64,000 bases of DNA from Promethearchaeota archaeon Loki_b32. Lineage in GTDB: Archaea > Asgardarchaeota > Lokiarchaeia > Sigyniarchaeales > SOKP01. The notes below the pieces were generated by a model, which was not told the origin of the DNA, made no database searches, and worked only from the letters and a program-made list of their open reading frames with translations. Positions 1 to 64,000 of this stretch are shown here, in pieces; position 1 is the stretch's first letter, and each line of letters begins with the position of its first letter. Location: the NCBI GenBank assembly GCA_005223125.1, contig NJBH01000009.1:1-64000 (forward strand). The letters are read 5' to 3'. The translations under genes were made by a program, and so were the position numbers.

Positions 1-44
1 GTCATTTATAAATATAAAAATTATCTAAAGAATAATACAACAAA

Positions 45-129
45 TGCGGGAAGAGGGATTTGAACCCTCGAACTCCTCTGAGACTGGATTCTAAGTCCAG
101 CGCCGTAGACCAGACTTGGCAATTCCCGC
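45..129 (-). tRNA. tRNA-Leu (anticodon UAG)
   Basis: Read on the minus strand, the 7-bp acceptor stem GCGGGAA pairs with TTCCCGC, followed by discriminator A at 45. The anticodon stem CTGGA/TCCAG encloses the loop CTTAGAA, giving anticodon TAG (reads CUA leucine codons). The T arm is GAGGG-TTCAAAT-CCCTC. The long variable arm between the anticodon and T arms is the class II form expected for tRNA-Leu. CCA is not encoded and no intron is seen. Confidence 0.96.
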
Positions 130-160
130 ATTAAAATAACAAATATTGTAATTGTTTTAG

Positions 161-168
161 TATTTAAA
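161..168 (-). promoter_or_regulatory. TATA box for tRNA-Leu
   Basis: The minus strand reads TTTAAATA about 32-39 bases upstream of the mature tRNA 5' end. This fits an archaeal box A with a short 5' leader that RNase P would remove. The call is by position and composition only. Confidence 0.5.
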
Positions 169-299
169 GTTGGAAAGACTATTGTTGCTTTAGACTGAAT
201 AAAAATTTTGATTTGATTTTAGGATTTCTTTAGTTTTTTACTTATAAGAATTGCTACAAGAGAGAGAAAACCAAATCTAAAAAAAAATAAAAAAAAAGA

Positions 300-542
300 T
301 TAAATAGGATTAGTGTCATGATCATCTGCAAAGAGAAATACCTCATCGATTTTAGAGTTTAATGCTTTTGAGATTTTATGAGCTAGAACAAGAGAAGGAT
401 TATATTTTCCTTTTTCAATATAAAGGATTGTTTCGCGCCGGGCATTAACCATTTTAGCTAAATCACTCTGAGTCAGATTATATCTAGCCCGTAATTCCTT
501 GATTCTGGTAGTAAACTCCTCTTCTTTAGTTTTCTTCGCCAT
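300..542 (-). CDS. XRE-family helix-turn-helix regulator
   Basis: This 80-residue protein is almost all one lambda-repressor-like HTH. Residues about 12-68 contain the five-helix pattern ([19 protein letters not shown], then [15 protein letters not shown]) followed by the usual [10 protein letters not shown] helix and the IDEVF end. Its ATG overlaps the stop of the upstream membrane-protein gene by one base (TAATG), so the two are translationally coupled. Small XRE proteins of this type commonly pair with a DUF2178/DUF3796-like membrane protein and regulate their own operon. The direct-repeat operator just upstream of the pair fits autoregulation, which is inference. Confidence 0.9.
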
Positions 543-859
543 TAATCTTGACCTTTGTTTTTTAATTGGAATTTTATGATTGCATTAGTAATTACGTAAA
601 TAACTCCCATTACTATTAGTCCGCAATAGATATACCAATTGAAGGTGAACTCTGAAATTGACGCTAATATTAAGATAATAATCCAGAAAAGCCAAGATCC
701 CCAAAACGAAATTTCGCTAGATTTACGCATCATCTCACGGGTCATTTCATCTCTTAGAAGTATCCCTTTTTTCTTTACATATCTGAACACAAATAGAAAA
801 ATCAAAATTTGTGCCAGAAATATTCCTAGAATCAACAGAAAGATTATTCCTATGTCCAT
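542..859 (-). CDS. DUF2178-like small membrane protein
   Basis: The protein has about 105 residues from the ATG at 859 (start [11 protein letters not shown]). There are three hydrophobic segments: the N-terminal 20 residues, a middle pair around [14 protein letters not shown] and [18 protein letters not shown] charged cytoplasmic loop ([14 protein letters not shown]) lies between the first two. The architecture matches DUF2178-type proteins found beside XRE regulators. An upstream in-frame ATG at 931 lies inside the promoter/operator repeats, so the start at 859, preceded by a GTGATG site, is preferred. Its function is not known; a toxin-like or sensor role is only a guess. Confidence 0.75.
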
Positions 860-893
860 TTTTTCATCACGTGTTATATTTTTTTCGAATTTG

Positions 894-933
894 TTAGAAA
901 TAATTAACATATTATTAGAAATAATTAACATAT
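894..933. repeat. 19-bp direct repeat, likely operator of the HTH operon
   Basis: TTAGAAATAATTAACATAT occurs at 894-912 and again at 915-933, a 21-bp period or two helical turns. It lies 35-75 bases upstream of the 859 start and overlaps a TTTATATA-like box around 931-938 on the minus strand. Two same-face sites at a promoter suggest binding of two regulator dimers, probably the XRE protein encoded at 300-542. The repeat sequence is seen; the role is inferred. Confidence 0.6.
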
Positions 934-1057
934 ATAAATGTTATGTTTTTATCACATTTTGTTAAATATTACTAACTATCTATTTAGAGTTATGTATTAT
1001 TAAAAGTTATTTTACTTATTCCCTTCAAATAGATGGGGCAAGAAATTAGGAAATTCT

Positions 1058-1147
1058 GGTTTTAACAATGCTGAATCCATCAAAGAAATTAGATGTAGGA
1101 TTCGCCGTTAAGAATGGACTCGAGTTTTTTTCAAGAAATTCGTTTTT
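1058..1147 (+). repeat. 90-bp perfect repeat, copy 1
   Basis: This copy is identical to 2952-3041. It begins GGTTTTAACAATGCTGAATC and ends in the T-run of CGTTTTT. Flanks on both sides are unrelated to those of copy 2, so the edges are sharp. Confidence 0.95.
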
Positions 1148-1497
1148 GTCCTCGTTTTTTAGCCCTGAACAAAAATAGTTTGACAAAACTAAGAAATATA
1201 TCTCTGATTATTGGGAATTAATGCACTAGCATTAACTTGGATTATCTGTTAAATAGATCAAATAAAATTAAGCATCTTGATTAGAATGGAAAGGTAAATT
1301 CAGCGTCTGATTTCATTGAAAATTTCTTTGAAAAGGCTCTCTATTTTCGATATAACTAAAGATTATTATGCGAAAATTTCCGTTATGTAAAGAAGAACTT
1401 CACATACGAGGTTTTTTCGTTATTTCGAAAATTCAAGAGCAGATAGAAAGGTATAAAGGAGAAGAGCTTCGACTTGCATTTAAAATATGACCCATTT

Positions 1498-1532
1498 AAT
1501 TTCTTATGCTCTTCCGTTAAATCGGGGCTTAA
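1498..1532 (+). repeat. 35-bp fragment of the QueG-like gene
   Basis: It matches 1760-1794 at 34 of 35 positions, with G at 1527 against A at 1789. It sits about 80 bases before the start codon of the intact gene and carries no open frame of its own. Confidence 0.9.
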
Positions 1533-1613
1533 AGTTTATAATGGAGATAATCACTGGCGAATATTTTAATAAAACACTTCACTGTAACATTTAAACTAAT
1601 TAATTATAATGAG

Positions 1614-2714
1614 ATGATTAGGATTTCATTAAATGAAGAATTAAAGAAACTTCTCTTAGGAAAAGGAGCAATAAAAGTTGGATTTACTACTCTTGAAACC
1701 CTAGCGGGAGGTCCTCCGGGGTCAGACATAACTTATGTATTACCGGAAGCGCAATCCGCAATTTCTTATGCTCTTCCGTTAAATCGGGACTTAATACGCC
1801 CCTATTTAAAAAAAGAGCCTAATAGTAGAGTTAATCTCGAAAATGATAGATTTAACGTTACAATGAAAGCGTGGGATATCTCTAAAGAAGTTGCAGAGTT
1901 ATTAAGAAAAAAGGGATTTAAAGCGTTTGCAGTCATGTCTAATTTTAAATATCGAAAAGATTCGGAAGACTGGAATTATGAGTTGACTCCAGATATTTCT
2001 CTTAGATATTTAGCACTAAGAGGAGGTGTTGGTTCGTTCGGTTGGAGTGGTAATTTAGGACTTAAAGGTTATGGGCCACTCTTTACCTTAGGAGGAATTG
2101 TCACATCTGCAATGTTAGAACCAACCGATCCTATCCCTGAATCTGAGTCATTCTGCAATAAGTGTAAAGTATGCGTTAAAGTATGTGCATTTAGAATGTT
2201 CGACGAGGAAGAAGAAGTTACGATAAAAATTGGAGGACAAGAATATACACATGCTAAACGAATTGATAAAGGACGATGTCATATGGTGTGTGGGGGATAT
2301 TCGGGGTTAGATATCACGGGAAAATGGTCTACCTGGAGTGCGGGGCGCTATGAGCAACCGAAAACAAAACATGAGGCGATAGTATCGTTGATTCGGGCAC
2401 AAAAAAACTGGTTTAAACTACCTAAGAGAGAGGATGCCAAATTTTACGACTATAAGGACATCGAAGAACTTCAAAATGTCCCCTTCATAGGAAATAAAAC
2501 CGTAAAATTAGGAAATTATTTGCTATTTACCTGTGGACACTGTCAGATTGTATGTTGGGGCGATCCAAAGGAGACTAACGAAAATTACCGCTTGCTTAAA
2601 AATTCTGGCTGCGTAGTTCAGAAGGAAGATGGATCAATCGTGGTTCTTCCCCCCGTAGAAGCAAAAAAAGCTTTTGATAATTTGGATCCTGAACATAAAA
2701 AATTGTATCATTAA
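1614..2714 (+). CDS. Epoxyqueuosine reductase (QueG)-like corrinoid/4Fe-4S protein
   Basis: The 366-residue protein shares the fold order of QueG and reductive dehalogenases. An N-terminal domain ends in the conserved run GGVGSFGWSGNLGL (about 136-150) and TLGGIVTSAML. Next comes a ferredoxin-like CNKCKVCVKVCAF (about 181-193), and a later CGHCQIVCWGDP (about 306-318) supplies further cluster ligands. Family knowledge says such proteins use cobalamin plus two 4Fe-4S clusters for two-electron reductions. A true tRNA queuosine role is doubtful, because the neighbours at 3362 and 4562 are ATP-driven activases. The substrate is unknown. Start ATG 1614 is the first in frame. Confidence 0.75.
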   Translation: MIRISLNEELKKLLLGKGAIKVGFTTLETLAGGPPGSDITYVLPEAQSAISYALPLNRDLIRPYLKKEPNSRVNLENDRFNVTMKAWDISKEVAELLRKKGFKAFAVMSNFKYRKDSEDWNYELTPDISLRYLALRGGVGSFGWSGNLGLKGYGPLFTLGGIVTSAMLEPTDPIPESESFCNKCKVCVKVCAFRMFDEEEEVTIKIGGQEYTHAKRIDKGRCHMVCGGYSGLDITGKWSTWSAGRYEQPKTKHEAIVSLIRAQKNWFKLPKREDAKFYDYKDIEELQNVPFIGNKTVKLGNYLLFTCGHCQIVCWGDPKETNENYRLLKNSGCVVQKEDGSIVVLPPVEAKKAFDNLDPEHKKLYH

Positions 2715-2736
2715 AGTTTAATTTAAATTGATTAAA

Positions 2737-3069
2737 ATGACAGAGAAAGAAATTTTTAAAGGTAAGATTGGTTTTGAAGGACTTAGAACAAGAATCGAAG
2801 CATTTCATGATTTAATGGTTGGCAACAAGAAATCTAATCCATTGTTTAGAGATGCCAAGTATGTGGTCCCGGATGAAATAAAAAATATATATTTTAAGCC
2901 GAAATCCAATTTTGAATATTTCGTGTCTAGTATTGAAACACCAATGTCAAAGGTTTTAACAATGCTGAATCCATCAAAGAAATTAGATGTAGGATTCGCC
3001 GTTAAGAATGGACTCGAGTTTTTTTCAAGAAATTCGTTTTTTGGTATCGGATCTCTTTTTAACCTTTGA
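2737..3069 (+). pseudogene. C-terminal remnant of a DUF2229 acyl-CoA dehydratase activase-related gene
   Basis: The open frame starts MTEKEIFKGKIGFEGLRTRI. The run GFEGLRTRIEAFHDLM matches the C-terminal signature of the intact gene at 3362-4552 (YEGMRTRLEAFVDLI), so only the last quarter of such a gene remains, joined to an unrelated short start. It follows the QueG-like stop by 22 bases. The second copy of the 90-bp repeat lies in its 3' part, and the final residues FGIGSLFNL look like out-of-family tail. It could be expressed but cannot form the full protein. Confidence 0.65.
2952..3041 (+). repeat. 90-bp perfect repeat, copy 2
   Basis: Identical to 1058-1147. It lies in the reading frame of the 2737-3069 remnant, encoding VLTMLNPSKKLDVGFAVKNG and the residues after it. 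Confidence 0.95.
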
Positions 3070-3083
3070 GAGGCTATTTTGTT

Positions 3084-3176
3084 ATGAAAGTTTCTTTTCC
3101 AAATATGGGCAATTCGTGGCCGGCGTTCAAGACTTTCTTCGAGTGTATGGGTGTCGAGGTGTGTTTAACTCTCTGA
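3084..3176 (+). pseudogene. N-terminal remnant of a second DUF2229-type gene
   Basis: Thirty codons, MKVSFPNMGNSWPAFKTFFE then CMGVEVCLTL and a stop, align with the N-terminus of the intact 3362 gene (MILSFPNMGPNWVAFKTLFE). The frame ends abruptly, and 3177-3361 holds no continuation. Together with the remnant at 2737, this suggests that at least one further tandem copy was removed by deletion. Confidence 0.7.
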
Positions 3177-3361
3177 AAATTATTAACCAAAACTAAGATT
3201 TTTAATAAGGACAATCATACTTTTGATAATCTGTTCATAATGGGTAATTTTTTATTGTTTGCTTTGTTATTTAAACAAAAGTTTATTTAAGTAAACGTCG
3301 ATTATAATCATTCTATAAATTTACAATAAACATTAATTAGATTTGAGGAGTTCAAGGATAC

Positions 3362-4552
3362 ATGATTCTCTCATTCCCGAACATGGGTCCCAACTGGGTA
3401 GCGTTCAAGACACTTTTCGAAGCTTTAGATCCGTCAATAAAAGTAATCTTACCCGACCCCACTAATAGGGAAGCCATTAAAGTCGGTGTAAAATACAGTC
3501 CGGAGTTTGTATGTTTTCCTTTTAAGGCAACATTAGGAGATTTTGTCAATGTTATCAAAAAGGGGGCCGATACTTTAGTAATGGCTATAGATTGCGGACC
3601 TTGTCGTTTTGGTTTTTATCATGCCGTCCAAGAGCGCCTATTACATGATATGGGTTATAAAAATGTAAGATTAATTCCATTAGATCAAGCAGATTTACTA
3701 GAATTTCATTGGGTAAAAACTCTTCAAGAAGTAAGTGGTAAAAGTGGTTTATTTTCATATCCTAAATTTGTAAAGGCAGTGATTTTTTTCTTGAAAAAAG
3801 CGAAGCTTTTGCAGGACATTCAGACTGCGGAAGGGTTGTTCCGTGCATATGAACGAAATCAGGGGGATACTACTGACGTTTTGAATAATATATTAATTAA
3901 ACTTGATCAAACTAATACTCTAAAGGAACTACGAAATTTTAAAAAAGTAATCAAGGAAGATTTTAATAAAATTGATGTTGATAAAACACGAACTCCTTTA
4001 CGGGTAGCCATATTTGGTGAGATTCATATAAGTTTAGAGCCATATGTTAATGTGGATATTAGACGTAAGCTTGGTGAAATGGGAGTGGAGATACATCAAA
4101 ATCTAAGTTTATGGGATTGGGTTTCCCATAAATTCCATTTAAATTTTCATCGAAGATGGCTAGAACACTTATCTCACCCATATGTTCCCATGGATATTGG
4201 AGGGGAATGCCAATGGGTTTTAGGAGAATACATTGATAGAGCTAAAAGTGGCTTCTCAGGTGCATGTCATGTGTACCCCTTTACCTGCATGCCCGAAGTG
4301 ACCGCAAGGACTATTATAACTAATAAATTAAAGAAAATGTATGATCTCCCTATAATATTCTTTTCCTTTGATGAAAATTATTCATATGAAGGAATGAGGA
4401 CAAGATTAGAAGCGTTTGTAGACCTAATAGAATCAAGACGTAAACATAAATTAGGAATAGAACGAATTTCCTATGAAGAGGAAAAGAATAATTTCTATAA
4501 ATCTAATGGTTCACATTTTTTTCAGGAATGTATTCAATTAATTCAGACATAA
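3362..4552 (+). CDS. DUF2229 acyl-CoA dehydratase activase-related protein
   Basis: The 396-residue protein is the DUF2229 / CoA-protein activase type, related to the 2-hydroxyacyl-CoA dehydratase (HgdB/BcrC) fold. It has the family N-terminus SFPNMGPNWVAFKTLFEAL, then SPEFVCFPFK (about 45-54), DCGPCRFGFYH (about 76-86), GGECQW (about 280), ACHVYPFTCMPE (about 300-311) and a C-terminal YEGMRTRLEAF helix. The cysteines probably hold an Fe-S cluster. It is preceded by GAGGAG and followed after 9 bases by the BadF-type ATPase, its expected partner. In bacteria these two parts are often fused; here they are separate genes. The redox client is unknown. Confidence 0.82.
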   Translation: MILSFPNMGPNWVAFKTLFEALDPSIKVILPDPTNREAIKVGVKYSPEFVCFPFKATLGDFVNVIKKGADTLVMAIDCGPCRFGFYHAVQERLLHDMGYKNVRLIPLDQADLLEFHWVKTLQEVSGKSGLFSYPKFVKAVIFFLKKAKLLQDIQTAEGLFRAYERNQGDTTDVLNNILIKLDQTNTLKELRNFKKVIKEDFNKIDVDKTRTPLRVAIFGEIHISLEPYVNVDIRRKLGEMGVEIHQNLSLWDWVSHKFHLNFHRRWLEHLSHPYVPMDIGGECQWVLGEYIDRAKSGFSGACHVYPFTCMPEVTARTIITNKLKKMYDLPIIFFSFDENYSYEGMRTRLEAFVDLIESRRKHKLGIERISYEEEKNNFYKSNGSHFFQECIQLIQT

Positions 4553-4561
4553 GAGTGGTGC

Positions 4562-5590
4562 ATGAAAATAGTACAAGTTTCAGATAAAGTTGTTAAAGAA
4601 GATGGAAAGCTTGATGCTTTTCTTGGAATTGATATAGGAAGTGTTACATGTAAATTTGTGTTGATGGATATGGATGGTAATGTCCTTGAGAGTGTATTTT
4701 TACGTAACAGAGGATCTCCTATTGAGTCTGCTAAAGCGGGTATGGAAGATTTACGATTAAAAATAGAACAAAATGAACAAATCCAAGAATACGCAATACG
4801 TTGTTGTGGAACTACAGGCTCAGCGAGGTATTTAACAAAAGCTATTGTTGGTGGAGATCTTGCTAAAACAGAAATTATTGCACATGCAGTCGCAACTCAA
4901 TCTCTATATCCAGATGTAAGCACAATTTTAGAGATTGGAGGACAAGATTCGAAAATCATCATTTTGCGGGATGGGATAATTGTAGACTTTGCGATGAATT
5001 CTGTATGTGCTGCAGGTACTGGTTCTTTTCTTGATCATCAAGCTTCAAGGCTTGGAATTCCAATTGAGCAATTTGGAGATTATGCCATAAGATCGAAAAA
5101 TCCAGTGAGCATTGCAGGAAGATGTACCGTATTTGCAGAATCAGATATGATCCACAAGCAAAATGCTGGATATACTAAAGAAGATATAATTGCAGGTTTG
5201 TGCGACTCATTAGTTAGAAATTATATGAATAATTTGTCAAAAGGAAAAGAATTAGCAGAGCCTATAGTTTTTCAAGGAGGTGTATCCTATAATAAAGGGA
5301 TTATAGAAGCCTTTGAAAGACACTTGGGCTGTGAAGTAATCGTACCTAAATATAATGTTTTAATGGGAGCCTTAGGAATGGCAATACTCGTCAGAGATTA
5401 TTATTTAGACCACGCAACCGAAACGTTGTTCCGAGGTCTCGATGTAGGTGATATTGAATTCAAAACATCGACATTCCACTGTGGAGATTGTCCAAATAAT
5501 TGTGAAATTGTTCAAGTTAAAATGCCCCAAGACGAAAATAAGGTAATAGCTCGTTGGGGGAGTAGATGTGGAAAATGGGAGGTATTTTAA
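4562..5590 (+). CDS. BadF/BadG/BcrA/BcrD-family ATPase (2-hydroxyacyl-CoA dehydratase activase type)
   Basis: The 342-residue protein has an ASKHA fold. Phosphate-1 motif FLGIDIGSVTCKFVL is at about 20-34 and EIGGQDSKI at about 123. NSVCAAGTGSFLDHQA (about 146-161) and GRCTVFAESDMIHKQN (about 186) supply the two cysteines that bind a 4Fe-4S cluster at the dimer interface in this family. A C-terminal extension CGDCPNNCEI adds a second Cys group. Such activases use ATP hydrolysis to push one electron at very low potential into a partner. The tight spacing to DUF2229 indicates one operon with the QueG-like gene upstream. Confidence 0.88.
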   Translation: MKIVQVSDKVVKEDGKLDAFLGIDIGSVTCKFVLMDMDGNVLESVFLRNRGSPIESAKAGMEDLRLKIEQNEQIQEYAIRCCGTTGSARYLTKAIVGGDLAKTEIIAHAVATQSLYPDVSTILEIGGQDSKIIILRDGIIVDFAMNSVCAAGTGSFLDHQASRLGIPIEQFGDYAIRSKNPVSIAGRCTVFAESDMIHKQNAGYTKEDIIAGLCDSLVRNYMNNLSKGKELAEPIVFQGGVSYNKGIIEAFERHLGCEVIVPKYNVLMGALGMAILVRDYYLDHATETLFRGLDVGDIEFKTSTFHCGDCPNNCEIVQVKMPQDENKVIARWGSRCGKWEVF

Positions 5591-5594
5591 GAAT

Positions 5595-5789
5595 ATGGCA
5601 GAATTTATCAAACAAATGAAAGAGTTGGGTGAAGAGTTCCTTGAAACCCTTAAACATAAGACGAAATTAAGCACAATTTTCGACCTTTATACAGAAAAGG
5701 TAATCCCCACCTTTGTTTCAGAAAAAGATTTAAAAGAATATTATGAAAAAAGAATGGAAGAATTTAATAATTTTATAGATAAATTATAA
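5595..5789 (+). CDS. Small hypothetical helical protein
   Basis: The protein has 64 residues from the ATG at 5595, four bases after the activase stop; an earlier in-frame start would overlap that gene. It is rich in Lys and Glu and predicted helical (MAEFIKQMKELGEEFLETLK, then YTEKVIPTF and a second amphipathic helix). No motif is recognised. The position between the activase and the acyltransferase, with a GAGGT site just after it, suggests it belongs to the operon. Confidence 0.6.
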   Translation: MAEFIKQMKELGEEFLETLKHKTKLSTIFDLYTEKVIPTFVSEKDLKEYYEKRMEEFNNFIDKL

Positions 5790-5805
5790 TAAGAGGTAAT
5801 AAAAT

Positions 5806-6489
5806 ATGAGTGAAAGTACAAATCCAGAGATAAAGGAAGAAGGAGATAAATTAAATCCAAAATTACTCGCTTTTGATATGCTTTATGGTGCGGTAAAAGG
5901 ATTAAGTGGGTTATTCTTTAAGACTTTCATGGATTTAAAAATTGAAGGAAAGGACAACATTCCAATAAGAGGTAAAGCAATTTTAACAACCATTACACCA
6001 AACATTATTCGTGATATGCTAATAATAAGTCAGGTATCAGGGAGAAAAATTCATTTTATGCTTGATCCAAAGTTAATGAAGCATCAAATTGCAGGTCCCG
6101 TTTTGAAAAGTCTTGGAATGATTCGAGGAACTGAAAGTAAAGAAGACACTGAACCTATCGAAAAAATCTTTGAAATTTTAAATGAGAAAGGTGATCTTGT
6201 AGGAATGACACCTGAATCAAGGCATGATCGTGAAGTACAGATAAAATCCATGGCAGCAATAATAAAATTCGCAATTGTGGGGGAAGCGCCTATTATTCCA
6301 ATAGCGATTTTTACAGAAAAAGCGAAGATATTAAATATGTTTGACGGTGATGCCATAAAAGTAAAGATTGGAACACCTTTGCAAATCGAAAAAAGATTAA
6401 ATCGAGAGAAACATAGAGCTGAGCGCTATGAACTCGCCGAAGACATAATTAATATTATCGATTCCCTTAAAGAAACACCTGAAATTTAA
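5806..6489 (+). CDS. PlsC-like acyltransferase-fold protein, atypical active site
   Basis: The 227-residue protein looks like a 1-acylglycerol-3-phosphate acyltransferase. It has MDLKIEGKDNIPIRGKAIL before the first motif, IRGTESKEDTEPI after it, GDLVGMTPESR in place of the EGTR block (about 123-133), and EAPIIPIAIF as motif IV. The catalytic HX4D is not present: the site reads TTITPNIIRD, with D but no His five residues before it. Either the chemistry differs or it binds lipids without catalysis. The GAGGT site 8 bases before the ATG supports the start. It is the last gene of the activase operon. Confidence 0.7.
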   Translation: MSESTNPEIKEEGDKLNPKLLAFDMLYGAVKGLSGLFFKTFMDLKIEGKDNIPIRGKAILTTITPNIIRDMLIISQVSGRKIHFMLDPKLMKHQIAGPVLKSLGMIRGTESKEDTEPIEKIFEILNEKGDLVGMTPESRHDREVQIKSMAAIIKFAIVGEAPIIPIAIFTEKAKILNMFDGDAIKVKIGTPLQIEKRLNREKHRAERYELAEDIINIIDSLKETPEI

Positions 6490-6549
6490 GAAAATTAATA
6501 ATAATACATAATTTTAGATTCTATTTTTTACTTTAATTTTAGCTATTTT

Positions 6550-7233
6550 TTACCAAATTCCTGGAAGTAATTTATAACGTGTTTTTTGAGCGTACTCTTT
6601 ATATCCTTCAAGTTGTTCATGTAAAATTTTATCTTCATAGGAAGTTCGGATAACAATAGTTATAATAACACCAGTACACGGTATCAAGGTGTAATGTGAA
6701 CCAAGTGCAAGGCAATGACATATATATAATACAATAACAGTGACATACATAGGATGACGAACGATTTTGTATGGTCCTGTTGTTATAACCCTGTGTCCTC
6801 GTTCTTCTTGAATCTCAACAACTCTTGAGAGATATGTATTTTCTCTATTAACCAAGAAAAATAAAATTAATGAGAGTCCCATTCCAATGAATCCAATGAA
6901 GTTAATTATAATAGAAACATGAGACCATTGGAACCTCACAGCATCAAAACCTGGAAGGATATACATTGCTATAATAAAAATTCCAGCAATAGCTCCAAGT
7001 TTTTTATCCCAACTTTCTATAGCTTTCGTTTTAGCCCTAGCTTTTAGCAATTCAGGATCCTTTTTCTTTAGATATGTCATAAATGTTATAGAGAAAGTGA
7101 TCATAAAAATTATGTAAATCCATCCTTGAAGCCAAAAAATGGTCCAAGCAGGTAAAAATAATGATAAAGCTATAATAATATACCTTAAAATAAATTTTAT
7201 AACCGGATTAGGATCAGATTTCCTTTTAGACAT
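6550..7233 (-). CDS. Isoprenylcysteine carboxyl methyltransferase-family membrane protein
   Basis: About 227 residues and five or so membrane segments. The C-terminal block GHRVITTGPYKIVRHPMY and EGYKEYAQKTRYKLLPGIW is the SAM-binding signature of the ICMT/PEMT group (RHPxY and the final Y-x2-Y...R). Members methylate lipids or small membrane substrates, and archaeal substrates are mostly unknown. The ATG at 7233 is preferred over a GTG three codons upstream because GTGA lies five bases before it. A distant second family member is at 39786-40430. Confidence 0.85.
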   Translation of the reverse strand: MSKRKSDPNPVIKFILRYIIIALSLFLPAWTIFWLQGWIYIIFMITFSITFMTYLKKKDPELLKARAKTKAIESWDKKLGAIAGIFIIAMYILPGFDAVRFQWSHVSIIINFIGFIGMGLSLILFFLVNRENTYLSRVVEIQEERGHRVITTGPYKIVRHPMYVTVIVLYICHCLALGSHYTLIPCTGVIITIVIRTSYEDKILHEQLEGYKEYAQKTRYKLLPGIW

Positions 7234-7242
7234 AAATTTCAC

Positions 7243-7560
7243 ATCATTATTTAGTCATGCCTAATAATCTAAGATGATTTTTAAGTTTGTTGATCAAATA
7301 TATTAAATTCTTGAATTTAAAATGATTAATTAAACAATTTTTTGATTGTTTTAAGCGTTTTAAGGTTATGTAATTGACTGAAAGATTTATTGAATATTTA
7401 TTCATTTTAGAAAAATATATATTAATATGCTAAATGTTATATCACTGATTCCTATTTGACGAAAATTATGAGCATAAAATCTTAGAAATGAGAGCTTTAG
7501 AGAGGATTACGTTAATTATACGCAAAAATTTAAAGAATTACCAACTTAGAGTGATGAGAA
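7243..7560. other. Intergenic region between divergent genes
   Basis: About 318 bp of very AT-rich sequence between the divergent methyltransferase and PAS kinase genes. It must hold both promoters; ATATATATTAATATG around 7417-7430 could serve as a TATA element. No repeat or small gene is seen. A GTGATGAG site at 7551-7558 leads into the kinase gene. Confidence 0.4.
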
Positions 7561-9048
7561 ATTACCGAAAATAAGAAAGAAGAATCTTTGCTCAAATTTC
7601 TTTTAAGAGCAGTAGAACAAGCTTCTGAAGGAATTGCTATCGCTGATTTAAATGGAACTCTTAAATATTTAAATAAAGCATTTGCATCCAAGCATGGATA
7701 TAAACAAGAAAATTTGCTTGGTAAGAACTTATCGATATTCCACACTCAAGAACAAATGAAAAGTGTTGAAAAATCGAACCAAATAATTCAAACGGATGGG
7801 GAATTCTATGGAGAAATTTGGCATAAACGTAAGGATGGTACTATTTTCCCTACTTTAATGCATAATTCATTAATCCTAGATGATAATGGCAATAAAATGG
7901 GAATGATAGGTACATTCGTAGATATTACTGAACAAAAGAAACTAGGACAAAAATTAAGGGAATCTGAAGAATTGTTCCGTTCCGTTTTTGAAACTGCTGA
8001 GGACTGTATTTTTATTAAGAATCGATCCTTACAATACATACAGGTAAATAAAGCAATGGAAAAATTGTTTGATATGCCTGCTACTGAATTATTGGATAAA
8101 TCAGATGTAGACTTATTCGGAGAAGAAGCAGGAAAACATGTTATTGAAGTTGATGAGCGCGTTATTCAGGGTGAAATTATTGACGAAGAGTATACCAAAC
8201 CAATTCAAGGTGTCACCCATACATTCCATACAATAAAGATTCCACTTAAAGATTCGAAAGGCATCATTTATGGATTATGTGGTATTGCTAGAGATATTAC
8301 TGAACTAAAGAAAGCAGAGCAAAAATTAAAAGAATCAGAACAAAATTTTCGAAAGGCGTATCATCAGGTCAATTTTTATAAAGATCTTTTCACACATGAT
8401 ATAAATAACGTACTAAATAACATTTCAATTGCTATGAAACTTTGTACTGAAAAATTAGATAATCATGAAAAAATTAGTGATTACTTAAATTTAGCCAATG
8501 AAAGTATTAACAGAGGAAAAACTTTAGTTTCTAATGTCAGAAAGTTATCGCAATTAGAGGATGGTGAAGTCTTGCTAGAACCAATGGAACCACTTGGTGT
8601 GCTAAAGGAAACAATAGAATTCGTAAAGAAAAGTTTTCAAACCAAAGAAATTAATATAGATGTTGATCTAAAAAATACTCCAGTTATGATTTATGGTAAT
8701 GAATTATTATCTGATATATTTGAAAACATCCTAATTAATGCTATAAATCATAATATGAACCCTATTATTGATATTATAATTCGGGTTTCTAAAAGGAAAA
8801 GGAAGACGGTCAATTTTATTAAATTTGAATTTGCGGATAATGGAATTGGAATAACAGATGAGAGGAAGAAAGAAATTTTTGAAGGTGAATATAGAAGAGA
8901 TAGAGAAACAAAAGGTATGGGCTTTGGTTTATCATTAGTTAAAAAGATAATCACTTCTTATAATGGATTTATACGGGTTGAAAATAGAATCAAAGGAGAT
9001 TATTCTCAAGGTAGTAATTTTATTATTTTAATTCCAGAAGCAAAATGA
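7561..9048 (+). CDS. PAS-PAS sensor histidine kinase
   Basis: About 495 residues. The first PAS domain (AVEQASEGIAIADLNGTLKY to GTFVDITEQKK) and the second (FRSVFETAEDCIFIKNRSLQ to GIARDITELKK) each end in the PAC motif, followed by a coiled coil. A dimerisation segment contains FTHDINNVLNN (His in HDINN) and a HATPase_c domain with ENILINAINHN (N box), FADNGIGI (G1) and GMGFGLSLVKKI (G2). It has no membrane segment, so it is a cytosolic sensor; no response regulator lies nearby. There is no ATG/GTG/TTG before TTG 7588. ATT at 7561 follows GTGA by six bases and is taken as the start (MTENKKEES). Confidence 0.88.
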   Translation: MTENKKEESLLKFLLRAVEQASEGIAIADLNGTLKYLNKAFASKHGYKQENLLGKNLSIFHTQEQMKSVEKSNQIIQTDGEFYGEIWHKRKDGTIFPTLMHNSLILDDNGNKMGMIGTFVDITEQKKLGQKLRESEELFRSVFETAEDCIFIKNRSLQYIQVNKAMEKLFDMPATELLDKSDVDLFGEEAGKHVIEVDERVIQGEIIDEEYTKPIQGVTHTFHTIKIPLKDSKGIIYGLCGIARDITELKKAEQKLKESEQNFRKAYHQVNFYKDLFTHDINNVLNNISIAMKLCTEKLDNHEKISDYLNLANESINRGKTLVSNVRKLSQLEDGEVLLEPMEPLGVLKETIEFVKKSFQTKEINIDVDLKNTPVMIYGNELLSDIFENILINAINHNMNPIIDIIIRVSKRKRKTVNFIKFEFADNGIGITDERKKEIFEGEYRRDRETKGMGFGLSLVKKIITSYNGFIRVENRIKGDYSQGSNFIILIPEAK

Positions 9049-9244
9049 ACTCTATTCTCCAATAAGTCGGACATTCTTTAATATTTATAATAACCAATTT
9101 CCAATAAAAATTTCTATAGAAACTCAAAATTCAATTTTAGTCAATTTCTTGTTTAAATGTAGATCTAAAAAAAATGGGAAAAATTATACCTAAATCCTTT
9201 AAAACCTAAATTCTCTTTCGCATATGTAAGGAAAGGTTATTTAG

Positions 9245-9592
9245 ATGAAGGTTAAAAAAATTAGTATAACCCCAGAGAAGATAATCATAGATATAGTATT
9301 ATGTCCTAAAACTAATTTATACTTACAGAGTCTATACTGCCATAGATGTGGTTATTTTAAATCAGATGAGGACGCTAATATTAAATGTAATTATAAAAAA
9401 CCCCAATTAAACATTTCAGATCATCAAAAAGACGAATTAATAAAAATATTCTCAGAGATTAAAAATAGAAAAGAAGATTTCTCTCAACAATTAGAAGATA
9501 AAGAAAAAATTGAATCTAAAATAAATACTGAAATACTTCGAGAAGAACTTTTACGAGCGTTAAAGAAGAAGAAAGATGCAATTAATATATAG
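9245..9592 (+). CDS. Hypothetical Cys-motif protein with coiled coil
   Basis: 115 residues. The N-terminal half has Cys at CPKTNLYLQSLYCHRCGYF and later IKC, giving a C-x12-C-x2-C...C set that could bind one zinc. The C-terminal half is a charged helix likely to form a coiled coil (about 60-105). AGGT occurs 9 bases before the ATG. The CP...CxxCxYF layout is common in small archaeal proteins of unknown role. Neighbours give no clue. Confidence 0.7.
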   Translation: MKVKKISITPEKIIIDIVLCPKTNLYLQSLYCHRCGYFKSDEDANIKCNYKKPQLNISDHQKDELIKIFSEIKNRKEDFSQQLEDKEKIESKINTEILREELLRALKKKKDAINI

Positions 9593-9673
9593 TGTAATTT
9601 ACATAGATTATAGAGAATTTAACCTATATTATGATTTTGTACTCTAATCCATTCTGATTTTAATGATTTTACA

Positions 9674-10300
9674 TCATGTATTTCTATATTGATTATTCCA
9701 ATGTACAAAGATCTGGAATTTAAAAGCTTTCCCTTTATATTCACCATCACTTATAGCTGAGAATTCAAATCCATTATACTCATGCCAATAAATAGATGCT
9801 TTGTTAAATAATGGTTTTTCTACAATAAAGGCAACAACTGGAGGATTCAGTTTTAATAAAGCTTCTTGAAAAATAGCAGTACCAACACCTTTACGTTTAT
9901 ATTCAGGCAAAATACTTACTTGATCTAAATAAGCAAATTCAGTTTTTTCATTAAGGAGTAAATCCTTGGTTCTTTCATTTTCGAAAGAAAGATTACCGAC
10001 AACATCACGAACTTTTATTATATTGTATTTTTTTCTATGAATGCTCGCAAAACCTACAATTTTACCATTATTATCTTTCGCTATATAAATATCGATAAAA
10101 GGATCTTCAATTAGTTTTTTGTAATAACCTATATCTACTTCTTTACGCAAAAACCCTTCATATTCTAACTCCTTTCTTTGTTTTTCTGAAATTTCATCAA
10201 CATTCCTTATTTCAATTAAATTTTGCTTAAGAGCATCAAATATCCCTTGAGCATCTTCTAAACTCGCAATTCCGACGTTAATGTCAATTTTTTCTGTCAT
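9674..10300 (-). CDS. GNAT-family N-acetyltransferase
   Basis: 208 residues. The acetyl-CoA binding motif A is VSILPEYKRKGVGTAIFQEA (about 128-147), with IYIAKDNNGKIVGFASIH as the preceding beta-hairpin and SIYWHEYNGFEFSA as the B region. The substrate cannot be told. It has its own transcription unit facing the next gene's promoter region. Confidence 0.88.
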   Translation of the reverse strand: MTEKIDINVGIASLEDAQGIFDALKQNLIEIRNVDEISEKQRKELEYEGFLRKEVDIGYYKKLIEDPFIDIYIAKDNNGKIVGFASIHRKKYNIIKVRDVVGNLSFENERTKDLLLNEKTEFAYLDQVSILPEYKRKGVGTAIFQEALLKLNPPVVAFIVEKPLFNKASIYWHEYNGFEFSAISDGEYKGKAFKFQIFVHWNNQYRNT

Positions 10301-10475
10301 TTTTAATTATTGCCTTTTTATCCTTGCAATTTAAAAATTAAATTAATACTCTTAATAAAAAGAAAAAGTTTTATATTTTTTTGTGATAAAAATGGTATTG
10401 TAGTTTTTAATTAAATGAGATTATTTTAAATTTTTAAGAAATATAGTATATATTAACAATTTTTATGGGATATTT

Positions 10476-11876
10476 ATGACATCTACAACATCAGAAGAAG
10501 ATTATACATTTAAAGTAACCCTTGTATTTTGGAAATTCTACGAATTAGGGTTATACTTTGAGCAAACTCAAGTGAGAGAATTCTTGGAACAAGAAGGTTC
10601 TTTAAAACTCTATAAAGATTATCGGTTTAAAATTGACATGCCGGATGGTAGGAAAATCGATCAACCATTAAAGTGGATTTCTAGTCAATCACATAATTAT
10701 GCGCCTGTATGTTTCAAGATAGGGGAATCAGATAGATTTTCTTGTGCCACTACTTCAAATATAGTAGGAAAAATCAGATTAGAGGGACATATTCATTATG
10801 GTTCTGTACTAGTTATTCATTGCGAGCTGATATTTGATAATTATCATAAAATTGAGGAATTTATTGAAACTTCTCAGCCATCTAACATGATTCTTGAGAG
10901 TACAGGCAAACCTATAACTGAAAAGTTTATTGAGATAAGGGATAATGTTATAAGCATATTGAAAAAGGAAAATTATCCAGCTAAAACAAAATTGGAATCA
11001 GTTTTAGAACCTTGGCATCATACATGGATCATCTGGGATGCAAAACCAGATTTTAATCGAGCCGATTATCGATTCATTGGAAATGAAATTGGAAAAAATG
11101 CCAACTATTCAATTGGACTCACATTACGGACCGATAAATATCGAGAATTAGATCCCGTGGCTTATAGAGATCAAATTAATCTGAAGAATCTAGCTCCATA
11201 TAAAGATGAATTCGTTATGATTACGCATGCGGGTAATGTTGTAATTCCTGGCCCAGGCCTTTTAGATCCTTATACAATGAAAAATCTCCTTATAGATACT
11301 CTGTTTGGACCAGAAGTAGGCAATGTTCAAAGGTTTTTAATATTAATGCATATGGAGAATATTTTAGTTGTCGCTGAGAAATTTGATAGAATCATCTCAG
11401 AAACTCGAGCAATGGAAGAAGATCTAACTTTAAGAGATAAAATAGATAATCTGGAAGAATTAGAGACTGAATTAAATAGAATTATTCTCGAATTAAATAA
11501 AGATGTAATAATCTCAAAAATCACCCGTTTATTGTTTACAAGCACATTTAAAACGAGTATGTTCAACGAGCAAATTGAAAAATTAGATGGTTTTACATTC
11601 TCAAAAGCAACAGATGATGTTATTTCGAGGATTAGAAAAACTCTCAATAGGCAACGTAATACTCTGAATACTAAATCGTCAGCGATCGAAAACAAATTTC
11701 TAGCAATTCTTAATTATCTTGCTTTGTTTGAATTAGCTACTTTAGTGATTTCCTTAACTTTAGGCGATATTTTCGCAGAAGATCTTCCAGGTATTGGTAT
11801 TATTCAGATTATAGTAGCATTATCTATAGTTATAATAGCTATTATATTATTAAGAATGCAAGAAAGAAAGCTATAG
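10476..11876 (+). CDS. Hypothetical protein: large soluble domain, coiled coil, two C-terminal membrane helices
   Basis: 466 residues. Residues 1-290 form a mixed alpha/beta soluble part without a motif I recognise (FWKFYELGLYFEQTQVREFL, PWHHTWIIWDAKPDF, PYKDEFVMITHAGNVVIPGPG). Residues about 300-405 are charged helices suited to a coiled coil. Two membrane helices (about 408-428 and 437-458) then end the chain at RMQERKL. The overall order resembles CorA-type proteins, but the GMN loop is absent: the turn reads TLGDIFAEDLPGIG. It is probably a membrane-anchored cytosolic sensor or assembly. Function unknown. Confidence 0.72.
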   Translation: MTSTTSEEDYTFKVTLVFWKFYELGLYFEQTQVREFLEQEGSLKLYKDYRFKIDMPDGRKIDQPLKWISSQSHNYAPVCFKIGESDRFSCATTSNIVGKIRLEGHIHYGSVLVIHCELIFDNYHKIEEFIETSQPSNMILESTGKPITEKFIEIRDNVISILKKENYPAKTKLESVLEPWHHTWIIWDAKPDFNRADYRFIGNEIGKNANYSIGLTLRTDKYRELDPVAYRDQINLKNLAPYKDEFVMITHAGNVVIPGPGLLDPYTMKNLLIDTLFGPEVGNVQRFLILMHMENILVVAEKFDRIISETRAMEEDLTLRDKIDNLEELETELNRIILELNKDVIISKITRLLFTSTFKTSMFNEQIEKLDGFTFSKATDDVISRIRKTLNRQRNTLNTKSSAIENKFLAILNYLALFELATLVISLTLGDIFAEDLPGIGIIQIIVALSIVIIAIILLRMQERKL

Positions 11877-11943
11877 AAAACTAAATGATTTTTTTTTCTT
11901 TATTTAAATATAAAGTGAAACATGTGAGTACTGAAAACTAAAA

Positions 11944-13092
11944 ATGGTTGATTTTATTAAAATAAGGGGAAATCCCACTGAAAGAGGATTCCAACAGGGA
12001 GAACAGCTGAAAGATAAAATTCACAACACATTTGATATTGTTTTCCATTCAAAAATGTTTTCAGAGGTAACCTCTAAATTAATACCACTCTCGATTATTA
12101 AGCTTGCTTTAGGTATAATGGGTAAGAAAAATTTAAAGAAATCATTACAGCAATTACTACCAAATCAGTATAAAAAGATGAAGGCTCTGAGTAGAGCAGC
12201 TGAAATAAAAGGAAGATTAATTTATGGAGTTTATTTTATAGAAGTAATGTCAGGAGACCCAAAATCTTTATACAAAAACCCTCCAGTTCAAGCTTGTTCA
12301 ATGATTTTTGCTCTTCCTGAAGCTACTTCAGATAAGTTGATGATATTTGGACGTAATTATGATTTTCCAAATGTTCTTCAACCATTCCAGGTGGTTCGTG
12401 AGGAAATACCTGATAATGCATATAAAAATTTAAATTTCACCCAATATCCTTTTATCGGTTGTCATATGGGAATGAATGAAAAGGGATTAGCGATCGGTTA
12501 TAATTATGGTCGTTCTTGGAAAAAAAAACCACTGGATTTTAGGTTAAAAGGTGTACCTGGTACTTTTATTGTACAGGAAGTTTTGGAAACTTGTGCAACA
12601 ACCCAAGAAGCTGTAGATTTTATTACTAAATTCACCGCACGAGCAAATGGTTGCCATTTTGGGCTTATGGATACTTCTGGAGATACTTGTGTTATTGAAA
12701 CTACCAGCACTCGCCACGCAATTCGTAAGCCTGAAGATGGAATTCTGGCTCACACTAACCATTACCAGACAGAAGAACTTAAAGATGCTAACCTACCTGA
12801 ATATGTAAGATTCAAAATGGATGATATGGATATCTCTCCTATTGAATCTCCTATAAGACGTTATCAAAGAGAAATTGAGCTTTTAGAGAAAAACAAAGGT
12901 CAAATTACCATGAATACAATTAAAAGCATTTTAAGCGATCATGAGAATAGAGAACCTGATGATTTTACAGTTTGTACTCACGGACCATCTGCGGGTACAT
13001 TAGGATCCATAATTGTACTTCCCACAAAAAGAGAATTTTGGGTTACTGATAATCATCCATGTAGTTCTGAATATGAGAAATTTGTATTATAA
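11944..13092 (+). CDS. C45-family Ntn-hydrolase (acyl-CoA:6-APA acyltransferase-like)
   Basis: 382 residues. The N-terminal RGNPTERGFQQGEQLKDKI pattern is the C45 pro-region. Self-cleavage would occur before Cys in VQACSMIFA (about Cys117), making it the nucleophile. Then come FGRNYDFP, GCHMGMNEKGLAIGYN, NGCHFGLMDTSGDTCVIE and the AHTNHYQ run typical of these amidases. Substrates in the family are amides such as acyl-amino acids; the actual one is unknown. It is followed after 13 bases by a small membrane gene. Confidence 0.88.
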   Translation: MVDFIKIRGNPTERGFQQGEQLKDKIHNTFDIVFHSKMFSEVTSKLIPLSIIKLALGIMGKKNLKKSLQQLLPNQYKKMKALSRAAEIKGRLIYGVYFIEVMSGDPKSLYKNPPVQACSMIFALPEATSDKLMIFGRNYDFPNVLQPFQVVREEIPDNAYKNLNFTQYPFIGCHMGMNEKGLAIGYNYGRSWKKKPLDFRLKGVPGTFIVQEVLETCATTQEAVDFITKFTARANGCHFGLMDTSGDTCVIETTSTRHAIRKPEDGILAHTNHYQTEELKDANLPEYVRFKMDDMDISPIESPIRRYQREIELLEKNKGQITMNTIKSILSDHENREPDDFTVCTHGPSAGTLGSIIVLPTKREFWVTDNHPCSSEYEKFVL

Positions 13093-13105
13093 TTAAATAA
13101 TTGAA

Positions 13106-13558
13106 ATGGTAATTACTATTGTATTAATAGCAAAAACCAAAGATGATGTTGGAAAGGCTGCTATCGACGTTTTTAGTTTTAGTCACCTAATTTTTGGATA
13201 TTTATTATATCCTATCTTGCATTGCATCATTTATATATCAGTAAGGGTTTATTCTAATTTTGCTTGTTTACTTGGAACTATTTTAATGAGCTTATTCTGG
13301 GAAGCTATAGAAAATACATTACTCTACAGAAAAGGAATCAAGTTCGGCAATAGACGTGATAGTTTAAAAAATAGCTTGATGGATATTTACTTTTTCTCAT
13401 CCGGTGGTGTAATCTCCATGTATAATCTCACTCACGGTCTTATCTACTTTTTGATTAGCACTTTTATATTCTTAAATAGTCTATTATTTCTGATAATGGT
13501 ATACGCATTCAAGATCTTAGGATTTTCAAGTCCCTTATCAAAAATGAAGAAAAATTAA
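13106..13558 (+). CDS. Membrane protein resembling the DUF2585/UPF0314 group
   Basis: 150 residues with four or so hydrophobic segments. The pattern SFSHLIFGYLLYP, then WEAIENTLLYRKGI...GNRRDSLKNSLMDI, follows the layout of UPF0314-type proteins, where W-E-x2-EN and GD-x3-NS-x2-D are conserved. The family function is unknown; it may bind a polar lipid head group. It probably shares a transcript with the C45 hydrolase. Confidence 0.6.
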   Translation: MVITIVLIAKTKDDVGKAAIDVFSFSHLIFGYLLYPILHCIIYISVRVYSNFACLLGTILMSLFWEAIENTLLYRKGIKFGNRRDSLKNSLMDIYFFSSGGVISMYNLTHGLIYFLISTFIFLNSLLFLIMVYAFKILGFSSPLSKMKKN

Positions 13559-13585
13559 AAAAATTAAAATTAAAATTTGATATTA

Positions 13586-14392
13586 TCACCAATATTCTTC
13601 CTTAACGATACAATAGAAAATAGGGACACCGATCAAAAACGGAATAAGTAAAGTTCCAAACATTGGCCAAAATGCTTGGATCCCCCATTGGAATCCCGCA
13701 ACTATTATTGCTGAAATTATTAAATCACATACAATAGCAGAAATTAGAAGCCATATAAAGATTCTAAAAGCTCTTGATTCATAATATCGTTGATCTTTAG
13801 TAAATACTCCCGCTTTTTGTACCTCTTTAATTTGATCTCGCGGAATTTTACCTACTTTACCAATATCTAGTCGTTTAAGATTTCTTAAATGATCAACACC
13901 TTTTATTTCAGAAATAGAATTACCATTCAAATAAATCGCATTTAGTTTGTGTATATTCTCTAATCCCGTTATTTCGTTAATTTGATTTTGTTCAAGGAAG
14001 AGAGTCATTAAATCTTTAAGTGAATCTAATCCAGTAATTTCCCTAATAACGTTTCTATTCAATTTCAGAATTCTCAATCTCTTCAGATTTTCAAGTCCCG
14101 TAATCTGTGTAATATTATTTCCAGAAAGATCTAAAAAAACTAAATTTGGCAAGTTTTGAAGCCCGGTAATATCAGTTATAGCATTATTAGAGAGATCTAA
14201 ATGAACTAAATTTGGAAAATTATCAAGGCCTCTTATTTCCGCTATATGATTATTTGAGAGATCCAGATGTGCTAGGAAAGGCAGATTATTCAATCCTGAA
14301 ATCTCATCAAAGGTTGTAATTCTTTTATTTCTTAAGTTTAAAATATTTTTCTTTACCTTATATGTCTTATCTCTTATAGTTACAAATGACAT
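13586..14392 (-). CDS. SDS22-like leucine-rich repeat protein with C-terminal membrane anchor
   Basis: 268 residues. From about residue 18 to 175 there are seven 22-residue LRRs of consensus LxxLxLSxNxIxxIxGLxNLxN (for example NLVHLDLSNNAITDITGLQN). A cap and a linker follow, then two membrane helices (about 210-232 and 240-262). The DNA shows the matching 66-base periodicity. The irregular 22-residue type is common in eukaryotic SDS22 and in Asgard genomes. With no N-terminal signal, the LRR arc is probably cytosolic and tethered to the membrane as a protein-docking surface. Partner unknown. Confidence 0.88.
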   Translation of the reverse strand: MSFVTIRDKTYKVKKNILNLRNKRITTFDEISGLNNLPFLAHLDLSNNHIAEIRGLDNFPNLVHLDLSNNAITDITGLQNLPNLVFLDLSGNNITQITGLENLKRLRILKLNRNVIREITGLDSLKDLMTLFLEQNQINEITGLENIHKLNAIYLNGNSISEIKGVDHLRNLKRLDIGKVGKIPRDQIKEVQKAGVFTKDQRYYESRAFRIFIWLLISAIVCDLIISAIIVAGFQWGIQAFWPMFGTLLIPFLIGVPIFYCIVKEEYW

Positions 14393-14575
14393 TTAACTCA
14401 ATTATTCATATAATTATGGATTACTACTATAATTTATCAAGTAAGCCATGAATATATAACTATTTTGCCAAAAAGATTAAATATAAACTTGAATATTTAA
14501 AAATTAATCCAATTTTTTCGCATCAAGCGATAATTTGAATATTAGAATTATATTTATAAAAGGAAATTATTAATC

Positions 14576-15286
14576 ATGACTGGTAAGAAAATTTTAGTTG
14601 GTTACTCTAGTTTATATGGGTATGTAGAAGAAATCTCATTGGAGATCTCAAAGATTTTAGAGCAAAAAGGATTTTTAGTTCATCCGATAAATCTAAAAAA
14701 AGTGAGAAGTAGTAAATGGCCATATATCGGGGAATATACTGGTATATTAGTAGGTTCATCTTCAGAAATGGCGAGATATGCTCTTTCTAGGTATGGCCCT
14801 GGAAAAATTGTGAGGAGAGACCCCAAAAATTTCTTAAGAACAAACCTTAACGAAATAAGTCAAACCAACAAGATTCTAGGAATTTTTAGAAGCGACCCTT
14901 TAGATTTTTCTGTTATTTTAAATCCAGATCCCGCTGCGAATTTACTAGAAGAACTAATTATAAAAAAATTTGGTTATAAACCGTCAATATGTGCTTGGTT
15001 CGGCCCTGTTATTGATTTTAAGTCCAAAAAGTTTAGATATGATATAAAAAGATATATGAGACGGGAGTTAAAAAAGATAAGTAGAAAGACAGGACTTGAG
15101 TTTAATTTGAGAGGCCATAATGACTTTCGTGATTGGGAACGCATTAACGAATTTACAATGAGATTTGCTGAAATGGTAGATCCTTCATTAAAATCTTCTG
15201 GGGGTTCAGATACTTGTCCTGGTTGTGGCACAAAAATTAACCCATCCTGGAAATTCTGTGCAGATTGTAATTATAAGCTTAATTAA
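14576..15286 (+). CDS. Flavodoxin-fold protein with C-terminal zinc ribbon
   Basis: 236 residues. The N-terminus ILVGYSSLYGYVEEISLEIS carries a flavodoxin-like phosphate loop, followed by GILVGSSSEMARYA. It resembles the HemG/menaquinone-dependent protoporphyrinogen oxidase branch. The last 25 residues are a zinc ribbon, CPGCGTKINPSWKFCADC. Fusion of a flavodoxin domain to a free-standing ribbon suggests a docking or assembly role in electron transfer. The exact partner is unknown. Its 3' end converges with the next gene. Confidence 0.78.
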   Translation: MTGKKILVGYSSLYGYVEEISLEISKILEQKGFLVHPINLKKVRSSKWPYIGEYTGILVGSSSEMARYALSRYGPGKIVRRDPKNFLRTNLNEISQTNKILGIFRSDPLDFSVILNPDPAANLLEELIIKKFGYKPSICAWFGPVIDFKSKKFRYDIKRYMRRELKKISRKTGLEFNLRGHNDFRDWERINEFTMRFAEMVDPSLKSSGGSDTCPGCGTKINPSWKFCADCNYKLN

Positions 15287-15324
15287 GTAAATAAACAATA
15301 AAGAACTTCATAAAAAGTATAAAT

Positions 15325-15357
15325 AATAGAAAAAAGGAAAAAAATAATTTTTTTTTA
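15325..15357. terminator. Convergent A/T-run terminator
   Basis: Between the convergent stops, an A-rich run is followed directly by a nine-base T run (AAAAAAATAATTTTTTTTT). Read from either strand this gives the oligo-T tract that ends archaeal transcripts. No strong hairpin is required. Confidence 0.5.
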
Positions 15358-15843
15358 ATATCTCGTTCTGGTCGCTTGAATACGGAGTTTAGCTTTTGTA
15401 TTTTCTTTTTCGTCTTGTAAAATAACATATTGTGTTTTTGATGGCAGTTTTATCTCAAATTCTTGTTCAGCAACAGTTTCATCCTTTTTCAAGTGATCTC
15501 TTTCTCTTAGAATAACTTTAATTTTCTGTATAGCGGGTTTACCTACTCGAACGGTTTTAAATTGACTCCAGAGAGACATGTCCGCTCGACTGGTAAATTC
15601 TTGATTCTTTTGCAATTTTATAGTGCCTTTGTCTGGCCATCGTGCTTTGAACGTTTTTGGACCATCCACTTTGAAATAAAATTCTCCCCGCCATCCCATA
15701 ATATCATAATCTTTCAGAGTTTTCAAACTCATTAAACCTATACTAAGTAAATAGCGTTCTTTTTCTTCTCCTACTTGATCTTGCGTAAAACTTTGATCTT
15801 TCGCGTATGTCTTTTTAGATTTAGCATAATAACGTCTTGGAAT
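15355..15843 (-). CDS. Hypothetical beta-rich protein with AUU start
   Basis: 162 residues if started at ATT 15843, which lies seven bases after GGTGA. The 37 codons before the first ATG (15732) are open, lack any ATG/GTG/TTG, and encode a normal-looking basic N-terminus (PRRYYAKSKKTYAKDQSF). The rest alternates short hydrophobic strands, suggesting a beta-sandwich (FYFKVDGPKTFKARW, KIKVILRERD, KLRIQATRTRY). No family recognised. The tandem GEFYFKV and EFEIKLP strands could suit a C2-like fold, which is a guess. Confidence 0.7.
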   Translation of the reverse strand: MPRRYYAKSKKTYAKDQSFTQDQVGEEKERYLLSIGLMSLKTLKDYDIMGWRGEFYFKVDGPKTFKARWPDKGTIKLQKNQEFTSRADMSLWSQFKTVRVGKPAIQKIKVILRERDHLKKDETVAEQEFEIKLPSKTQYVILQDEKENTKAKLRIQATRTRY

Positions 15844-16010
15844 CTTTTTCTCACCTTATAATTTTGATTAAATTTGATTTATTTTTTTAACTCTAATATA
15901 GTGCTAAAGTATATATGTTTTTTTTGTTAATTTATTAAAAACTTAATAGAAACATCAATATCAAATTGAACCCAGCAATTTTAAAATTAGATTAAATCCA
16001 ATTTTTTTTT

Positions 16011-16937
16011 TTATTTATAATTTATAATAAGTACCGCAACTAATACAATAATTCCACCAAGAATATTCACCAAAACAATTGTTTCACTTCTTTGAAGTAA
16101 CAACGAGAAGATAAGTGTAAGAAAAGGTTCGATATATAAGAATGAGGCCACATTAGAAGATTTTAATATCTTTTGCGAATTTTGCCAGATAAAATAACCT
16201 AAAACATAGCAACCAAGCCCTAGATATATTGCACAAATGAATAATAGAAAATTGGAGAAGTTATTAATGAAAATCATAAGTTCACCATTCAATATAATAA
16301 AAATTAATAATTCAATGGTACCAATATAAGCCACATATTTATTGATAGTGTTACTAGAGTTAGGTTTGGATATTTTTTTAGTAGCTGTCGAATAAACTGC
16401 CCATAATAATGGAGTCATTAATGCAAATAAATAACCTATAAAATAAGGAGATTCAGGGGTAAGTGTGGTAATATCTCCTCCTGTTACTAATAAGAATCCT
16501 CCAATTGTAGCAATTACAAATCCTATTATTTTAAAAGTATTTAGTTTTTCTTTAAAAAAAACTGATGCTAAAATTGTAATAATAACCGGTGTGATTAAAC
16601 AAACAAATAATGCTGGAAGAGATGGTCCGATTATTTCTATTGCTGAGTATTGAGCAAGGAAAAATAATGAAACTCCTGTAAAACTTGAGAGTATGATTAA
16701 AATCCAATCATTTTTTGAAAGTTTTTTGTTAGTAATCGCATCCTCTCTCACATGTATGACTTTTTTCTTCTTTATTTTAAAATAAAGATCAATTATGAGA
16801 AATGTACATGATGCGATTACGAACCGATATAATGCGATAGATAAGGGCGGAATAAATTCTACAGCAATATCGACCACTACAAACGAAAAGCCCCAAATAA
16901 TAACCATAAAAATTAATTCTAAATAAACACGTAGCAT
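16011..16937 (-). CDS. EamA/DMT-family transporter
   Basis: 308 residues with ten predicted membrane helices in two EamA repeats. It starts LELIFMVIIWGFSFVVVDIA, and the second repeat has YLFALMTPLLWAVYSTATKK. ASFLYIEPFLTLIFSLLLQ with a final GGIIVLVAVLIINYK is typical. DMT carriers move metabolites or amino acids; the substrate cannot be read from sequence. It is a monocistronic unit. Confidence 0.9.
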   Translation of the reverse strand: MLRVYLELIFMVIIWGFSFVVVDIAVEFIPPLSIALYRFVIASCTFLIIDLYFKIKKKKVIHVREDAITNKKLSKNDWILIILSSFTGVSLFFLAQYSAIEIIGPSLPALFVCLITPVIITILASVFFKEKLNTFKIIGFVIATIGGFLLVTGGDITTLTPESPYFIGYLFALMTPLLWAVYSTATKKISKPNSSNTINKYVAYIGTIELLIFIILNGELMIFINNFSNFLLFICAIYLGLGCYVLGYFIWQNSQKILKSSNVASFLYIEPFLTLIFSLLLQRSETIVLVNILGGIIVLVAVLIINYK

Positions 16938-17048
16938 TTAATATCAAACAGTAATCAGTTAATAATCATTATTTTAACAAAAATTTCTACTTTGATGATT
17001 TATTAAAATAATTTAATAATAGAAAATTAAATACATTAATATTTATTT

Positions 17049-17648
17049 TTGGAAAGAAAATTCTTGAAGAAAATTAGCTATCGTTTACGGATTGGAATCA
17101 TCGGTAAGAAAGAACCATTAAAAGAAATTTTTCTTGAAAACTTAAGAAATTCTGCTATAGAATCTAATCTTTCTGATGATTTTTATGAATTTTTATTAGT
17201 TTTCAAACAAATTCCGATTAAAATTAAGATTTATTTATATGATACTGTTGAAAATTTAATTTATGATTTTGATAATATTCAGAAACTTGATATTATAATT
17301 CTTACTTTAAATTTATCCGAGCCAGATTCACTTAGTTCCATAAATAAACAATTAATAGAAGAATTTAATGAGATATTTTCATTTCAAGGAATATCAGTGC
17401 TAGTCGGTATGAATTTTGAACATATATTTAATAGAACATCTTCAAAGAAATTTAAAATAAGTAGATTTCAATTAGAAAAAATTACAAAAGATTTGAATCT
17501 GATATATTGTTTTGAAATTTTCAATAAAAATAGGGATGTAAATGAGATTTATAATACCCTATTTAATGATTTTATCCTAAGGTTTCAATTTTCGAGTCCA
17601 GAATTGTTTAAAACCGCAAAAGAGTATGGAAAAAGACTTTTGATCTAA
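17049..17648 (+). CDS. Degenerate Ras-superfamily-like GTPase fold
   Basis: 199 residues from TTG 17049. The strand order follows a small GTPase: RIGIIGKKEPLKEIFLENL at the P-loop site, KIKIYLYDTVENL at the switch II/WDTxGQ site, LDIIILTLNLSEPDSLSSIN as the ADAIILVYD-like strand, and ISVLVGMNFEHIF at the VGNKxD site. Every nucleotide contact is lost: no GK[ST], no DxxG and no NKxD. A non-binding pseudo-GTPase scaffold is the likely state. Asgard genomes are rich in small GTPases, which supports descent from one. Confidence 0.6.
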   Translation: MERKFLKKISYRLRIGIIGKKEPLKEIFLENLRNSAIESNLSDDFYEFLLVFKQIPIKIKIYLYDTVENLIYDFDNIQKLDIIILTLNLSEPDSLSSINKQLIEEFNEIFSFQGISVLVGMNFEHIFNRTSSKKFKISRFQLEKITKDLNLIYCFEIFNKNRDVNEIYNTLFNDFILRFQFSSPELFKTAKEYGKRLLI

Positions 17649-17773
17649 TTGAATACTTTTACTTCATTATTTCAAAATAGATAGAAAATCGAAAAGTTAT
17701 AAAAATAATAAGATACAAATTTAAATATAATAAGTAAAATAGCCATATCTATGATGGAGTTGAATTAAGTAAA

Positions 17774-17965
17774 ATGGGAGAATCAAACGGTTTACTAACA
17801 ATTGAGAGAAGTGAAGGTCGTAGAAGGTGTCCAAGTTGTGGAGAAGAGAATAAGAATATGATTCACGAATCTACAGATAAAACAAATATAATTAGTGATT
17901 ATCCCCGTGTTTATGGGAAGAAAAATCGATGTGGGCGCTGTGGACAAGAATGGCGCGAAAAATAG
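17774..17965 (+). CDS. Small zinc-ribbon protein
   Basis: 63 residues. RRRCPSCGEENKN and NRCGRCGQEWREK form a CxxC...CxxC ribbon ending in the CGxxWR that closes TFIIS/RPC11-type ribbons. The acidic RSADE catalytic loop is absent. The core, including the D-YP-x-Y-x-KK run, is closely similar to the C-terminal domain of the protein at 56399-57193, so the two are paralogous modules. A role with RNA polymerase or ribosome complexes is possible but unproven. Confidence 0.82.
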   Translation: MGESNGLLTIERSEGRRRCPSCGEENKNMIHESTDKTNIISDYPRVYGKKNRCGRCGQEWREK

Positions 17966-18144
17966 TTAAAAATTTCTTTTATTTTTTACTTTTTGTAATA
18001 ATTTCCAAGTTTCTTTTTCAATAATACGTTCTATTATTACTAAAAACAATTTTAATTCATAATATTATAAATGACAAAAAATTAGATTATATTAATATTA
18101 GACAAATAACTTCAAGTTTTTAATAGAAGGGGAATTTAAATATT

Positions 18145-18837
18145 ATGGATTTTGCCAGAATCGTTCAAATTTACTTTGTACAAGGCGGAGTTACCTTATT
18201 TTATCTATATATGGCATATATTGTTCTTAAAAGGGGGAGAAAGCCCCTTCATATTTACCTAAGTAGTTTCTATTTATCAACTACCATTGGGGGTATTATA
18301 AATATGATCTAAGCGATAATATTTGATCCTACAATTGTTTTTATAATGCATTTCTTGACTTATTATCTCTTTTGTTTTTCAATGGTTTTTCTTCTGATCT
18401 TTGTGTTAATTCTTGTAAAACCTGCTAAAAAAATCAAGTTTAAATTACAACTAGCAATTATGATTATTTTTGGAGTATTAATTTTTGGTCTTTTATTATT
18501 TCCTAGTGGAATAGTTATAAATGAGACAACAAATTGGAAACCGGATTGGAGTTGGAGTTTTTTTATATATTCTATTGTAGTTTGTACAAGTATTGTGATT
18601 TTACCAACTCTCTATTACTCGATAAGGATTTATATAAAATTCGAGAATGAGTTTTTAAAAAAAAAGTGGAAATATTTTTTGATTGGAATTTGTGCTTACT
18701 TTTTTATCTATTATGGGACTTCATTTTCCAACACATTAAATGATGATACCTTTAGGTTCATTTGGTCGCTTATATCGTTACCAACTCTTATATCATTATA
18801 TTTGATATATCATGGCGTAGGACGTCAACTCGAATAA
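18145..18837 (+). pseudogene. Broken paralog of the downstream 7TM protein
   Basis: ATG 18145 opens a frame starting MDFARIVQIYFVQGGVTLFY that aligns with the intact gene at 18988 (VYVAQGFICFFFIFLAYKIL). TAA at 18310-18312 interrupts it after STTIGGIINMI, where the paralog reads AAIGLLMNFIY. The same frame then continues to 18837 and ends HGVGRQLE against TGVGRQLEK. About six residues are also missing after the stop. Either the gene is inactivated, or a short N-terminal piece and the 163-residue piece from ATG 18346 are made separately. Confidence 0.78.
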
Positions 18838-18987
18838 ATTCCTTTACTTAATTTTTTTGTAAATGCAAATAGAATAAGTAGTATTTTTCTATTAGGAAAA
18901 AAGCAACAATAATAAATATGGAATGATAAATTGTTACATTAACTAAATATATTTTAAAATAAAAATAGCGTTTGACGTGTTTTTACT

Positions 18988-19740
18988 ATGAGTCTATATC
19001 AAATGTCATTAACTAGAGCACTAACTGTGTATGTAGCTCAAGGATTTATTTGCTTCTTTTTTATATTTTTAGCATATAAAATCCTTAAAAGAGACAGAAA
19101 ACGATTAAACTTAATCTTTTCAGGATTCTATTTATCCGCTGCCATTGGATTATTGATGAATTTCATATATGCTCCACTCGATCCGCTGGAATTTGAACCT
19201 GCTATTTTATTTCTAAATTTTATAACGAATTTTGGGATTTTTTATTCATCAATATTTCTCGTAGTTTTTGACTTAATATTATTAAAATCAGAAAAAGTTA
19301 TTTCTCCCATTAAACAGTTAGTAATTCTTATAGTCTATGGTATCGCCATGTTTTGCATGATCTTTTTCGTCTATGTTGAAGGTATAGCATTTGACGGATC
19401 TTCTCGATTGGGTGTAGAGCTTGATCTCGACAGTTGGAGTCCAATTTGGAATCTTCCATTCTTCCTGTATTTACTAATTATAGAATCAATCCCAACCGGC
19501 TTTTTCTTCTACTTTTCCTTCCAAATATATAAAAAATTTGAAGATGAACAATTAAGAAAGAAGTGGAAATTTTTTATATTTGGAGCGACTGCTTTAATAA
19601 TCTTTATGTATGGAATTTTTGTATCGAACTTTTTGAATGATCCAACATTTAGGTTAGTAATGGGCGCAATAGGTTTGATTTTAGCGATTGCTGGTGGATA
19701 TTTAATGTATACTGGCGTAGGTCGCCAATTAGAGAAATAA
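18988..19740 (+). CDS. Seven-helix hypothetical membrane protein
   Basis: 250 residues with about seven membrane helices and a conserved cytoplasmic loop IYKKFEDEQLRKKWKFFIFG between helices 5 and 6. It ends in a helix leading to TGVGRQLEK. No retinal lysine or GPCR motif is recognisable. It resembles the histidine-kinase 7TM-type sensor modules in layout only. The adjacent broken paralog shows that this gene has been locally duplicated. Confidence 0.75.
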   Translation: MSLYQMSLTRALTVYVAQGFICFFFIFLAYKILKRDRKRLNLIFSGFYLSAAIGLLMNFIYAPLDPLEFEPAILFLNFITNFGIFYSSIFLVVFDLILLKSEKVISPIKQLVILIVYGIAMFCMIFFVYVEGIAFDGSSRLGVELDLDSWSPIWNLPFFLYLLIIESIPTGFFFYFSFQIYKKFEDEQLRKKWKFFIFGATALIIFMYGIFVSNFLNDPTFRLVMGAIGLILAIAGGYLMYTGVGRQLEK

Positions 19741-19895
19741 ACTTTTTTTTTTATTTTTATTTACAGTTAATCATCTCAAATTTTATTTTGTCTAATTAAC
19801 ATTATTTATATATAATTAGATTCAATTTAACTTTAAAACTAGAATTTTCCTAAACAATAATTTTCCTCCATAAATCTTTAAATTGTGCTTTATTT

Positions 19896-20243
19896 ATGAT
19901 TGAAGAATTAATACGGGTAAGAGGTATTGGCCCCACCGCAGCAGAGAGATTGATGAATGCGGGAGTTAAATCTGTTGAGGAAATTGCTCATTCTAAACCT
20001 GAGGAATTAGCATGGATTAAAGGGATTGGTATAGTTTCAGCAAACAGTATTATTCAAAATGCTAATGAATTGCTAAATTTAGAAAAAGGAATTCAGAATG
20101 TATTAAATTCAATTAAAGAAAATTTTGCGAAAAGTTGCCCTAAATGTGGAGGAGATATGAACGAACGATTAATTATTCTAGGTCCCGAAAGGAGATTAAG
20201 AGCAAACCAGTGCATGTTATGTAAGTTTTATATGCCTATGTAA
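19896..20243 (+). CDS. Helix-hairpin-helix protein with C-terminal zinc site
   Basis: 115 residues. Two HhH units, IRVRGIGPTAAERLMNAGV (about 5-23) and LAWIKGIGIVSANSIIQNA (about 38-56), resemble the DNA-binding tandem of RadA N-termini and helicase tails. After a short helix the chain ends in CPKCGGDMNE...NQCMLCKFY, a four-Cys zinc site. A nonspecific DNA- or RNA-binding accessory factor is likely. It is a monocistronic gene. Confidence 0.85.
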   Translation: MIEELIRVRGIGPTAAERLMNAGVKSVEEIAHSKPEELAWIKGIGIVSANSIIQNANELLNLEKGIQNVLNSIKENFAKSCPKCGGDMNERLIILGPERRLRANQCMLCKFYMPM

Positions 20244-20303
20244 TAGATTTAACAAGAGATTATGTAAAGTAAAAATTACCATACGCTAATATTTTTTTAA
20301 ATA

Positions 20304-21278
20304 TTACACTCTCATCCAAAAAGTAAAAAGAAATATATATGACATAAAATAAAGCGAAATGAAAAAAATTCCTGCTTTTTTATCTACTTTTTTTCTTACT
20401 GCAATTGTTATAAAAACAATTAAACTTGCTATTAACGTGTATAAAACTGTGGGTACAGCAAGTGCTGCTGTTACCAAATTAGGGTTTTGATTAAATACGA
20501 CTTGCCCAATCCCAATAGAGAGTGTTGAATCCACGATACATGAACCTACAATATCTCCTATAGCGATTTGGTGGTGTCCTAATTTTAAGGCATTGATATC
20601 GACAGCCAATTCCGGGAGAGAAGTGCCCACCGCAACAATAAAGAAACTTATTATATATTCATGAATGTTTAAAACACTTGAAAGAATAATAACAGATTCG
20701 ACGATCATATAAGCTGCTAAGGCTACACCACCAAATCCTAATGCAGCTATTAAGATGTGAAACTTTTTACTTTTAGGTGCTTTTATTTTTTCAATCATTT
20801 CTACTCTTTGCAGTATACTATCCTTATTAGCGTTATATATTAACCAGATATAAAATCCTAAGCTTCCAACTAATAAAATTCCGTTGAATCTAGTGATATA
20901 TGCTTTCTCAACAATAGTAAAGATTAATGTTAATGATAAAATTTCGCAAGCACCTAAAACAATTATGTCCCTTCGATGAATATAAAACATTCCAGCAACT
21001 AATGGTAATATTCCAAACACTAAGGTAAGTTGTGTTAAATCTGAACCCACAGAATCACCAACATCAATATCACTATGCCCTAATGCACAAGACATAAGAG
21101 AATTAAAAATCTCTGAAATATCTGTACCTATAGAGACCAAAGTTATTCCAATTATTAAAGGTGAAACTCCGAGCGCAGCAGCAAGTATAGCAGAATGCTT
21201 TACGGCCTTCATGCTAGAGTAAATAATAAGAGCTATTCCACCAATAAGTGTTAATATTGCCAATAATAGTTGAATCAT
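20304..21278 (-). CDS. Sodium/calcium exchanger (CaCA) family protein
   Basis: 324 residues with ten helices in two inverted repeats. The alpha-1 motif is ITLVSIGTDISEIFNSLMSC with GDSVGSDLTQLTLVFG. The alpha-2 motif is VAVGTSLPELAVDINA with IAIGDIVGSCIVDSTLSIG. These are the ion-binding repeats of the YrbG/MaX1 group. Alpha-1 has GTDISE where most have GTSLPE. It would exchange Ca2+ (or a related cation) against Na+ or H+ across the membrane. Confidence 0.9.
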   Translation of the reverse strand: MIQLLLAILTLIGGIALIIYSSMKAVKHSAILAAALGVSPLIIGITLVSIGTDISEIFNSLMSCALGHSDIDVGDSVGSDLTQLTLVFGILPLVAGMFYIHRRDIIVLGACEILSLTLIFTIVEKAYITRFNGILLVGSLGFYIWLIYNANKDSILQRVEMIEKIKAPKSKKFHILIAALGFGGVALAAYMIVESVIILSSVLNIHEYIISFFIVAVGTSLPELAVDINALKLGHHQIAIGDIVGSCIVDSTLSIGIGQVVFNQNPNLVTAALAVPTVLYTLIASLIVFITIAVRKKVDKKAGIFFISLYFMSYIFLFTFWMRV

Positions 21279-21536
21279 TTTTTAACTATATTTCTTTAGT
21301 TTTTGATTTATCTTTTCTTATTTGAGAGTTAACGAGAAAATAAGGTAAACAATGGTTTCAAAACTACATTCTTGGATATGTTATTAATTTATCGTAAATA
21401 ATATGCGATAAACTCTTCTTTCAGTTCTAATAGATATTAGCCCCTATTTAAAATTATCCATTTTTTATCCAATAACATCCATAGAGAATCCAAAAAAGAG
21501 TAAACTTATTATATAAAAAGATTCAAAAAATAACTA

Positions 21537-21692
21537 ATGGATAATGAAAAACATGAATTTCACATATCAATAGAGAAAGAAGTCTTTGATAAATTAGAAT
21601 CTATCAAAGATTATCACGGAATAAAAAATGTTACTGAAATTATCAGATTTTTAATAACAAAGGAACATAGAGAAATAAAGAAATCTGAATAA
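21537..21692 (+). CDS. Ribbon-helix-helix (CopG-like) protein
   Basis: A 51-residue gene, MDNEKHEFHISIEKEVFDKL then helix 2 NVTEIIRFLITKEHREIKK. The pattern of one beta strand (EFHISIE), helix A, a turn at HGIKN and helix B with a hydrophobic repeat is that of RHH regulators. It overlaps no other gene and points toward the sirtuin gene's 3' end. It is probably a DNA-binding dimer. No toxin partner is seen next to it. Confidence 0.75.
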   Translation: MDNEKHEFHISIEKEVFDKLESIKDYHGIKNVTEIIRFLITKEHREIKKSE

Positions 21693-21725
21693 ATTCAAAG
21701 ATTTATTATAAACTCTAAATTTATA

Positions 21726-22481
21726 TTAAGATTTTACTATTTTAAGCAACTCCGTAAATATTTCACCAGCACTACCCTTTAGAAAAACATCAGCTAAATC
21801 ATCCATAACTGTATTTTCTCGATTTATAAAAATAAGCTTAGCTCCATACTGTTTCGCTATTGATGGCATAAAATTTGCTGGTGAAACTAATAAAGAACTT
21901 CCAACAACAATTAAACAATCTGCATTAGTACACTCATTCATCGCACCTTCTAAAACACCATGAGGGAGGGGTTCACCAAATAATACTACTTTTGGTTTTA
22001 TATATCCTGAACATTCACATACAGGATATTTTACATCTTTAGTATCAATTTCTTCATAGTTAAATTCTTTATTGCATTTAATGCAATGAAGTTTCCCATA
22101 CTCTCCATGTAGCTGATAAATTCTAGCACCATTTATGCCACTTCCAGCTTTTTGATGTAACATATCAATATTTTGCGTAATCACAGCTTTTACTTTACCC
22201 ATTTTCTCTAATTCAGCGATAGCTAAATGTGCTTGATTAGGCGCAGCTGTACTTACTAAATCTTCTAAGCATCTGTGCATTTTCCAGAATTTACTAGGAT
22301 CCTGTAAAAAATACTGATAACTAGCATAAATTCCTGGATCATACCGCCCCCAAAGACCTCCAGGACTGCGGAAATCATCAATTCCAGATTCCGTTGAAAT
22401 ACCAGCTCCAGAGAATACTACAATATAATTAGAGTTTTTAATTAAGAGAGCTGCATCAAATATCTTTTCTTGATCAATCAT
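21726..22481 (-). CDS. Sir2-family NAD-dependent protein deacylase
   Basis: 251 residues with all sirtuin signatures: FSGAGISTESGIDDFRSPGG (about 23-42), TQNIDMLHQKAGS, LHGEYGKLHCIKC with the four zinc cysteines (C-x2-C...C-x-C), VVLFGEPLP, VVGSSLLVSPAN and FINREN. The chain is complete. In archaea Sir2 proteins remove acyl groups from Alba and other proteins, and an Alba gene lies at 54621 in this window. Which acyl group it removes is not decided by sequence. Confidence 0.95.
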   Translation of the reverse strand: MIDQEKIFDAALLIKNSNYIVVFSGAGISTESGIDDFRSPGGLWGRYDPGIYASYQYFLQDPSKFWKMHRCLEDLVSTAAPNQAHLAIAELEKMGKVKAVITQNIDMLHQKAGSGINGARIYQLHGEYGKLHCIKCNKEFNYEEIDTKDVKYPVCECSGYIKPKVVLFGEPLPHGVLEGAMNECTNADCLIVVGSSLLVSPANFMPSIAKQYGAKLIFINRENTVMDDLADVFLKGSAGEIFTELLKIVKS

Positions 22482-22517
22482 AATGATAAAACAAAACTCT
22501 TAAAGAAATTATTTATA

Positions 22518-23186
22518 TTAAAAATTATAAAATTTACCCTTGTCCTTAAGTTGATAAAATCCAAATCTCTCTCTTCGTCTTCCTTTCATAGCTTCCGTCT
22601 GCCATTTCATATCTTTTGTATAGAATTGAGATTTATGTTTCTTTAATGCTTCATAAACTTTAAACCTTAAATCTCCTATTTTAATTTTTACGAGATTTTG
22701 CCCTTGAGCTTGCAATGGATTTTTTAGAGCATAAACATAAAATTTAAGATCCTCCATATTAAGTTCTTCTGCTACTTGAATCACAATATCATAAGTAGCC
22801 TGATGATCCTTGTGTTCGTTATTATTGCTTGGAATTACAAAGATATCCGCGTTTCTGACAATATTCTTAATTTTTTTCACAGCTTCGTCAATATGATTAA
22901 TTAACTCTTGATCATAAAATTTCAAAAAATGTCTTTTTTCTTTTTTTACACCTAAGAATTCACCTGCAATTTCTGCTTCAGTTAATCTAATTTTCGCTAA
23001 TTCCTCCTCTGAAATTCTTGATTCTTCACAATCGTCAAGAGTATTCTCTTCTCTTGATTTTCGATATCCTGCTCTACCGTCTGTCAACCAAATAATCTGA
23101 ACATCATGTCCTGTTTCAACCCATTTGATAATTGAACCCCCGGCACCATAACTTTCATCATCAGGATGAGGAGCAAAAACTATAAT
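22518..23186 (-). CDS. PIG-L (LmbE-like) deacetylase
   Basis: About 222 residues. The zinc motif APHPDDESYGAGGSI sits at the N-terminus upstream of the first usable TTG (23087), and NNEHKDHQATYDIVI gives the HxxH end of the active site. The open frame begins at a TGA (23199-23201) and contains no ATG, GTG or TTG before the motif. ATT at 23186 (IIVFAPHPDDE), or CTT nine bases earlier, must serve; GGTGA lies at 23199-23203. Such enzymes deacetylate N-acetylglucosamine-containing lipids or cofactors. The substrate is unknown. Confidence 0.82.
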   Translation of the reverse strand: MIVFAPHPDDESYGAGGSIIKWVETGHDVQIIWLTDGRAGYRKSREENTLDDCEESRISEEELAKIRLTEAEIAGEFLGVKKEKRHFLKFYDQELINHIDEAVKKIKNIVRNADIFVIPSNNNEHKDHQATYDIVIQVAEELNMEDLKFYVYALKNPLQAQGQNLVKIKIGDLRFKVYEALKKHKSQFYTKDMKWQTEAMKGRRRERFGFYQLKDKGKFYNF

Positions 23187-23629
23187 TTTGAAAAGTGTTC
23201 ACCAATTTGATAGAAGTAGTATTTCTATATTTAGCATATCTAAATAATTATTTATTGCATTAAAATTAGATGATTATCTTTTTAAAAGCTTAAATTATGG
23301 TTTTATATCCTTAAGATCCTCCTAAATCTATATTTTTAAGTATACAAACCGTGTAGATTTAACTTATTGTAATATAGTTGGCAAATAGCTGGGTTTGGAG
23401 TGTATATTTACTCAGCAATTATTCCAGTTATGTTATTACTTAATAAAACAAACAATTTTAGAAATAAAATAATATTACACCGGACGAAGTAGCACCTAAT
23501 AAAGATAAATTAATAGAACTGGGGCTTTAAATTAAAATTTGGAATAATTTTTCAAATTTTTTTCTTTTCCTTAATTTGGAATAAAAAAATATGTAATAGA
23601 TGAAAAACTTTCATTAATCGTAAAAATGA
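23187..23629. other. Intergenic region with coding-like debris
   Basis: 440 bp between divergent genes. On the plus strand around 23380-23520, short frames look like the end of a membrane protein: WQIAGFGVYIYSAIIPVMLL, then in another frame PDEVAPNKDKLIELGL and a stop at 23530. The frame break suggests a decayed gene of unknown family. The rest must hold promoters for both neighbours. Confidence 0.35.
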
Positions 23630-23638
23630 GTGGTTTAT

Positions 23639-24274
23639 ATGGATGTTATGAAAAAATTACAAGAATTAAGATTAATCCCTGTTGTTACAATAGAAAATTC
23701 AGAGAATGCTATTCCTCTTGGTCAAGCCCTTATTGAAGCTGGACTTCCAATTATTGAAATAACTTTCCGGACTCTAGCTGCCGAGCAGTCAATTTCTGTA
23801 TTATCGAAGAATATGTCACATATCTTTGTTGGGGCTGGAACTGTTCTTACAATTGAACAAATAAAAAAGGCAGTAAATGCTGGAGCTCAATTCATAGTTA
23901 CTCCCGGTTTTAATCCAAAAATTATTGACTATTGCTTAAGTAATAAAATTCCGATAATTCCAGGTGTTAATACTCCTACTATGGTGGAGTGGGCTCTTGA
24001 TAGAGGATTAAAAGTCGTGAAATTCTTCCCCGCTAATCTTTCTGGAGGAACTAAGATGCTTGAAAGTTTGGCAGGACCCTATCCAGAAATGAAATTTGTG
24101 CCTACTGGCGGAATAAATAACGAATCATTAGTTGATTATTTAAAATTAAGTAATGTTCTTGCATGTGGTGGAAGTTGGATAGTAAAAAAAGATTTAATTT
24201 CTACTGGACAATTTGAGGAGATTAAAAATTTGACCAAAACGGCAATTTCATTAATTAATTCAGAAATTATATAA
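23639..24274 (+). CDS. eda: KDPG/KHG aldolase
   Basis: 211 residues, a class I aldolase TIM barrel. EITFRT holds the catalytic Glu. GAGTVLT, TPGFNP, PGVNTPTM and VKFFPAN, with the Schiff-base Lys in the last at about 127, match the Eda family, as does the TGGIN phosphate site. It cleaves 2-keto-3-deoxy-6-phosphogluconate or 4-hydroxy-2-oxoglutarate to pyruvate. ATG 23639 is preferred to GTG 23630, as GAGTGG lies just before it. No dehydratase or KDG kinase is adjacent; an FGGY kinase lies 3.3 kb away. Confidence 0.92.
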   Translation: MDVMKKLQELRLIPVVTIENSENAIPLGQALIEAGLPIIEITFRTLAAEQSISVLSKNMSHIFVGAGTVLTIEQIKKAVNAGAQFIVTPGFNPKIIDYCLSNKIPIIPGVNTPTMVEWALDRGLKVVKFFPANLSGGTKMLESLAGPYPEMKFVPTGGINNESLVDYLKLSNVLACGGSWIVKKDLISTGQFEEIKNLTKTAISLINSEII

Positions 24275-24276
24275 GG

Positions 24277-24456
24277 TTACCATCGATAATAAATATCCTC
24301 AGCATGTAGATCCCATTCTTTAATTCTTGACCATACCTTTCTAATATTTTCTTTATTATATTTTAATATTGGTTTTCTTGCCCAACCTTATTGTAGAAGG
24401 GAGCCATTTTTATTAAATACATTTGATGGTTCAATAATTTCGTTTTGCATTCCCAT
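24277..24456 (-). pseudogene. DUF2804 gene remnant
   Basis: The minus strand reads MGMQNEIIEPSNVFNKNGSL then LQ, a stop at 24388-24390, then GWARKPILKYNKENIRKVWS and RIKEWDLHAED. These are the opening lines of DUF2804 proteins (a LL...GW/YAR...YNR...RIKEWD pattern). Only 60 codons of a normally 330-residue gene remain, with an in-frame TAA. Confidence 0.75.
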
Positions 24457-24555
24457 ACTTTATTTAGTTTTATCCACTTTTTAAAAGATAATTTTAAAAA
24501 AGATTTGAAATAAGATAAAATATTTGGGAATTATAAAAAATTAAATGTGAATTTA

Positions 24556-25818
24556 ATGTCTTTAGAATTTGAAAAGAATTTGGAAAAATTTGCTGAAGTT
24601 ATAGTAAAAATCGGTCTGAATGTACAACCTGGACAACGTTTATTGATCGGAGGGCCCACTACATACTCCTTTGGAGCACCAATTGAATTAGCTCCTTTAG
24701 TTCGGTTAATTACAAAAAAGGCTTATCAGATTGGAGCTAGATTGGTTGAGGTAATGTGGGATGATAATCAATTGAGGTTAATTCGATTTCAACACGCTCC
24801 TCGAGATTCATTTGAAGAATATCCTACATGGCGAACCGATTGTCAATATAAATTTGGTAAAGTAGGAGATTCTGTGCTTCTTTTTGCTGCCTGGAATCCT
24901 GATTTACTCAAGGGACATGATACGGAATTGATGTCAACTGCACGTAATATGTATCTTAAACATCGAAAAACTTTCGGTGATTTAATTTCTCGAAGTGCAG
25001 TGAATTGGTCAGGAATAACAGCTCCAGTTGATGGTTGGGCAGAAAAAGTATTTCCTGATGTTGCTCCAGAGGATCAAAAAGCCAAATTTTGGGATATAAT
25101 TTTTGAAATATGTCGGGTGAAAAATGAAGATCCTATTACTGCCTGGGAGGATCATATCAAACAACTCGCAGCTAGGAGTAAATATTTGAATAAAAAGCGG
25201 TATGATTCATTAAAATTGGTTGCTCCTGGAACAGATCTCATAGTTGGGTTACCCAAAGGTCATATTTGGGGAAGTGCTCGATTTAGAACTCAAAGTGGTA
25301 TTGATTTTGTAGGTAATATACCCACCGAGGAGGTTTTTACAACAACAAATAAGGATAAAACCGAAGGTGTTGTGACTGCTACAAAACCTCTCCCCAGTGA
25401 TGTTATGATTAAAGATTTTAGTTTAACTTTTTCCAAGGGACAGGTTGTAGAAGCCACTGCGAGAAAAGGAGATGAATATTTACATAAAATTCTTGAAAGA
25501 GATGAAGGTGCTAGACGGTTAGGTGAGATTGCTCTTGTTCCTCACAGTTCGCCCATCTCAAAGTCAGGATTGCTTTTTTATAATGTTCTAATTGATGAAA
25601 ATGCTTCATCGCATATTGCTATAGGTCGAGGTTTTAAATTTGCTTTGAAAAACGGTGGAAATATGTCTGATGAGGAATTTTCTGCAGTTGGTGGTAATAT
25701 TAGTAAGACACACATTGATTTTATGATTGGATCAGACAAAATGGATGTTGACGGAATTACAGAAGATGGGAAAACAGAACCTATAATGAGAAAAGGAGAA
25801 TGGGCTTTTAATGTTTAA
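24556..25818 (+). CDS. M29-family metallo-aminopeptidase
   Basis: About 420 residues. The family N-terminus is LEKFAEVIVKIGLNVQPGQR. The C-terminal catalytic block has NIPTEEVFTT with the Glu ligand, GKVVEATARKGDEY-like FSKGQVVEATARKGDEY, RRLGEIALVPHSSPIS, LIDENASSHIAIGRGF and THIDFMIGSDKMDVDG, which together give the Glu, His and Asp metal ligands of AmpS/PepS enzymes. It releases N-terminal residues from peptides in the cytosol. ATG 24556 is chosen over the weaker GTG at 24547. Confidence 0.93.
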   Translation: MSLEFEKNLEKFAEVIVKIGLNVQPGQRLLIGGPTTYSFGAPIELAPLVRLITKKAYQIGARLVEVMWDDNQLRLIRFQHAPRDSFEEYPTWRTDCQYKFGKVGDSVLLFAAWNPDLLKGHDTELMSTARNMYLKHRKTFGDLISRSAVNWSGITAPVDGWAEKVFPDVAPEDQKAKFWDIIFEICRVKNEDPITAWEDHIKQLAARSKYLNKKRYDSLKLVAPGTDLIVGLPKGHIWGSARFRTQSGIDFVGNIPTEEVFTTTNKDKTEGVVTATKPLPSDVMIKDFSLTFSKGQVVEATARKGDEYLHKILERDEGARRLGEIALVPHSSPISKSGLLFYNVLIDENASSHIAIGRGFKFALKNGGNMSDEEFSAVGGNISKTHIDFMIGSDKMDVDGITEDGKTEPIMRKGEWAFNV

Positions 25819-25821
25819 AGT

Positions 25822-27231
25822 TCATTCGATTTTTTGGCATATCTTATCAATTTTTTTTATTGTATCATCAACAATTTCATCAGAATGAAGCATACAGGTA
25901 TAAAATCTGCTGCCAGCTACAGAAATTATCTCTTGATCGACTAATGCCGCGCCCATTTCATCCATGAAGTCTTTTCGAATTTTAATTTGCCCTGATTGTT
26001 TTGGATCGTTTAAATCCAAGCCAAAAACACAACTTGTATGAAAATGGACAGTTCCACCAAAATTATATGAAAACCATGGTAAATTATATTTCTCAAATAC
26101 TTCATTTAAACCATGTGATAATCGAGAAGCAGCTCGTCCTGCTTTCTCTGTAGCTTTTGTTTCTTCTACGTATTTCATAGCCCAATAGGCAGCTGCGCAT
26201 GTTAAAGGGTTTGCTGCTAATGTACCTCCACAATACGCCCTTTTAGCACCACCTCCAACTCCTGCTGCAACAGTCGCCATAATATCTGCTCGACCACCTA
26301 AAGCTGCTGCAGAGGGATATCCATGACCAACAATTTTCCCAAAGACAGATAAATCTGGATTATATCCAAAATATCCTTGCCCTCCAGACATGTGTAATCG
26401 AAATGCGCAAACAACTTCATCAGAAATTAATAACGTTCCATTATTATGGCATAATTCTTCTACCTCCTTATTAAAACCCAATCTAACGGGATTAGCCCCT
26501 GATTCACCACCCATTGGTTCAATAATAACAGCTGCAACTTTCTTTTTCTCTTTAAATATTTGTTCCAAAGCTTCAATATCATTAGGTGGAATGGAATCAA
26601 TATATTTATAGATTTCTTTTGGTATTCCATGAGATTCTAGCCTCTTAGTCCCAGAAATATGCATGTCAAAAACCAATTGATCAGACCACCCATGATAACT
26701 TCCACCAATTTTAATAATGTGTTTTCTACCTGTAAATATACGTGCTACACGGATTGCTAACATGTCAGCTTCAGTGCCAGATTGCAACCACCTAATAATT
26801 TCACAAGATGGAAAATGTTTTTGTAATTGTTCAGCAGCTAAATATTCATATTCATTAGTTAATCCGTGACAAGGTCCAAATTCTTGAATAACCTCACCAA
26901 CTTTATCGATTAAGGGTTTATATTGATGACCTAAAATGATAGGACCTCCACACATTAAATAATCTGTTAAAACTACTTCATCTATAGTCTCCATATAACA
27001 AGCATACACGCGCTTACTAGCGAGCGGAAAGGGGTGATTAAAAGCAAGATTATGTTCTACACCACCAGGGATAATTTTGCGTGCTCTTTCATATGCTTCT
27101 TTAGATTTTGGGTGATTATTATGATACCTTTCAATAATCCCTTTCAATTCCTTTGGTTTAAATTTTCTAATTGGTTGATTCACAATGTTTTCAATTCTAG
27201 CTCTCATATCTTCATATTTCATACTAGACAT
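25822..27231 (-). CDS. Class III aminotransferase (glutamate-1-semialdehyde aminomutase-like)
   Basis: 469 residues, fold type I PLP enzyme. It has PGGVEHNLAFNHPFP near the N-terminus, QSGTEADMLAIRVAR, IKIGGSYHGWSD, EPMGGESG, LISDEVVCAFR (PLP-binding Asp) and VFGKIVGHGYPSAAALGGR with the PLP Lys in FGKIV. It aligns best with GSA-aminomutase-like proteins, but the N-terminal 60 residues are extra and no tetrapyrrole genes lie near, so HemL function is doubtful. It could act on an amino-sugar or beta-amino acid. It ends three bases from the convergent M29 gene. Confidence 0.88.
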   Translation of the reverse strand: MSSMKYEDMRARIENIVNQPIRKFKPKELKGIIERYHNNHPKSKEAYERARKIIPGGVEHNLAFNHPFPLASKRVYACYMETIDEVVLTDYLMCGGPIILGHQYKPLIDKVGEVIQEFGPCHGLTNEYEYLAAEQLQKHFPSCEIIRWLQSGTEADMLAIRVARIFTGRKHIIKIGGSYHGWSDQLVFDMHISGTKRLESHGIPKEIYKYIDSIPPNDIEALEQIFKEKKKVAAVIIEPMGGESGANPVRLGFNKEVEELCHNNGTLLISDEVVCAFRLHMSGGQGYFGYNPDLSVFGKIVGHGYPSAAALGGRADIMATVAAGVGGGAKRAYCGGTLAANPLTCAAAYWAMKYVEETKATEKAGRAASRLSHGLNEVFEKYNLPWFSYNFGGTVHFHTSCVFGLDLNDPKQSGQIKIRKDFMDEMGAALVDQEIISVAGSRFYTCMLHSDEIVDDTIKKIDKICQKIE

Positions 27232-27533
27232 ATTAAATCAAAAATAGCATTTTTTTGGTAACTAAACTAAGTAGTAAATTGTAACATCAAAAATTAAGTT
27301 TGTTTTTTAAAGAATCAAATAGTTTTACTCAGATTTCATTGAGATTATATTTGTATCTTCTAGTAATTAATGGGAATGATTAATTTATGATTAATAAGAG
27401 CTTCAATTATATCTATAATGGTGTCTTCATTTTTGTGATTCAATTTTTCTATTAAGGTCATTAGTTTAAATATATTTTTTATTGACTTTAACTCAGAAAA
27501 TCTTTATTTGTATTAACATCATTTATATAAAAT
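27232..27533. other. Intergenic region between divergent genes
   Basis: About 300 bp of AT-rich sequence. It holds promoters for the aminotransferase (minus) and FGGY kinase (plus); TTTAAATATATTTT at 27465-27478 is a good TATA candidate for the kinase. A 33-codon minus-strand frame (27360-27461) is present but unsupported. Confidence 0.35.
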
Positions 27534-29156
27534 ATGTCTAATTCACAAAGAAAATATATCCTAGCAATTGATCATGGTACTGGTGGTCCAAAATCCGCTA
27601 TAGTATCTACACAAGGGGAGGTTCTCGAATGGGCTTTTCAAGAAGTATCTTTACATGTAGAAAAAGGTGGGGCAGTAGAACAAGATCCTGATGATTGGTG
27701 GAAAGCTATTTTGAAAACTTCCAAGCAAGTTATTGATAATAGTAGAGTTTCAGTTGATGATATTGTAGGTGTGTGCAACACAAGCCAATGGAGCGGAACT
27801 GTAGCAGTTGATAAAGATGGAAATCATTTAATGAATTCAATAATTTGGATGGATACAAGGGGGTCAAAATACATTGAAAAATTTTATAAGAGCTTAATTC
27901 AAGTATCCGGATATTCTTTATCTAAAATTTTAAAATGGATAAAACGAACTGGGGGAGGTCCTAGTCAAAGTGGGAAGGATCCGATCGCACATATATTATG
28001 GATTAAGAATGAACTCCCTGAGATTTATAATAAGACTTTCAAATTCTTAGAACCTCAAGATTTTATTAATGCAAAACTTACAGGGAAATATGCTGCTTCA
28101 CCAGTTTCAATTCACCTCCATTGGGTAACAGATATAAGAGATATTAATAATGTGAAATATTCAAAAAAACTAATTAAAGGCTTAAAAATCGACCCACAGA
28201 AATTACCAGAAATTAAATCTTCAATTGATATACTCGGACCATTAAAAAATAATGTAGCTGATGAATTAGGACTTAATAGAGGAGTTAAGGTCGTTGTAGG
28301 CGCACCAGATGTGCCATCTGCGACAGTTGGATCTGGTGCTGTTAATAACTATGAAGCACATATTTATATTGGCACATCTGATTGGTTAACGTGCCACGTT
28401 CCCCATAAAAAAACAGATCTTACTCATAATATGGCTAGCGTTCCATCCGCAATTCCGGGAAGATATATTATTGGCAATGAACAAGAAATAGCTGGAGGGG
28501 CACTATCATTTCTTAGAGATAACATTTTATACCATAAAGATGAGTTATTAAAAGAAGAAGCTGTTCCCGATGTGTATAAAATATTCGATAGAATAGTGGA
28601 AAATGTTCCTGCTGGTTCAAACAATCTTATTTTTACTCCTTGGCTTATAGGAGAAAGGACTCCGATTGAAGATCATACTATAAGAGGCGGCCTATATAAT
28701 CTATCGTTAGAAATGACTCGCGAACACATAATCCGAGCAATTTTTGAAGGTGTAGCATATAATATACGATGGTTATTTATGTATATAGAGAAATTTGTTC
28801 AAAAATGGAAAATGAAAGAAAACCCGAGTATGACAAAGCAGGATATTATAATCCCTGAACTTAATATTATCGGGGGTGGAGCTCAGAGTAATATATGGTG
28901 TCAGATTTTTGCTGATGTTCTTAACAGAAACATAAAACAAGTATCAAATCCAATTCAAGCAAATGCTCGTGGAGCTGCGTTTATTGGTTCTGTAGGACTG
29001 GGATATCTTAAATGGGATGAGATCCAAAGATGTTGTGAGATTTCAAATATCTTTACACCTAATCCAGAAAACAGAGAAGTATATGATAAGCTATTCAAGG
29101 AATATTTGAATATATATAAAATTATGAGAAAACCCTTTAAACGCTTAAATGAATAA
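27534..29156 (+). CDS. FGGY-family carbohydrate kinase
   Basis: 540 residues. The N-terminal ATPase domain begins ILAIDHGTGGPKSAIVSTQG, with DPDDWWKA, CNTSQWSGTVAVD and IIWMDTRG. The C-terminal domain has APDVPSATVGSGAVN, IYIGTSDWL, PWLIGERTPIEDHTIRGG and the adenosine site IIGGGAQSNIWCQIFADVL and ANARGAAFIGS. The pattern is closest to xylulokinase/gluconokinase-type members, with the usual DQGT replaced by DHGT. It phosphorylates a sugar or sugar acid. It may feed the aldolase at 23639, but they are not in one operon. Confidence 0.92.
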   Translation: MSNSQRKYILAIDHGTGGPKSAIVSTQGEVLEWAFQEVSLHVEKGGAVEQDPDDWWKAILKTSKQVIDNSRVSVDDIVGVCNTSQWSGTVAVDKDGNHLMNSIIWMDTRGSKYIEKFYKSLIQVSGYSLSKILKWIKRTGGGPSQSGKDPIAHILWIKNELPEIYNKTFKFLEPQDFINAKLTGKYAASPVSIHLHWVTDIRDINNVKYSKKLIKGLKIDPQKLPEIKSSIDILGPLKNNVADELGLNRGVKVVVGAPDVPSATVGSGAVNNYEAHIYIGTSDWLTCHVPHKKTDLTHNMASVPSAIPGRYIIGNEQEIAGGALSFLRDNILYHKDELLKEEAVPDVYKIFDRIVENVPAGSNNLIFTPWLIGERTPIEDHTIRGGLYNLSLEMTREHIIRAIFEGVAYNIRWLFMYIEKFVQKWKMKENPSMTKQDIIIPELNIIGGGAQSNIWCQIFADVLNRNIKQVSNPIQANARGAAFIGSVGLGYLKWDEIQRCCEISNIFTPNPENREVYDKLFKEYLNIYKIMRKPFKRLNE

Positions 29157-29219
29157 TCAAATATAATCTTCTACAACGCAATTAAAACTCATTTTTCTTA
29201 TTCTTTTCTCTAGAATTTC

Positions 29220-30071
29220 TTAATCATTGATTTTTTTCGCTAATTCGGGAGAAATTCTTCTGTGAACGAATTCTTTTATGAAACTTATATAGTTTTTTGA
29301 AACTGTTGAGGTAATTGCGATTTCTTTTAATTTTTTAATTAAATCCTTCTTTGAGATTTTTTTAACAGATTTTACAATTATTAGAGTTTTCTCAACATCT
29401 TCTAAAAACTTAGAAATATAGAAAGCTATAAATTTTAGTTGTTCATTTTTATCATCTTTACTTAAAGCAGAATTAATAATTGATTGTTCTAGTTCTAAGC
29501 CTGTTATCCAAGGCATTTGGACTATATATTTGCGGTTGTTCATAAGAAAAGCAGTTTTTCTCTTAATTTTAACCAAAGCATAGAAATATGTGACTAATGG
29601 ATAAATATCCCCGTCATATTTAAAAGTTTTTAAACTTCTTGTGTTTTTATACATTTCTGGCATTAAGTCATCAAGAACATTATTTATTACATCCAAATTT
29701 ACTTTAAATTCATTTTTAACAATAATATACAACGGATAATTAAACAACTTTGCATGAATTAAACCAGCGAAACATTGAAATCCCATTATATCGATAAATT
29801 CTTTTAAACTTATTGTTTTACCATCTTCTCGTGTTTTAATATCAGCTAGTGACAATATTGACAAATCGACAGTTTCGTATCCAATAATTCTTCCCTGAAC
29901 ATCTAGAAATACAATAAATATATGATCTTGACATACAGCACCTTTAGGTACCTGTATTTTTACATGACCAAATTTTTTTTCAGAAAATAAAGTTATAGGA
30001 ACTGGTACAGATTTTTCTGCGCCACAACTTGGACAAGTAACATGAATTGATTTATATTGTACTTGCATCAT
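29220..30071 (-). CDS. Hypothetical zinc-finger protein of Asgard type
   Basis: About 283 residues from ATG 30071, right after a GGTGGGG site. The N-terminus VTCPSCGAEKSVPVPITLFS begins a domain that continues KKFGHVKIQVPKGAVCQDHI and IFIVFLDVQGRIIGYETVDL, with C-x2-C and C-x2-H as likely zinc ligands. The middle is alpha/beta and the C-terminal 90 residues are helical and basic. I do not recognise a named family. It is probably soluble. Confidence 0.7.
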   Translation of the reverse strand: MMQVQYKSIHVTCPSCGAEKSVPVPITLFSEKKFGHVKIQVPKGAVCQDHIFIVFLDVQGRIIGYETVDLSILSLADIKTREDGKTISLKEFIDIMGFQCFAGLIHAKLFNYPLYIIVKNEFKVNLDVINNVLDDLMPEMYKNTRSLKTFKYDGDIYPLVTYFYALVKIKRKTAFLMNNRKYIVQMPWITGLELEQSIINSALSKDDKNEQLKFIAFYISKFLEDVEKTLIIVKSVKKISKKDLIKKLKEIAITSTVSKNYISFIKEFVHRRISPELAKKIND

Positions 30072-30238
30072 ATACCCCACCAAAAATTAGAATTATTAAA
30101 AACGTACATTTAAACACGTGACTTTTTACAAATATAAATCTATCCCAATTTAAAAGATGTTCAGATATCTACACAATATAAGTAAAAGCCAATATAAAAA
30201 ATAAAATAATATTTAAAAAAAGAGAAAAAAACTAACAC

Positions 30239-30763
30239 TTATCGATTTTCTTCTTTTTCGTGGTGTAACATAACTACAATACCTAGTATCAACATCGCCG
30301 AGTCATCTGAAACCGCAGGATTTATCTTCACACCATAGGTTCCTTTTATTTTAAATAATTTTTTGCTTATTTCAGCAACTTCTTTACCATCTTTTATAAT
30401 TTTATATTTTAAAGCCCAAATATTACCTTTCATCTTAAATAGCTTTGTTTCATTCGGGGCCTCAAACCAATAATTAGGTTTTACAGATACTAATTTCCTT
30501 TTAAGCTTACCAATTAATTTATCTTCATCTTCTTCTCCACCTTCATAAAATTTATAGGTGGAGCGCATAGAAACAACTTTCTCATGAACCGTTAATAATG
30601 CGTTATCACTGAGATCCCTCAAACGATAAGTATTACCAATTTTTATTAATTTTCCCTTAAAATAGCCAAGTTCTTCTCTATCTGGAGTCATTACCTTAAC
30701 TTTATCTTTAAAAGACATTAGTTTCTCTTGAAGTAAAAATTCTCTTTGTTTAGTTAATTCCAT
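30239..30763 (-). CDS. LURP-one/Tubby-C-like domain protein
   Basis: 174 residues, nearly all one beta-barrel around a central helix. The N-terminus FLLQEKLMSFKDKVKVMTPD, alternating strands, KLFKIKGTYGVKINP and a hydrophobic final helix SAMLILGIVVMLHHE match LURP-one-related proteins, relatives of phospholipid scramblases. In eukaryotes these bind membranes or lipids; the archaeal role is unknown. AT-rich DNA with an A-run on the plus strand beyond the stop gives an oligo-T terminator on the minus strand. Confidence 0.78.
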   Translation of the reverse strand: MELTKQREFLLQEKLMSFKDKVKVMTPDREELGYFKGKLIKIGNTYRLRDLSDNALLTVHEKVVSMRSTYKFYEGGEEDEDKLIGKLKRKLVSVKPNYWFEAPNETKLFKMKGNIWALKYKIIKDGKEVAEISKKLFKIKGTYGVKINPAVSDDSAMLILGIVVMLHHEKEENR

Positions 30764-30881
30764 CCATACCTCAACTTAATTTTATAATACTTTTTTTAAT
30801 AAAATATTGAAATTCAAGTTTAAAAATATATGTACTTGACAAAAAAATAAAAAAGAATAAAGGAATTTTGATAAAATAAAG

Positions 30882-32753
30882 TTAACCTTTAATTGATTTT
30901 CCCTGTTCAAGTTTAGTAAAATCTTTTTCTTGAAGTTCACGTCGCTGAACTTTACCAGTCATACTAACTGGCATTTTTCTTACAAATTCAATATATTTTG
31001 GCGATTTCCATTTAGCCATATTTTCTCTTGCCCACTCTTTCAACTGCTCACTTGTAATATCTCTATCTGCTTTAAAACCTTTCTTTAAGGTTACCCAGGC
31101 TTTAACCGCTTCACCAGTCATTTCATCAGGTAATCCGGCCACCGCAACTTCATCTATTTTTTCATGATGTCCCATAAGTTCTTCAACCTCTTTTGGAAAT
31201 ACAGAATGTCCTGAAACTTTAATTAAGGATTTTTTGCGATCTCGTATCTCGACCCATCCATGCTCGTCCATAAACCCAATATCACCTGTAAGTAACCAAC
31301 GTTTTCCACTCCAATATTTCAAATTATCTTCTTGTTCTTTTTGTTTTCCTAGATATCCTAACATGATATGCGGCCCTGCACAACAAATTTCTCCCGTATT
31401 CTCGATACCAAAACCTCCTCTTTCTTTTGTACCATCACAAATTGGTCCTGCTTCAAAATTATCTGAAGGGAAAATAGCCCAATCTGCGCCTGGTAATGGT
31501 AATCCCAGTTTTCCAGACTTGGTTGGCCCCCAGAAAGGAGCCACACTCTGTACAGGCGAAGTTTCCGTTAATCCATAACCAGCGCGTATTGGGCAAAAAA
31601 TTGACTCAAAAGGATCCTTTACATAAGAATGCAATGGACCTGCTCCTTGTGTGGCATATCTCAGTTTCTTCCACAAATCATATTTCTTTTTAAATTCATC
31701 AACACCCATTTGTTGTACAAAATCTGTAAACCTTTTAAACCACATTTCGACTCCTGTATATATTATTCCTTCAGGAGTATCTATCTTATTGATTGCTTCG
31801 CATAGAACATCATCTGAAGGTGGTTTTGGGAATAGAAGCATAACCATTCCTATACCAAGAGCAGCATTCATGACACAAGTCATACCAAAGCTATGAAAAA
31901 AGGGAATTGATCCTATAGTTACCACACCTGGCCCTAGATTTGTCCAAGGTTTAATCATATTTAGATTAGCACTTAGATTAGCATGTGAAAGCATTGCAAC
32001 TTTAGGTAGTCCAGTAGTACCTCCAGTCATGAGATATATCGCAGGATCTATCCAAGGATCAATATCAACCTTAATTTCTTCTGGCTGTGTTTCTTGAATA
32101 ATTTTATCCATCCAGTATACTTTATAATTTTCAGTTTCATCGGGTATTTTGTCTCGAGCACTTGGTACACCTAACTTCTCAATTGTATCCTCATCTGCAG
32201 TGAAAAAATCTACAAAATTTGAAGGTATTAAAAATTTTACAGCAGTTTTAGGGAGTACGTCTTTAGGACCAGCAATATATAACATATCCATCATAACAAA
32301 TACTTTTGCTTTAGTCATATTTAAGGAATGCAAAAGCTCCATTGGTCTATAAGTAGGATTAATACCCTGGGCAATAGCACCAATATACTGACAACCCATA
32401 TAAGCAACCACAAAATTGATAGAATTTGGTAGATCAATAGCAACAATATCACCTTTTCTAATCCCAAGAGTTTGATGAAGAAACGTCCCAAAGCGTTTTC
32501 CATAATCAAATATAGTTCTTAATTTTACACGCTCTATATATGGACCATACACGAAAATACAGATATCATTGTCCAATGTCCCATATAACTCTGTAGCTTT
32601 TAAAAAGTATTCCCACATTGGTAAAATTTCTACATCTTCAACGTCTCTTAGTTGTTTTGGCACACCTTCAGGCCAATAACCTCCTTCTTCAGGACTTACG
32701 AACCAAACTTTTTTTTCGTCAACTAAAAATTCTGGATCATCTAAACTTTTCAT
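30882..32753 (-). CDS. Long-chain-fatty-acid--CoA ligase-like enzyme
   Basis: 623 residues, ANL superfamily. It has LMTGGTTGLPKVAMLSHANL (ATP phosphate loop), GYGLTETSPVQS (A5), TGDIGFMDEHGWVEIRDRKK (A7-A8), VSGHSVFPKEVEE and the C-terminal catalytic Lys in SMTGKVQRREL. Length and A-motifs fit acyl-CoA synthetases rather than luciferase or NRPS domains. It would activate a fatty acid as acyl-AMP and then acyl-CoA. With the thiolase at 60631 it points to some acyl-CoA metabolism. It is monocistronic, with ATG 32753. Confidence 0.93.
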   Translation of the reverse strand: MKSLDDPEFLVDEKKVWFVSPEEGGYWPEGVPKQLRDVEDVEILPMWEYFLKATELYGTLDNDICIFVYGPYIERVKLRTIFDYGKRFGTFLHQTLGIRKGDIVAIDLPNSINFVVAYMGCQYIGAIAQGINPTYRPMELLHSLNMTKAKVFVMMDMLYIAGPKDVLPKTAVKFLIPSNFVDFFTADEDTIEKLGVPSARDKIPDETENYKVYWMDKIIQETQPEEIKVDIDPWIDPAIYLMTGGTTGLPKVAMLSHANLSANLNMIKPWTNLGPGVVTIGSIPFFHSFGMTCVMNAALGIGMVMLLFPKPPSDDVLCEAINKIDTPEGIIYTGVEMWFKRFTDFVQQMGVDEFKKKYDLWKKLRYATQGAGPLHSYVKDPFESIFCPIRAGYGLTETSPVQSVAPFWGPTKSGKLGLPLPGADWAIFPSDNFEAGPICDGTKERGGFGIENTGEICCAGPHIMLGYLGKQKEQEDNLKYWSGKRWLLTGDIGFMDEHGWVEIRDRKKSLIKVSGHSVFPKEVEELMGHHEKIDEVAVAGLPDEMTGEAVKAWVTLKKGFKADRDITSEQLKEWARENMAKWKSPKYIEFVRKMPVSMTGKVQRRELQEKDFTKLEQGKSIKG

Positions 32754-32868
32754 TTTAAATATCCTTTTTTTATTGTATTTTAAAATATTATTTCTTTTTA
32801 AAATGATGGTTAATTAAAAAGAATAATTGTATTCACAATTAAATCGAAGAATGGTTTATAGATAATAA

Positions 32869-33726
32869 ATGAGTTTTAAAAAAAAACTTGCTGAAAAGTT
32901 AAATAATACGTTAGATGAGGGGGAGCTCTCACTTCTTCCACGAGGTTTTCAGACTTTGGGGAAAATTATTATTATAAAATTAAATTCAAAATTATTTGAT
33001 AAAAAAGATATCATTGCCCAAGCATACCTAGATTTACTTCCTAAAATGAGAGCAGTTTACTTAAATATGGGTAGAATTGTAGGAACATGTAGAGAACCAG
33101 AAAATATTGAATACATCATGGGAGAAGATGATCCTATTGTTGAACATAAAGAACACGATGTAATTTACAGGTTCAATATAACTAAAATCATGTTTAGTAA
33201 GGGAAATATTAATGAAAGAAAATATCTCGCAACCTTAGTTAAAAATGGAGAAATAATTGTTGATATGTTTGCGGGAATAGGATATTTTTCACTTCCTATT
33301 GCAAAACACTCTGGTGTAGAAAGAATTTATAGCATTGAACTAAATCCTGAATCATACAAATTTTTCCTGGAAAATATTAAACTTAATCATTTAGAAAAAA
33401 TAATTTTTCCAATTAAGGGGGATTGCAAGATCGAGGTTGTAAAACTTAGTGAATCGGGAATTAGAGCTGATAGAGTCATCATGGGTGTTTTTCCTGCTCC
33501 TAAGGATTACATAAGAGAAGCATTATCTTTAGTAAAAGATAAAGGAACGATGTTTCACTATGAAGGGGTGGTAGAGAAAGATAATTTCTTTCCTCTATTT
33601 GAAGAATTTAAAGAAATAACACTTAAGGAAGGATACAAATGTGAATTAAATTCACATAGATTTGTTAAAAGTTATGGTCCTCACTTAAATCATGTTGTTT
33701 TAGATAATTTTGTCTTTAAAATTTAG
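32869..33726 (+). CDS. taw2: Taw2-like tRNA(Phe) wybutosine aminocarboxypropyltransferase
   Basis: 285 residues. The class I SAM fold has VDMFAGIGYFSLPIAKHSGV (motif I), IYSIELNPESYKFFLENIKL and MGVFPAPKDYIREALSLVKD. The upstream part MRAVYLNMGRIVGTCREPEN is the Trm5/TYW2 pattern. The GIGYF in motif I, and a length between Taw2 and Trm5, favour Taw2, which adds the aminocarboxypropyl group of SAM to base 37. A Trm5-type m1G37 methyltransferase is the alternative. It begins a run of nucleic-acid enzymes reaching to 37166. Confidence 0.72.
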   Translation: MSFKKKLAEKLNNTLDEGELSLLPRGFQTLGKIIIIKLNSKLFDKKDIIAQAYLDLLPKMRAVYLNMGRIVGTCREPENIEYIMGEDDPIVEHKEHDVIYRFNITKIMFSKGNINERKYLATLVKNGEIIVDMFAGIGYFSLPIAKHSGVERIYSIELNPESYKFFLENIKLNHLEKIIFPIKGDCKIEVVKLSESGIRADRVIMGVFPAPKDYIREALSLVKDKGTMFHYEGVVEKDNFFPLFEEFKEITLKEGYKCELNSHRFVKSYGPHLNHVVLDNFVFKI

Positions 33727-33788
33727 ATAATTTTATTTATAGAATAGAAGAAATATATCTTATATAGAAGTGAAGAGTGAACCATAAA

Positions 33789-35039
33789 ATGATTGGTTTA
33801 GATTATAGTCATAATAATTTTTTAGTATTAGAATCGTCTAGTTTTGGCGAATTTACGCAGTTCCTGTTTACATCTGGATATAAATTAGGTAAAATCGAGA
33901 CTGGATTTAATTCTTTAGACAATTTAGATAAGTACAATGTAATAATACTCTCAACTCCTCGAAATACGAGTTTAAAATTGAATGAGATTAAAATACTTGA
34001 GAAATATGTAAAAAATGGAGGAAGTCTTTTAATTGTCAGTTCTAGTGGAGGAGATTATACAAATAGTACGAATTTAAATGATTTAACACAAAAATTTGGA
34101 TTTGAATTTGTATCAGATGAGATATATGATTCAGTGAATTATGTCAATCTTCAAAAAAGACCTATTATCACTAAAATTAAACCTCATGTAATAACAGACC
34201 AAATTAAAAAAATTGTTTTTTCAAGTACTTGTTCTACAAAAATCTTAGATTTTATCGAGGATGAGAAGAATGTAAAAATACAGGGTGTAATGCAATCTGG
34301 ATTAAATTGTTGGCGTAAACGTTATGATGGAGAATATTGGGTTGAAGAAGACAGTCCCAAGATTCAATTGATGGTTGTTGTGGAATATTTTAAGGGTAAA
34401 GTTGTTGGTTTTGGAAATCTTAGTATATTTTCATCTCTTGCCCGTGAGTATGGTTTTTCTGCTTTTGATAATGATATTTTAATAGCAAATATTCTGAGTT
34501 TTTTAATAGGAAGTTTAGAATCTGAAGGAAAACCGGTGACAATTGAATTAAATTTAGATTTATATTATTGGGTTGAAGGTATTGTTAAAAAAGAAAAATG
34601 GGATAATGTTTCAGATCTTATTAATGTAAGTCTTAAATACTTTAAAGATAATTACGATACTATTATAAAGGAAATTAAAAAATTACGATTAGAGAGATTA
34701 GAGAAAAGGAAAGCATACAAAAAAACGATAGAAGAAAAAGAAAGAAAAGAAATTCCTGAGGATGATGTGATAGATAAAGTTCCGGTTTTAGTAAGAAAGA
34801 AAGAAGATCTTGAAGATATTATGGATGCTTTAGGAGATTTAACTGGTGAAAAATATGAAATTTCCATTGAATTGGATGATGAAGAAGGAAATTTACCTGG
34901 AAAGAAATCACTATTAGATTATACAGATGATGATATAGATGAATTTGAGAAGGGATTTCCTAAAAAAGCAATTTGGCACGGAAAACCAACCATCGCATTT
35001 AAAGAGTGGTTGGATAAAAAATATAAAAATCAAAATTAG
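33789..35039 (+). CDS. GIFT-domain protein resembling the IFT52 N-terminus
   Basis: About 416 residues. Residues 1-150 follow the GATase-1-like GIFT domain: YNVIILSTPRNTSLKLNEIK, ILEKYVKNGGSLLIVSSSGG, then TNLNDLTQKFGFEFVSDEIY. In IFT52 the same order occurs (PREKFT...L..YL..GG.. then TNIN.L..E.GI). The similarity is from memory, not computed. The following region (150-230) adds strands, then a charged coiled coil (about 285-325), an acidic stretch and the tail AIWHGKPTIAFKEWLDKKYK. ATG 33789 is chosen over GTG 33777 because GAGTGA lies between them. Confidence 0.65.
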   Translation: MIGLDYSHNNFLVLESSSFGEFTQFLFTSGYKLGKIETGFNSLDNLDKYNVIILSTPRNTSLKLNEIKILEKYVKNGGSLLIVSSSGGDYTNSTNLNDLTQKFGFEFVSDEIYDSVNYVNLQKRPIITKIKPHVITDQIKKIVFSSTCSTKILDFIEDEKNVKIQGVMQSGLNCWRKRYDGEYWVEEDSPKIQLMVVVEYFKGKVVGFGNLSIFSSLAREYGFSAFDNDILIANILSFLIGSLESEGKPVTIELNLDLYYWVEGIVKKEKWDNVSDLINVSLKYFKDNYDTIIKEIKKLRLERLEKRKAYKKTIEEKERKEIPEDDVIDKVPVLVRKKEDLEDIMDALGDLTGEKYEISIELDDEEGNLPGKKSLLDYTDDDIDEFEKGFPKKAIWHGKPTIAFKEWLDKKYKNQN

Positions 35040-35081
35040 TCTAACACTAAAATAGATATTAAATCTATTATTCTATTTCTT

Positions 35082-36488
35082 ATGCATCATTTCTTATTCG
35101 TGTTAGGCTCCAATTGGCGTTTAAGTTTAGCAGAATTAGACAACTATCTTAAATATTCTCAAAATAAAGGAAAAATTGTAGATTATTCTGCTAATATTGC
35201 TATAGTAGAGTTTGAAAAACTTCACCAAGATAGACAGTATATAAATAAACTCATGGAGATCCAATTCATTTTAGGAGGTTGTCAAAAGATTGCTGAAATT
35301 TATGATTTTATTGATATTAAGACCATCCAAGATGCATTTCCAATACAAATCAATAAGTTTCGTTATGTAGAAAAATCTAGGAAGAAGATCCTTCATATTA
35401 TTGACAACTTAATTATTGGAAAACAAGGAATTTTCCCTAAAGTTTATGAGAGTATGTTTTTTGCTACCTCTATTTATCCAAATCTTTATGATGATAAATA
35501 TTATTCTGATATTTTGGTTAAACATTTCTTACCGTTTCTAAATAAAGAAATCATGGAAATTCTCAAACAAAAAGGTGCTGAAAAGGCATTATATTATCAA
35601 TATCCTGAAAAAAATATAAAATCAGGTAATTTGAATCCAATTTTTCCACATCATATAATTAAATATGAATTACTAAGTCAAAATAGAGCGGAAATAATTT
35701 TTGGGTTTACAGAAGAAGGAGTATATATAGCAAGAACATTTACTACAGATGACCCCAATTTTAAAAAGAGGATTGATGAAGAACGACCATATAAGGAATT
35801 TGAAAGTGCTATTTCTCCAAAATTAGCAGTGATAATGCTAAACTTCCTGAATTTATTTGAAAATAGAGAAAATAAAAAAATCCTTGATCCCTTTATTGGA
35901 AATGGGACAATTGGATTGTTTGCTATTCTACAAGATTTTCAAATACATGGTTCAGATATTAATAATCAGAAAGTTAAAAACACAATCCGTAATTTTTATT
36001 GGCTATTAGAATTATTGGAAGAAGAAATACCTCCATTTATTAACAAAAGAGTTTTGAATCATGATGCAAGAAATTTATCTGATGCTTTTGAACTAGATTT
36101 CTTTGATGGTATATCTACTGAACCAAATTTAGGTCCTTTTTACAAAAAAAAACCTTATTACACACAAGCTAAAGAATTATTAGATATGGAATTAGAACCC
36201 TTATATGATGAATTCTTTAGAGAAGCTTATCAAATTTTAAAACCTAATTGTAGGATATGTTTTGTTTCTCCGATCATTAGTACTGTTGATGGGAACGACA
36301 TTCAAGTAAATATCGAAAAACTAGCGCGTAAAAATAAATTTAGGCTTGTACCATTATTAGATCTTAATCGGATAAATAACAAAATTAATCAAAAACTTAA
36401 ATTTGGAAAACAGCATGTAAAAACTTTAATTGATGCTAAAAAAGGACAAATCATTAAAAGAAAATTGTATGTATTAGAAAAACAATGA
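35082..36488 (+). CDS. Trm11/TrmG10-like SAM methyltransferase
   Basis: 468 residues. The N-terminal 170 residues resemble the THUMP-containing part of Trm11 proteins (LFVLGSNWRLSLAELDNYL). The C-terminal half is the methyltransferase, with ILDPFIGNGTIGLFAILQDF (motif I), IHGSDINNQKVKNTIRNFYW and DARNLSDAF. Where N2-guanine methyltransferases have DPPY, this protein has TEPNLGPFY, so the substrate may differ from guanine-10 of tRNA. Its stop is six bases before the next ATG, forming an operon with endonuclease III. Confidence 0.75.
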   Translation: MHHFLFVLGSNWRLSLAELDNYLKYSQNKGKIVDYSANIAIVEFEKLHQDRQYINKLMEIQFILGGCQKIAEIYDFIDIKTIQDAFPIQINKFRYVEKSRKKILHIIDNLIIGKQGIFPKVYESMFFATSIYPNLYDDKYYSDILVKHFLPFLNKEIMEILKQKGAEKALYYQYPEKNIKSGNLNPIFPHHIIKYELLSQNRAEIIFGFTEEGVYIARTFTTDDPNFKKRIDEERPYKEFESAISPKLAVIMLNFLNLFENRENKKILDPFIGNGTIGLFAILQDFQIHGSDINNQKVKNTIRNFYWLLELLEEEIPPFINKRVLNHDARNLSDAFELDFFDGISTEPNLGPFYKKKPYYTQAKELLDMELEPLYDEFFREAYQILKPNCRICFVSPIISTVDGNDIQVNIEKLARKNKFRLVPLLDLNRINNKINQKLKFGKQHVKTLIDAKKGQIIKRKLYVLEKQ

Positions 36489-36494
36489 GATAAA

Positions 36495-37166
36495 ATGGAA
36501 TTTAGTGAAATTTTCGACAAAATCGAAGAACAATTAGAAGGAGAAGCTCATTTAGATGAATTAGCTAGAAAAAAACAAGATCCATTTAAAATTTTAATAT
36601 CAACGATATTGTCAGCACGAACGAGAGATGCAAATACTAGAATTGCTACTGAAAAATTATTTGCTAAATTCAGTACGCCAAAAACTATAGCTGAAGCTAA
36701 TCTTGATGAAATTGAACTACTTATAAGATCATCAGGATTCTATAAAGTTAAAGCTGCTCGAATTAAAGATGTCTCAAGAATATTAGTTGAAAGATATAAT
36801 AGCAATGTCCCTGATAATTATGAGGAATTAATAAGTTTACCTGGCGTAGGGAGTAAAACTGCTAATTGTGTGTTAGTATATGCTTATAAAGTGCCTGCAA
36901 TTCCAGTAGATGTACATGTACATAGAATTTCGAATAGATTGGGTTGGGTAAAAACCAAAACGCCTCCCAAAACAGAAGTAGCTCTAAAAAATACAATCCC
37001 CAAAGAACTTTGGTTAAAATTAAATAGATTAATTGTAAGATTTGGACAGCAAATATGCATATCAATCAAACCAAAGTGTGAAAGCTGCTCTATTAATAAT
37101 ATATGCCCTAAAGATTTTTCCATGGAATTGGCTATTAAAAAAAAAATAAAAAATAAATATAATTAA
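36495..37166 (+). CDS. nth: Endonuclease III-type DNA glycosylase/AP lyase
   Basis: 223 residues. It has DPFKILISTILSARTRDANT, the helix-hairpin-helix LISLPGVGSKTANCVLVYAY with the catalytic Lys in GSKTA (about 117), PVDVHVHRISNRLGW with the catalytic Asp, and a C-terminal 4Fe-4S loop CISIKPKCESCSINNICP. It removes oxidised pyrimidines and nicks the abasic site. All catalytic residues are present. It is coupled to the upstream methyltransferase gene. Confidence 0.94.
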   Translation: MEFSEIFDKIEEQLEGEAHLDELARKKQDPFKILISTILSARTRDANTRIATEKLFAKFSTPKTIAEANLDEIELLIRSSGFYKVKAARIKDVSRILVERYNSNVPDNYEELISLPGVGSKTANCVLVYAYKVPAIPVDVHVHRISNRLGWVKTKTPPKTEVALKNTIPKELWLKLNRLIVRFGQQICISIKPKCESCSINNICPKDFSMELAIKKKIKNKYN

Positions 37167-37210
37167 GGTGTTATTATGAATTCAAGATATGATTCTTATT
37201 ATGATTTGTA

Positions 37211-37357
37211 TTGGGTGCTTGTGAAATATGTCTCATGAATGAAATAGGTAAAATTGAAGCCAAAGCGAAAGAATGGGATATGAAATTAGATAAAGTGAAA
37301 TGTTTTGGCTGCAAAAATTTAATACGTAAGTCTATTTCGCTTTCGAGTGTAGAATAA
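37211..37357 (+). CDS. Small two-CxxC protein
   Basis: A 48-residue frame from TTG 37211, with ACEICLMNEIGKIEAKAKEW then VKCFGCKNLIRKSISLSSVE. Two CxxC pairs separated by a charged helix could bind one zinc. Its last 39 bases overlap the end of the convergent rhomboid gene. Evidence is the Cys spacing only; it may not be expressed. Confidence 0.4.
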   Translation: MGACEICLMNEIGKIEAKAKEWDMKLDKVKCFGCKNLIRKSISLSSVE

Positions 37358-37903
37358 ATATCCAAAAGCAATTCCTGCTAATAAACCAAATATATGAGCC
37401 CAAAAGTTTATACCAGGTAAAAATGAAGTGACTATAAAAAATACGATATAGAAAAATGCAAAAAATAAGAGTGTTGGCTCATCTGTTGCGATCATTGTAA
37501 AAACAACACCAAGCAACCCAAAAATGGCTCCTGAAGCACCTAAACTGATATCTGTTGGTGAAAGGAGGAATAAAGAAAATAAATTGCCAATTAAACCTGA
37601 AAGAAAATAGATAAGTAAAAATTGTATTTTGGAAATGTCTTTATTGTTTTCGATAGTTGCTCCAAACAAAAGTAGACCAAACATATTTGAAAATAAATGT
37701 AAAATATCACCGTGAAGGAACATCGCAGTTATGAGCCTCCAGACTTCATATTCATTGATTATGTTTCTATTGATTTGCACTAAGAAAAGTATCACTTCCT
37801 CTGGCGCAGCTAAATTTATGAGAAAGAAACTTAGAATATTAACGAAAATTAAAGTTAATGTTATCCTAGCATCTTTTAAACTCTCAATATCTAAAACCAT
37901 CAT
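37319..37903 (-). CDS. Rhomboid-family intramembrane serine protease
   Basis: 194 residues, six membrane helices. It has EVWRLITAMFLHGDILHLFSN before helix 2, the catalytic Ser in SLGASGAIFGLLG (Ser124) and the catalytic His in FWAHIFGLLAGIAFGYLF (His170). The compact six-helix form without an N-terminal domain is the basic prokaryotic type. It cleaves within membrane segments of substrate proteins, which are unknown here. Confidence 0.94.
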   Translation of the reverse strand: MMVLDIESLKDARITLTLIFVNILSFFLINLAAPEEVILFLVQINRNIINEYEVWRLITAMFLHGDILHLFSNMFGLLLFGATIENNKDISKIQFLLIYFLSGLIGNLFSLFLLSPTDISLGASGAIFGLLGVVFTMIATDEPTLLFFAFFYIVFFIVTSFLPGINFWAHIFGLLAGIAFGYLFYTRKRNRLTY

Positions 37904-37999
37904 ATGAATAAACCGCTATTAGAACAGTTTATAATTATTATAACAAAGTATAATAATTTGTTTTTATATTATTTTTTTAATATAAAAAGTTGATATTAA

Positions 38000-39223
38000 T
38001 TGGAAAGAAACATAAGAACCAAGGACAAATTTAAACTAAAGAAAAAAAGGTTATTAGATGCCCTTATTTTAAATAATATCTTAAAGGATAAACGTTTAAT
38101 GAAAGCTTTTATGGACGTTCCCTTAGAACAATTTATTCCTGAAAAATTCGTCAATGTCGTCAAACTTTATGAGGATGTACCAAATTTATTTTATTATGAT
38201 GAACAGAATCCAAATAAGTATAGAACGATTTCTGCTCCTCATATGATAACTATTATGCTTCAAGGTCTTTCTTTAACTGAAGACGATGATTTATTGATAT
38301 TAGGAGCAAAAAGTGGATATATTGCGACTCTAGCACATAAACTAGCACCAAAGGGAGAGATCATAATTCTTGAGGCACACTCTGAAATCGCTAAACTTAC
38401 ATCTGAAAACTTAAAGAGATTAAAATTAGATAGTAATATCTCAATAATTGTTAAAAACCCACTTAATGGAATGCCAGAATTAAGCCCTTGGCAAAAAATT
38501 TTAGTAACTGGATCAATTGAACAGCCTAAGATACATCCTTTATTAAATCAGCTTGATGATAATGGAGGAGTTTTATTCGCGCCAATTGGTCCGGAGTTTG
38601 TACAAATGTATACCCAAATTCTAAGACAGAATAATGAATATTTTGGAAAGAAAAAATTGCAGGTAAAATTTTCTCCCTTAATCACGCAAGTTGAATTAGA
38701 TGAGATTGAACTGATAACTGATCTTGATGATTATGAAATAATCGATGACTTTAATAAAGTAAATAGTACTTTAGGTCAATTTCCAACCAGAGTTCAAATC
38801 AAATATACTTCAGATATAGTTGATAATGTGACACCAGAATCGCATTTTAAAATTGAATCGATAGACAAGGAACAACAAAAATTAGTTATAACTTATCTAA
38901 AGAGCATAGAACTAACGATTAAGAATTTAAAGAAAGAGTATAATATCGATAAATGTTTCAATTATGTCGAAGATGTTGAAATAAAGCTCGAAGATCTAAA
39001 AAAATTTAAAAAATTATTTCAAATTAAGATAAAAAGGATGCAAAATATCTTAAATCAAATAAGAGCATATAATATTATAAGAAAAGAATTAGAGAAAAAA
39101 AAATTATCAGACGATAAAATATTAAATAAAAAGGTTGAAATTATCAACAAACAAATTGAACAAATTAACAACTTTTTAGAAATCCTTAAAGAGGATATAA
39201 GTAACGTTAAAACCTTATATTAA
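38000..39223 (+). CDS. PCMT-like methyltransferase with C-terminal coiled coil
   Basis: 407 residues from TTG 38000. Residues 1-220 follow protein-L-isoaspartate methyltransferase: MDVPLEQFIPEKF, TISAPHMITIMLQ (the TISAPHM signature), LLILGAKSGYIATLAHKLAP for SAM motif I and IIILEAHSEIAKLTSENLKR. Motif I reads GAKSGY in place of GTGSGY. The last 130 residues are helical and highly charged, probably a coiled coil (about 290-405), which ordinary PCMT lacks. Isoaspartate repair is possible; the tail hints at a complex. It stands divergent from rhomboid. Confidence 0.78.
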   Translation: MERNIRTKDKFKLKKKRLLDALILNNILKDKRLMKAFMDVPLEQFIPEKFVNVVKLYEDVPNLFYYDEQNPNKYRTISAPHMITIMLQGLSLTEDDDLLILGAKSGYIATLAHKLAPKGEIIILEAHSEIAKLTSENLKRLKLDSNISIIVKNPLNGMPELSPWQKILVTGSIEQPKIHPLLNQLDDNGGVLFAPIGPEFVQMYTQILRQNNEYFGKKKLQVKFSPLITQVELDEIELITDLDDYEIIDDFNKVNSTLGQFPTRVQIKYTSDIVDNVTPESHFKIESIDKEQQKLVITYLKSIELTIKNLKKEYNIDKCFNYVEDVEIKLEDLKKFKKLFQIKIKRMQNILNQIRAYNIIRKELEKKKLSDDKILNKKVEIINKQIEQINNFLEILKEDISNVKTLY

Positions 39224-39250
39224 ATATTCAAATCTTTATTCTATATAGAT

Positions 39251-39763
39251 TTATTTTTGATGTTCAAGAAATTCTAAAACAGCTTTCATAAAATCTGGTA
39301 AATCACTTGGCATTCGTGAAGTAATCAAATTATTATCAATCACAACTGAAGAATCTACGAATATAGCACCAGCATTTAACATATCATCTTTTATTGCAAA
39401 ATAACTAGTTGCCTTACGACCTCGCACTATTTTTGCAGATATTAAAACCCATCCAGCATGGCAAATAGCACCTACTAATTTTCCCTGTTCATTGATTTTA
39501 GAAACGAAATCAAGGATATCCTTATCTCTTCTAAGATAATCAGGATTTTTAGTACCTCCGGGTATTATCACACCATTATAATCATTAGGATTTACTTCTT
39601 TTATCAATTTATCCGGTTTTATTGGATATCCGTGTTTTCCTTTAATTTCTCTTCTATGTAAACTAATTAATTCGGTTTCATAACCAGCTTCGTTCAACCT
39701 AATACGGGGATAGTGAAGTTCAAGATCCTCATACCCATCTGTAGCTATAATTGCTATTTTAAT
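39251..39763 (-). CDS. DJ-1/PfpI-family protein (AUU start)
   Basis: 170 residues. From ATT 39763 it reads IKIAIIATDGYEDLELHYPR, the complete first strand and helix of PfpI proteins. VIIPGGTKNPDYL and the nucleophile elbow GAICHAGWVL with Cys follow, ending VIDNNLITSRMPSDLPDFMK. GAGGTGA lies six bases before ATT, and no ATG/GTG/TTG occurs until TTG 39697, which would delete the essential first strand. Family members act as proteases, deglycases or chaperones. Confidence 0.9.
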   Translation of the reverse strand: MKIAIIATDGYEDLELHYPRIRLNEAGYETELISLHRREIKGKHGYPIKPDKLIKEVNPNDYNGVIIPGGTKNPDYLRRDKDILDFVSKINEQGKLVGAICHAGWVLISAKIVRGRKATSYFAIKDDMLNAGAIFVDSSVVIDNNLITSRMPSDLPDFMKAVLEFLEHQK

Positions 39764-39785
39764 CTTAGTTCACCTCTTTAAATCA

Positions 39786-40430
39786 TTAAAAACTCATAAT
39801 ATTTAAGAATCCTATATAGACTACTATAATCCCCATAATTGTAAATACATAATTATAAGGAGGTGATATTAACCTATATGGGGTCTTTTTCTTGTATTGT
39901 TCGTAGTTTTTTCCAAAGTTTGGGATATTTACATATTTTTCTTCTAAAAAGCATAACAAATCTGTTAAAATAATCAAGATTGGAGAAAATACTATAGCTA
40001 TAAATGAGTCAAATATGAATGTGATTCCTAAATAAAATAATAGCCATGATAAATATTGAGGATGCCTCATAATCTCATAAACGCCCTTTTTTAACAATTT
40101 TGGGCTCTCTTTCTCATAATTTGCTTTTTTTAACAATTTTATAGTTAGTGAATGGATTTTCATTCCAAATACAATTAAAATTATGCCTATTAGTATAAAC
40201 CATAACCAATATTTATAAAAATAACTTATATTTTCACTAAAAAAGGGTTGGAAAAAGCTTGAATTTGCGATTGGGATTAGAGCTATGCAAATAATCCAAA
40301 TTACAGGAAAAATCTTCTTATACCACTCACTAAATTTAGGTTTAATAGATTTATATCCAGATAAGATTATCCAATTAATAACAAAATTTATCAGAAAGAT
40401 AAGAATTAAAATCAATATTATAATTAGCAT
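39786..40430 (-). CDS. ICMT/PEMT-type membrane methyltransferase
   Basis: 214 residues with five membrane segments. The C-terminal SAM site has LLKKGVYEIMRHPQYLSWLL (RHPQY) and a downstream EEKYVNIPNFGKNYEQYKKK with TPYRLI. It belongs to the same broad family as the protein at 6550 but is clearly divergent. The substrate is unknown. It ends 22 bases before the PfpI gene upstream region, on the same strand. Confidence 0.85.
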   Translation of the reverse strand: MLIIILILILIFLINFVINWIILSGYKSIKPKFSEWYKKIFPVIWIICIALIPIANSSFFQPFFSENISYFYKYWLWFILIGIILIVFGMKIHSLTIKLLKKANYEKESPKLLKKGVYEIMRHPQYLSWLLFYLGITFIFDSFIAIVFSPILIILTDLLCFLEEKYVNIPNFGKNYEQYKKKTPYRLISPPYNYVFTIMGIIVVYIGFLNIMSF

Positions 40431-40585
40431 AAGATCCTCAAGTCTATATTATTACTTTATAACGCTAAATAGTATAAAATAGTCATCAATATAAAAAATA
40501 ATTTATTTTTATCATTCTTGATGAGATAAAGATAATTAAAAAAAAGAAGAAAAAAAGAATTTGTATTTATAAATATTTAAAAAAA

Positions 40586-42697
40586 TTAATCATATTTGCT
40601 TTTAAAATCCTTCAACTTGTTCATTACTTCATCATATAATGAACCGACAATAATTTTTTCTCCAAGAGCTTTTAGTTCCTTTGCATACGCTAGAATTTGA
40701 TGAAGAACTGGTCCAGGTGGAAATTCATCTCTTTTTCTTTCTAATAAATTTCCAAAAACTTCACTAGTTGGGGCGCGATCAACAGTTTTGTATAGTTCGA
40801 TAAATAGATCATGGATTTTTCCCGCTTGAGAGCTCGCAACATGAGCTTTTGGGGTTTCTGTGCCTGCTGGAGGTGCATCTGAAGAGGTTGAGGTTTCTCC
40901 TCCACCTCTACCTAAAACAATAATAACAGGTTCTGATCGAGGATAATGACCCGAACCAGAGCAAATATAGTTAATACTCACAGAAGCACCACCTTTTATC
41001 TCAGTGACTCTTACATGTAATTCTGATAGATCACCTACTTGCACTACTTCATGAGTTGCTCCCTCTGGAGGTTTAAATTCAGTTAAACTAAAACTCGAAG
41101 GAATAATATCCTTAACTAATACATTTTCTAATTCGACGTCTCCTTTGTTTTGAACTCTAACTCCAATGCTAAATTCACCCTCAGTTAGTCCAGGTTTAAT
41201 ACTTTTAAGGGTTTTTAATTTGCGCTTAACGTATCTTACCTTTAATTCTGGTTCCTCATCAGGAGATCTAACAAATGATTTACCTTCTACAGGACTATTA
41301 ATATCAATTTTCACCGGAGTCATGTACTTTGTTTCAGTAGGGGGTCTTGGATTCCTTGCTAAGAGAGGGTATGAAATTACCATTTGTTTTCCTGGAAGAA
41401 ACTCATTCGAGAGATTGAATAATTCAACGTATATTTGATGTTTTTTAGAAAAATCTTGATCACTTGGATCGATCAGAATTTTTTGGACGAATTCTTCTCT
41501 TGAACTTATATCAATATCAGCTAATAAAATTTTTATTTCTTTTACTAAAGGAGGAATAAAATCAGGAGGAAGCTCATCTGATAAGAAAAATTTATCAATT
41601 AGAGATGAACCATCATTTACGATCGTATTTGTTATTGTCATATTAGTATTTGCATATGCATCTACTTCAGGTGGATCTATAGTTTTTTCAATAGTTGCAC
41701 TTAAAACTTCGTAAACCGTAGATTCTTTTATAATTTCACCGATAACTCTTGGAATCACTACAAACAATGGTGTACATCCAATTTCAGAACTTAGTTCTGG
41801 TACGTCCTTAGCTTCAACTTGAAAATCAAAATCCCATGATTCGTCAGGATTTAAAACTCTATCAGGTGTTTGAGAAACTACTGTCTCAACTCCTGTCGTT
41901 ATTGTTTGTGAAACTTTTACATCTTCAAGCTTTACTTGAAATCCAGATTCATTAATAAATTCAACATTACAATCCCATATACCAGGTTGAGAACCCTCAT
42001 CTCTATCGATTCCACTCATTGAATCGGTAAGTCCTCTAACTTCAGGGTTCATCATTGTTAATTTATAATTATTAATTAAATAATTTACAGTCAAAACTCC
42101 AAGCTCTTGTGAGGTCAACTCTTTCATATTAACTGTGAAGAAAATCTCAAGTTCAGCTTTGTTTTCTGCATCTAAAGATGTTAACTCCCAAGAAAGTATT
42201 TGCTTCCTATCCTCTTCTTTTAAATTTGCTTCCCCATTAGATGGATTTCTCATTTCAATTTCTTGAATAAATGCTGGCATGTCTCTTTTAACTTTTATAT
42301 CTAGGATAGGTAAGTTCAATGGATTTGTTAGAATGAGTTTTAAACTACATTTATTATCTTTTTTATAGAGAAACGCATTATTTACTTTTCCTGAGTCTGA
42401 CTTATCCGTATCAAATATTTCCTCAACTTTTAAAGAGGAATCTTTAAGATCTTTTATTTCATATTCTTTACTAAAATCTTGGGCAGGGTTTAATGTTCCT
42501 ACTGTAAGTTCTTTCGATTCCAATGAAGTATTAACATTTTCTTTAACATCACACATTAAATTCCATAATCTACTTCTTTGTGTTGGATTTTTCACTACAA
42601 GTGTTCCTTTACCAGAGACTTCTTTAAGATTTTGCGAACCATCGAGAATTATGTGTTCACGGTCGGTTACGTCTATAATAACTAAATTTTCAGACAT
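40586..42697 (-). CDS. Large cytosolic beta-sandwich repeat protein
   Basis: 703 residues without signal peptide or membrane helix. It consists of successive Ig-like/DUF11-like beta-sandwich segments: NPLNLPILDIKVKRDMP near 130, FINESGFQVKLEDVKVSQTI near 250, IVNDGSSLIDKFFLSDELPP near 370, and VRVQNKGDVELENVLVKDII near 535. A Gly/Ser/Pro-rich linker (about 600-625) and a C-terminal helical domain of about 75 residues follow. DUF11 repeats are normally secreted, so a cytosolic location is unusual. The layout recalls scaffold or appendage proteins. No named family is recognised. Confidence 0.65.
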   Translation of the reverse strand: MSENLVIIDVTDREHIILDGSQNLKEVSGKGTLVVKNPTQRSRLWNLMCDVKENVNTSLESKELTVGTLNPAQDFSKEYEIKDLKDSSLKVEEIFDTDKSDSGKVNNAFLYKKDNKCSLKLILTNPLNLPILDIKVKRDMPAFIQEIEMRNPSNGEANLKEEDRKQILSWELTSLDAENKAELEIFFTVNMKELTSQELGVLTVNYLINNYKLTMMNPEVRGLTDSMSGIDRDEGSQPGIWDCNVEFINESGFQVKLEDVKVSQTITTGVETVVSQTPDRVLNPDESWDFDFQVEAKDVPELSSEIGCTPLFVVIPRVIGEIIKESTVYEVLSATIEKTIDPPEVDAYANTNMTITNTIVNDGSSLIDKFFLSDELPPDFIPPLVKEIKILLADIDISSREEFVQKILIDPSDQDFSKKHQIYVELFNLSNEFLPGKQMVISYPLLARNPRPPTETKYMTPVKIDINSPVEGKSFVRSPDEEPELKVRYVKRKLKTLKSIKPGLTEGEFSIGVRVQNKGDVELENVLVKDIIPSSFSLTEFKPPEGATHEVVQVGDLSELHVRVTEIKGGASVSINYICSGSGHYPRSEPVIIVLGRGGGETSTSSDAPPAGTETPKAHVASSQAGKIHDLFIELYKTVDRAPTSEVFGNLLERKRDEFPPGPVLHQILAYAKELKALGEKIIVGSLYDEVMNKLKDFKSKYD

Positions 42698-42893
42698 TCT
42701 ATATTCTTCTCATATTTGTATTATTTAAATTTAGAAATTTCTTATACAAAATTTGTTATCAAAATTATATATAAATAATAAAAAAATAAAGTATAGATTT
42801 TTATATCTTTTCTAAAGAAAAAATAATAATAAATTTTTATATACTAATCATTCTTGTATCAGATGAATTATAACTAAATAACGACAAAATATT

Positions 42894-43697
42894 GTGAATC
42901 GTAATAGGTTTTGGGAAATTATTGAAGGATATAATTATTTAATGAGTTCAGCAATCGGAGGTCCAAATTGCTTAGATGTATGCAATGGTGATTGTTGTTC
43001 CATCAAGATCAATATTCCAAAAATATTAGCTCAAGAATATATTAAAAAAGGATATGCAACTAAAGAAGATTTCATTAGAGGGGATGTCTTCAGTTTCAAA
43101 TTAAGATTTGATGATGAAAAAGGAAAATGTTTTCTATATAACAAAGAAATTAATGGGTGTTTAGTTCATAATTCAGGAATTAAACCACCACAATGTTGGA
43201 TTTATCCTACGAAATTTTCTAATCCAGATAATAAAGAGATAAGTTGTAAAAGGGCTAAAGGTTGGAAGATAATTGATTCTGAAAAGACAAAGGAAGCGGA
43301 AAGATTACTCAAATATTATACTTTTCTTTGTCAACTTGAAGCTAAGAAAGAACTTAAAGACATTAAGAAACGCTTTAATGATAATTCATCCAGAAATCAT
43401 TTAATAGAATTATTAAAATTAACACCTCCAAGTCAACTGGCTGGTTTTAGGGACACTTGGCAGGGGATTACAACTTTATCAGCTCAAGGAGTATCATTAC
43501 AAATGAAAAAATTCTGTAAAAAATTTAATAACAAATGTGGTTTCAATTATTTATCCTGCAAGTCAATTTGTGATAAAGTAATCCAAGGATTGTTAGACTT
43601 TTTACAACAAAATTTATGGAAATTTGTACAAAAAAATGGTCCTGATGGTGAAGGAGCCTACCCATTTTTTAAGTTAGCTGAATTTTTTATTAATTAA
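42894..43697 (+). CDS. YkgJ-family cysteine cluster protein
   Basis: 267 residues from GTG 42894. The cluster reads PNCLDVCNGDCCSIKINIP, then GKCFLYNKEINGCLVHNSGI and PPQCWIYPTKFSN with ISCKRAKGW, the usual C-x3-C-x3-CC...C...C...C pattern of metal- or Fe-S-binding YkgJ domains. The C-terminal part has another Cys series (KFCKKFNNKCGFNYLSCKSI). Function unknown. A hairpin terminator follows the stop. Confidence 0.8.
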   Translation: MNRNRFWEIIEGYNYLMSSAIGGPNCLDVCNGDCCSIKINIPKILAQEYIKKGYATKEDFIRGDVFSFKLRFDDEKGKCFLYNKEINGCLVHNSGIKPPQCWIYPTKFSNPDNKEISCKRAKGWKIIDSEKTKEAERLLKYYTFLCQLEAKKELKDIKKRFNDNSSRNHLIELLKLTPPSQLAGFRDTWQGITTLSAQGVSLQMKKFCKKFNNKCGFNYLSCKSICDKVIQGLLDFLQQNLWKFVQKNGPDGEGAYPFFKLAEFFIN

Positions 43698-43712
43698 GAT
43701 TTCATTAGCGTA

Positions 43713-43735
43713 AGGATTCTATGAAATCCTTTTTG
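43713..43735 (+). terminator. Hairpin plus T-run after the Cys-cluster gene
   Basis: AAGGATT (43713-43719) pairs with AATCCTT (43726-43732) around a six-base loop, followed by three T's. It lies 15 bases after the stop at 43697. It could act as a terminator. Confidence 0.45.
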
Positions 43736-43869
43736 TGGTTTGTTTTTCTTGTCTCTAAATAAAATAGACATAATCATGTTACAGACGTAATATAATATCT
43801 TAAATAAAATTTGAATATATCCGTATATAATACATTAAAACCACTTTATTATAGAAAATTGGGAGTGTC

Positions 43870-44238
43870 ATGTCATTAGGAAATAAAAATTTAGTTGATT
43901 TAGCTAAAAACGTTTTTTCTGAGAAATATGAGTTTATTGAAGGCCCTGTGAAAAATAAAGGAGTGTCTGGTAAGTCTTGGACTTTTGATGCCATTGTAAA
44001 AAATAACCTTAGTACATACGGAATATTCATTCGTGACTGGAAAAGAGAAATATCAATCACTCAATTACGACAATTACATAAAGCGTGTATTGATACAAAT
44101 ATTGAAGGGGGAATTATGATTTGTAATGTTATTACTGATTTTTCTCGGGATTATAGCTCCCAATTTGGAATCCAACTTCTCTCAAGGGGACATCTTATTT
44201 CCACATTAAGAAGAAGAAGATTTCAAAACGATTTTTAA
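43870..44238 (+). CDS. Mrr-like PD-(D/E)XK nuclease-domain protein
   Basis: 122 residues. The fold pattern helix-FDAIVKN-strand-YGIFIRDWKREISITQLRQLHKAC, then GGIMICN and FSRDYSSQFGIQLLSRGHLI, follows archaeal Mrr-like restriction-endonuclease domains. The catalytic Asp is likely that in FDAIV; the usual ExK is replaced by RDWKR, so activity is doubtful. GGGAGTG precedes the ATG. No methyltransferase partner is nearby, so a restriction system is unlikely. Confidence 0.6.
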   Translation: MSLGNKNLVDLAKNVFSEKYEFIEGPVKNKGVSGKSWTFDAIVKNNLSTYGIFIRDWKREISITQLRQLHKACIDTNIEGGIMICNVITDFSRDYSSQFGIQLLSRGHLISTLRRRRFQNDF

Positions 44239-44389
44239 AATTCTTATTACCTAAACACTTTATCTAAGCAAAATCCTTATTCAACATGCTCTTTTTGTAT
44301 CTGAGATTTGAGATTCTGTCGAAATAGATAATTAAAATTCTAATATCTATTTATGAATTTCATAAAAAGTTGATATAAAATGTTTAAAA

Positions 44390-44398
44390 TTTATAAAT
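44390..44398 (+). promoter_or_regulatory. TATA box of the gelsolin-like gene
   Basis: TTTATAAAT about 50 bases before the start codon, consistent with a short 5' leader. The preceding 150 bp is AT-rich and holds no gene. Confidence 0.5.
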
Positions 44399-44449
44399 CA
44401 ATAAGATAAAGATAATATAAGATAAGGAAGAAATTCAAGTGATTTAATT

Positions 44450-44743
44450 TTGATATTTATTTATCAATTTAAAGAAGAATTAGAAGATTTTGAAGAAATC
44501 GAAGTGGTGGAAAATGTTCCTTTATTTGAATTGTTAGATTCAGATAAAATTCTACTTTTTGTTGACATGCATGAGAGTAAAGTATGGATTTGGGAAGGAA
44601 AAAATACAAATACTCGAATGAAATTTATTGCAGCACAAGCCGCACTTCATATTCGAGATAAACATGACATTTCCTTTACAATTACATCTGTAGATGATAA
44701 AGATGAAACTAATGCTTTTAAATTATTTGTAGGTTTAGTATAA
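44450..44743 (+). CDS. Single gelsolin-like domain protein
   Basis: 97 residues. Its order of motifs, LFELLDSDKILLFVDMHESK then VWIWEGKNTNTRMKFIAAQA and an amphipathic helix ALHIRDKHD, matches a gelsolin/villin repeat (a VFLLD...VWVWxGK...EK..A pattern). One domain fills the whole protein. Asgard gelsolins bind actin homologues and Ca2+; whether this one does is inference. TTG 44450 lies seven bases after GTGA; ATT 44447 is an alternative. It stands immediately before the UvrD-type helicase gene. Confidence 0.75.
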   Translation: MIFIYQFKEELEDFEEIEVVENVPLFELLDSDKILLFVDMHESKVWIWEGKNTNTRMKFIAAQAALHIRDKHDISFTITSVDDKDETNAFKLFVGLV

Positions 44744-44884
44744 AGATAATTATCTAATTTGTAGAACAAAATATATCTATCATTTTAGTTCTTAAAATTT
44801 ATTAAATTCTCTCACATGAATTATTTTTTAGTAATTTCTTATTATTTCATATATTAAAATGAGAAATAAAAAAAAAGCAAAACT

Positions 44885-47020
44885 TTGAGCAATAAGAAAA
44901 AGAATAAAGAAGAGGAATATGTATTTGAGTTCTATGACAACGATTTTGCTGAATCTCTAGAAGTTGTCCCGTCAAAATTCAAAGAACAATATAAAGAAAT
45001 CAATTTTGAGGATGATTTAAACGAAGAACAGCTTAAAATCATTAATAATATAGAGGGTCCAATGTTAGTGATAGCTGGTGCAGGAAGTGGAAAAACAAGA
45101 ACGATTGTATATTCTGTTGCAAAATTACTATTATCTGGTAAAAAACCTAGTGAAATAATGTTAGTTACATTTACAAATAAAGCAGCTAATGAAATGATTA
45201 AGCGAGTAGAAATTCTTTTAGGGAAGCGTCCCAAAGGAATATGGGCGGGAACATTCCATTCTATAGCAAATCGTTTTATCCGAAAATATGCAAAAATGTT
45301 AGGACTGAAAACAAATTATATTATAATGGATGAAACTGATGCTAAGACACTCATGAAACTCTCAATAGAAAAAGCTAATATGAAAGAAATCGAAGAGCGT
45401 TTTCCTAATTCTAAGATGGCTAAATCTATTTTATCCTATTCTTTTAATTGTAATAAATCGATTCGAGATGTAATATTATGGAAGTATAATCAATTTGATA
45501 ATGAAAATATTATTCAAAAATTAGAAGAAGTATTCAAGATTTACAAAGCTAAGAAAGCAAAAGATAATTTAGTAGATTTCGATGATTTATTGATATATTG
45601 GAATCAATTATTAGATGAGAGAGCTGTTGCTCAATTAATTGCCAAGAATATAAAATATGTTCTTGTAGATGAATATCAAGATACAAATTATGTTCAGGAT
45701 GAAATAATATATAAAATTGTTAAACAGAATCCAGAACATAATATTATGGCGGTAGGAGATGACGCGCAAAGTATTTACGCATTTAGAGGTGCTAATTTTC
45801 AAAACATATTGAATTTCGAGAAAAAGAATAAAGATTGTAAGAGATATACGATAACCTATAATTATAGAAGTGTTCCTGAGATATTAAATTTGGCAAATGA
45901 CTCAATAAAGCATAATGAAAATCAATTTAAGAAATCTATGCGCTCAACTCGCCCTGAAGGAGTATTACCATTTCATGTGAATTTAGGTGATGATACAGAT
46001 CAAGCAAGATTTATTGCAAATCAAATTTTAAAATTACGCTCAGATGGATATGAGTTAAACGAAATTGCTATACTTGTTAGAGCTGCATCTCATTCCCTCA
46101 GAATAGAACTAGAGTTGAGAGCGAAAAATATACCGTATGAAGTTCGAGCGGGTGTTGGTTTTTTCGAAAGAGCTCATATTAAAGATATATTAGCTCATTT
46201 AAGAATAATTGAGAATGCATATGACGAAGTTTCATGGGCGAGAATTTTTTCAATAATTCAGGGGATAGGAACTACATCTGGTTCTAAAATTTTCGAAGCA
46301 ATTTCGAACATTGAACATCCAATCGATGCTTTAATCAATAAGATGTTCTATGCAGAAAAATTAAAAGGGTCACGTATATCTAAAGAAGGTATAAGAAATT
46401 TAATCTCATATATAAAAAACTTAATCGATTTTTCCCCTGAGGATAATCCCTCAGAAGTCATTAAAAATTTAGTCAAAGTTCTTGAAGAACATCTAAAATC
46501 TAAATATGATAATTGGCAAGAAAGGATAGAAGATCTAAATCAATTAAGTTTATATGCACAAAATTTTCCAACCATTCGGAAATTTTTAGAAAATTTAAGT
46601 TTAAATTTATCTAACCTAGAATCAAAAACTGTTCATTCCAGTGAGCAAGCAGAGGAAGAAAACCCTTTAGTCTTATCTACAGTACATAGAGCAAAAGGAC
46701 TTGAATGGCGAGTTATATTTATCCCTATGCTATGCGAGGACTCATTTCCTTCTGGTAGAAGTATAGGCGATCCAGATGCGTTTGAAGAAGAACGCAGAGT
46801 ATTTTATGTTGCAATAACAAGAGCAAAAGATCAATTGTATCTTATTACTCCTTCGATTAAACCTGCCTACCGAGGTCCTCAAATTGTACGGGCATCTCAA
46901 TTTGTTTCCGAATTAAATCCTAAGGTTTATAAAAAATCTTCAGTTCAATTTAAATCACAGAATAAAAAAGAGAAAATGGATAAAAAAGATTTATTTAAAT
47001 CAGCAATAGATCTTTTATAG
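44885..47020 (+). CDS. UvrD/PcrA-type superfamily 1 DNA helicase
   Basis: 711 residues from TTG 44885. LNEEQLKIINN (Q motif) and VIAGAGSGKTRTI (Walker A, about 58-70) are followed by TFTNKAANEM (Ia), VLVDEYQDTNY (II), VGDDAQSIYAFRGA (III), YNYRSVPEIL (IV), STVHRAKGLEWRVIFIP (V) and EERRVFYVAITRAKDQLYL (VI). All core helicase motifs are present. It is a 3'-5' DNA translocase of repair or replication restart type. The gene ends 156 bases before herA, so one repair cluster is likely. Confidence 0.94.
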   Translation: MSNKKKNKEEEYVFEFYDNDFAESLEVVPSKFKEQYKEINFEDDLNEEQLKIINNIEGPMLVIAGAGSGKTRTIVYSVAKLLLSGKKPSEIMLVTFTNKAANEMIKRVEILLGKRPKGIWAGTFHSIANRFIRKYAKMLGLKTNYIIMDETDAKTLMKLSIEKANMKEIEERFPNSKMAKSILSYSFNCNKSIRDVILWKYNQFDNENIIQKLEEVFKIYKAKKAKDNLVDFDDLLIYWNQLLDERAVAQLIAKNIKYVLVDEYQDTNYVQDEIIYKIVKQNPEHNIMAVGDDAQSIYAFRGANFQNILNFEKKNKDCKRYTITYNYRSVPEILNLANDSIKHNENQFKKSMRSTRPEGVLPFHVNLGDDTDQARFIANQILKLRSDGYELNEIAILVRAASHSLRIELELRAKNIPYEVRAGVGFFERAHIKDILAHLRIIENAYDEVSWARIFSIIQGIGTTSGSKIFEAISNIEHPIDALINKMFYAEKLKGSRISKEGIRNLISYIKNLIDFSPEDNPSEVIKNLVKVLEEHLKSKYDNWQERIEDLNQLSLYAQNFPTIRKFLENLSLNLSNLESKTVHSSEQAEEENPLVLSTVHRAKGLEWRVIFIPMLCEDSFPSGRSIGDPDAFEEERRVFYVAITRAKDQLYLITPSIKPAYRGPQIVRASQFVSELNPKVYKKSSVQFKSQNKKEKMDKKDLFKSAIDLL

Positions 47021-47176
47021 ACTACTAAACTCATTAAGTCTCTTCACTTTATATATTAAGACAAATATTACATTCAAAAGACTATAACGCAAATTTAAGT
47101 TTAGATTAACATAATTTTTTATTTATTTAAATTGAATAATATTAATAATTAGTAAGAGATAGGATTAAAGATAAAA

Positions 47177-48919
47177 ATGATAATTAAAATAAATTCTCTT
47201 GAAAGTATAATTGAAATTTTTTACGAAAAATATATTCATCTTCATGGATTTATTAAACTCGAAGCTGAAAGTGTTGATAAAAATTATTTTATCATAATTC
47301 AAATATTAAATGAACAAACTATTTTAGATTATGTCTTAACAAGGCAAAAATTAAAAAATGTAAGAATTACTGAGTACATTACAGCAGAATTAGAATCCGA
47401 ATTACAATACGTAATCCAAGGACGTCCAATCATCTGTACAGAAATTGACAAGAAAACTAGGCAAAAAACCGATCATATAGTAAATGTATTTTTCATTATT
47501 GAAGATTTAATGGAAAAAGAAATTTTAAAACCTCATTCGATGAAAATATCGAAAGATCAAGATGATAAATCAGAGTTCTTAAAAATAATCTTCAATCCTG
47601 AAGGTATTTTTATGGGAAATCTGGCTTCAGAAGCAAGAGTTAACGTTTTTTTTCCTTTTAAATATCTAATGTACCATTTTTTTATTGCTGGAGCAACAGG
47701 AATGGGAAAATCAAATTTAAATCAAGTTTTTATTGATGGTTTGCTTCAACACAATGCCAACGTTATTTTGAATGGAAAGGGAACAAAGATCTCTATGTTA
47801 GCAATAGATATGCATGATGAATATGCTCTTGGATGCATTGATTATGGTATCAATGATATATGTAAAGCAGCCCAATATAACAAGAATCTATTTGGGAAGT
47901 GGTTCTATCTTTACCCAAATAAGGGAATACCTCCTAGTGAAGTTAAAAGCATGGCAGAACCATGTGTGATTAATTATCAAGAAATAAAACCGGAAGATCT
48001 TTTTGCTACAGGAAGTTTTAATGACTTACAAGTTGGAGCTATTTTTTCAGCTTATAGAAATGATCCAGATAACTATATAGATAATCTATTAACTGATGGT
48101 TATAAACCCCCAGGAGGCCATGATGATAAAACAATGGCAGCAATTAGAAGAAGAATGCATTGGTTGGAATATTCAGACATGTTTCAATCCAATGTAATTA
48201 GCAAATTGCCCAAAATAGTAAAGAAGTTAGAAAAGGGAGGAGTAATTATCTTTAACTGTTCAATGATTTCTGATTTGGAACAATTCTTGTTCAATGGTGT
48301 TTTAGCAAGGACCTTATTTGATATCAGAAAAGCTCTTAAATCTTCAACTGATTTACCTACATTAGAGAAAAAACTAGAGCATACTTTACCAAAAAATTTC
48401 CATGATAATTATAAAGCCAATATTCAGAAGAATTATGTGAAAACAGGTACATCAATAAAGGATCCTACTGAAATGCCAATAATTATTTTCACAATTGAAG
48501 AAGCTCCAAGCATTTTAAGGCCAGAGATGATGAAACATAGTAATGTATTCAAAGATATATCACGCCAAGGAAGGAAGTTTAATTTGGGGTTAGAGGTAAT
48601 TTCACAACAATATTCTCCAATTGATGATACTATTTTATCAAATATGAATACTGTGATAAATTTACCTCTAAGATCTGATACAGAAAAAACTGTAGCAGCT
48701 AAAACCTTGGGGGGAGGTATCCAACATAGTGATCTTGAATCCTTGACTGGAACCAGAGGAATTGCCTTAATTTCAGGGATTTGGCTCACTAATTTTCAGA
48801 AGTTAAGAATCCCCCTATATGATGATTATTTTAGGAATATTTCAAAAAAATTTTATGAAGATTTCGCAAAAAAGATGGCTTCCCAAGGTAATAATCCACC
48901 TCCAACGGGACTCCCTTAA
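47177..48919 (+). CDS. herA: HerA DNA-end translocase ATPase
   Basis: 580 residues. The N-terminal HAS-like beta barrel (1-150) precedes an FtsK/HerA ATPase: FIAGATGMGKSNLNQ (Walker A, about 168-182), MLAIDMHDEYAL (Walker B), then IIIFTIEEAPSIL and a C-terminal LRIPLYDDYF brace. HerA hexamers act with NurA to unwind and drive resection at double-strand breaks. The order herA-nurA-mre11-rad50 is the classical archaeal repair operon. Confidence 0.93.
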   Translation: MIIKINSLESIIEIFYEKYIHLHGFIKLEAESVDKNYFIIIQILNEQTILDYVLTRQKLKNVRITEYITAELESELQYVIQGRPIICTEIDKKTRQKTDHIVNVFFIIEDLMEKEILKPHSMKISKDQDDKSEFLKIIFNPEGIFMGNLASEARVNVFFPFKYLMYHFFIAGATGMGKSNLNQVFIDGLLQHNANVILNGKGTKISMLAIDMHDEYALGCIDYGINDICKAAQYNKNLFGKWFYLYPNKGIPPSEVKSMAEPCVINYQEIKPEDLFATGSFNDLQVGAIFSAYRNDPDNYIDNLLTDGYKPPGGHDDKTMAAIRRRMHWLEYSDMFQSNVISKLPKIVKKLEKGGVIIFNCSMISDLEQFLFNGVLARTLFDIRKALKSSTDLPTLEKKLEHTLPKNFHDNYKANIQKNYVKTGTSIKDPTEMPIIIFTIEEAPSILRPEMMKHSNVFKDISRQGRKFNLGLEVISQQYSPIDDTILSNMNTVINLPLRSDTEKTVAAKTLGGGIQHSDLESLTGTRGIALISGIWLTNFQKLRIPLYDDYFRNISKKFYEDFAKKMASQGNNPPPTGLP

Positions 48920-48952
48920 GAAATATTTAAAATTTATTAAAGGTGAATAATA

Positions 48953-50152
48953 ATTTCTTTCGATTTTGAATTAATTTCACTGGAAAAATCTTTTGAGGAA
49001 AGACCTAACAGATCAATAGATGAGGAAGTTAAAAAATTCAAAGAATATATTCAAGAAAGAAGAGTTAAATGGACTGAAGAAGAAAAGATTGAATTAGAGA
49101 CCGATAAGTTTGATAACGACGAAAGTCTTAAAAATACTAATTCTATTTTTGTTGAAATGCCTCATCACATAATTAAGGGTGAATTAACTGAATACATAGA
49201 TGATGGTTATAAAATTATTGGTTTTGATGAGAGCTCGAATACACTCAGCGGTACATATGCCAAATTGGCATCGTTTAAATTTGGAGAATGCCAAGTAATG
49301 TTTAAGAATAGTGAGTATTATATAGAAAAAATCATGTATAAACCAATAAATACATACATTGAAGATAATGAACATAAACTTATCATTTACCAAACTGTTA
49401 TTGAAAATTTCATAAAAACTATAAAGAGAGACTTCTATGTAGGAGCCTTAAAGGCTAAAATAGATAAATTAATTAATTGGTATAACTCAACCTACAGACA
49501 AAAAATTGAAAAGCATATAAATGCACATGATTTCTATTATCCAACTTTAGCACATGTTATAGATAGAATAAGAACTGCCGATGAAATTCTAAAGACTCTA
49601 ATTAGAATCAAAGATGAGAGTAATTGGGGTAAAAAAGAAAATATTGTGTTTCTTGGTGATGGAATACAAATGTTTCGTCAACATATCTTTCCACCAAGTG
49701 CTTTTACTGAATTCTTCTATAAATTTATTGAAACGTATAATATAAAATATTATTCTTTCTCAAAAACATGTCGTTTACGCGATGCTCAAGGTAATTTTAT
49801 ATTACCGATTTGGGCAGAAATTTTAGATAAACGGAATTTCTTAATAGAATTACCAGATCTCTCAGTTTATACCAAGAGTAAAGCGTTTATTACAAGAATA
49901 CAAGAAGAAAGTTCTGCTCTTAGATTTGATATTTGTGATTATTTAGATACGAAAGATGCCATAAACACCCTTAAAAATCTAATCCCATATACTCCACGGG
50001 GATATCCATTAAGTTTAAATGGAGCACATGAAGCAAGTACTCTACTTGTTTCAGAATATAATAAATTTGAAGCTGCATTTTTAGAACTCCAATACAACAA
50101 AAAAACAAAAAAATATACACAAGAATGGAGGAAAAAAGTTTTAGGAGAATAA
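48953..50152 (+). CDS. nurA: NurA 5'-3' nuclease (AUU start)
   Basis: 399 residues from ATT 48953, which follows AGGTGA by six bases; there is no ATG/GTG/TTG until 49157. The open N-terminal 68 codons encode a helical region (SFDFELISLEKSFEERPNRS) as is usual before the NurA nuclease core. The core contains VFLGDGIQMFRQH with the metal-binding Asp region and LPIWAEILDKRNFLIELPDL, and ends PRGYPLSLNGAHEASTLLVS, a typical NurA C-terminal. It works in complex with HerA on DNA ends. Confidence 0.85.
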   Translation: MSFDFELISLEKSFEERPNRSIDEEVKKFKEYIQERRVKWTEEEKIELETDKFDNDESLKNTNSIFVEMPHHIIKGELTEYIDDGYKIIGFDESSNTLSGTYAKLASFKFGECQVMFKNSEYYIEKIMYKPINTYIEDNEHKLIIYQTVIENFIKTIKRDFYVGALKAKIDKLINWYNSTYRQKIEKHINAHDFYYPTLAHVIDRIRTADEILKTLIRIKDESNWGKKENIVFLGDGIQMFRQHIFPPSAFTEFFYKFIETYNIKYYSFSKTCRLRDAQGNFILPIWAEILDKRNFLIELPDLSVYTKSKAFITRIQEESSALRFDICDYLDTKDAINTLKNLIPYTPRGYPLSLNGAHEASTLLVSEYNKFEAAFLELQYNKKTKKYTQEWRKKVLGE

Positions 50153-50194
50153 TTTGTATTACAGATAATAAATTGATAAATGGAGGGTATTTAA

Positions 50195-51502
50195 ATGGTT
50201 AAATTTGTTCATATGTCCGACACTCATCTGGGATATAGAGCCAGAAGAGGAACAACAAACAAGTGGGCAATTGAGAATTATTCAAAACCTTATGAACAGG
50301 AAATCTATGATTGTTTTTTAAAAGTTATGATTGATGTTTCTAAAATTAAAGATCTTGATTATTTAGTTCATTGTGGAGATATATTTCACCATCCTTCTAA
50401 ATATGGTTCATATCCCCCTCCTGAACCTGCAAGAAGAATACTAAAACAAGGTTTGCAAATCTTTTTTGAAAATACAAGTAATCAAGTTCCCTTTATTTAT
50501 ATAGAAGGAAATCATGGAATTTTTAGGGGATATGAATACACTCCATTTGAATCTCATATTAATAAAGATCAATACCCAAATTTATATTATTTTAAAGAAA
50601 GAGATCTTATAGAAGCAATCAAATCAGATAAACCTCTAAATTTAGAATTTCCTGATAAAAAAGTAAGGTTTTATTTGTTTCCCTTTTTCGAATTTAAAAG
50701 TTTTGAGACTTATACATCTGCTTATAATAATTGGATAAAAAATCAACAACCAAAAGATAATGAATATATAAATATTGCTGTAGCTCATGGTTCTGCAGGT
50801 GATGAAACTCTACACAGTAAGGTTAATTCCGATGATTTTAACTATGATTATGTTGCTTTAGGGCATGAACATGGTTTTAAAAAAGTATCACGAAATCACT
50901 ACTATTCTGGAGGCTTATTACCACTGAATTTTAAAGAAAGACATGAAAATCAAGCTTACCTAATTGTAAATATTGATGATAAAACTAGAGAATTAACTAG
51001 AAAAACTAAATTCACTGATAAAGAAATAAAGAGAGTTTTTGAAATTATTAAAATCGATGTTTCTCCACAAGATTCTTCAGAAGATTTGATAAAAAAAATC
51101 AAAAATGAGTTAAATAAGTATGTCTTAAATGGGGGTTTCAATCATAATACTTCAGCGAGATTAAAATTTAATTTTGAAGGTGAAATTGCATTCGAAAAAA
51201 ATTGGCAAATAAATGATTTGATGTTAAAAATTAGAAGGAGCTGTTTCTCTCAACCCGATAAATATAATATGTTACAGTTGATTTGGAAAATTTCTGATAT
51301 ATCTGAGACTCGTGAGGATGATATAAGTGCTGGAGTAATCCAAGATTATATCCTTGAAAAACCAGATGATGAGTTTAAAACGTTTGTAAATGAAAAATTA
51401 AGTGAAGATAAAACGGAATATAATGTGGATAAATTAACTGAATTTGGAATGAAAGCAATTAAAAAGGCACTAAGAATAATGGAGAAAGAGAAAGAGGTGT
51501 AA
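50195..51502 (+). CDS. mre11: Mre11 nuclease
   Basis: 435 residues. The five phosphoesterase motifs are present: KFVHMSDTHLG, LVHCGDIFHHP, YIEGNHGIFRG, IAVAHGSAGDE and VALGHEHGFKK, giving the Asp, His and Asn ligands of two Mn2+. A C-terminal region binds Rad50. GGAGGGT precedes ATG 50195. The TAA stop (51500-51502) is in the same frame as rad50, which begins at once afterward. Confidence 0.95.
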   Translation: MVKFVHMSDTHLGYRARRGTTNKWAIENYSKPYEQEIYDCFLKVMIDVSKIKDLDYLVHCGDIFHHPSKYGSYPPPEPARRILKQGLQIFFENTSNQVPFIYIEGNHGIFRGYEYTPFESHINKDQYPNLYYFKERDLIEAIKSDKPLNLEFPDKKVRFYLFPFFEFKSFETYTSAYNNWIKNQQPKDNEYINIAVAHGSAGDETLHSKVNSDDFNYDYVALGHEHGFKKVSRNHYYSGGLLPLNFKERHENQAYLIVNIDDKTRELTRKTKFTDKEIKRVFEIIKIDVSPQDSSEDLIKKIKNELNKYVLNGGFNHNTSARLKFNFEGEIAFEKNWQINDLMLKIRRSCFSQPDKYNMLQLIWKISDISETREDDISAGVIQDYILEKPDDEFKTFVNEKLSEDKTEYNVDKLTEFGMKAIKKALRIMEKEKEV

Positions 51503-51514
51503 TTATCCACGCAT

Positions 51515-53605
51515 ATCACTAAATTAAATTTCAAAAATTTCATGGGGTATAAGCATTTGAATTTACCTAAAGATAATGATGAATTTCCTGAAGGATTGAT
51601 TCTAGTAAGTGGAAAGAACTCCTATGGAAAATCAACGATATTGGAAGGGGTTCTTTTTGCTTTTTTTGGGCCTCGGATTTTTAGAGGAAGAAATGCAGAG
51701 TCTTTTATTACATATGGAGTTCAAGAAAAAGCTGAGATATATGTATATTTCATATTTGATAAAAAAAAATATTATATTTATCGAAAGTGGGGTAGAACAG
51801 GAAGTATTATAACAAAATTATTTGAATGGGTGAAGAATAGGAAAGTTTACCAAGAAGTAAAAAGATTTAATACTGAGAAATTTTTTGAAATCTCTTCAGA
51901 ACAAGCCATGAATACTGTCTTCGTGAGACAAGGTGAGGTAGAAGAATTAGCAAATAAAAGAGGGGCAGAATTACGAGAGATGATTATTGACTTATTTAGA
52001 TTGAATATAATTGATGATGCACTTTCTTTTTTAGATAATGAATCTAAAGGAAAAAAATATGAAAAAGAAAATCTTGAGAAATTAAGAGTCCCTATTGAGA
52101 GGATTAATAACGACATTAATCGTATTGAAAAAGAAAATTCTCAGTTAAGAAAACTAATTACAGAACAAGAAAAGAAAAAAGTGAATTATGAACAAAAAAT
52201 TAATGATTTACCTTCAAATGAATTAATATCTCAATTAGAGAATTTATATAATCAACTGAAAAGTACAAATGATAAATTCTTATCATATAAAAACGATTTT
52301 AAAGTTAAAATTAAAAAGACAGATTTAAGTATAGGAGATTTTGAATCGCAAGATACAATTATCAATAGAATAAAAACATACACCGAAAATAAAATAAAGC
52401 TAAAAAAAGAGAAGAATGAACTAGATAAGAAAAGAGAGGCTACAATTAAGGGTTTAGGGAAAACTAATGGAAGAATAGAAGACATAAAAAAATCTATTAA
52501 TAAAATGGAAAAAAGTCTGAAATTTACGATAAAGAAAGAGGGAAAGAAAATAGCATTATGTCCCACTTGTCAAAATGAGTTAACAAAGGAACATTATGAC
52601 GAAATGATTCAAAAATTCACTAATGATATTAAATTAAACCAAAATAAAGTCAAATCTATTTCACAGATATTAACGAGTTTCAATAACAACATAAAAAACT
52701 CTCAAGATAAATTAGATGCAATAAAAGAAAACATAACAATCCATCAAGGATTAAAACTGGATTTCGAGAATTATAAAAAATATGAATCAGAATTAAGAAA
52801 AATTGAAAAGGAACTTAAAAGTTTCCTTTCTGCATACGGAACTCAGTTTAAAAATTTAAGTATTGAAGGAATAAAAGAATTATCTTCTGAAAAGGAAAAA
52901 GTTTCTGTAGAATTAAAAGCACTAACAAATAGTTTGGATGAGAAAAAAGCTAAACTTCAAGCGGAACAAGAAAGAATTGGACAATTACGTAATGAAATTT
53001 TAAAAATGAAAGATTTAGAAAAAAAAATTGGAGATTATGAAGTCGATATTGACCATATAAATAAAGCTAAGGAATTTGTTCGAAGATTTGTAACTGAATA
53101 TATGGTTGTAAAACGATTAGTGAAAAATATTGCTTTAACTACTGATAAATATATTAAAGATTTCACCTCTGGGCAATATAGTGATTTACTCCTTGATTTA
53201 AGCGGAACGAGAAAAACTGGCTTATCTCTAAGAATTAAAGATAATTACAATGGTGAATACGAATCAACTGAGGTTTTATCAGGAGGAGATCGCACTGCCT
53301 TAGGAATTGCGTTACGTCTTGCAATATCAGAATTAATGAGTTCAATTCGGCCAACTAAGGACTCACCAAAAAGAAATCCAAAAATTGACTTTCTACTGTT
53401 AGATGAACCTTTAGCCGCATTGGATGAAACTCGAAGAGAAAGAATTCTAAAGCATCTAATAAAATCGAAATCATTTTCTCAAATATTTCTCATTACGCAT
53501 ACAACAATTCCCCCTGATATTCACGCCCATAAAATAATTGTTGATAAAGATATATCTACTGGAATAAGCAAAGCGAGATTTGAAAAACCCACAGTTATTA
53601 TTTAA
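51515..53605 (+). CDS. rad50: Rad50 ATPase (start codon not canonical)
   Basis: About 696 residues. The first strand ITKLNFKNFMGYKHLNLP and SGKNSYGKSTILEG (Walker A) lead to a coiled coil with the zinc hook LCPTCQNEL near the middle, then LSGGDRTALGIAL (signature) and LLLDEPLAALDE (Walker B). It is shorter than most Rad50, so the coiled coils are short. The first ATG (51542) would remove the first strand. Only TTA 51503, ACG 51509 or ATC 51515 lie between the mre11 stop and that strand. ATC is taken here; this is uncertain. GAGGTG spans the mre11 end. Confidence 0.88.
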   Translation: MTKLNFKNFMGYKHLNLPKDNDEFPEGLILVSGKNSYGKSTILEGVLFAFFGPRIFRGRNAESFITYGVQEKAEIYVYFIFDKKKYYIYRKWGRTGSIITKLFEWVKNRKVYQEVKRFNTEKFFEISSEQAMNTVFVRQGEVEELANKRGAELREMIIDLFRLNIIDDALSFLDNESKGKKYEKENLEKLRVPIERINNDINRIEKENSQLRKLITEQEKKKVNYEQKINDLPSNELISQLENLYNQLKSTNDKFLSYKNDFKVKIKKTDLSIGDFESQDTIINRIKTYTENKIKLKKEKNELDKKREATIKGLGKTNGRIEDIKKSINKMEKSLKFTIKKEGKKIALCPTCQNELTKEHYDEMIQKFTNDIKLNQNKVKSISQILTSFNNNIKNSQDKLDAIKENITIHQGLKLDFENYKKYESELRKIEKELKSFLSAYGTQFKNLSIEGIKELSSEKEKVSVELKALTNSLDEKKAKLQAEQERIGQLRNEILKMKDLEKKIGDYEVDIDHINKAKEFVRRFVTEYMVVKRLVKNIALTTDKYIKDFTSGQYSDLLLDLSGTRKTGLSLRIKDNYNGEYESTEVLSGGDRTALGIALRLAISELMSSIRPTKDSPKRNPKIDFLLLDEPLAALDETRRERILKHLIKSKSFSQIFLITHTTIPPDIHAHKIIVDKDISTGISKARFEKPTVII

Positions 53606-53672
53606 TAGGTATATGTTAACCTTAATAAGAAGTATAAAATTAAAAAAAAATTAGGTTTAAAAGCAAGTGAGT

Positions 53673-53873
53673 TTATAAATCTCTTGCCTTTACTGTCTTT
53701 CTACCATTTTGTTGTGCTCGTCTAACTGCGTTATCAAGCAGATCCATGATGATGCTATTAAAAGTGTCCCCATCAAGAACACCACTGCTAGTATTGCACC
53801 CTTTCCCTTTGATATACTCCCTTACTTTTGATTTAACAAATAAAGGTTCTATTCTTGCCTCTTTTTTTGCCAT
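53673..53873 (-). CDS. Small histone-fold protein
   Basis: 66 residues. PLFVKSKVREYIKGKGCNTS leads to a long central helix (FNSIIMDLLDNAVRRAQQNG) and GRKTVKARDL. FVKSKVREYIKxKG and the NGRKTVxxRDL ending match the DUF1931/NF-YB-like histone-fold group. It is too short to hold a full HMf fold, ending at the third helix. GAGGA precedes the ATG. It would bind DNA as a dimer. Alba at 54621 faces away from it. Confidence 0.82.
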   Translation of the reverse strand: MAKKEARIEPLFVKSKVREYIKGKGCNTSSGVLDGDTFNSIIMDLLDNAVRRAQQNGRKTVKARDL

Positions 53874-54620
53874 TTTTATCTTCCTCTTTTAGAATTTTTA
53901 GGTTGATTTTATTTAAAATCGGATTTAAAATTGAAACAAATTATTTTTTTGTTAATTATTTATTTCCTAACTGTATTATTAAATGTTTTGTTATTTCACA
54001 CTAAATTTCTTATTTCCTTTTTGTCTTAAGAAATTGAAGGATAGAATCGACAATATTGATTTGTTAATAGGATTATTAACAAGAGAATATCTTCTAAATT
54101 AATAACACATTAATATACTACCTTATTTTCTTCTTTCAAAAATAAAGTTAAATCAAAATTTTCTTACAATTTTGATTTTTAAAAAAAAAATTAAGAATTA
54201 AAACTAAATTGTTATGAAATTCATAAGAAGAAGAATAAAAATTAGATTAAATCAGCGAAGAATTATATTGAAAAGATGTGATATTAATTTTTATTGACAT
54301 TAAGATTTAAATAGGAAACAATACAACGATGCTTTACATACTTTCTTATTCTTTATTACTTTTAACTAAATTTACTCTTTTATAATTCCCTTAATAACTA
54401 TAAGGTTTTTTCCTAAATAAAAAATATTTTCACGTTAATAACATTTAATAATTCTTTAATATTCTATTAATACAGACTTTAGATAAGTTCTGAAGCTTAG
54501 AGTCTAGAATTATATATTTGTAGAACTAATATTGAAAAAAAAACTAAGATACAAATTAGATTAATCAAAACAATGAAATATTGAAAGAAATTAAATAAAA
54601 TTAGCAAAGGTGTAAATATA
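53874..54620. other. 750-bp AT-rich divergent region between histone and Alba genes
   Basis: No gene is seen. TTTAAATA-like sequence around 53907-53916 (minus) is a TATA candidate for the histone gene, and TATATATT at 54511-54518 for alba. This is unusually long for this gene-dense window, and almost all A/T in runs. It might hold regulatory sites or a small RNA that I cannot identify by eye. Confidence 0.45.
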
Positions 54621-54902
54621 TTGTCGAATAGAGATGAAAACGCAGTATTTGTGGGTCGTAGACCCACAATGAACTACGTCATGGCCACTATGATGATTCT
54701 CAATAAAGGAGAAGAATGTACAGTGAAAGCTCGAGGTAGAGCCATTTCACATGCCGTTGACGTGTGTGAAATCCTTAGAAACAGATTCCTTAAAGGAACC
54801 GAGTACAAGGATATCAGACTTTCCACCGAACAATTAGAAGGAGAAAATGGTCAAAGCAATAACGTTTCAAGCATTGAAATTGTACTTACTCCTCCAAAAT
54901 AA
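54621..54902 (+). CDS. albA: Alba chromatin protein
   Basis: 93 residues from TTG 54621, ten bases after AGGTGT. VFVGRRPTMNYVMATMMILN is the Alba N-terminal helix-strand, with the acetylation-target Lys region replaced here by GRRPT. Then VKARGRAISHAVDVCEILRN and KDIRLSTEQLEGENGQSNNV, ending VSSIEIVLTPPK, are diagnostic. It binds DNA and RNA as a dimer. A 7-bp stem GTGGGTC/GACCCAC (54651-54667) lies just inside the coding region. Confidence 0.95.
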   Translation: MSNRDENAVFVGRRPTMNYVMATMMILNKGEECTVKARGRAISHAVDVCEILRNRFLKGTEYKDIRLSTEQLEGENGQSNNVSSIEIVLTPPK

Positions 54903-55128
54903 GCTAACAAGTTCGGTAATACATCAATACAATAAAACTACTTTTTTTTATTTATTTTTATTATTGTTTAAATTGTAAATTGTTTAGAACTTATAAACAA
55001 TAAAAGAATATAATTTTAGATAAATTGCACCAACTATGTAAGGAAATTATCTTTCATACTTTTCAAAAAAATTATGAGATTTTAGTAGTTAGAACTTTTT
55101 TAAAAAAAAAGAATTTTTATGTATTGAA

Positions 55129-55347
55129 TTAAAAGCCTTTCAATTTAACACCAAGGTAGAAGAAAAACCATGTAAGAAAAAATAGTATCAAAGCAATAAC
55201 AAACCATCCATTATATCCAAACAAATCAAATGTGGGTAAGAAAGGATCCCAAATGTCCATTACAATGTCCATGAAGATAAATATCCCGAGTACCATACAA
55301 AGAAATGTAAGTATAACACAAAATTTACTTGGAGGAGTCCATCCCAT
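55129..55347 (-). CDS. Small two-helix membrane protein
   Basis: 72 residues with two hydrophobic helices (about 9-30 and 45-68) separated by DIWDPFLPTFDLFGYNGW. It has no motif I recognise. It lies 120 bases downstream of the signal peptidase gene on the same strand and could share its transcript. Confidence 0.55.
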   Translation of the reverse strand: MGWTPPSKFCVILTFLCMVLGIFIFMDIVMDIWDPFLPTFDLFGYNGWFVIALILFFLTWFFFYLGVKLKGF

Positions 55348-55467
55348 TTATTAATCACCTAATTTTTTATTAGAATTTTTTGTTATGATAAAATAAAATA
55401 ACATAATTGAAAGTATAATAAAATAAGATTGACTCCTTTTTAAAGTAGATAGATTGGTCTTTATGTT

Positions 55468-56181
55468 TTAGGAATCCAATTCATCGTATTTAGTATAATC
55501 TAATTCGAGTTCTTGTACTGTATCTTCATCATTAGCCTTTGGACTATAGATAAATTTTTGGTCTCCTTTCTTTTTACTTTTAACCTCAACATCTTCTTTT
55601 TTAACAATATCCCATATAATACTAATTATGAGTAAAGCCGATACAATAACTAAAAGCGGAATTAATAATCCTGAATCCGTTAAAACAATCTTTACCCACC
55701 CTATATAAGGAATTCTTCCACATACAAGACCTAAAATTCTACCCTCTGGAACCCAAGCATCATCTGGAAATGGATTAGCATCTCCTTTAGTTAGGAAAAA
55801 CCAACCGTTGTCATACATTTTATCAACAACTCGATGAACAATTGGATCATTTGGGGCATGTATCCAAAGATCACGAGCATTAAATACGATTACATCCCCC
55901 TCTTTTCCCTCAATAGTTCCATTCTTAATTGTGGCAGGATCTTTTCCCTTTAGAAACAATAAATCCCCCTTAAGTAAATTTGGTTCCATAGAACCCGAAA
56001 CCACGACAACCATGGGAGTTTTAGTATTTAAAGTGATTTGCATAATAAAATAGATTAAAAAAGATCCTGAAAACGCTAAAACTATTAACACAACCGCAAT
56101 GATTATTTTTTTCTTTGAGGTTTGTTCTTTCTTCTTTAATTTTTTCTCATTAAAAGCCTTTCTAAAATCCTCTTTTTCCAT
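55468..56181 (-). CDS. Archaeal signal peptidase I (Sec11-like)
   Basis: 237 residues from ATG 56181. A cytosolic basic segment and membrane helix precede VVVVSGSMEPNLLKGDLLFL (catalytic Ser in SGSMEP, about 62), then GDVIVF, DPIVHRVVDKM with the catalytic His that replaces bacterial Lys, and FLTKGDANPFPDD. A second helix lies near 190-215, with an acidic/basic cytosolic tail. It removes signal peptides from exported proteins. An upstream in-frame ATG at 56256 is less likely. Confidence 0.93.
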   Translation of the reverse strand: MEKEDFRKAFNEKKLKKKEQTSKKKIIIAVVLIVLAFSGSFLIYFIMQITLNTKTPMVVVVSGSMEPNLLKGDLLFLKGKDPATIKNGTIEGKEGDVIVFNARDLWIHAPNDPIVHRVVDKMYDNGWFFLTKGDANPFPDDAWVPEGRILGLVCGRIPYIGWVKIVLTDSGLLIPLLVIVSALLIISIIWDIVKKEDVEVKSKKKGDQKFIYSPKANDEDTVQELELDYTKYDELDS

Positions 56182-56398
56182 AACAAAAAAATCAGCTATT
56201 CTATGGTCAAAATAAATAAAAATACCAATATAAATTTTCTTAGCATAACAGATCAAATTTGGAATAATAATATTCTCAATTTACTAATTTACAGAATAAA
56301 CGATATCAGAAGAGTAACATTTTAAATAAAAAAATCTAGAATAAAATTATCCATATTGAAGGAAAAGAGTTATTTTAAATAGGGTTAAGAACATTAAA

Positions 56399-57193
56399 AT
56401 GTTAGAACGAAGCCACTCATTTGAATTAAGAGATAAAAATTACGATGATATCCAAAGAATAATGGAAAATGTTTTAGAAAAAGACTTATCCTTTTCAACT
56501 GATTCTAAGAGAGTGGGAAGATCCTTACTCAGAATAAATTATTTTGATACTAATGTAGATAAGGAGCAACAAAAAAATAATAGAATTACAATATTAAAAG
56601 AGTCTGAAAAAAGAATTTATATTCAAATAAATGGAAAATTAACAGATTCACAAGTAGAACATTTATGGAACGAATTTGAGAAAAATCTGAATAATTCTAT
56701 GAAAGTAGAGAAGGTTACAAAACCAATACCTTCAAAAGATAAAATTGTTCAGGAAATTAAAAATCTAATTGATGAGAGAGGATACATAGTTCAAAATGAA
56801 GATGTTCAAGAATTTTTTGAAAATTTTATAGAAAAATACACTAGATTTCCACGGGAGGATGAAATTAATTCAATAGTTAAGGGTTATATCATGATGGTAA
56901 ACGATGAAAAACTATTTGATGAGAAAGATATTGATAAAACAATAAATGAAAAGAAATTAGATATTTCCGAACCCGTTTTAGGAACAACTCAAAGAGAAAT
57001 ATCACTAACCTCTACTGATAATACTGTTTTAGCAATGTCAGAGGGAGTTGGACGTAGAAAATGTCCAGCTTGTGGAAATGATGGGTTAATACATGAAATG
57101 GATGATAAAAGCGTGATTCTCATGGATTATCCTAAGATTTATGCGAAGAAAAATTGTTGTTCACAATGCGGATATGAATGGAGAACTCATTAA
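56399..57193 (+). CDS. Hypothetical protein with C-terminal zinc ribbon
   Basis: 264 residues. Residues 1-90 are alpha/beta (HSFELRDKNYDDIQRIMENV, RIYIQINGKLTDSQVEHLWN), 115-185 are helical, and the last 50 are a zinc ribbon RRKCPACGND...CCSQCGYEWRTH. The ribbon is closely similar to the free-standing protein at 17774, including the MDYPKIYAKKN run. It has no acidic TFIIS loop. I recognise no family for the N-terminal part. Confidence 0.72.
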   Translation: MLERSHSFELRDKNYDDIQRIMENVLEKDLSFSTDSKRVGRSLLRINYFDTNVDKEQQKNNRITILKESEKRIYIQINGKLTDSQVEHLWNEFEKNLNNSMKVEKVTKPIPSKDKIVQEIKNLIDERGYIVQNEDVQEFFENFIEKYTRFPREDEINSIVKGYIMMVNDEKLFDEKDIDKTINEKKLDISEPVLGTTQREISLTSTDNTVLAMSEGVGRRKCPACGNDGLIHEMDDKSVILMDYPKIYAKKNCCSQCGYEWRTH

Positions 57194-57303
57194 ATTTAAA
57201 CACTTCTTCTAAATATTAATTAAAAATAGTTTTAAATAGTATATAATTTAAAATATTGATTAAGCTATTTTGAATAAATAAATTACTATAAAATTTGATA
57301 AAT

Positions 57304-58260
57304 ATGGAAGATTATGCTATTATTTATAATCCTATTGCTGGTATAGCAGAAAAGACACAGGAAGATATTGAATATGCATGCCAATGCTTAGATAATTTAA
57401 AGGTTTCGTATAAGTTGTTTAAAAGTGAATATGCAGGTCACACATTAGAATTAGCTAATCAACTTGCAAAAGATGGGTATCGTGTGATAGGAGTTGGTGG
57501 AGATGGTACGTGTAATGAAGTATTCCATGGAGTCATAACCTCTGACTCTGGTGCATTATGTGGATTCATACCTATGGGATCTGGAAATGATATTCCTGCG
57601 GTAATTGGTATAATACCAAATATTAAAAGAGCGTGTGAAATAATTGCGGAAGGCCATTCTAGCAAATCTGATATTGGGTTTGCTAATACCGATGAGGGTG
57701 TCGAACGCTATTTTTTAGGAATAGGAAGTCAAGGTTTTGATAGTGAAGTGGCAAGACGGGTTAATGAAGAGGACGTGAAAAATTATAATATGATGGTCCT
57801 GAAAACAATATTCTCTTGGAAAAATAGAGAAATTATTGTGAAGATGGATAACAACAATTACGAGGGCTATGCAAACTTGGTAGCGGTTGGAAATGGAGGT
57901 TCTTATGGAGGGGGAATGTATATTTGTCAAAGAGCACGAATAGATGACGGTTTATTTGATATCAGTGTTGCAAATATTGGTAAATTAAAGCTGATATTGC
58001 AGTTTAAGAGAATGTATTCGGCATCATTACTACCTCACCCTAATGTGACTGAATATCGGAGTAAAAAAGTTAGAATAGAAATGAAAAATTCTAATGATTT
58101 ACCTTATCTATGTCAAGTTGATGGTGAAATTCTTGGTCCTTTACCGGTAACCTATGAAACTATTAAAAATGGTTATGAATTTATACACCCGAAGACTGAT
58201 GAAGTAGCAGAAGCTTTTAAGGTTAAATATGGAAGATATTTTTATGAGTATTCCCACTAA
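57304..58260 (+). CDS. Diacylglycerol kinase-family lipid kinase
   Basis: 318 residues from ATG 57304. YAIIYNPIAGIAEKTQEDIE (N-terminal NPxAG), VIGVGGDGTCNEVFHGVITS (GGDGT), LCGFIPMGSGNDIP and the C-terminal DGLFDISVANIGK and VDGEILGPLPVTYE are the family motifs. DagK/LCB5/YegS enzymes phosphorylate lipid alcohols. In archaea the substrate could be a dialkylglycerol or polyprenol-type lipid; this is inference. ATG 57304 is favoured over TTG 57295. Confidence 0.93.
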   Translation: MEDYAIIYNPIAGIAEKTQEDIEYACQCLDNLKVSYKLFKSEYAGHTLELANQLAKDGYRVIGVGGDGTCNEVFHGVITSDSGALCGFIPMGSGNDIPAVIGIIPNIKRACEIIAEGHSSKSDIGFANTDEGVERYFLGIGSQGFDSEVARRVNEEDVKNYNMMVLKTIFSWKNREIIVKMDNNNYEGYANLVAVGNGGSYGGGMYICQRARIDDGLFDISVANIGKLKLILQFKRMYSASLLPHPNVTEYRSKKVRIEMKNSNDLPYLCQVDGEILGPLPVTYETIKNGYEFIHPKTDEVAEAFKVKYGRYFYEYSH

Positions 58261-58301
58261 CTATTTTTTTAAAACTTAATTCGAAAAAGTAATTATTAAC
58301 T

Positions 58302-58925
58302 ATGTCCGAATGGGACCAGATTTTCTCTGAAAAAGGTAAAGTTTTCACGGAACCTCATCCTGACATAGAGAGAATAATTAAATTTTTCAAAGAAAAAGGA
58401 GTTAGACGAGTTTTAGACCTTGGATGTGGAACAGGTCGTCACCTAATTTATTTATCTAAAAAAGGATTTGAAGTATTTGGTTTAGATGCCTCACCTAAAG
58501 CTTTAGAGATTTCAGAGAAATGGCTCAACGAGGAAAAAGAAAAAGCAATATTACAATTACATAGAATAGAACATGAATTTCCTTATGAAAATGGTTTTTT
58601 TGATGCTATAATTTCAATTCAAGTAATCCATCATAATTTAATGAAAGACATTATATTTACAATCAATGAAATTGAAAGAATCTTAAAGTCTAAAGGTATA
58701 ATATATATTACTTTTCCAAGACTAGGAGGGGGATCAAAAATAGATAATTGGGAATTAAAAGAAATTGAGAAAGGTACATATATTCCACAAGCAGGTCGAG
58801 AAAAAGGGCTTCCTCATCATTTCTTTACTATAGAAGAAATTAATGAAGTATTCAAATCATTTAATTTATTAGAGATCTATGATGACAGAACGAACCATCG
58901 GGCAATCCTTGGGATTAAGAAGTAG
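58302..58925 (+). CDS. Class I SAM-dependent methyltransferase
   Basis: 207 residues. VLDLGCGTGRHLIYLSKKGF (motif I, about 34-53), VFGLDASPKALEISEKWL (motif II), FFDAIISIQVIHHN (motif IV) and EIERILKSKGIIYITFPR (motif VI) make a complete Rossmann methyltransferase. The substrate is not indicated. Its 3' end overlaps that of the convergent M28 gene by 11 bases. Confidence 0.9.
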   Translation: MSEWDQIFSEKGKVFTEPHPDIERIIKFFKEKGVRRVLDLGCGTGRHLIYLSKKGFEVFGLDASPKALEISEKWLNEEKEKAILQLHRIEHEFPYENGFFDAIISIQVIHHNLMKDIIFTINEIERILKSKGIIYITFPRLGGGSKIDNWELKEIEKGTYIPQAGREKGLPHHFFTIEEINEVFKSFNLLEIYDDRTNHRAILGIKK

Positions 58926-60096
58926 ATAATAAATTCTTTCCTTCAATAAGTTTATTTTTTTCTTTTGAAACTCCTCTTGAAACGATCAGTATTACTACAA
59001 TTACACCCGCAAATGCGATTACAACTACAATAGTTATTTTTGTTTCATTATCTATAACATTAATATCCTCATTCCAAGGAAAATCTCCTTGATATTGGTT
59101 ATTAGGGTCATTATTGTAATTATTATGCATAAATTGTTCTACAGTTTTACCAGTAACATCAAGACTGGAATTGGAAATATGATTAATATCATCTTGTGTA
59201 GTATGATGATATGACCATTCGGGATTATTCCAAAAATTAATAATTAGATCAGCTGAAGGGGTACCATTATTTATAAATGCTCTGTGATCGTCTATTATTG
59301 AAGCACTATCTGGATTTGATGGAAATTGAGAAGTAAACCCTAGTTGCCTTCCGATAGCAAATAATTCATCTAATAATGAAGAAGTAGAATACTGTTCATT
59401 GATAAATCGTAAACTTTCTCCTCCTACCATATCTAATAAAATCATACAATCAAGGGTCTCTGTTGCAGAATTATAAAAATTATTTATTTCACTAACAAAT
59501 TCTTGAGAGCCCTCGCACCAATCCCAACCATCTATTCCATAAGCATTATCTCTTCCTTGATCTTCAGCATCAAAAAACAAAAACCAGATTTGGCAAGCTA
59601 AATTCGCTCTTTGATCATAAAGAACTCTAGCAAGCTCTATAAGAACAGCACTTCCACTAGCTCCATCATTAGCGCCTGGAACAGGACTATCTCTATTTGT
59701 TAAGACAGGATCTTTAGTAGCTTTTGCGCGAGAATCGTAATGCGTTCCTAGTATTACAATATTTGATTTATGTTCATTTAGTTTAAAAAGCACATTTTGA
59801 CATTCAGTTAGATGAGCAGTAAAGTTATGCAAAAGATAAGTGAAATTACTATCAATTTGTTCAAATTTGGATATAAAATAATTTGCACAATCCTTACGCT
59901 CCTGTGTTCCAGGAATTCGAAAACCAATATCTAGCTGATCTTGAACATAAGAATAAGCATTATTACCATTAAATTGTAAATCTACGTCATAATTTTTGAT
60001 ATTTAAATTTTTTGAAGGGAAATATAAATAGATAATAGAAAGTATTAGAATTAATAAAAAGATGCTTGAAATAAAGATACTGTATCTTTTTTTTAT
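58915..60096 (-). CDS. M28-family membrane-anchored peptidase (AUA start)
   Basis: 393 residues from ATA 60096, which follows GGTGA by six bases. There is no ATG/GTG/TTG until TTG 59832, which would cut off a signal anchor (YSIFISSIFLLILILSIIYL). Zinc ligands are in GTHYDSR, ANDGASGSAVLIELA, DAEDQG, ILLDMVGG and SYHHTTQDDINHI, so the enzyme is complete. A second hydrophobic helix (VVVIAFAGVIVVILIV) and a basic tail close the chain. It is an extracellular aminopeptidase held by membrane segments. Confidence 0.87.
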   Translation of the reverse strand: MKKRYSIFISSIFLLILILSIIYLYFPSKNLNIKNYDVDLQFNGNNAYSYVQDQLDIGFRIPGTQERKDCANYFISKFEQIDSNFTYLLHNFTAHLTECQNVLFKLNEHKSNIVILGTHYDSRAKATKDPVLTNRDSPVPGANDGASGSAVLIELARVLYDQRANLACQIWFLFFDAEDQGRDNAYGIDGWDWCEGSQEFVSEINNFYNSATETLDCMILLDMVGGESLRFINEQYSTSSLLDELFAIGRQLGFTSQFPSNPDSASIIDDHRAFINNGTPSADLIINFWNNPEWSYHHTTQDDINHISNSSLDVTGKTVEQFMHNNYNNDPNNQYQGDFPWNEDINVIDNETKITIVVVIAFAGVIVVILIVSRGVSKEKNKLIEGKNLLSTS

Positions 60097-60186
60097 GCAA
60101 ATTCACCAAATTATGACAAAAATAATAGAAATATAATATTATAAAACGTAAAATTAAAAAATAAAAATATAATTAATTTTTAGATT

Positions 60187-60615
60187 CTAAACGGGCTCAA
60201 AGCCAAGATCCACCCTTATTTCTCCACCTTGTAATTCCGTCTCTAAGAATGTTACTTGGACAGGGGTATTTATTTTAATGTCATCTGGTTTAGTTTCATC
60301 AACACCAACCAATTGTCCTGAAATCATTGGTCCTTCATTAAGTTCTATTACAGAGAAACAATAAGGTTTTTTCATCGAATAACCTTTATTTACCATAAAA
60401 GAAGTTCCTACACCAATACAAGAAAAAGCTGCGATTTTACCTTTCCCTGACATTTCAACCCATTCCATATCAGTAGAGTTGCATTTTATACATAATTTTC
60501 TTGGAGGAACATCAAATGTACCACATTTTTTACACTTAGAGCCCATCAATTTCTTATTGTTAATATAATCCAGATAATTTTGAACAGTTATTTCTTTTTC
60601 TTCTGGCATATTCAA
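60187..60615 (-). CDS. DUF35 zinc-ribbon/OB-fold acyl-CoA-associated protein
   Basis: 142 residues. GSKCKKCGTFDVPPRKLCIK with the downstream KCNS makes the zinc ribbon, and GKIAAFSCIGVG to VQVTFLETE the OB fold. Such proteins bridge thiolase and HMG-CoA synthase in archaea and channel acetoacetyl-CoA. It follows the thiolase gene by 15 bases. Either TTG 60615 or ATG 60609 is the start; GGTGA precedes both. Confidence 0.92.
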   Translation of the reverse strand: MNMPEEKEITVQNYLDYINNKKLMGSKCKKCGTFDVPPRKLCIKCNSTDMEWVEMSGKGKIAAFSCIGVGTSFMVNKGYSMKKPYCFSVIELNEGPMISGQLVGVDETKPDDIKINTPVQVTFLETELQGGEIRVDLGFEPV

Positions 60616-60630
60616 CTTTTCACCTTTTTT

Positions 60631-61890
60631 TTATTTTTCATAGATTGTAACCACACATGTGGCACCAGATCCTCCTAAATTATGAGTTAGGGCCTTTTCA
60701 ACATCAAATTTTACTTGTCTATTTCTTTCAGCAATACCACGCATTTGTTTAAAGGTTTCTACTGCCATAGCGGCTCCGGTCGCACCAACAGGATGTCCTT
60801 TCGATTTTAATCCTCCAGAAGTGTTAATTGGTCTTATTCCATCTCTCTTTGTTTCACCGTTTTTAATAGCTTCTGCTGCTTTACCCTTCTCATAAAAACC
60901 TAAATCTTCTAATGCGATTAACTCTGCAATTGTAAAACAGTCATGTACTTCGGCAATCTGTATATCTTTTGGTCCTAAGCCCGACATTTCATAAGCCTGT
61001 CTAGCTGCCTCTCGAGCTGCTATAAAACCAGTAATCTCACCTCGATCATGTAAAGAAAGCGCCGCACTTCCTTGTCCAGAGCCAGTTATCCAGATCGGTG
61101 TGTCAGTATACTTCTTTGCAACATCTTCCGCTGCCAAAAATACGCAAGCCGCCCCATCTGTAACTAATGAGCAATCAAATAATCTTAGGGGAGAAGCAAT
61201 CATAGGATTTGACGAGCTTCCTAAGAAATCCATTTCGTCTTTCCAATCAGGTATATCTCTTCCTTGAGATTCGAATTTCTTTATTTTACTCGCCATTATC
61301 TCTTTTAAGGATTGTTGCATTTGAGCATATGGATTTTCTTTTCCATTTTCATGGTTTTTTATCGCAATTCGCTTTAAATCATCGTGTGTAGTACCATATT
61401 TGTGGAAATGTGCAGAAGCTGCTGCTGCATATAATCCTGGAAAAGTGGCACCTGCAGGATATTCAAATAAATTATCTGAAGCGGTTGCTAAAGTATCAGT
61501 TACTAATGTAGTAGATACTTCTGTCATACACTCTACACCACTTATAGCTACAATATCGTGTACACCTGAAGCAATTGCTAATATCCCTTGACGAAACGCA
61601 ACACCGCTGCTAGCACATGCACCCTCAAATCTCGCAGCGGGTTTTGGAGTTAATCCAACCAAATTAGCCATTTGAGGTCCTAAATGTCCCTGATGGTTAA
61701 ACAAATCTGAGGAGTAATTTCCAACATAACATGCATCAATATCCTTAGGTTCAATACCATTGTCTACTCTATTCACAGCATCAATCCAAGCATCAACCCA
61801 CATATCGGGATTACGCTTAAGAGGAAAATTCCGTCCGAATTTACACATTCCAGCACCAATAATAGCGACTTTTCTAGCTAGTTTTCCCAT
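60631..61890 (-). CDS. Thiolase-family acetyl-CoA acetyltransferase
   Basis: 419 residues. The nucleophile Cys is in EGACASSGVAFR (about Cys92). GGLKSKGHPVGATGAAM and HNLGGSGATCVV carry the His and final Cys region. It belongs to the archaeal SCPx-type thiolases that form a complex with DUF35 (downstream). It makes or cleaves acetoacetyl-CoA. No HMG-CoA synthase gene is within the window upstream of it. MGKLARKVAIIGAGMCKFGR is a normal N-terminus. Confidence 0.93.
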   Translation of the reverse strand: MGKLARKVAIIGAGMCKFGRNFPLKRNPDMWVDAWIDAVNRVDNGIEPKDIDACYVGNYSSDLFNHQGHLGPQMANLVGLTPKPAARFEGACASSGVAFRQGILAIASGVHDIVAISGVECMTEVSTTLVTDTLATASDNLFEYPAGATFPGLYAAAASAHFHKYGTTHDDLKRIAIKNHENGKENPYAQMQQSLKEIMASKIKKFESQGRDIPDWKDEMDFLGSSSNPMIASPLRLFDCSLVTDGAACVFLAAEDVAKKYTDTPIWITGSGQGSAALSLHDRGEITGFIAAREAARQAYEMSGLGPKDIQIAEVHDCFTIAELIALEDLGFYEKGKAAEAIKNGETKRDGIRPINTSGGLKSKGHPVGATGAAMAVETFKQMRGIAERNRQVKFDVEKALTHNLGGSGATCVVTIYEK

Positions 61891-61991
61891 AATTTCACCA
61901 TTTTTTGATATTAATCTTTATTATTTTTGAATTTAAAGAATTGAATTATCTAAAAATTATATTTCTTATTATTTTATCAAAAAGTTAACAC

Positions 61992-63224
61992 TTAATCATG
62001 AAAAAACCTAAGGAGGAACAATAGTTCAATTATTATTCCTATAGCACTAAAAATAAAAGGTGCAATATAATGAACATTTTCAACAATTAATCCGGCTATG
62101 ATTCCAGTAGGTATAAGTCCAATACCTCTAAAGAATGAGATTATACCGTAAGATTCCGCTTTCTGTTCTTCACCTAAATTAGTCATAATTATTTGTTCAG
62201 CAGGTATAAATGTACATACAGATAATGCAAATAAAATAAATCCAATACTTAGAGTAATGAATATTGTTTGTCTAATTTGATTCATCCATAAAATCACAGT
62301 TAATATATTCATAAAGAAAAAACCAAACCCAAAAAATTGACTCAAGATTAATGTTGTTTTATTGCCAATTTTATCAGTGATGCGTCCAGCAGGAATTTGA
62401 AAAAGAGCATTTCCTATATTAAACCATAAGTAAATGAAAGCAATATCAGCTTTAGTTAAATTGTAATACTTATATAAACCACCAGTATAAATTGATAGAG
62501 AAATGCTATATACGAAAATATCTAAAGTAAAGAAAATTAAAATGGATCTTGAAGTCTTGGTTGTTAAAATTTTCACCCATATATTATTCTTTTTCTTTTC
62601 AAGATTCTTATTTGGCATAGTTCGATTTTGAGAATCTATAGATTGAGCAGAAATAAAGAATGTAAAGATTATTCCCTCAATAACTAATAAAAGAATAAAA
62701 AACATAAAATAAAATCTTGAATTGATTATTTGAGTAAGAATTATGAATAAGGATCCAGCAATTGTTCCCGCAAAATAGGAAAAAAACATAAATCCGAAAA
62801 TCAAACCTTTCGATTTATTACTATTCTCAGCAACTAAAAATTGAGTATTTAGATTATTAATTATAAAACCTAAAAAGTAGAGCAATATTCCTAAAATGAC
62901 ATAATTTAAGCTATTCGGACTAGCTAAGATTAACAGGAAGAGTCCTAAGATATAGAGGGGAATACTTGAAATGAGTAAATATTTGCGGTTAAATTTATCA
63001 GAGAATTTACCTATTATAGGCATTGGTAAAAATTGCATTACTGTTCCAATTGAAATAATCAAACCCGTTAAGACTATTGAATTTGTGAGTTCCAGTAAAA
63101 AGGGTTGATATACTATGGTAAACATACCAGTACCAAAACCATGAATAAGTTTAGTTATGGCTAAAGCGATTAAATTTCTACGTTTACTTTTATCTAAACT
63201 ATTAAATACCATTGAAATATCCAA
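61992..63224 (-). CDS. Major facilitator superfamily transporter
   Basis: 410 residues with twelve predicted helices. The cytoplasmic loop 2-3 reads GKFSDKFNRKYLLI (GxxxDxxxRK signature) and the homologous loop 8-9 GRITDKIGNKTTL, so both halves are intact. It resembles drug-efflux-type MFS proteins. The substrate is not known. It is divergent or separate from all neighbours. Confidence 0.9.
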   Translation of the reverse strand: MDISMVFNSLDKSKRRNLIALAITKLIHGFGTGMFTIVYQPFLLELTNSIVLTGLIISIGTVMQFLPMPIIGKFSDKFNRKYLLISSIPLYILGLFLLILASPNSLNYVILGILLYFLGFIINNLNTQFLVAENSNKSKGLIFGFMFFSYFAGTIAGSLFIILTQIINSRFYFMFFILLLVIEGIIFTFFISAQSIDSQNRTMPNKNLEKKKNNIWVKILTTKTSRSILIFFTLDIFVYSISLSIYTGGLYKYYNLTKADIAFIYLWFNIGNALFQIPAGRITDKIGNKTTLILSQFFGFGFFFMNILTVILWMNQIRQTIFITLSIGFILFALSVCTFIPAEQIIMTNLGEEQKAESYGIISFFRGIGLIPTGIIAGLIVENVHYIAPFIFSAIGIIIELLFLLRFFHD

Positions 63225-63349
63225 TAAACTCTATTTTAATTTTAATAATTTTAATGTAGAAAATACATAATTAAACAAGAATATTATTTTTCTATATTAA
63301 TTTAGAATGATTAAACTCCCAAATTTGGAGAAGTTATAAAATAATGTGT

Positions 63350-63718
63350 TTACTTTTCTTTTTTTTTCATTTTTTTAAGGTTATTTAAAGCTATCTTGTA
63401 TCCTTTATTCTTATTTGCTCTATCTTCTAATCCAGTGCAGGGAAACTCTTGGCATTGATAACAATATTCCAATTTCTTATCATTTATACAACAATCTCTA
63501 ATCCAACATTCTTTTGTCCAACACTCAGAAAGTTCACCCCTACAAGTACTACAATGAAAATCTTCTGGCTTTACATTATCCCACATCTTATCAAATATTC
63601 TAACTAATTTAGAAGCAATTCTGGGGTTAATTGGGGCTTGATAGATCTGACAATTACTGCAATCTAAACCACAAACCGAAATTATTTTTTGAATTCGAAA
63701 AGTTTTCACATCTTTCAT
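63350..63718 (-). CDS. DUF3795-type Cys-rich protein
   Basis: 122 residues from ATG 63718. ISVCGLDCSNCQIYQAPINP and FHCSTCRGELSECWTKECWI, then RDCCINDKKLEYCYQCQEFP, match the DUF3795 pattern (CGLxCxxC...C..CxG...C...CxxC). Members probably bind a metal or Fe-S cluster. No function known. An upstream TTG at 63745 is a weaker start. Confidence 0.83.
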   Translation of the reverse strand: MKDVKTFRIQKIISVCGLDCSNCQIYQAPINPRIASKLVRIFDKMWDNVKPEDFHCSTCRGELSECWTKECWIRDCCINDKKLEYCYQCQEFPCTGLEDRANKNKGYKIALNNLKKMKKKEK

Positions 63719-63810
63719 GATTTTGATAATCCTTTCCTTTAACAAAAACCTCTCAATAAAGTGTCTAGATTAATATCTTTATCTAAATAATAAAGTTGAT
63801 TTATGTCCAT

Positions 63811-64000
63811 TTAATATTCAATACCATATCTAGCTGTTATTCCTTGGGAGGAATAATAATGTTTTATCATTCTCATTTCAGTTACTAAATCTGCTAATTC
63901 CTTTATTTTAGGGTGCATTTTTGGCCCTCCTGTAAGTATTAATTCTACTCGACTTGGTTTCCTTTTAATAAGATTTAAAACCGGTTCAACTGTTATCACA
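63811..64000 (-). CDS. Cobalamin adenosyltransferase (CobO/BtuR type), C-terminal part only
   Basis: The last 63 or so codons of a gene that runs off the window edge. Visible are EPVLNLIKRKPSRVELILTG, the ADLVTEM motif, KHYYSSQGITARYGIEY and the stop. LTGG followed by ADLVTEMRMIKHYY is the conserved end of CobA/CobO/BtuR corrinoid adenosyltransferases, whose usual form is TGR...ADLVTEM...KH. It adenosylates cobalamin, consistent with B12 use elsewhere (QueG-like gene at 1614). The start is outside the window. Confidence 0.82.
   Translation of the reverse strand, partial: VITVEPVLNLIKRKPSRVELILTGGPKMHPKIKELADLVTEMRMIKHYYSSQGITARYGIEY

Follow-up and report, generated by a model that had tools for sequence, protein, structure and literature searches.

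The gene, its neighbours and its tail

Within the window, the whole 64,000-nucleotide stretch of DNA analysed here, we examined an open reading frame on the forward strand that codes for a protein of 420 residues (the window protein). Orthologues 59-87% identical over the full length occur in Candidatus Lokiarchaeota/Lokiarchaeia, so the gene is real and the genome Lokiarchaeal, hence Asgard, as had been proposed from the sequence alone. Since the orthologues begin 5-6 residues before the DYSHNN motif, the GTG codon at 33777 is more likely to be the start than the ATG at 33789. The features of the locus are as follows.

32869..33726, + strand: TYW2/Taw2/Trm5-type tRNA methyltransferase family protein, upstream, gap of ~50 bp (PF02475, 163 bits; PF25133)
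33777..35039, + strand: coding sequence of the GIFT-domain protein, 420 aa (alternative start, ATG 33789)
33777..34511, + strand: GIFT domain, IFT52-like, residues 1-245 (PF23355, PDB phmmer, branch profile)
34311..34349, + strand: insertion WRKRYDGEYWVEE, residues 179-191 (alignment)
34527..34682, + strand: conserved beta-alpha-alpha segment, residues 251-302 (profile A4, predicted structure)
34653..34739, + strand: long charged helix, residues 293-321, possible coiled coil (predicted with low confidence; orthologue conservation)
34920..35027, + strand: C-terminal mini-domain FEKGFPKKAIWHGKPTIAFKEWL, residues 382-417, common to unrelated Lokiarchaeal proteins
35082..36488, + strand: Trm-G10-like (TIGR01177/Trm11-like) methyltransferase, downstream, gap of ~42 bp
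36495..37166, + strand: endonuclease III, next neighbour (TIGR01083, E=1.8e-61, just under cut-off)

In most relatives the window gene has a tRNA methyltransferase gene on either side, an arrangement conserved in a single archaeal order. Counting L014 and L057, apparently the same contig, as one, a TYW2/Taw2-type gene directly precedes the window-type gene in 17 distinct genomes and a Trm-G10-like gene directly follows it in 13, in both cases with the same orientation. The best NCBIfam model for the upstream methyltransferase is Taw2, with a score under its cut-off; the downstream one scores 47 bits with TIGR01177 and 21.7 bits with PF01170, both under cut-off.

The region behind the GIFT domain had been described as a coiled-coil tail. 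A charged helix that may form a coiled coil is present, but the tail also holds the beta-alpha-alpha segment (251-302) and the mini-domain (382-417). In the former, a strand (253-256) and two helices (260-272 and 278-291) are predicted with low confidence (pLDDT ~37-46), and profile A4, which represents this segment, had matches in 69 of the 224 Asgard genomes searched, every one of them from the window's own order. The pattern suggests a ribbon-helix-helix (RHH); because the segment gave no RHH match in Pfam or the PDB, and model confidence is low, we use RHH-like for the pattern and not for a proven fold. The mini-domain (about 32-36 residues; GKKAIWRGK-TKAF--W) matches no Pfam family and is predicted to form a helix-hairpin-helix, with a block mean pLDDT of 68-81. 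The source genome has 11 copies, and 3-12 copies per genome were found in 12 of the 69 Asgard genomes searched, each a member of the same order. Besides the window protein, its carriers (L102-L108, L112-L118) are RNA polymerase A' (at the C-terminus), HisKA-response regulators, a Ras-like GTPase and a repeat protein; it has the look of a docking tag common to them. The tail is missing from several shorter members of the window branch.

Kinship of the GIFT domain

The motifs by which the sequence-only reading had likened the protein to the N-terminus of IFT52 are where it placed them, with PRN-T-L at residues 61-67, EIKILEKYVKNGG at residues 70-82 and TNLNDLTQKFGFEF at residues 98-111 of the reading frame 33777-35039. 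The end of the domain, put at 34260, has to be moved, as the second half was lost by it; the domain reaches to about residue 245 (34511). With the Pfam model IFT52_GIFT (PF23355; curated cut-off, 27.2 bits) the whole window protein scored 36.2 bits (E=4.5e-9), and the domain alone 37.8 bits. The second-best model was ABC_transp_aux (GldG; PF09822), at 29.6 bits and under its cut-off of 34.7, and the scores with DUF4350 and OST48_N (PF03345; cut-off, 36 bits) were 16.5 and 15.6 bits. The protein is a member of PF23355 by a score over the curated cut-off and over that of every other GIFT model, the margin over the GldG model being only about 6 bits.

When the window protein was used as a single phmmer query against all PDB chains, IFT52 from Chlamydomonas was found at E=1e-10 (5fmr) and 2.5e-10 (8bd7) and that from mouse at E=1.1e-4 (5fms). 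No non-IFT52 sequence fell below 0.01, the next match being a designed barrel at 0.019. In the reverse search, two IFT52 sequences gave the window domain 47.4 and 28.1 bits, respectively, and the best of 50 shuffled sequences reached 2.6 bits against IFT52; the similarity is far above chance. Profile A3, made of the window branch and related Loki paralogues, scored 67.8 bits with IFT52 (5fmr) and 18.0 bits with the next unrelated PDB chain. IFT52 is the closest named family, as suspected earlier, and a clear best match to GldG or DUF4350, with IFT52 no closer, did not occur. Judged by these scores, IFT52 is nearer to the window protein than GldG is, by a modest margin. L058, which belongs to the same branch, favours ABC_transp_aux (49.3 vs 37.8 bits with IFT52_GIFT), so the window-type branch sits between the IFT52 and GldG models; the ABC_transp_aux cut-off is passed by L058 and L052 and missed by the window protein.

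The window protein shows neither an apparent signal peptide nor a transmembrane segment such as the C-terminal anchor of GldG/DUF4350 proteins; the maximum of the 19-residue Kyte-Doolittle mean is 1.39 and falls within the GIFT domain. We conclude that residues 1-245 almost certainly form a GIFT domain, of an IFT52-like subfamily present across Asgard archaea, and that the protein is soluble and cytosolic. The 13-residue insertion WRKRYDGEYWVEE is absent, in the alignment, from IFT52, from the DETQ-type proteins described below and from a relative in Nonomuraea, and is present also in other Loki paralogues. For the conserved polar residues D9, H12, D93, N99 and N101, a role in ligand binding or in catalysis is just as possible. 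Structure prediction failed, as the usable alignment was shallow: with nine close orthologues, AlphaFold reached a mean pLDDT of 40 for the full length and 36 for the GIFT domain alone, and a Foldseek search with the latter gave no match below 0.001 (TM ~0.2-0.3), a result to which so poor a model lends no meaning. A scan of viral contigs and a plasmid search with the window domain found nothing, nor did a phage search; outgroup plasmid searches for other members yielded Nonomuraea, a haloarchaeal DUF4350 protein and a staphylococcal GldG-family protein.

The Asgard family and the descent of IFT52

IFT52_GIFT matched in 220 of 228 Asgard genomes at E<=1e-3 (209 over the cut-off) and in none of the 14 control genomes; in the source genome six loci match, five of them over the cut-off. 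The window type, marked by DYSHNN, is a branch confined to Lokiarchaeales and carries the insertion as a derived trait. A second type, here called DETQ, has FDETQ-ERG near the N-terminus, a GIFT domain and a coiled or helical tail, and occurs in many Asgard families (L015/L071, L017, L019, L020, L025, L034, L068 and others), with a copy in the source genome too (L005/L068). DETQ-type scores with IFT52_GIFT range from 44 to 102 bits and are mostly stronger than those of the window type; the best member, L015/L071, reaches 102 bits over both halves of the domain, vs 41 bits with ABC_transp_aux. The DETQ profile, A2, gave 87.6 bits (E=7e-24) with the IFT52 structures and 16.0 bits with the next PDB sequence, OST48. 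Used as queries, IFT52 sequences rank L071 first, at 63 and 62 bits, vs 31 and 23 bits for the Nonomuraea relative. By these scores the DETQ-type proteins are better relatives of IFT52 than the window protein is. The Nonomuraea control favours DUF4350 (42 vs 24.5 bits), the staphylococcal GldG-family control favours ABC_transp_aux (36.8 vs 22.1 bits), and the Haladaptatus control is a plain DUF4350 protein. The Nonomuraea protein (L049) is a DUF6421 protein of an actinobacterium, whose N-terminal domain is GIFT-like and falls under DUF4350 in Pfam.

DETQ genes adjoin an ATP-dependent DNA ligase gene at six loci of several families (L071, L074, L078, L079, L080 and L085) and lie near an NDP-sugar nucleotidyltransferase gene at four. 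At the ligase loci the DETQ gene mostly precedes its neighbour by 10-130 bp in the same orientation, and beyond it there is usually a gene for a protein of ~187 aa, the copy at L071 having no Pfam match. In family f28 (L076, L077, L081-L084) the DETQ gene belongs to a fixed cluster with genes for an SMC/Rad50-like ATPase and DNA polymerase B, which also holds genes for HIT, PCC and ~515-aa proteins, the last without a Pfam match. As paralogues are placed beside genes for DNA ligase, DNA polymerase B, an SMC-like ATPase or an NDP-sugar transferase, the GIFT domain is not fixedly tied to tRNA modification. No cytoskeletal or trafficking neighbour was recognised among the identified genes.

Other arrangements of the domain were seen as well. 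In the Asgard subtilases L004 and L018 it follows the protease domain, and L018 also matches, weakly, the GATase-like domain of the eukaryotic site-1 protease (MBTPS1). The Asgard protein L016 combines it with a methyltransferase of the PCMT type and another region at the C-terminus. In the source genome a short IFT52_GIFT-like paralogue (L006/L067) adjoins a gene that, by eye, is a putative proteasome beta subunit gene.

In eukaryotic IFT52 a GIFT domain at the N-terminus is followed by a disordered middle part, which threads through IFT88/IFT70, and by a C-terminal domain that pairs with IFT46 (PMC10191852). Of these three parts, the GIFT domain alone was matched in Asgard archaea. The C-terminal domain, Itf52_C, was over its cut-off in 0 of 109 Asgard genomes and was not found by Pfam in the window protein, and full-length DETQ-type proteins gave no match to the central or C-terminal parts of IFT52. 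IFT46 was over its cut-off in 0 of 58 Asgard genomes and had no match in the source genome; its sub-cut-off matches were judged to be noise, as two bacterial controls show the like. With the rest of IFT52 and IFT46 not found, the window protein is very probably not an IFT subunit, and what was found is not an IFT system; nothing here suggests ciliary transport in these archaea.

The trees contained two IFT52 sequences, both read from printed PDB alignments and interrupted by a central gap, and a small number of long outgroups. In them the window type formed a clade with 98-99% support in two trees, and the DETQ type had 99/97 in one tree and 83/56 in another. IFT52 shifted from a place next to DETQ (59/50) in one tree to one next to the window type (35/0) in another, and of the alternatives tested none was significantly supported or rejected (AU p-values, 0.18-0.49). 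The rows from bacteria and haloarchaea clustered together with 71/70 support. On this evidence, descent of IFT52 from Asgard archaea is plausible. We regard it as an even call whether its GIFT domain was vertically inherited from a cytosolic protein of the DETQ type, with the RHH-tailed branch of the window as a Lokiarchaeal sideline unrelated to cilia.

IFT proteins are regarded as inventions of the eukaryotes, and IFT52 is the subunit by which the IFT-B1 complex is organised. IFT52-like relatives occur in nearly all the Asgard archaea examined, from which it follows that the IFT52-type GIFT domain is probably older than cilia. The Asgard family shows this domain existing without cilia and, being near-universal there and closer to IFT52 than the sampled GldG/DUF4350 proteins, offers a candidate archaeal origin for one core IFT subunit; if the DETQ-type ancestry is true, a cornerstone of IFT-B1 has an archaeal root. 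It is this broader family that is of interest here. That the window protein, first thought to bear on the origin of IFT, is the one that does so is not supported. It belongs to a Lokiarchaeal side branch: it has the derived insertion and the ~6-bit margin, and its relative L058 prefers the GldG model. Among open-access papers we found none that joins Asgard archaea and IFT52, though one may exist elsewhere. A 2023 survey of ESPs in Nature (PMC10307638) reports Asgard OST48/WBP1, and its main text is without IFT or GIFT.

Possible function and known systems

We lean, by a little, towards regarding the window protein as an IFT52-like GIFT protein that works as an adaptor outside IFT. As to mechanism, we propose only tentatively that it is a cytosolic, probably dimeric and non-catalytic adaptor linked to tRNA methylation. 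The GIFT head would bind either a partner or a small ligand, two copies would be joined through the beta-alpha-alpha segment, and the C-terminal mini-domain would dock the dimer to a hub also used by other Loki proteins with the same tail. Its task may be tied to the methylation of tRNA guanosines, which is encoded on both flanks of the gene.

The main rival is a one-component regulator in which the GIFT domain would act as the sensor of a small molecule and the RHH-like segment as the DNA-binding part, with control over the flanking operon. The beta-alpha-alpha pattern behind the GIFT domain fits this, as do the proposed sugar binding of GIFT domains (PMC7226087) and three HisKA/response-regulator proteins of the source genome, in which the mini-domain stands directly before a clearer RHH-like segment. 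However, the strand that would contact DNA, VTIELNL, has no basic residues, no RHH family was matched and the ligand pocket would be hypothetical, and we consider a regulator rather unlikely. It is a good deal less probable that the protein serves an ABC transporter or a secretion complex as an auxiliary subunit of the GldG/DUF4350 type. ABC_transp_aux is its second-best model and the one that L058 prefers, but the window protein itself is under the cut-off, lacks the signal peptide or membrane anchor of archaeal DUF4350 proteins (PMC5898192), and has no ABC transporter gene beside it.

Similarly improbable is a functional IFT52 orthologue in a Lokiarchaeal proto-IFT or trafficking complex. 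It would agree with IFT52 as the closest named family and with the other eukaryote-like proteins of Asgard archaea (PMC10307638); against it stand the missing Itf52_C and IFT46, a branch that is found only in Lokiarchaeales and has an insertion absent from IFT52, the tRNA enzymes encoded next door, and the closer match of the DETQ type. Least tenable, and largely refuted, is a generic GATase-like or Rossmannoid resemblance with no special kinship to IFT52: ThuA, DUF4159, DUF7408 and Glyco_hydro_42M do match weakly and the trees leave IFT52 unplaced, but those matches lie ~20 bits below IFT52_GIFT, PF23355 is missing from all 14 controls, and profiles A2 and A3 separate IFT52 widely from the next PDB sequences.

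Of the known systems, IFT52 (OSM-6/BLD1; PF23355; 5fmr/5fms/8bd7) is most readily set beside the adaptor that we favour. The two are alike in the first half of the domain (a strand, P, E---L-KYV-NGG-LLI, GG and TN-N-L---FG) and less so in the second, and both begin with a soluble domain and continue into a tail. Unlike IFT52, the window protein has D-x-S-H close to its N-terminus, the D being replaced by N/S in IFT52, and GGD for GGE; it carries the 13-residue insertion, has the RHH-like segment and a KAIWHGKPT tail in place of the IFT52 C-terminal domain, and is encoded between tRNA methyltransferase genes. The DETQ-type proteins share with it the phylum, the cytosolic make-up and the combination of a GIFT domain with a coiled or helical tail, and differ in having the FDETQ-ERG motif, no insertion and other neighbour genes. 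GldG/ABC_transp_aux (PF09822) and DUF4350 (PF14258; arCOG01314) proteins have the GIFT/flavodoxin-like fold in common with the window protein; they score higher with their own models, whereas the window protein is under both cut-offs. Archaeal DUF4350 proteins are, moreover, exported and membrane anchored (PMC5898192), and the window protein has no membrane segment. The N-terminal domain of OST48/WBP1 (PF03345), homologues of which are reported in Heimdallarchaeia (PMC10307638), is also a GIFT domain, but the window protein scores 15.6 bits against a cut-off of 36, and in eukaryotes OST48/WBP1 is, unlike the window protein, luminal and membrane anchored.
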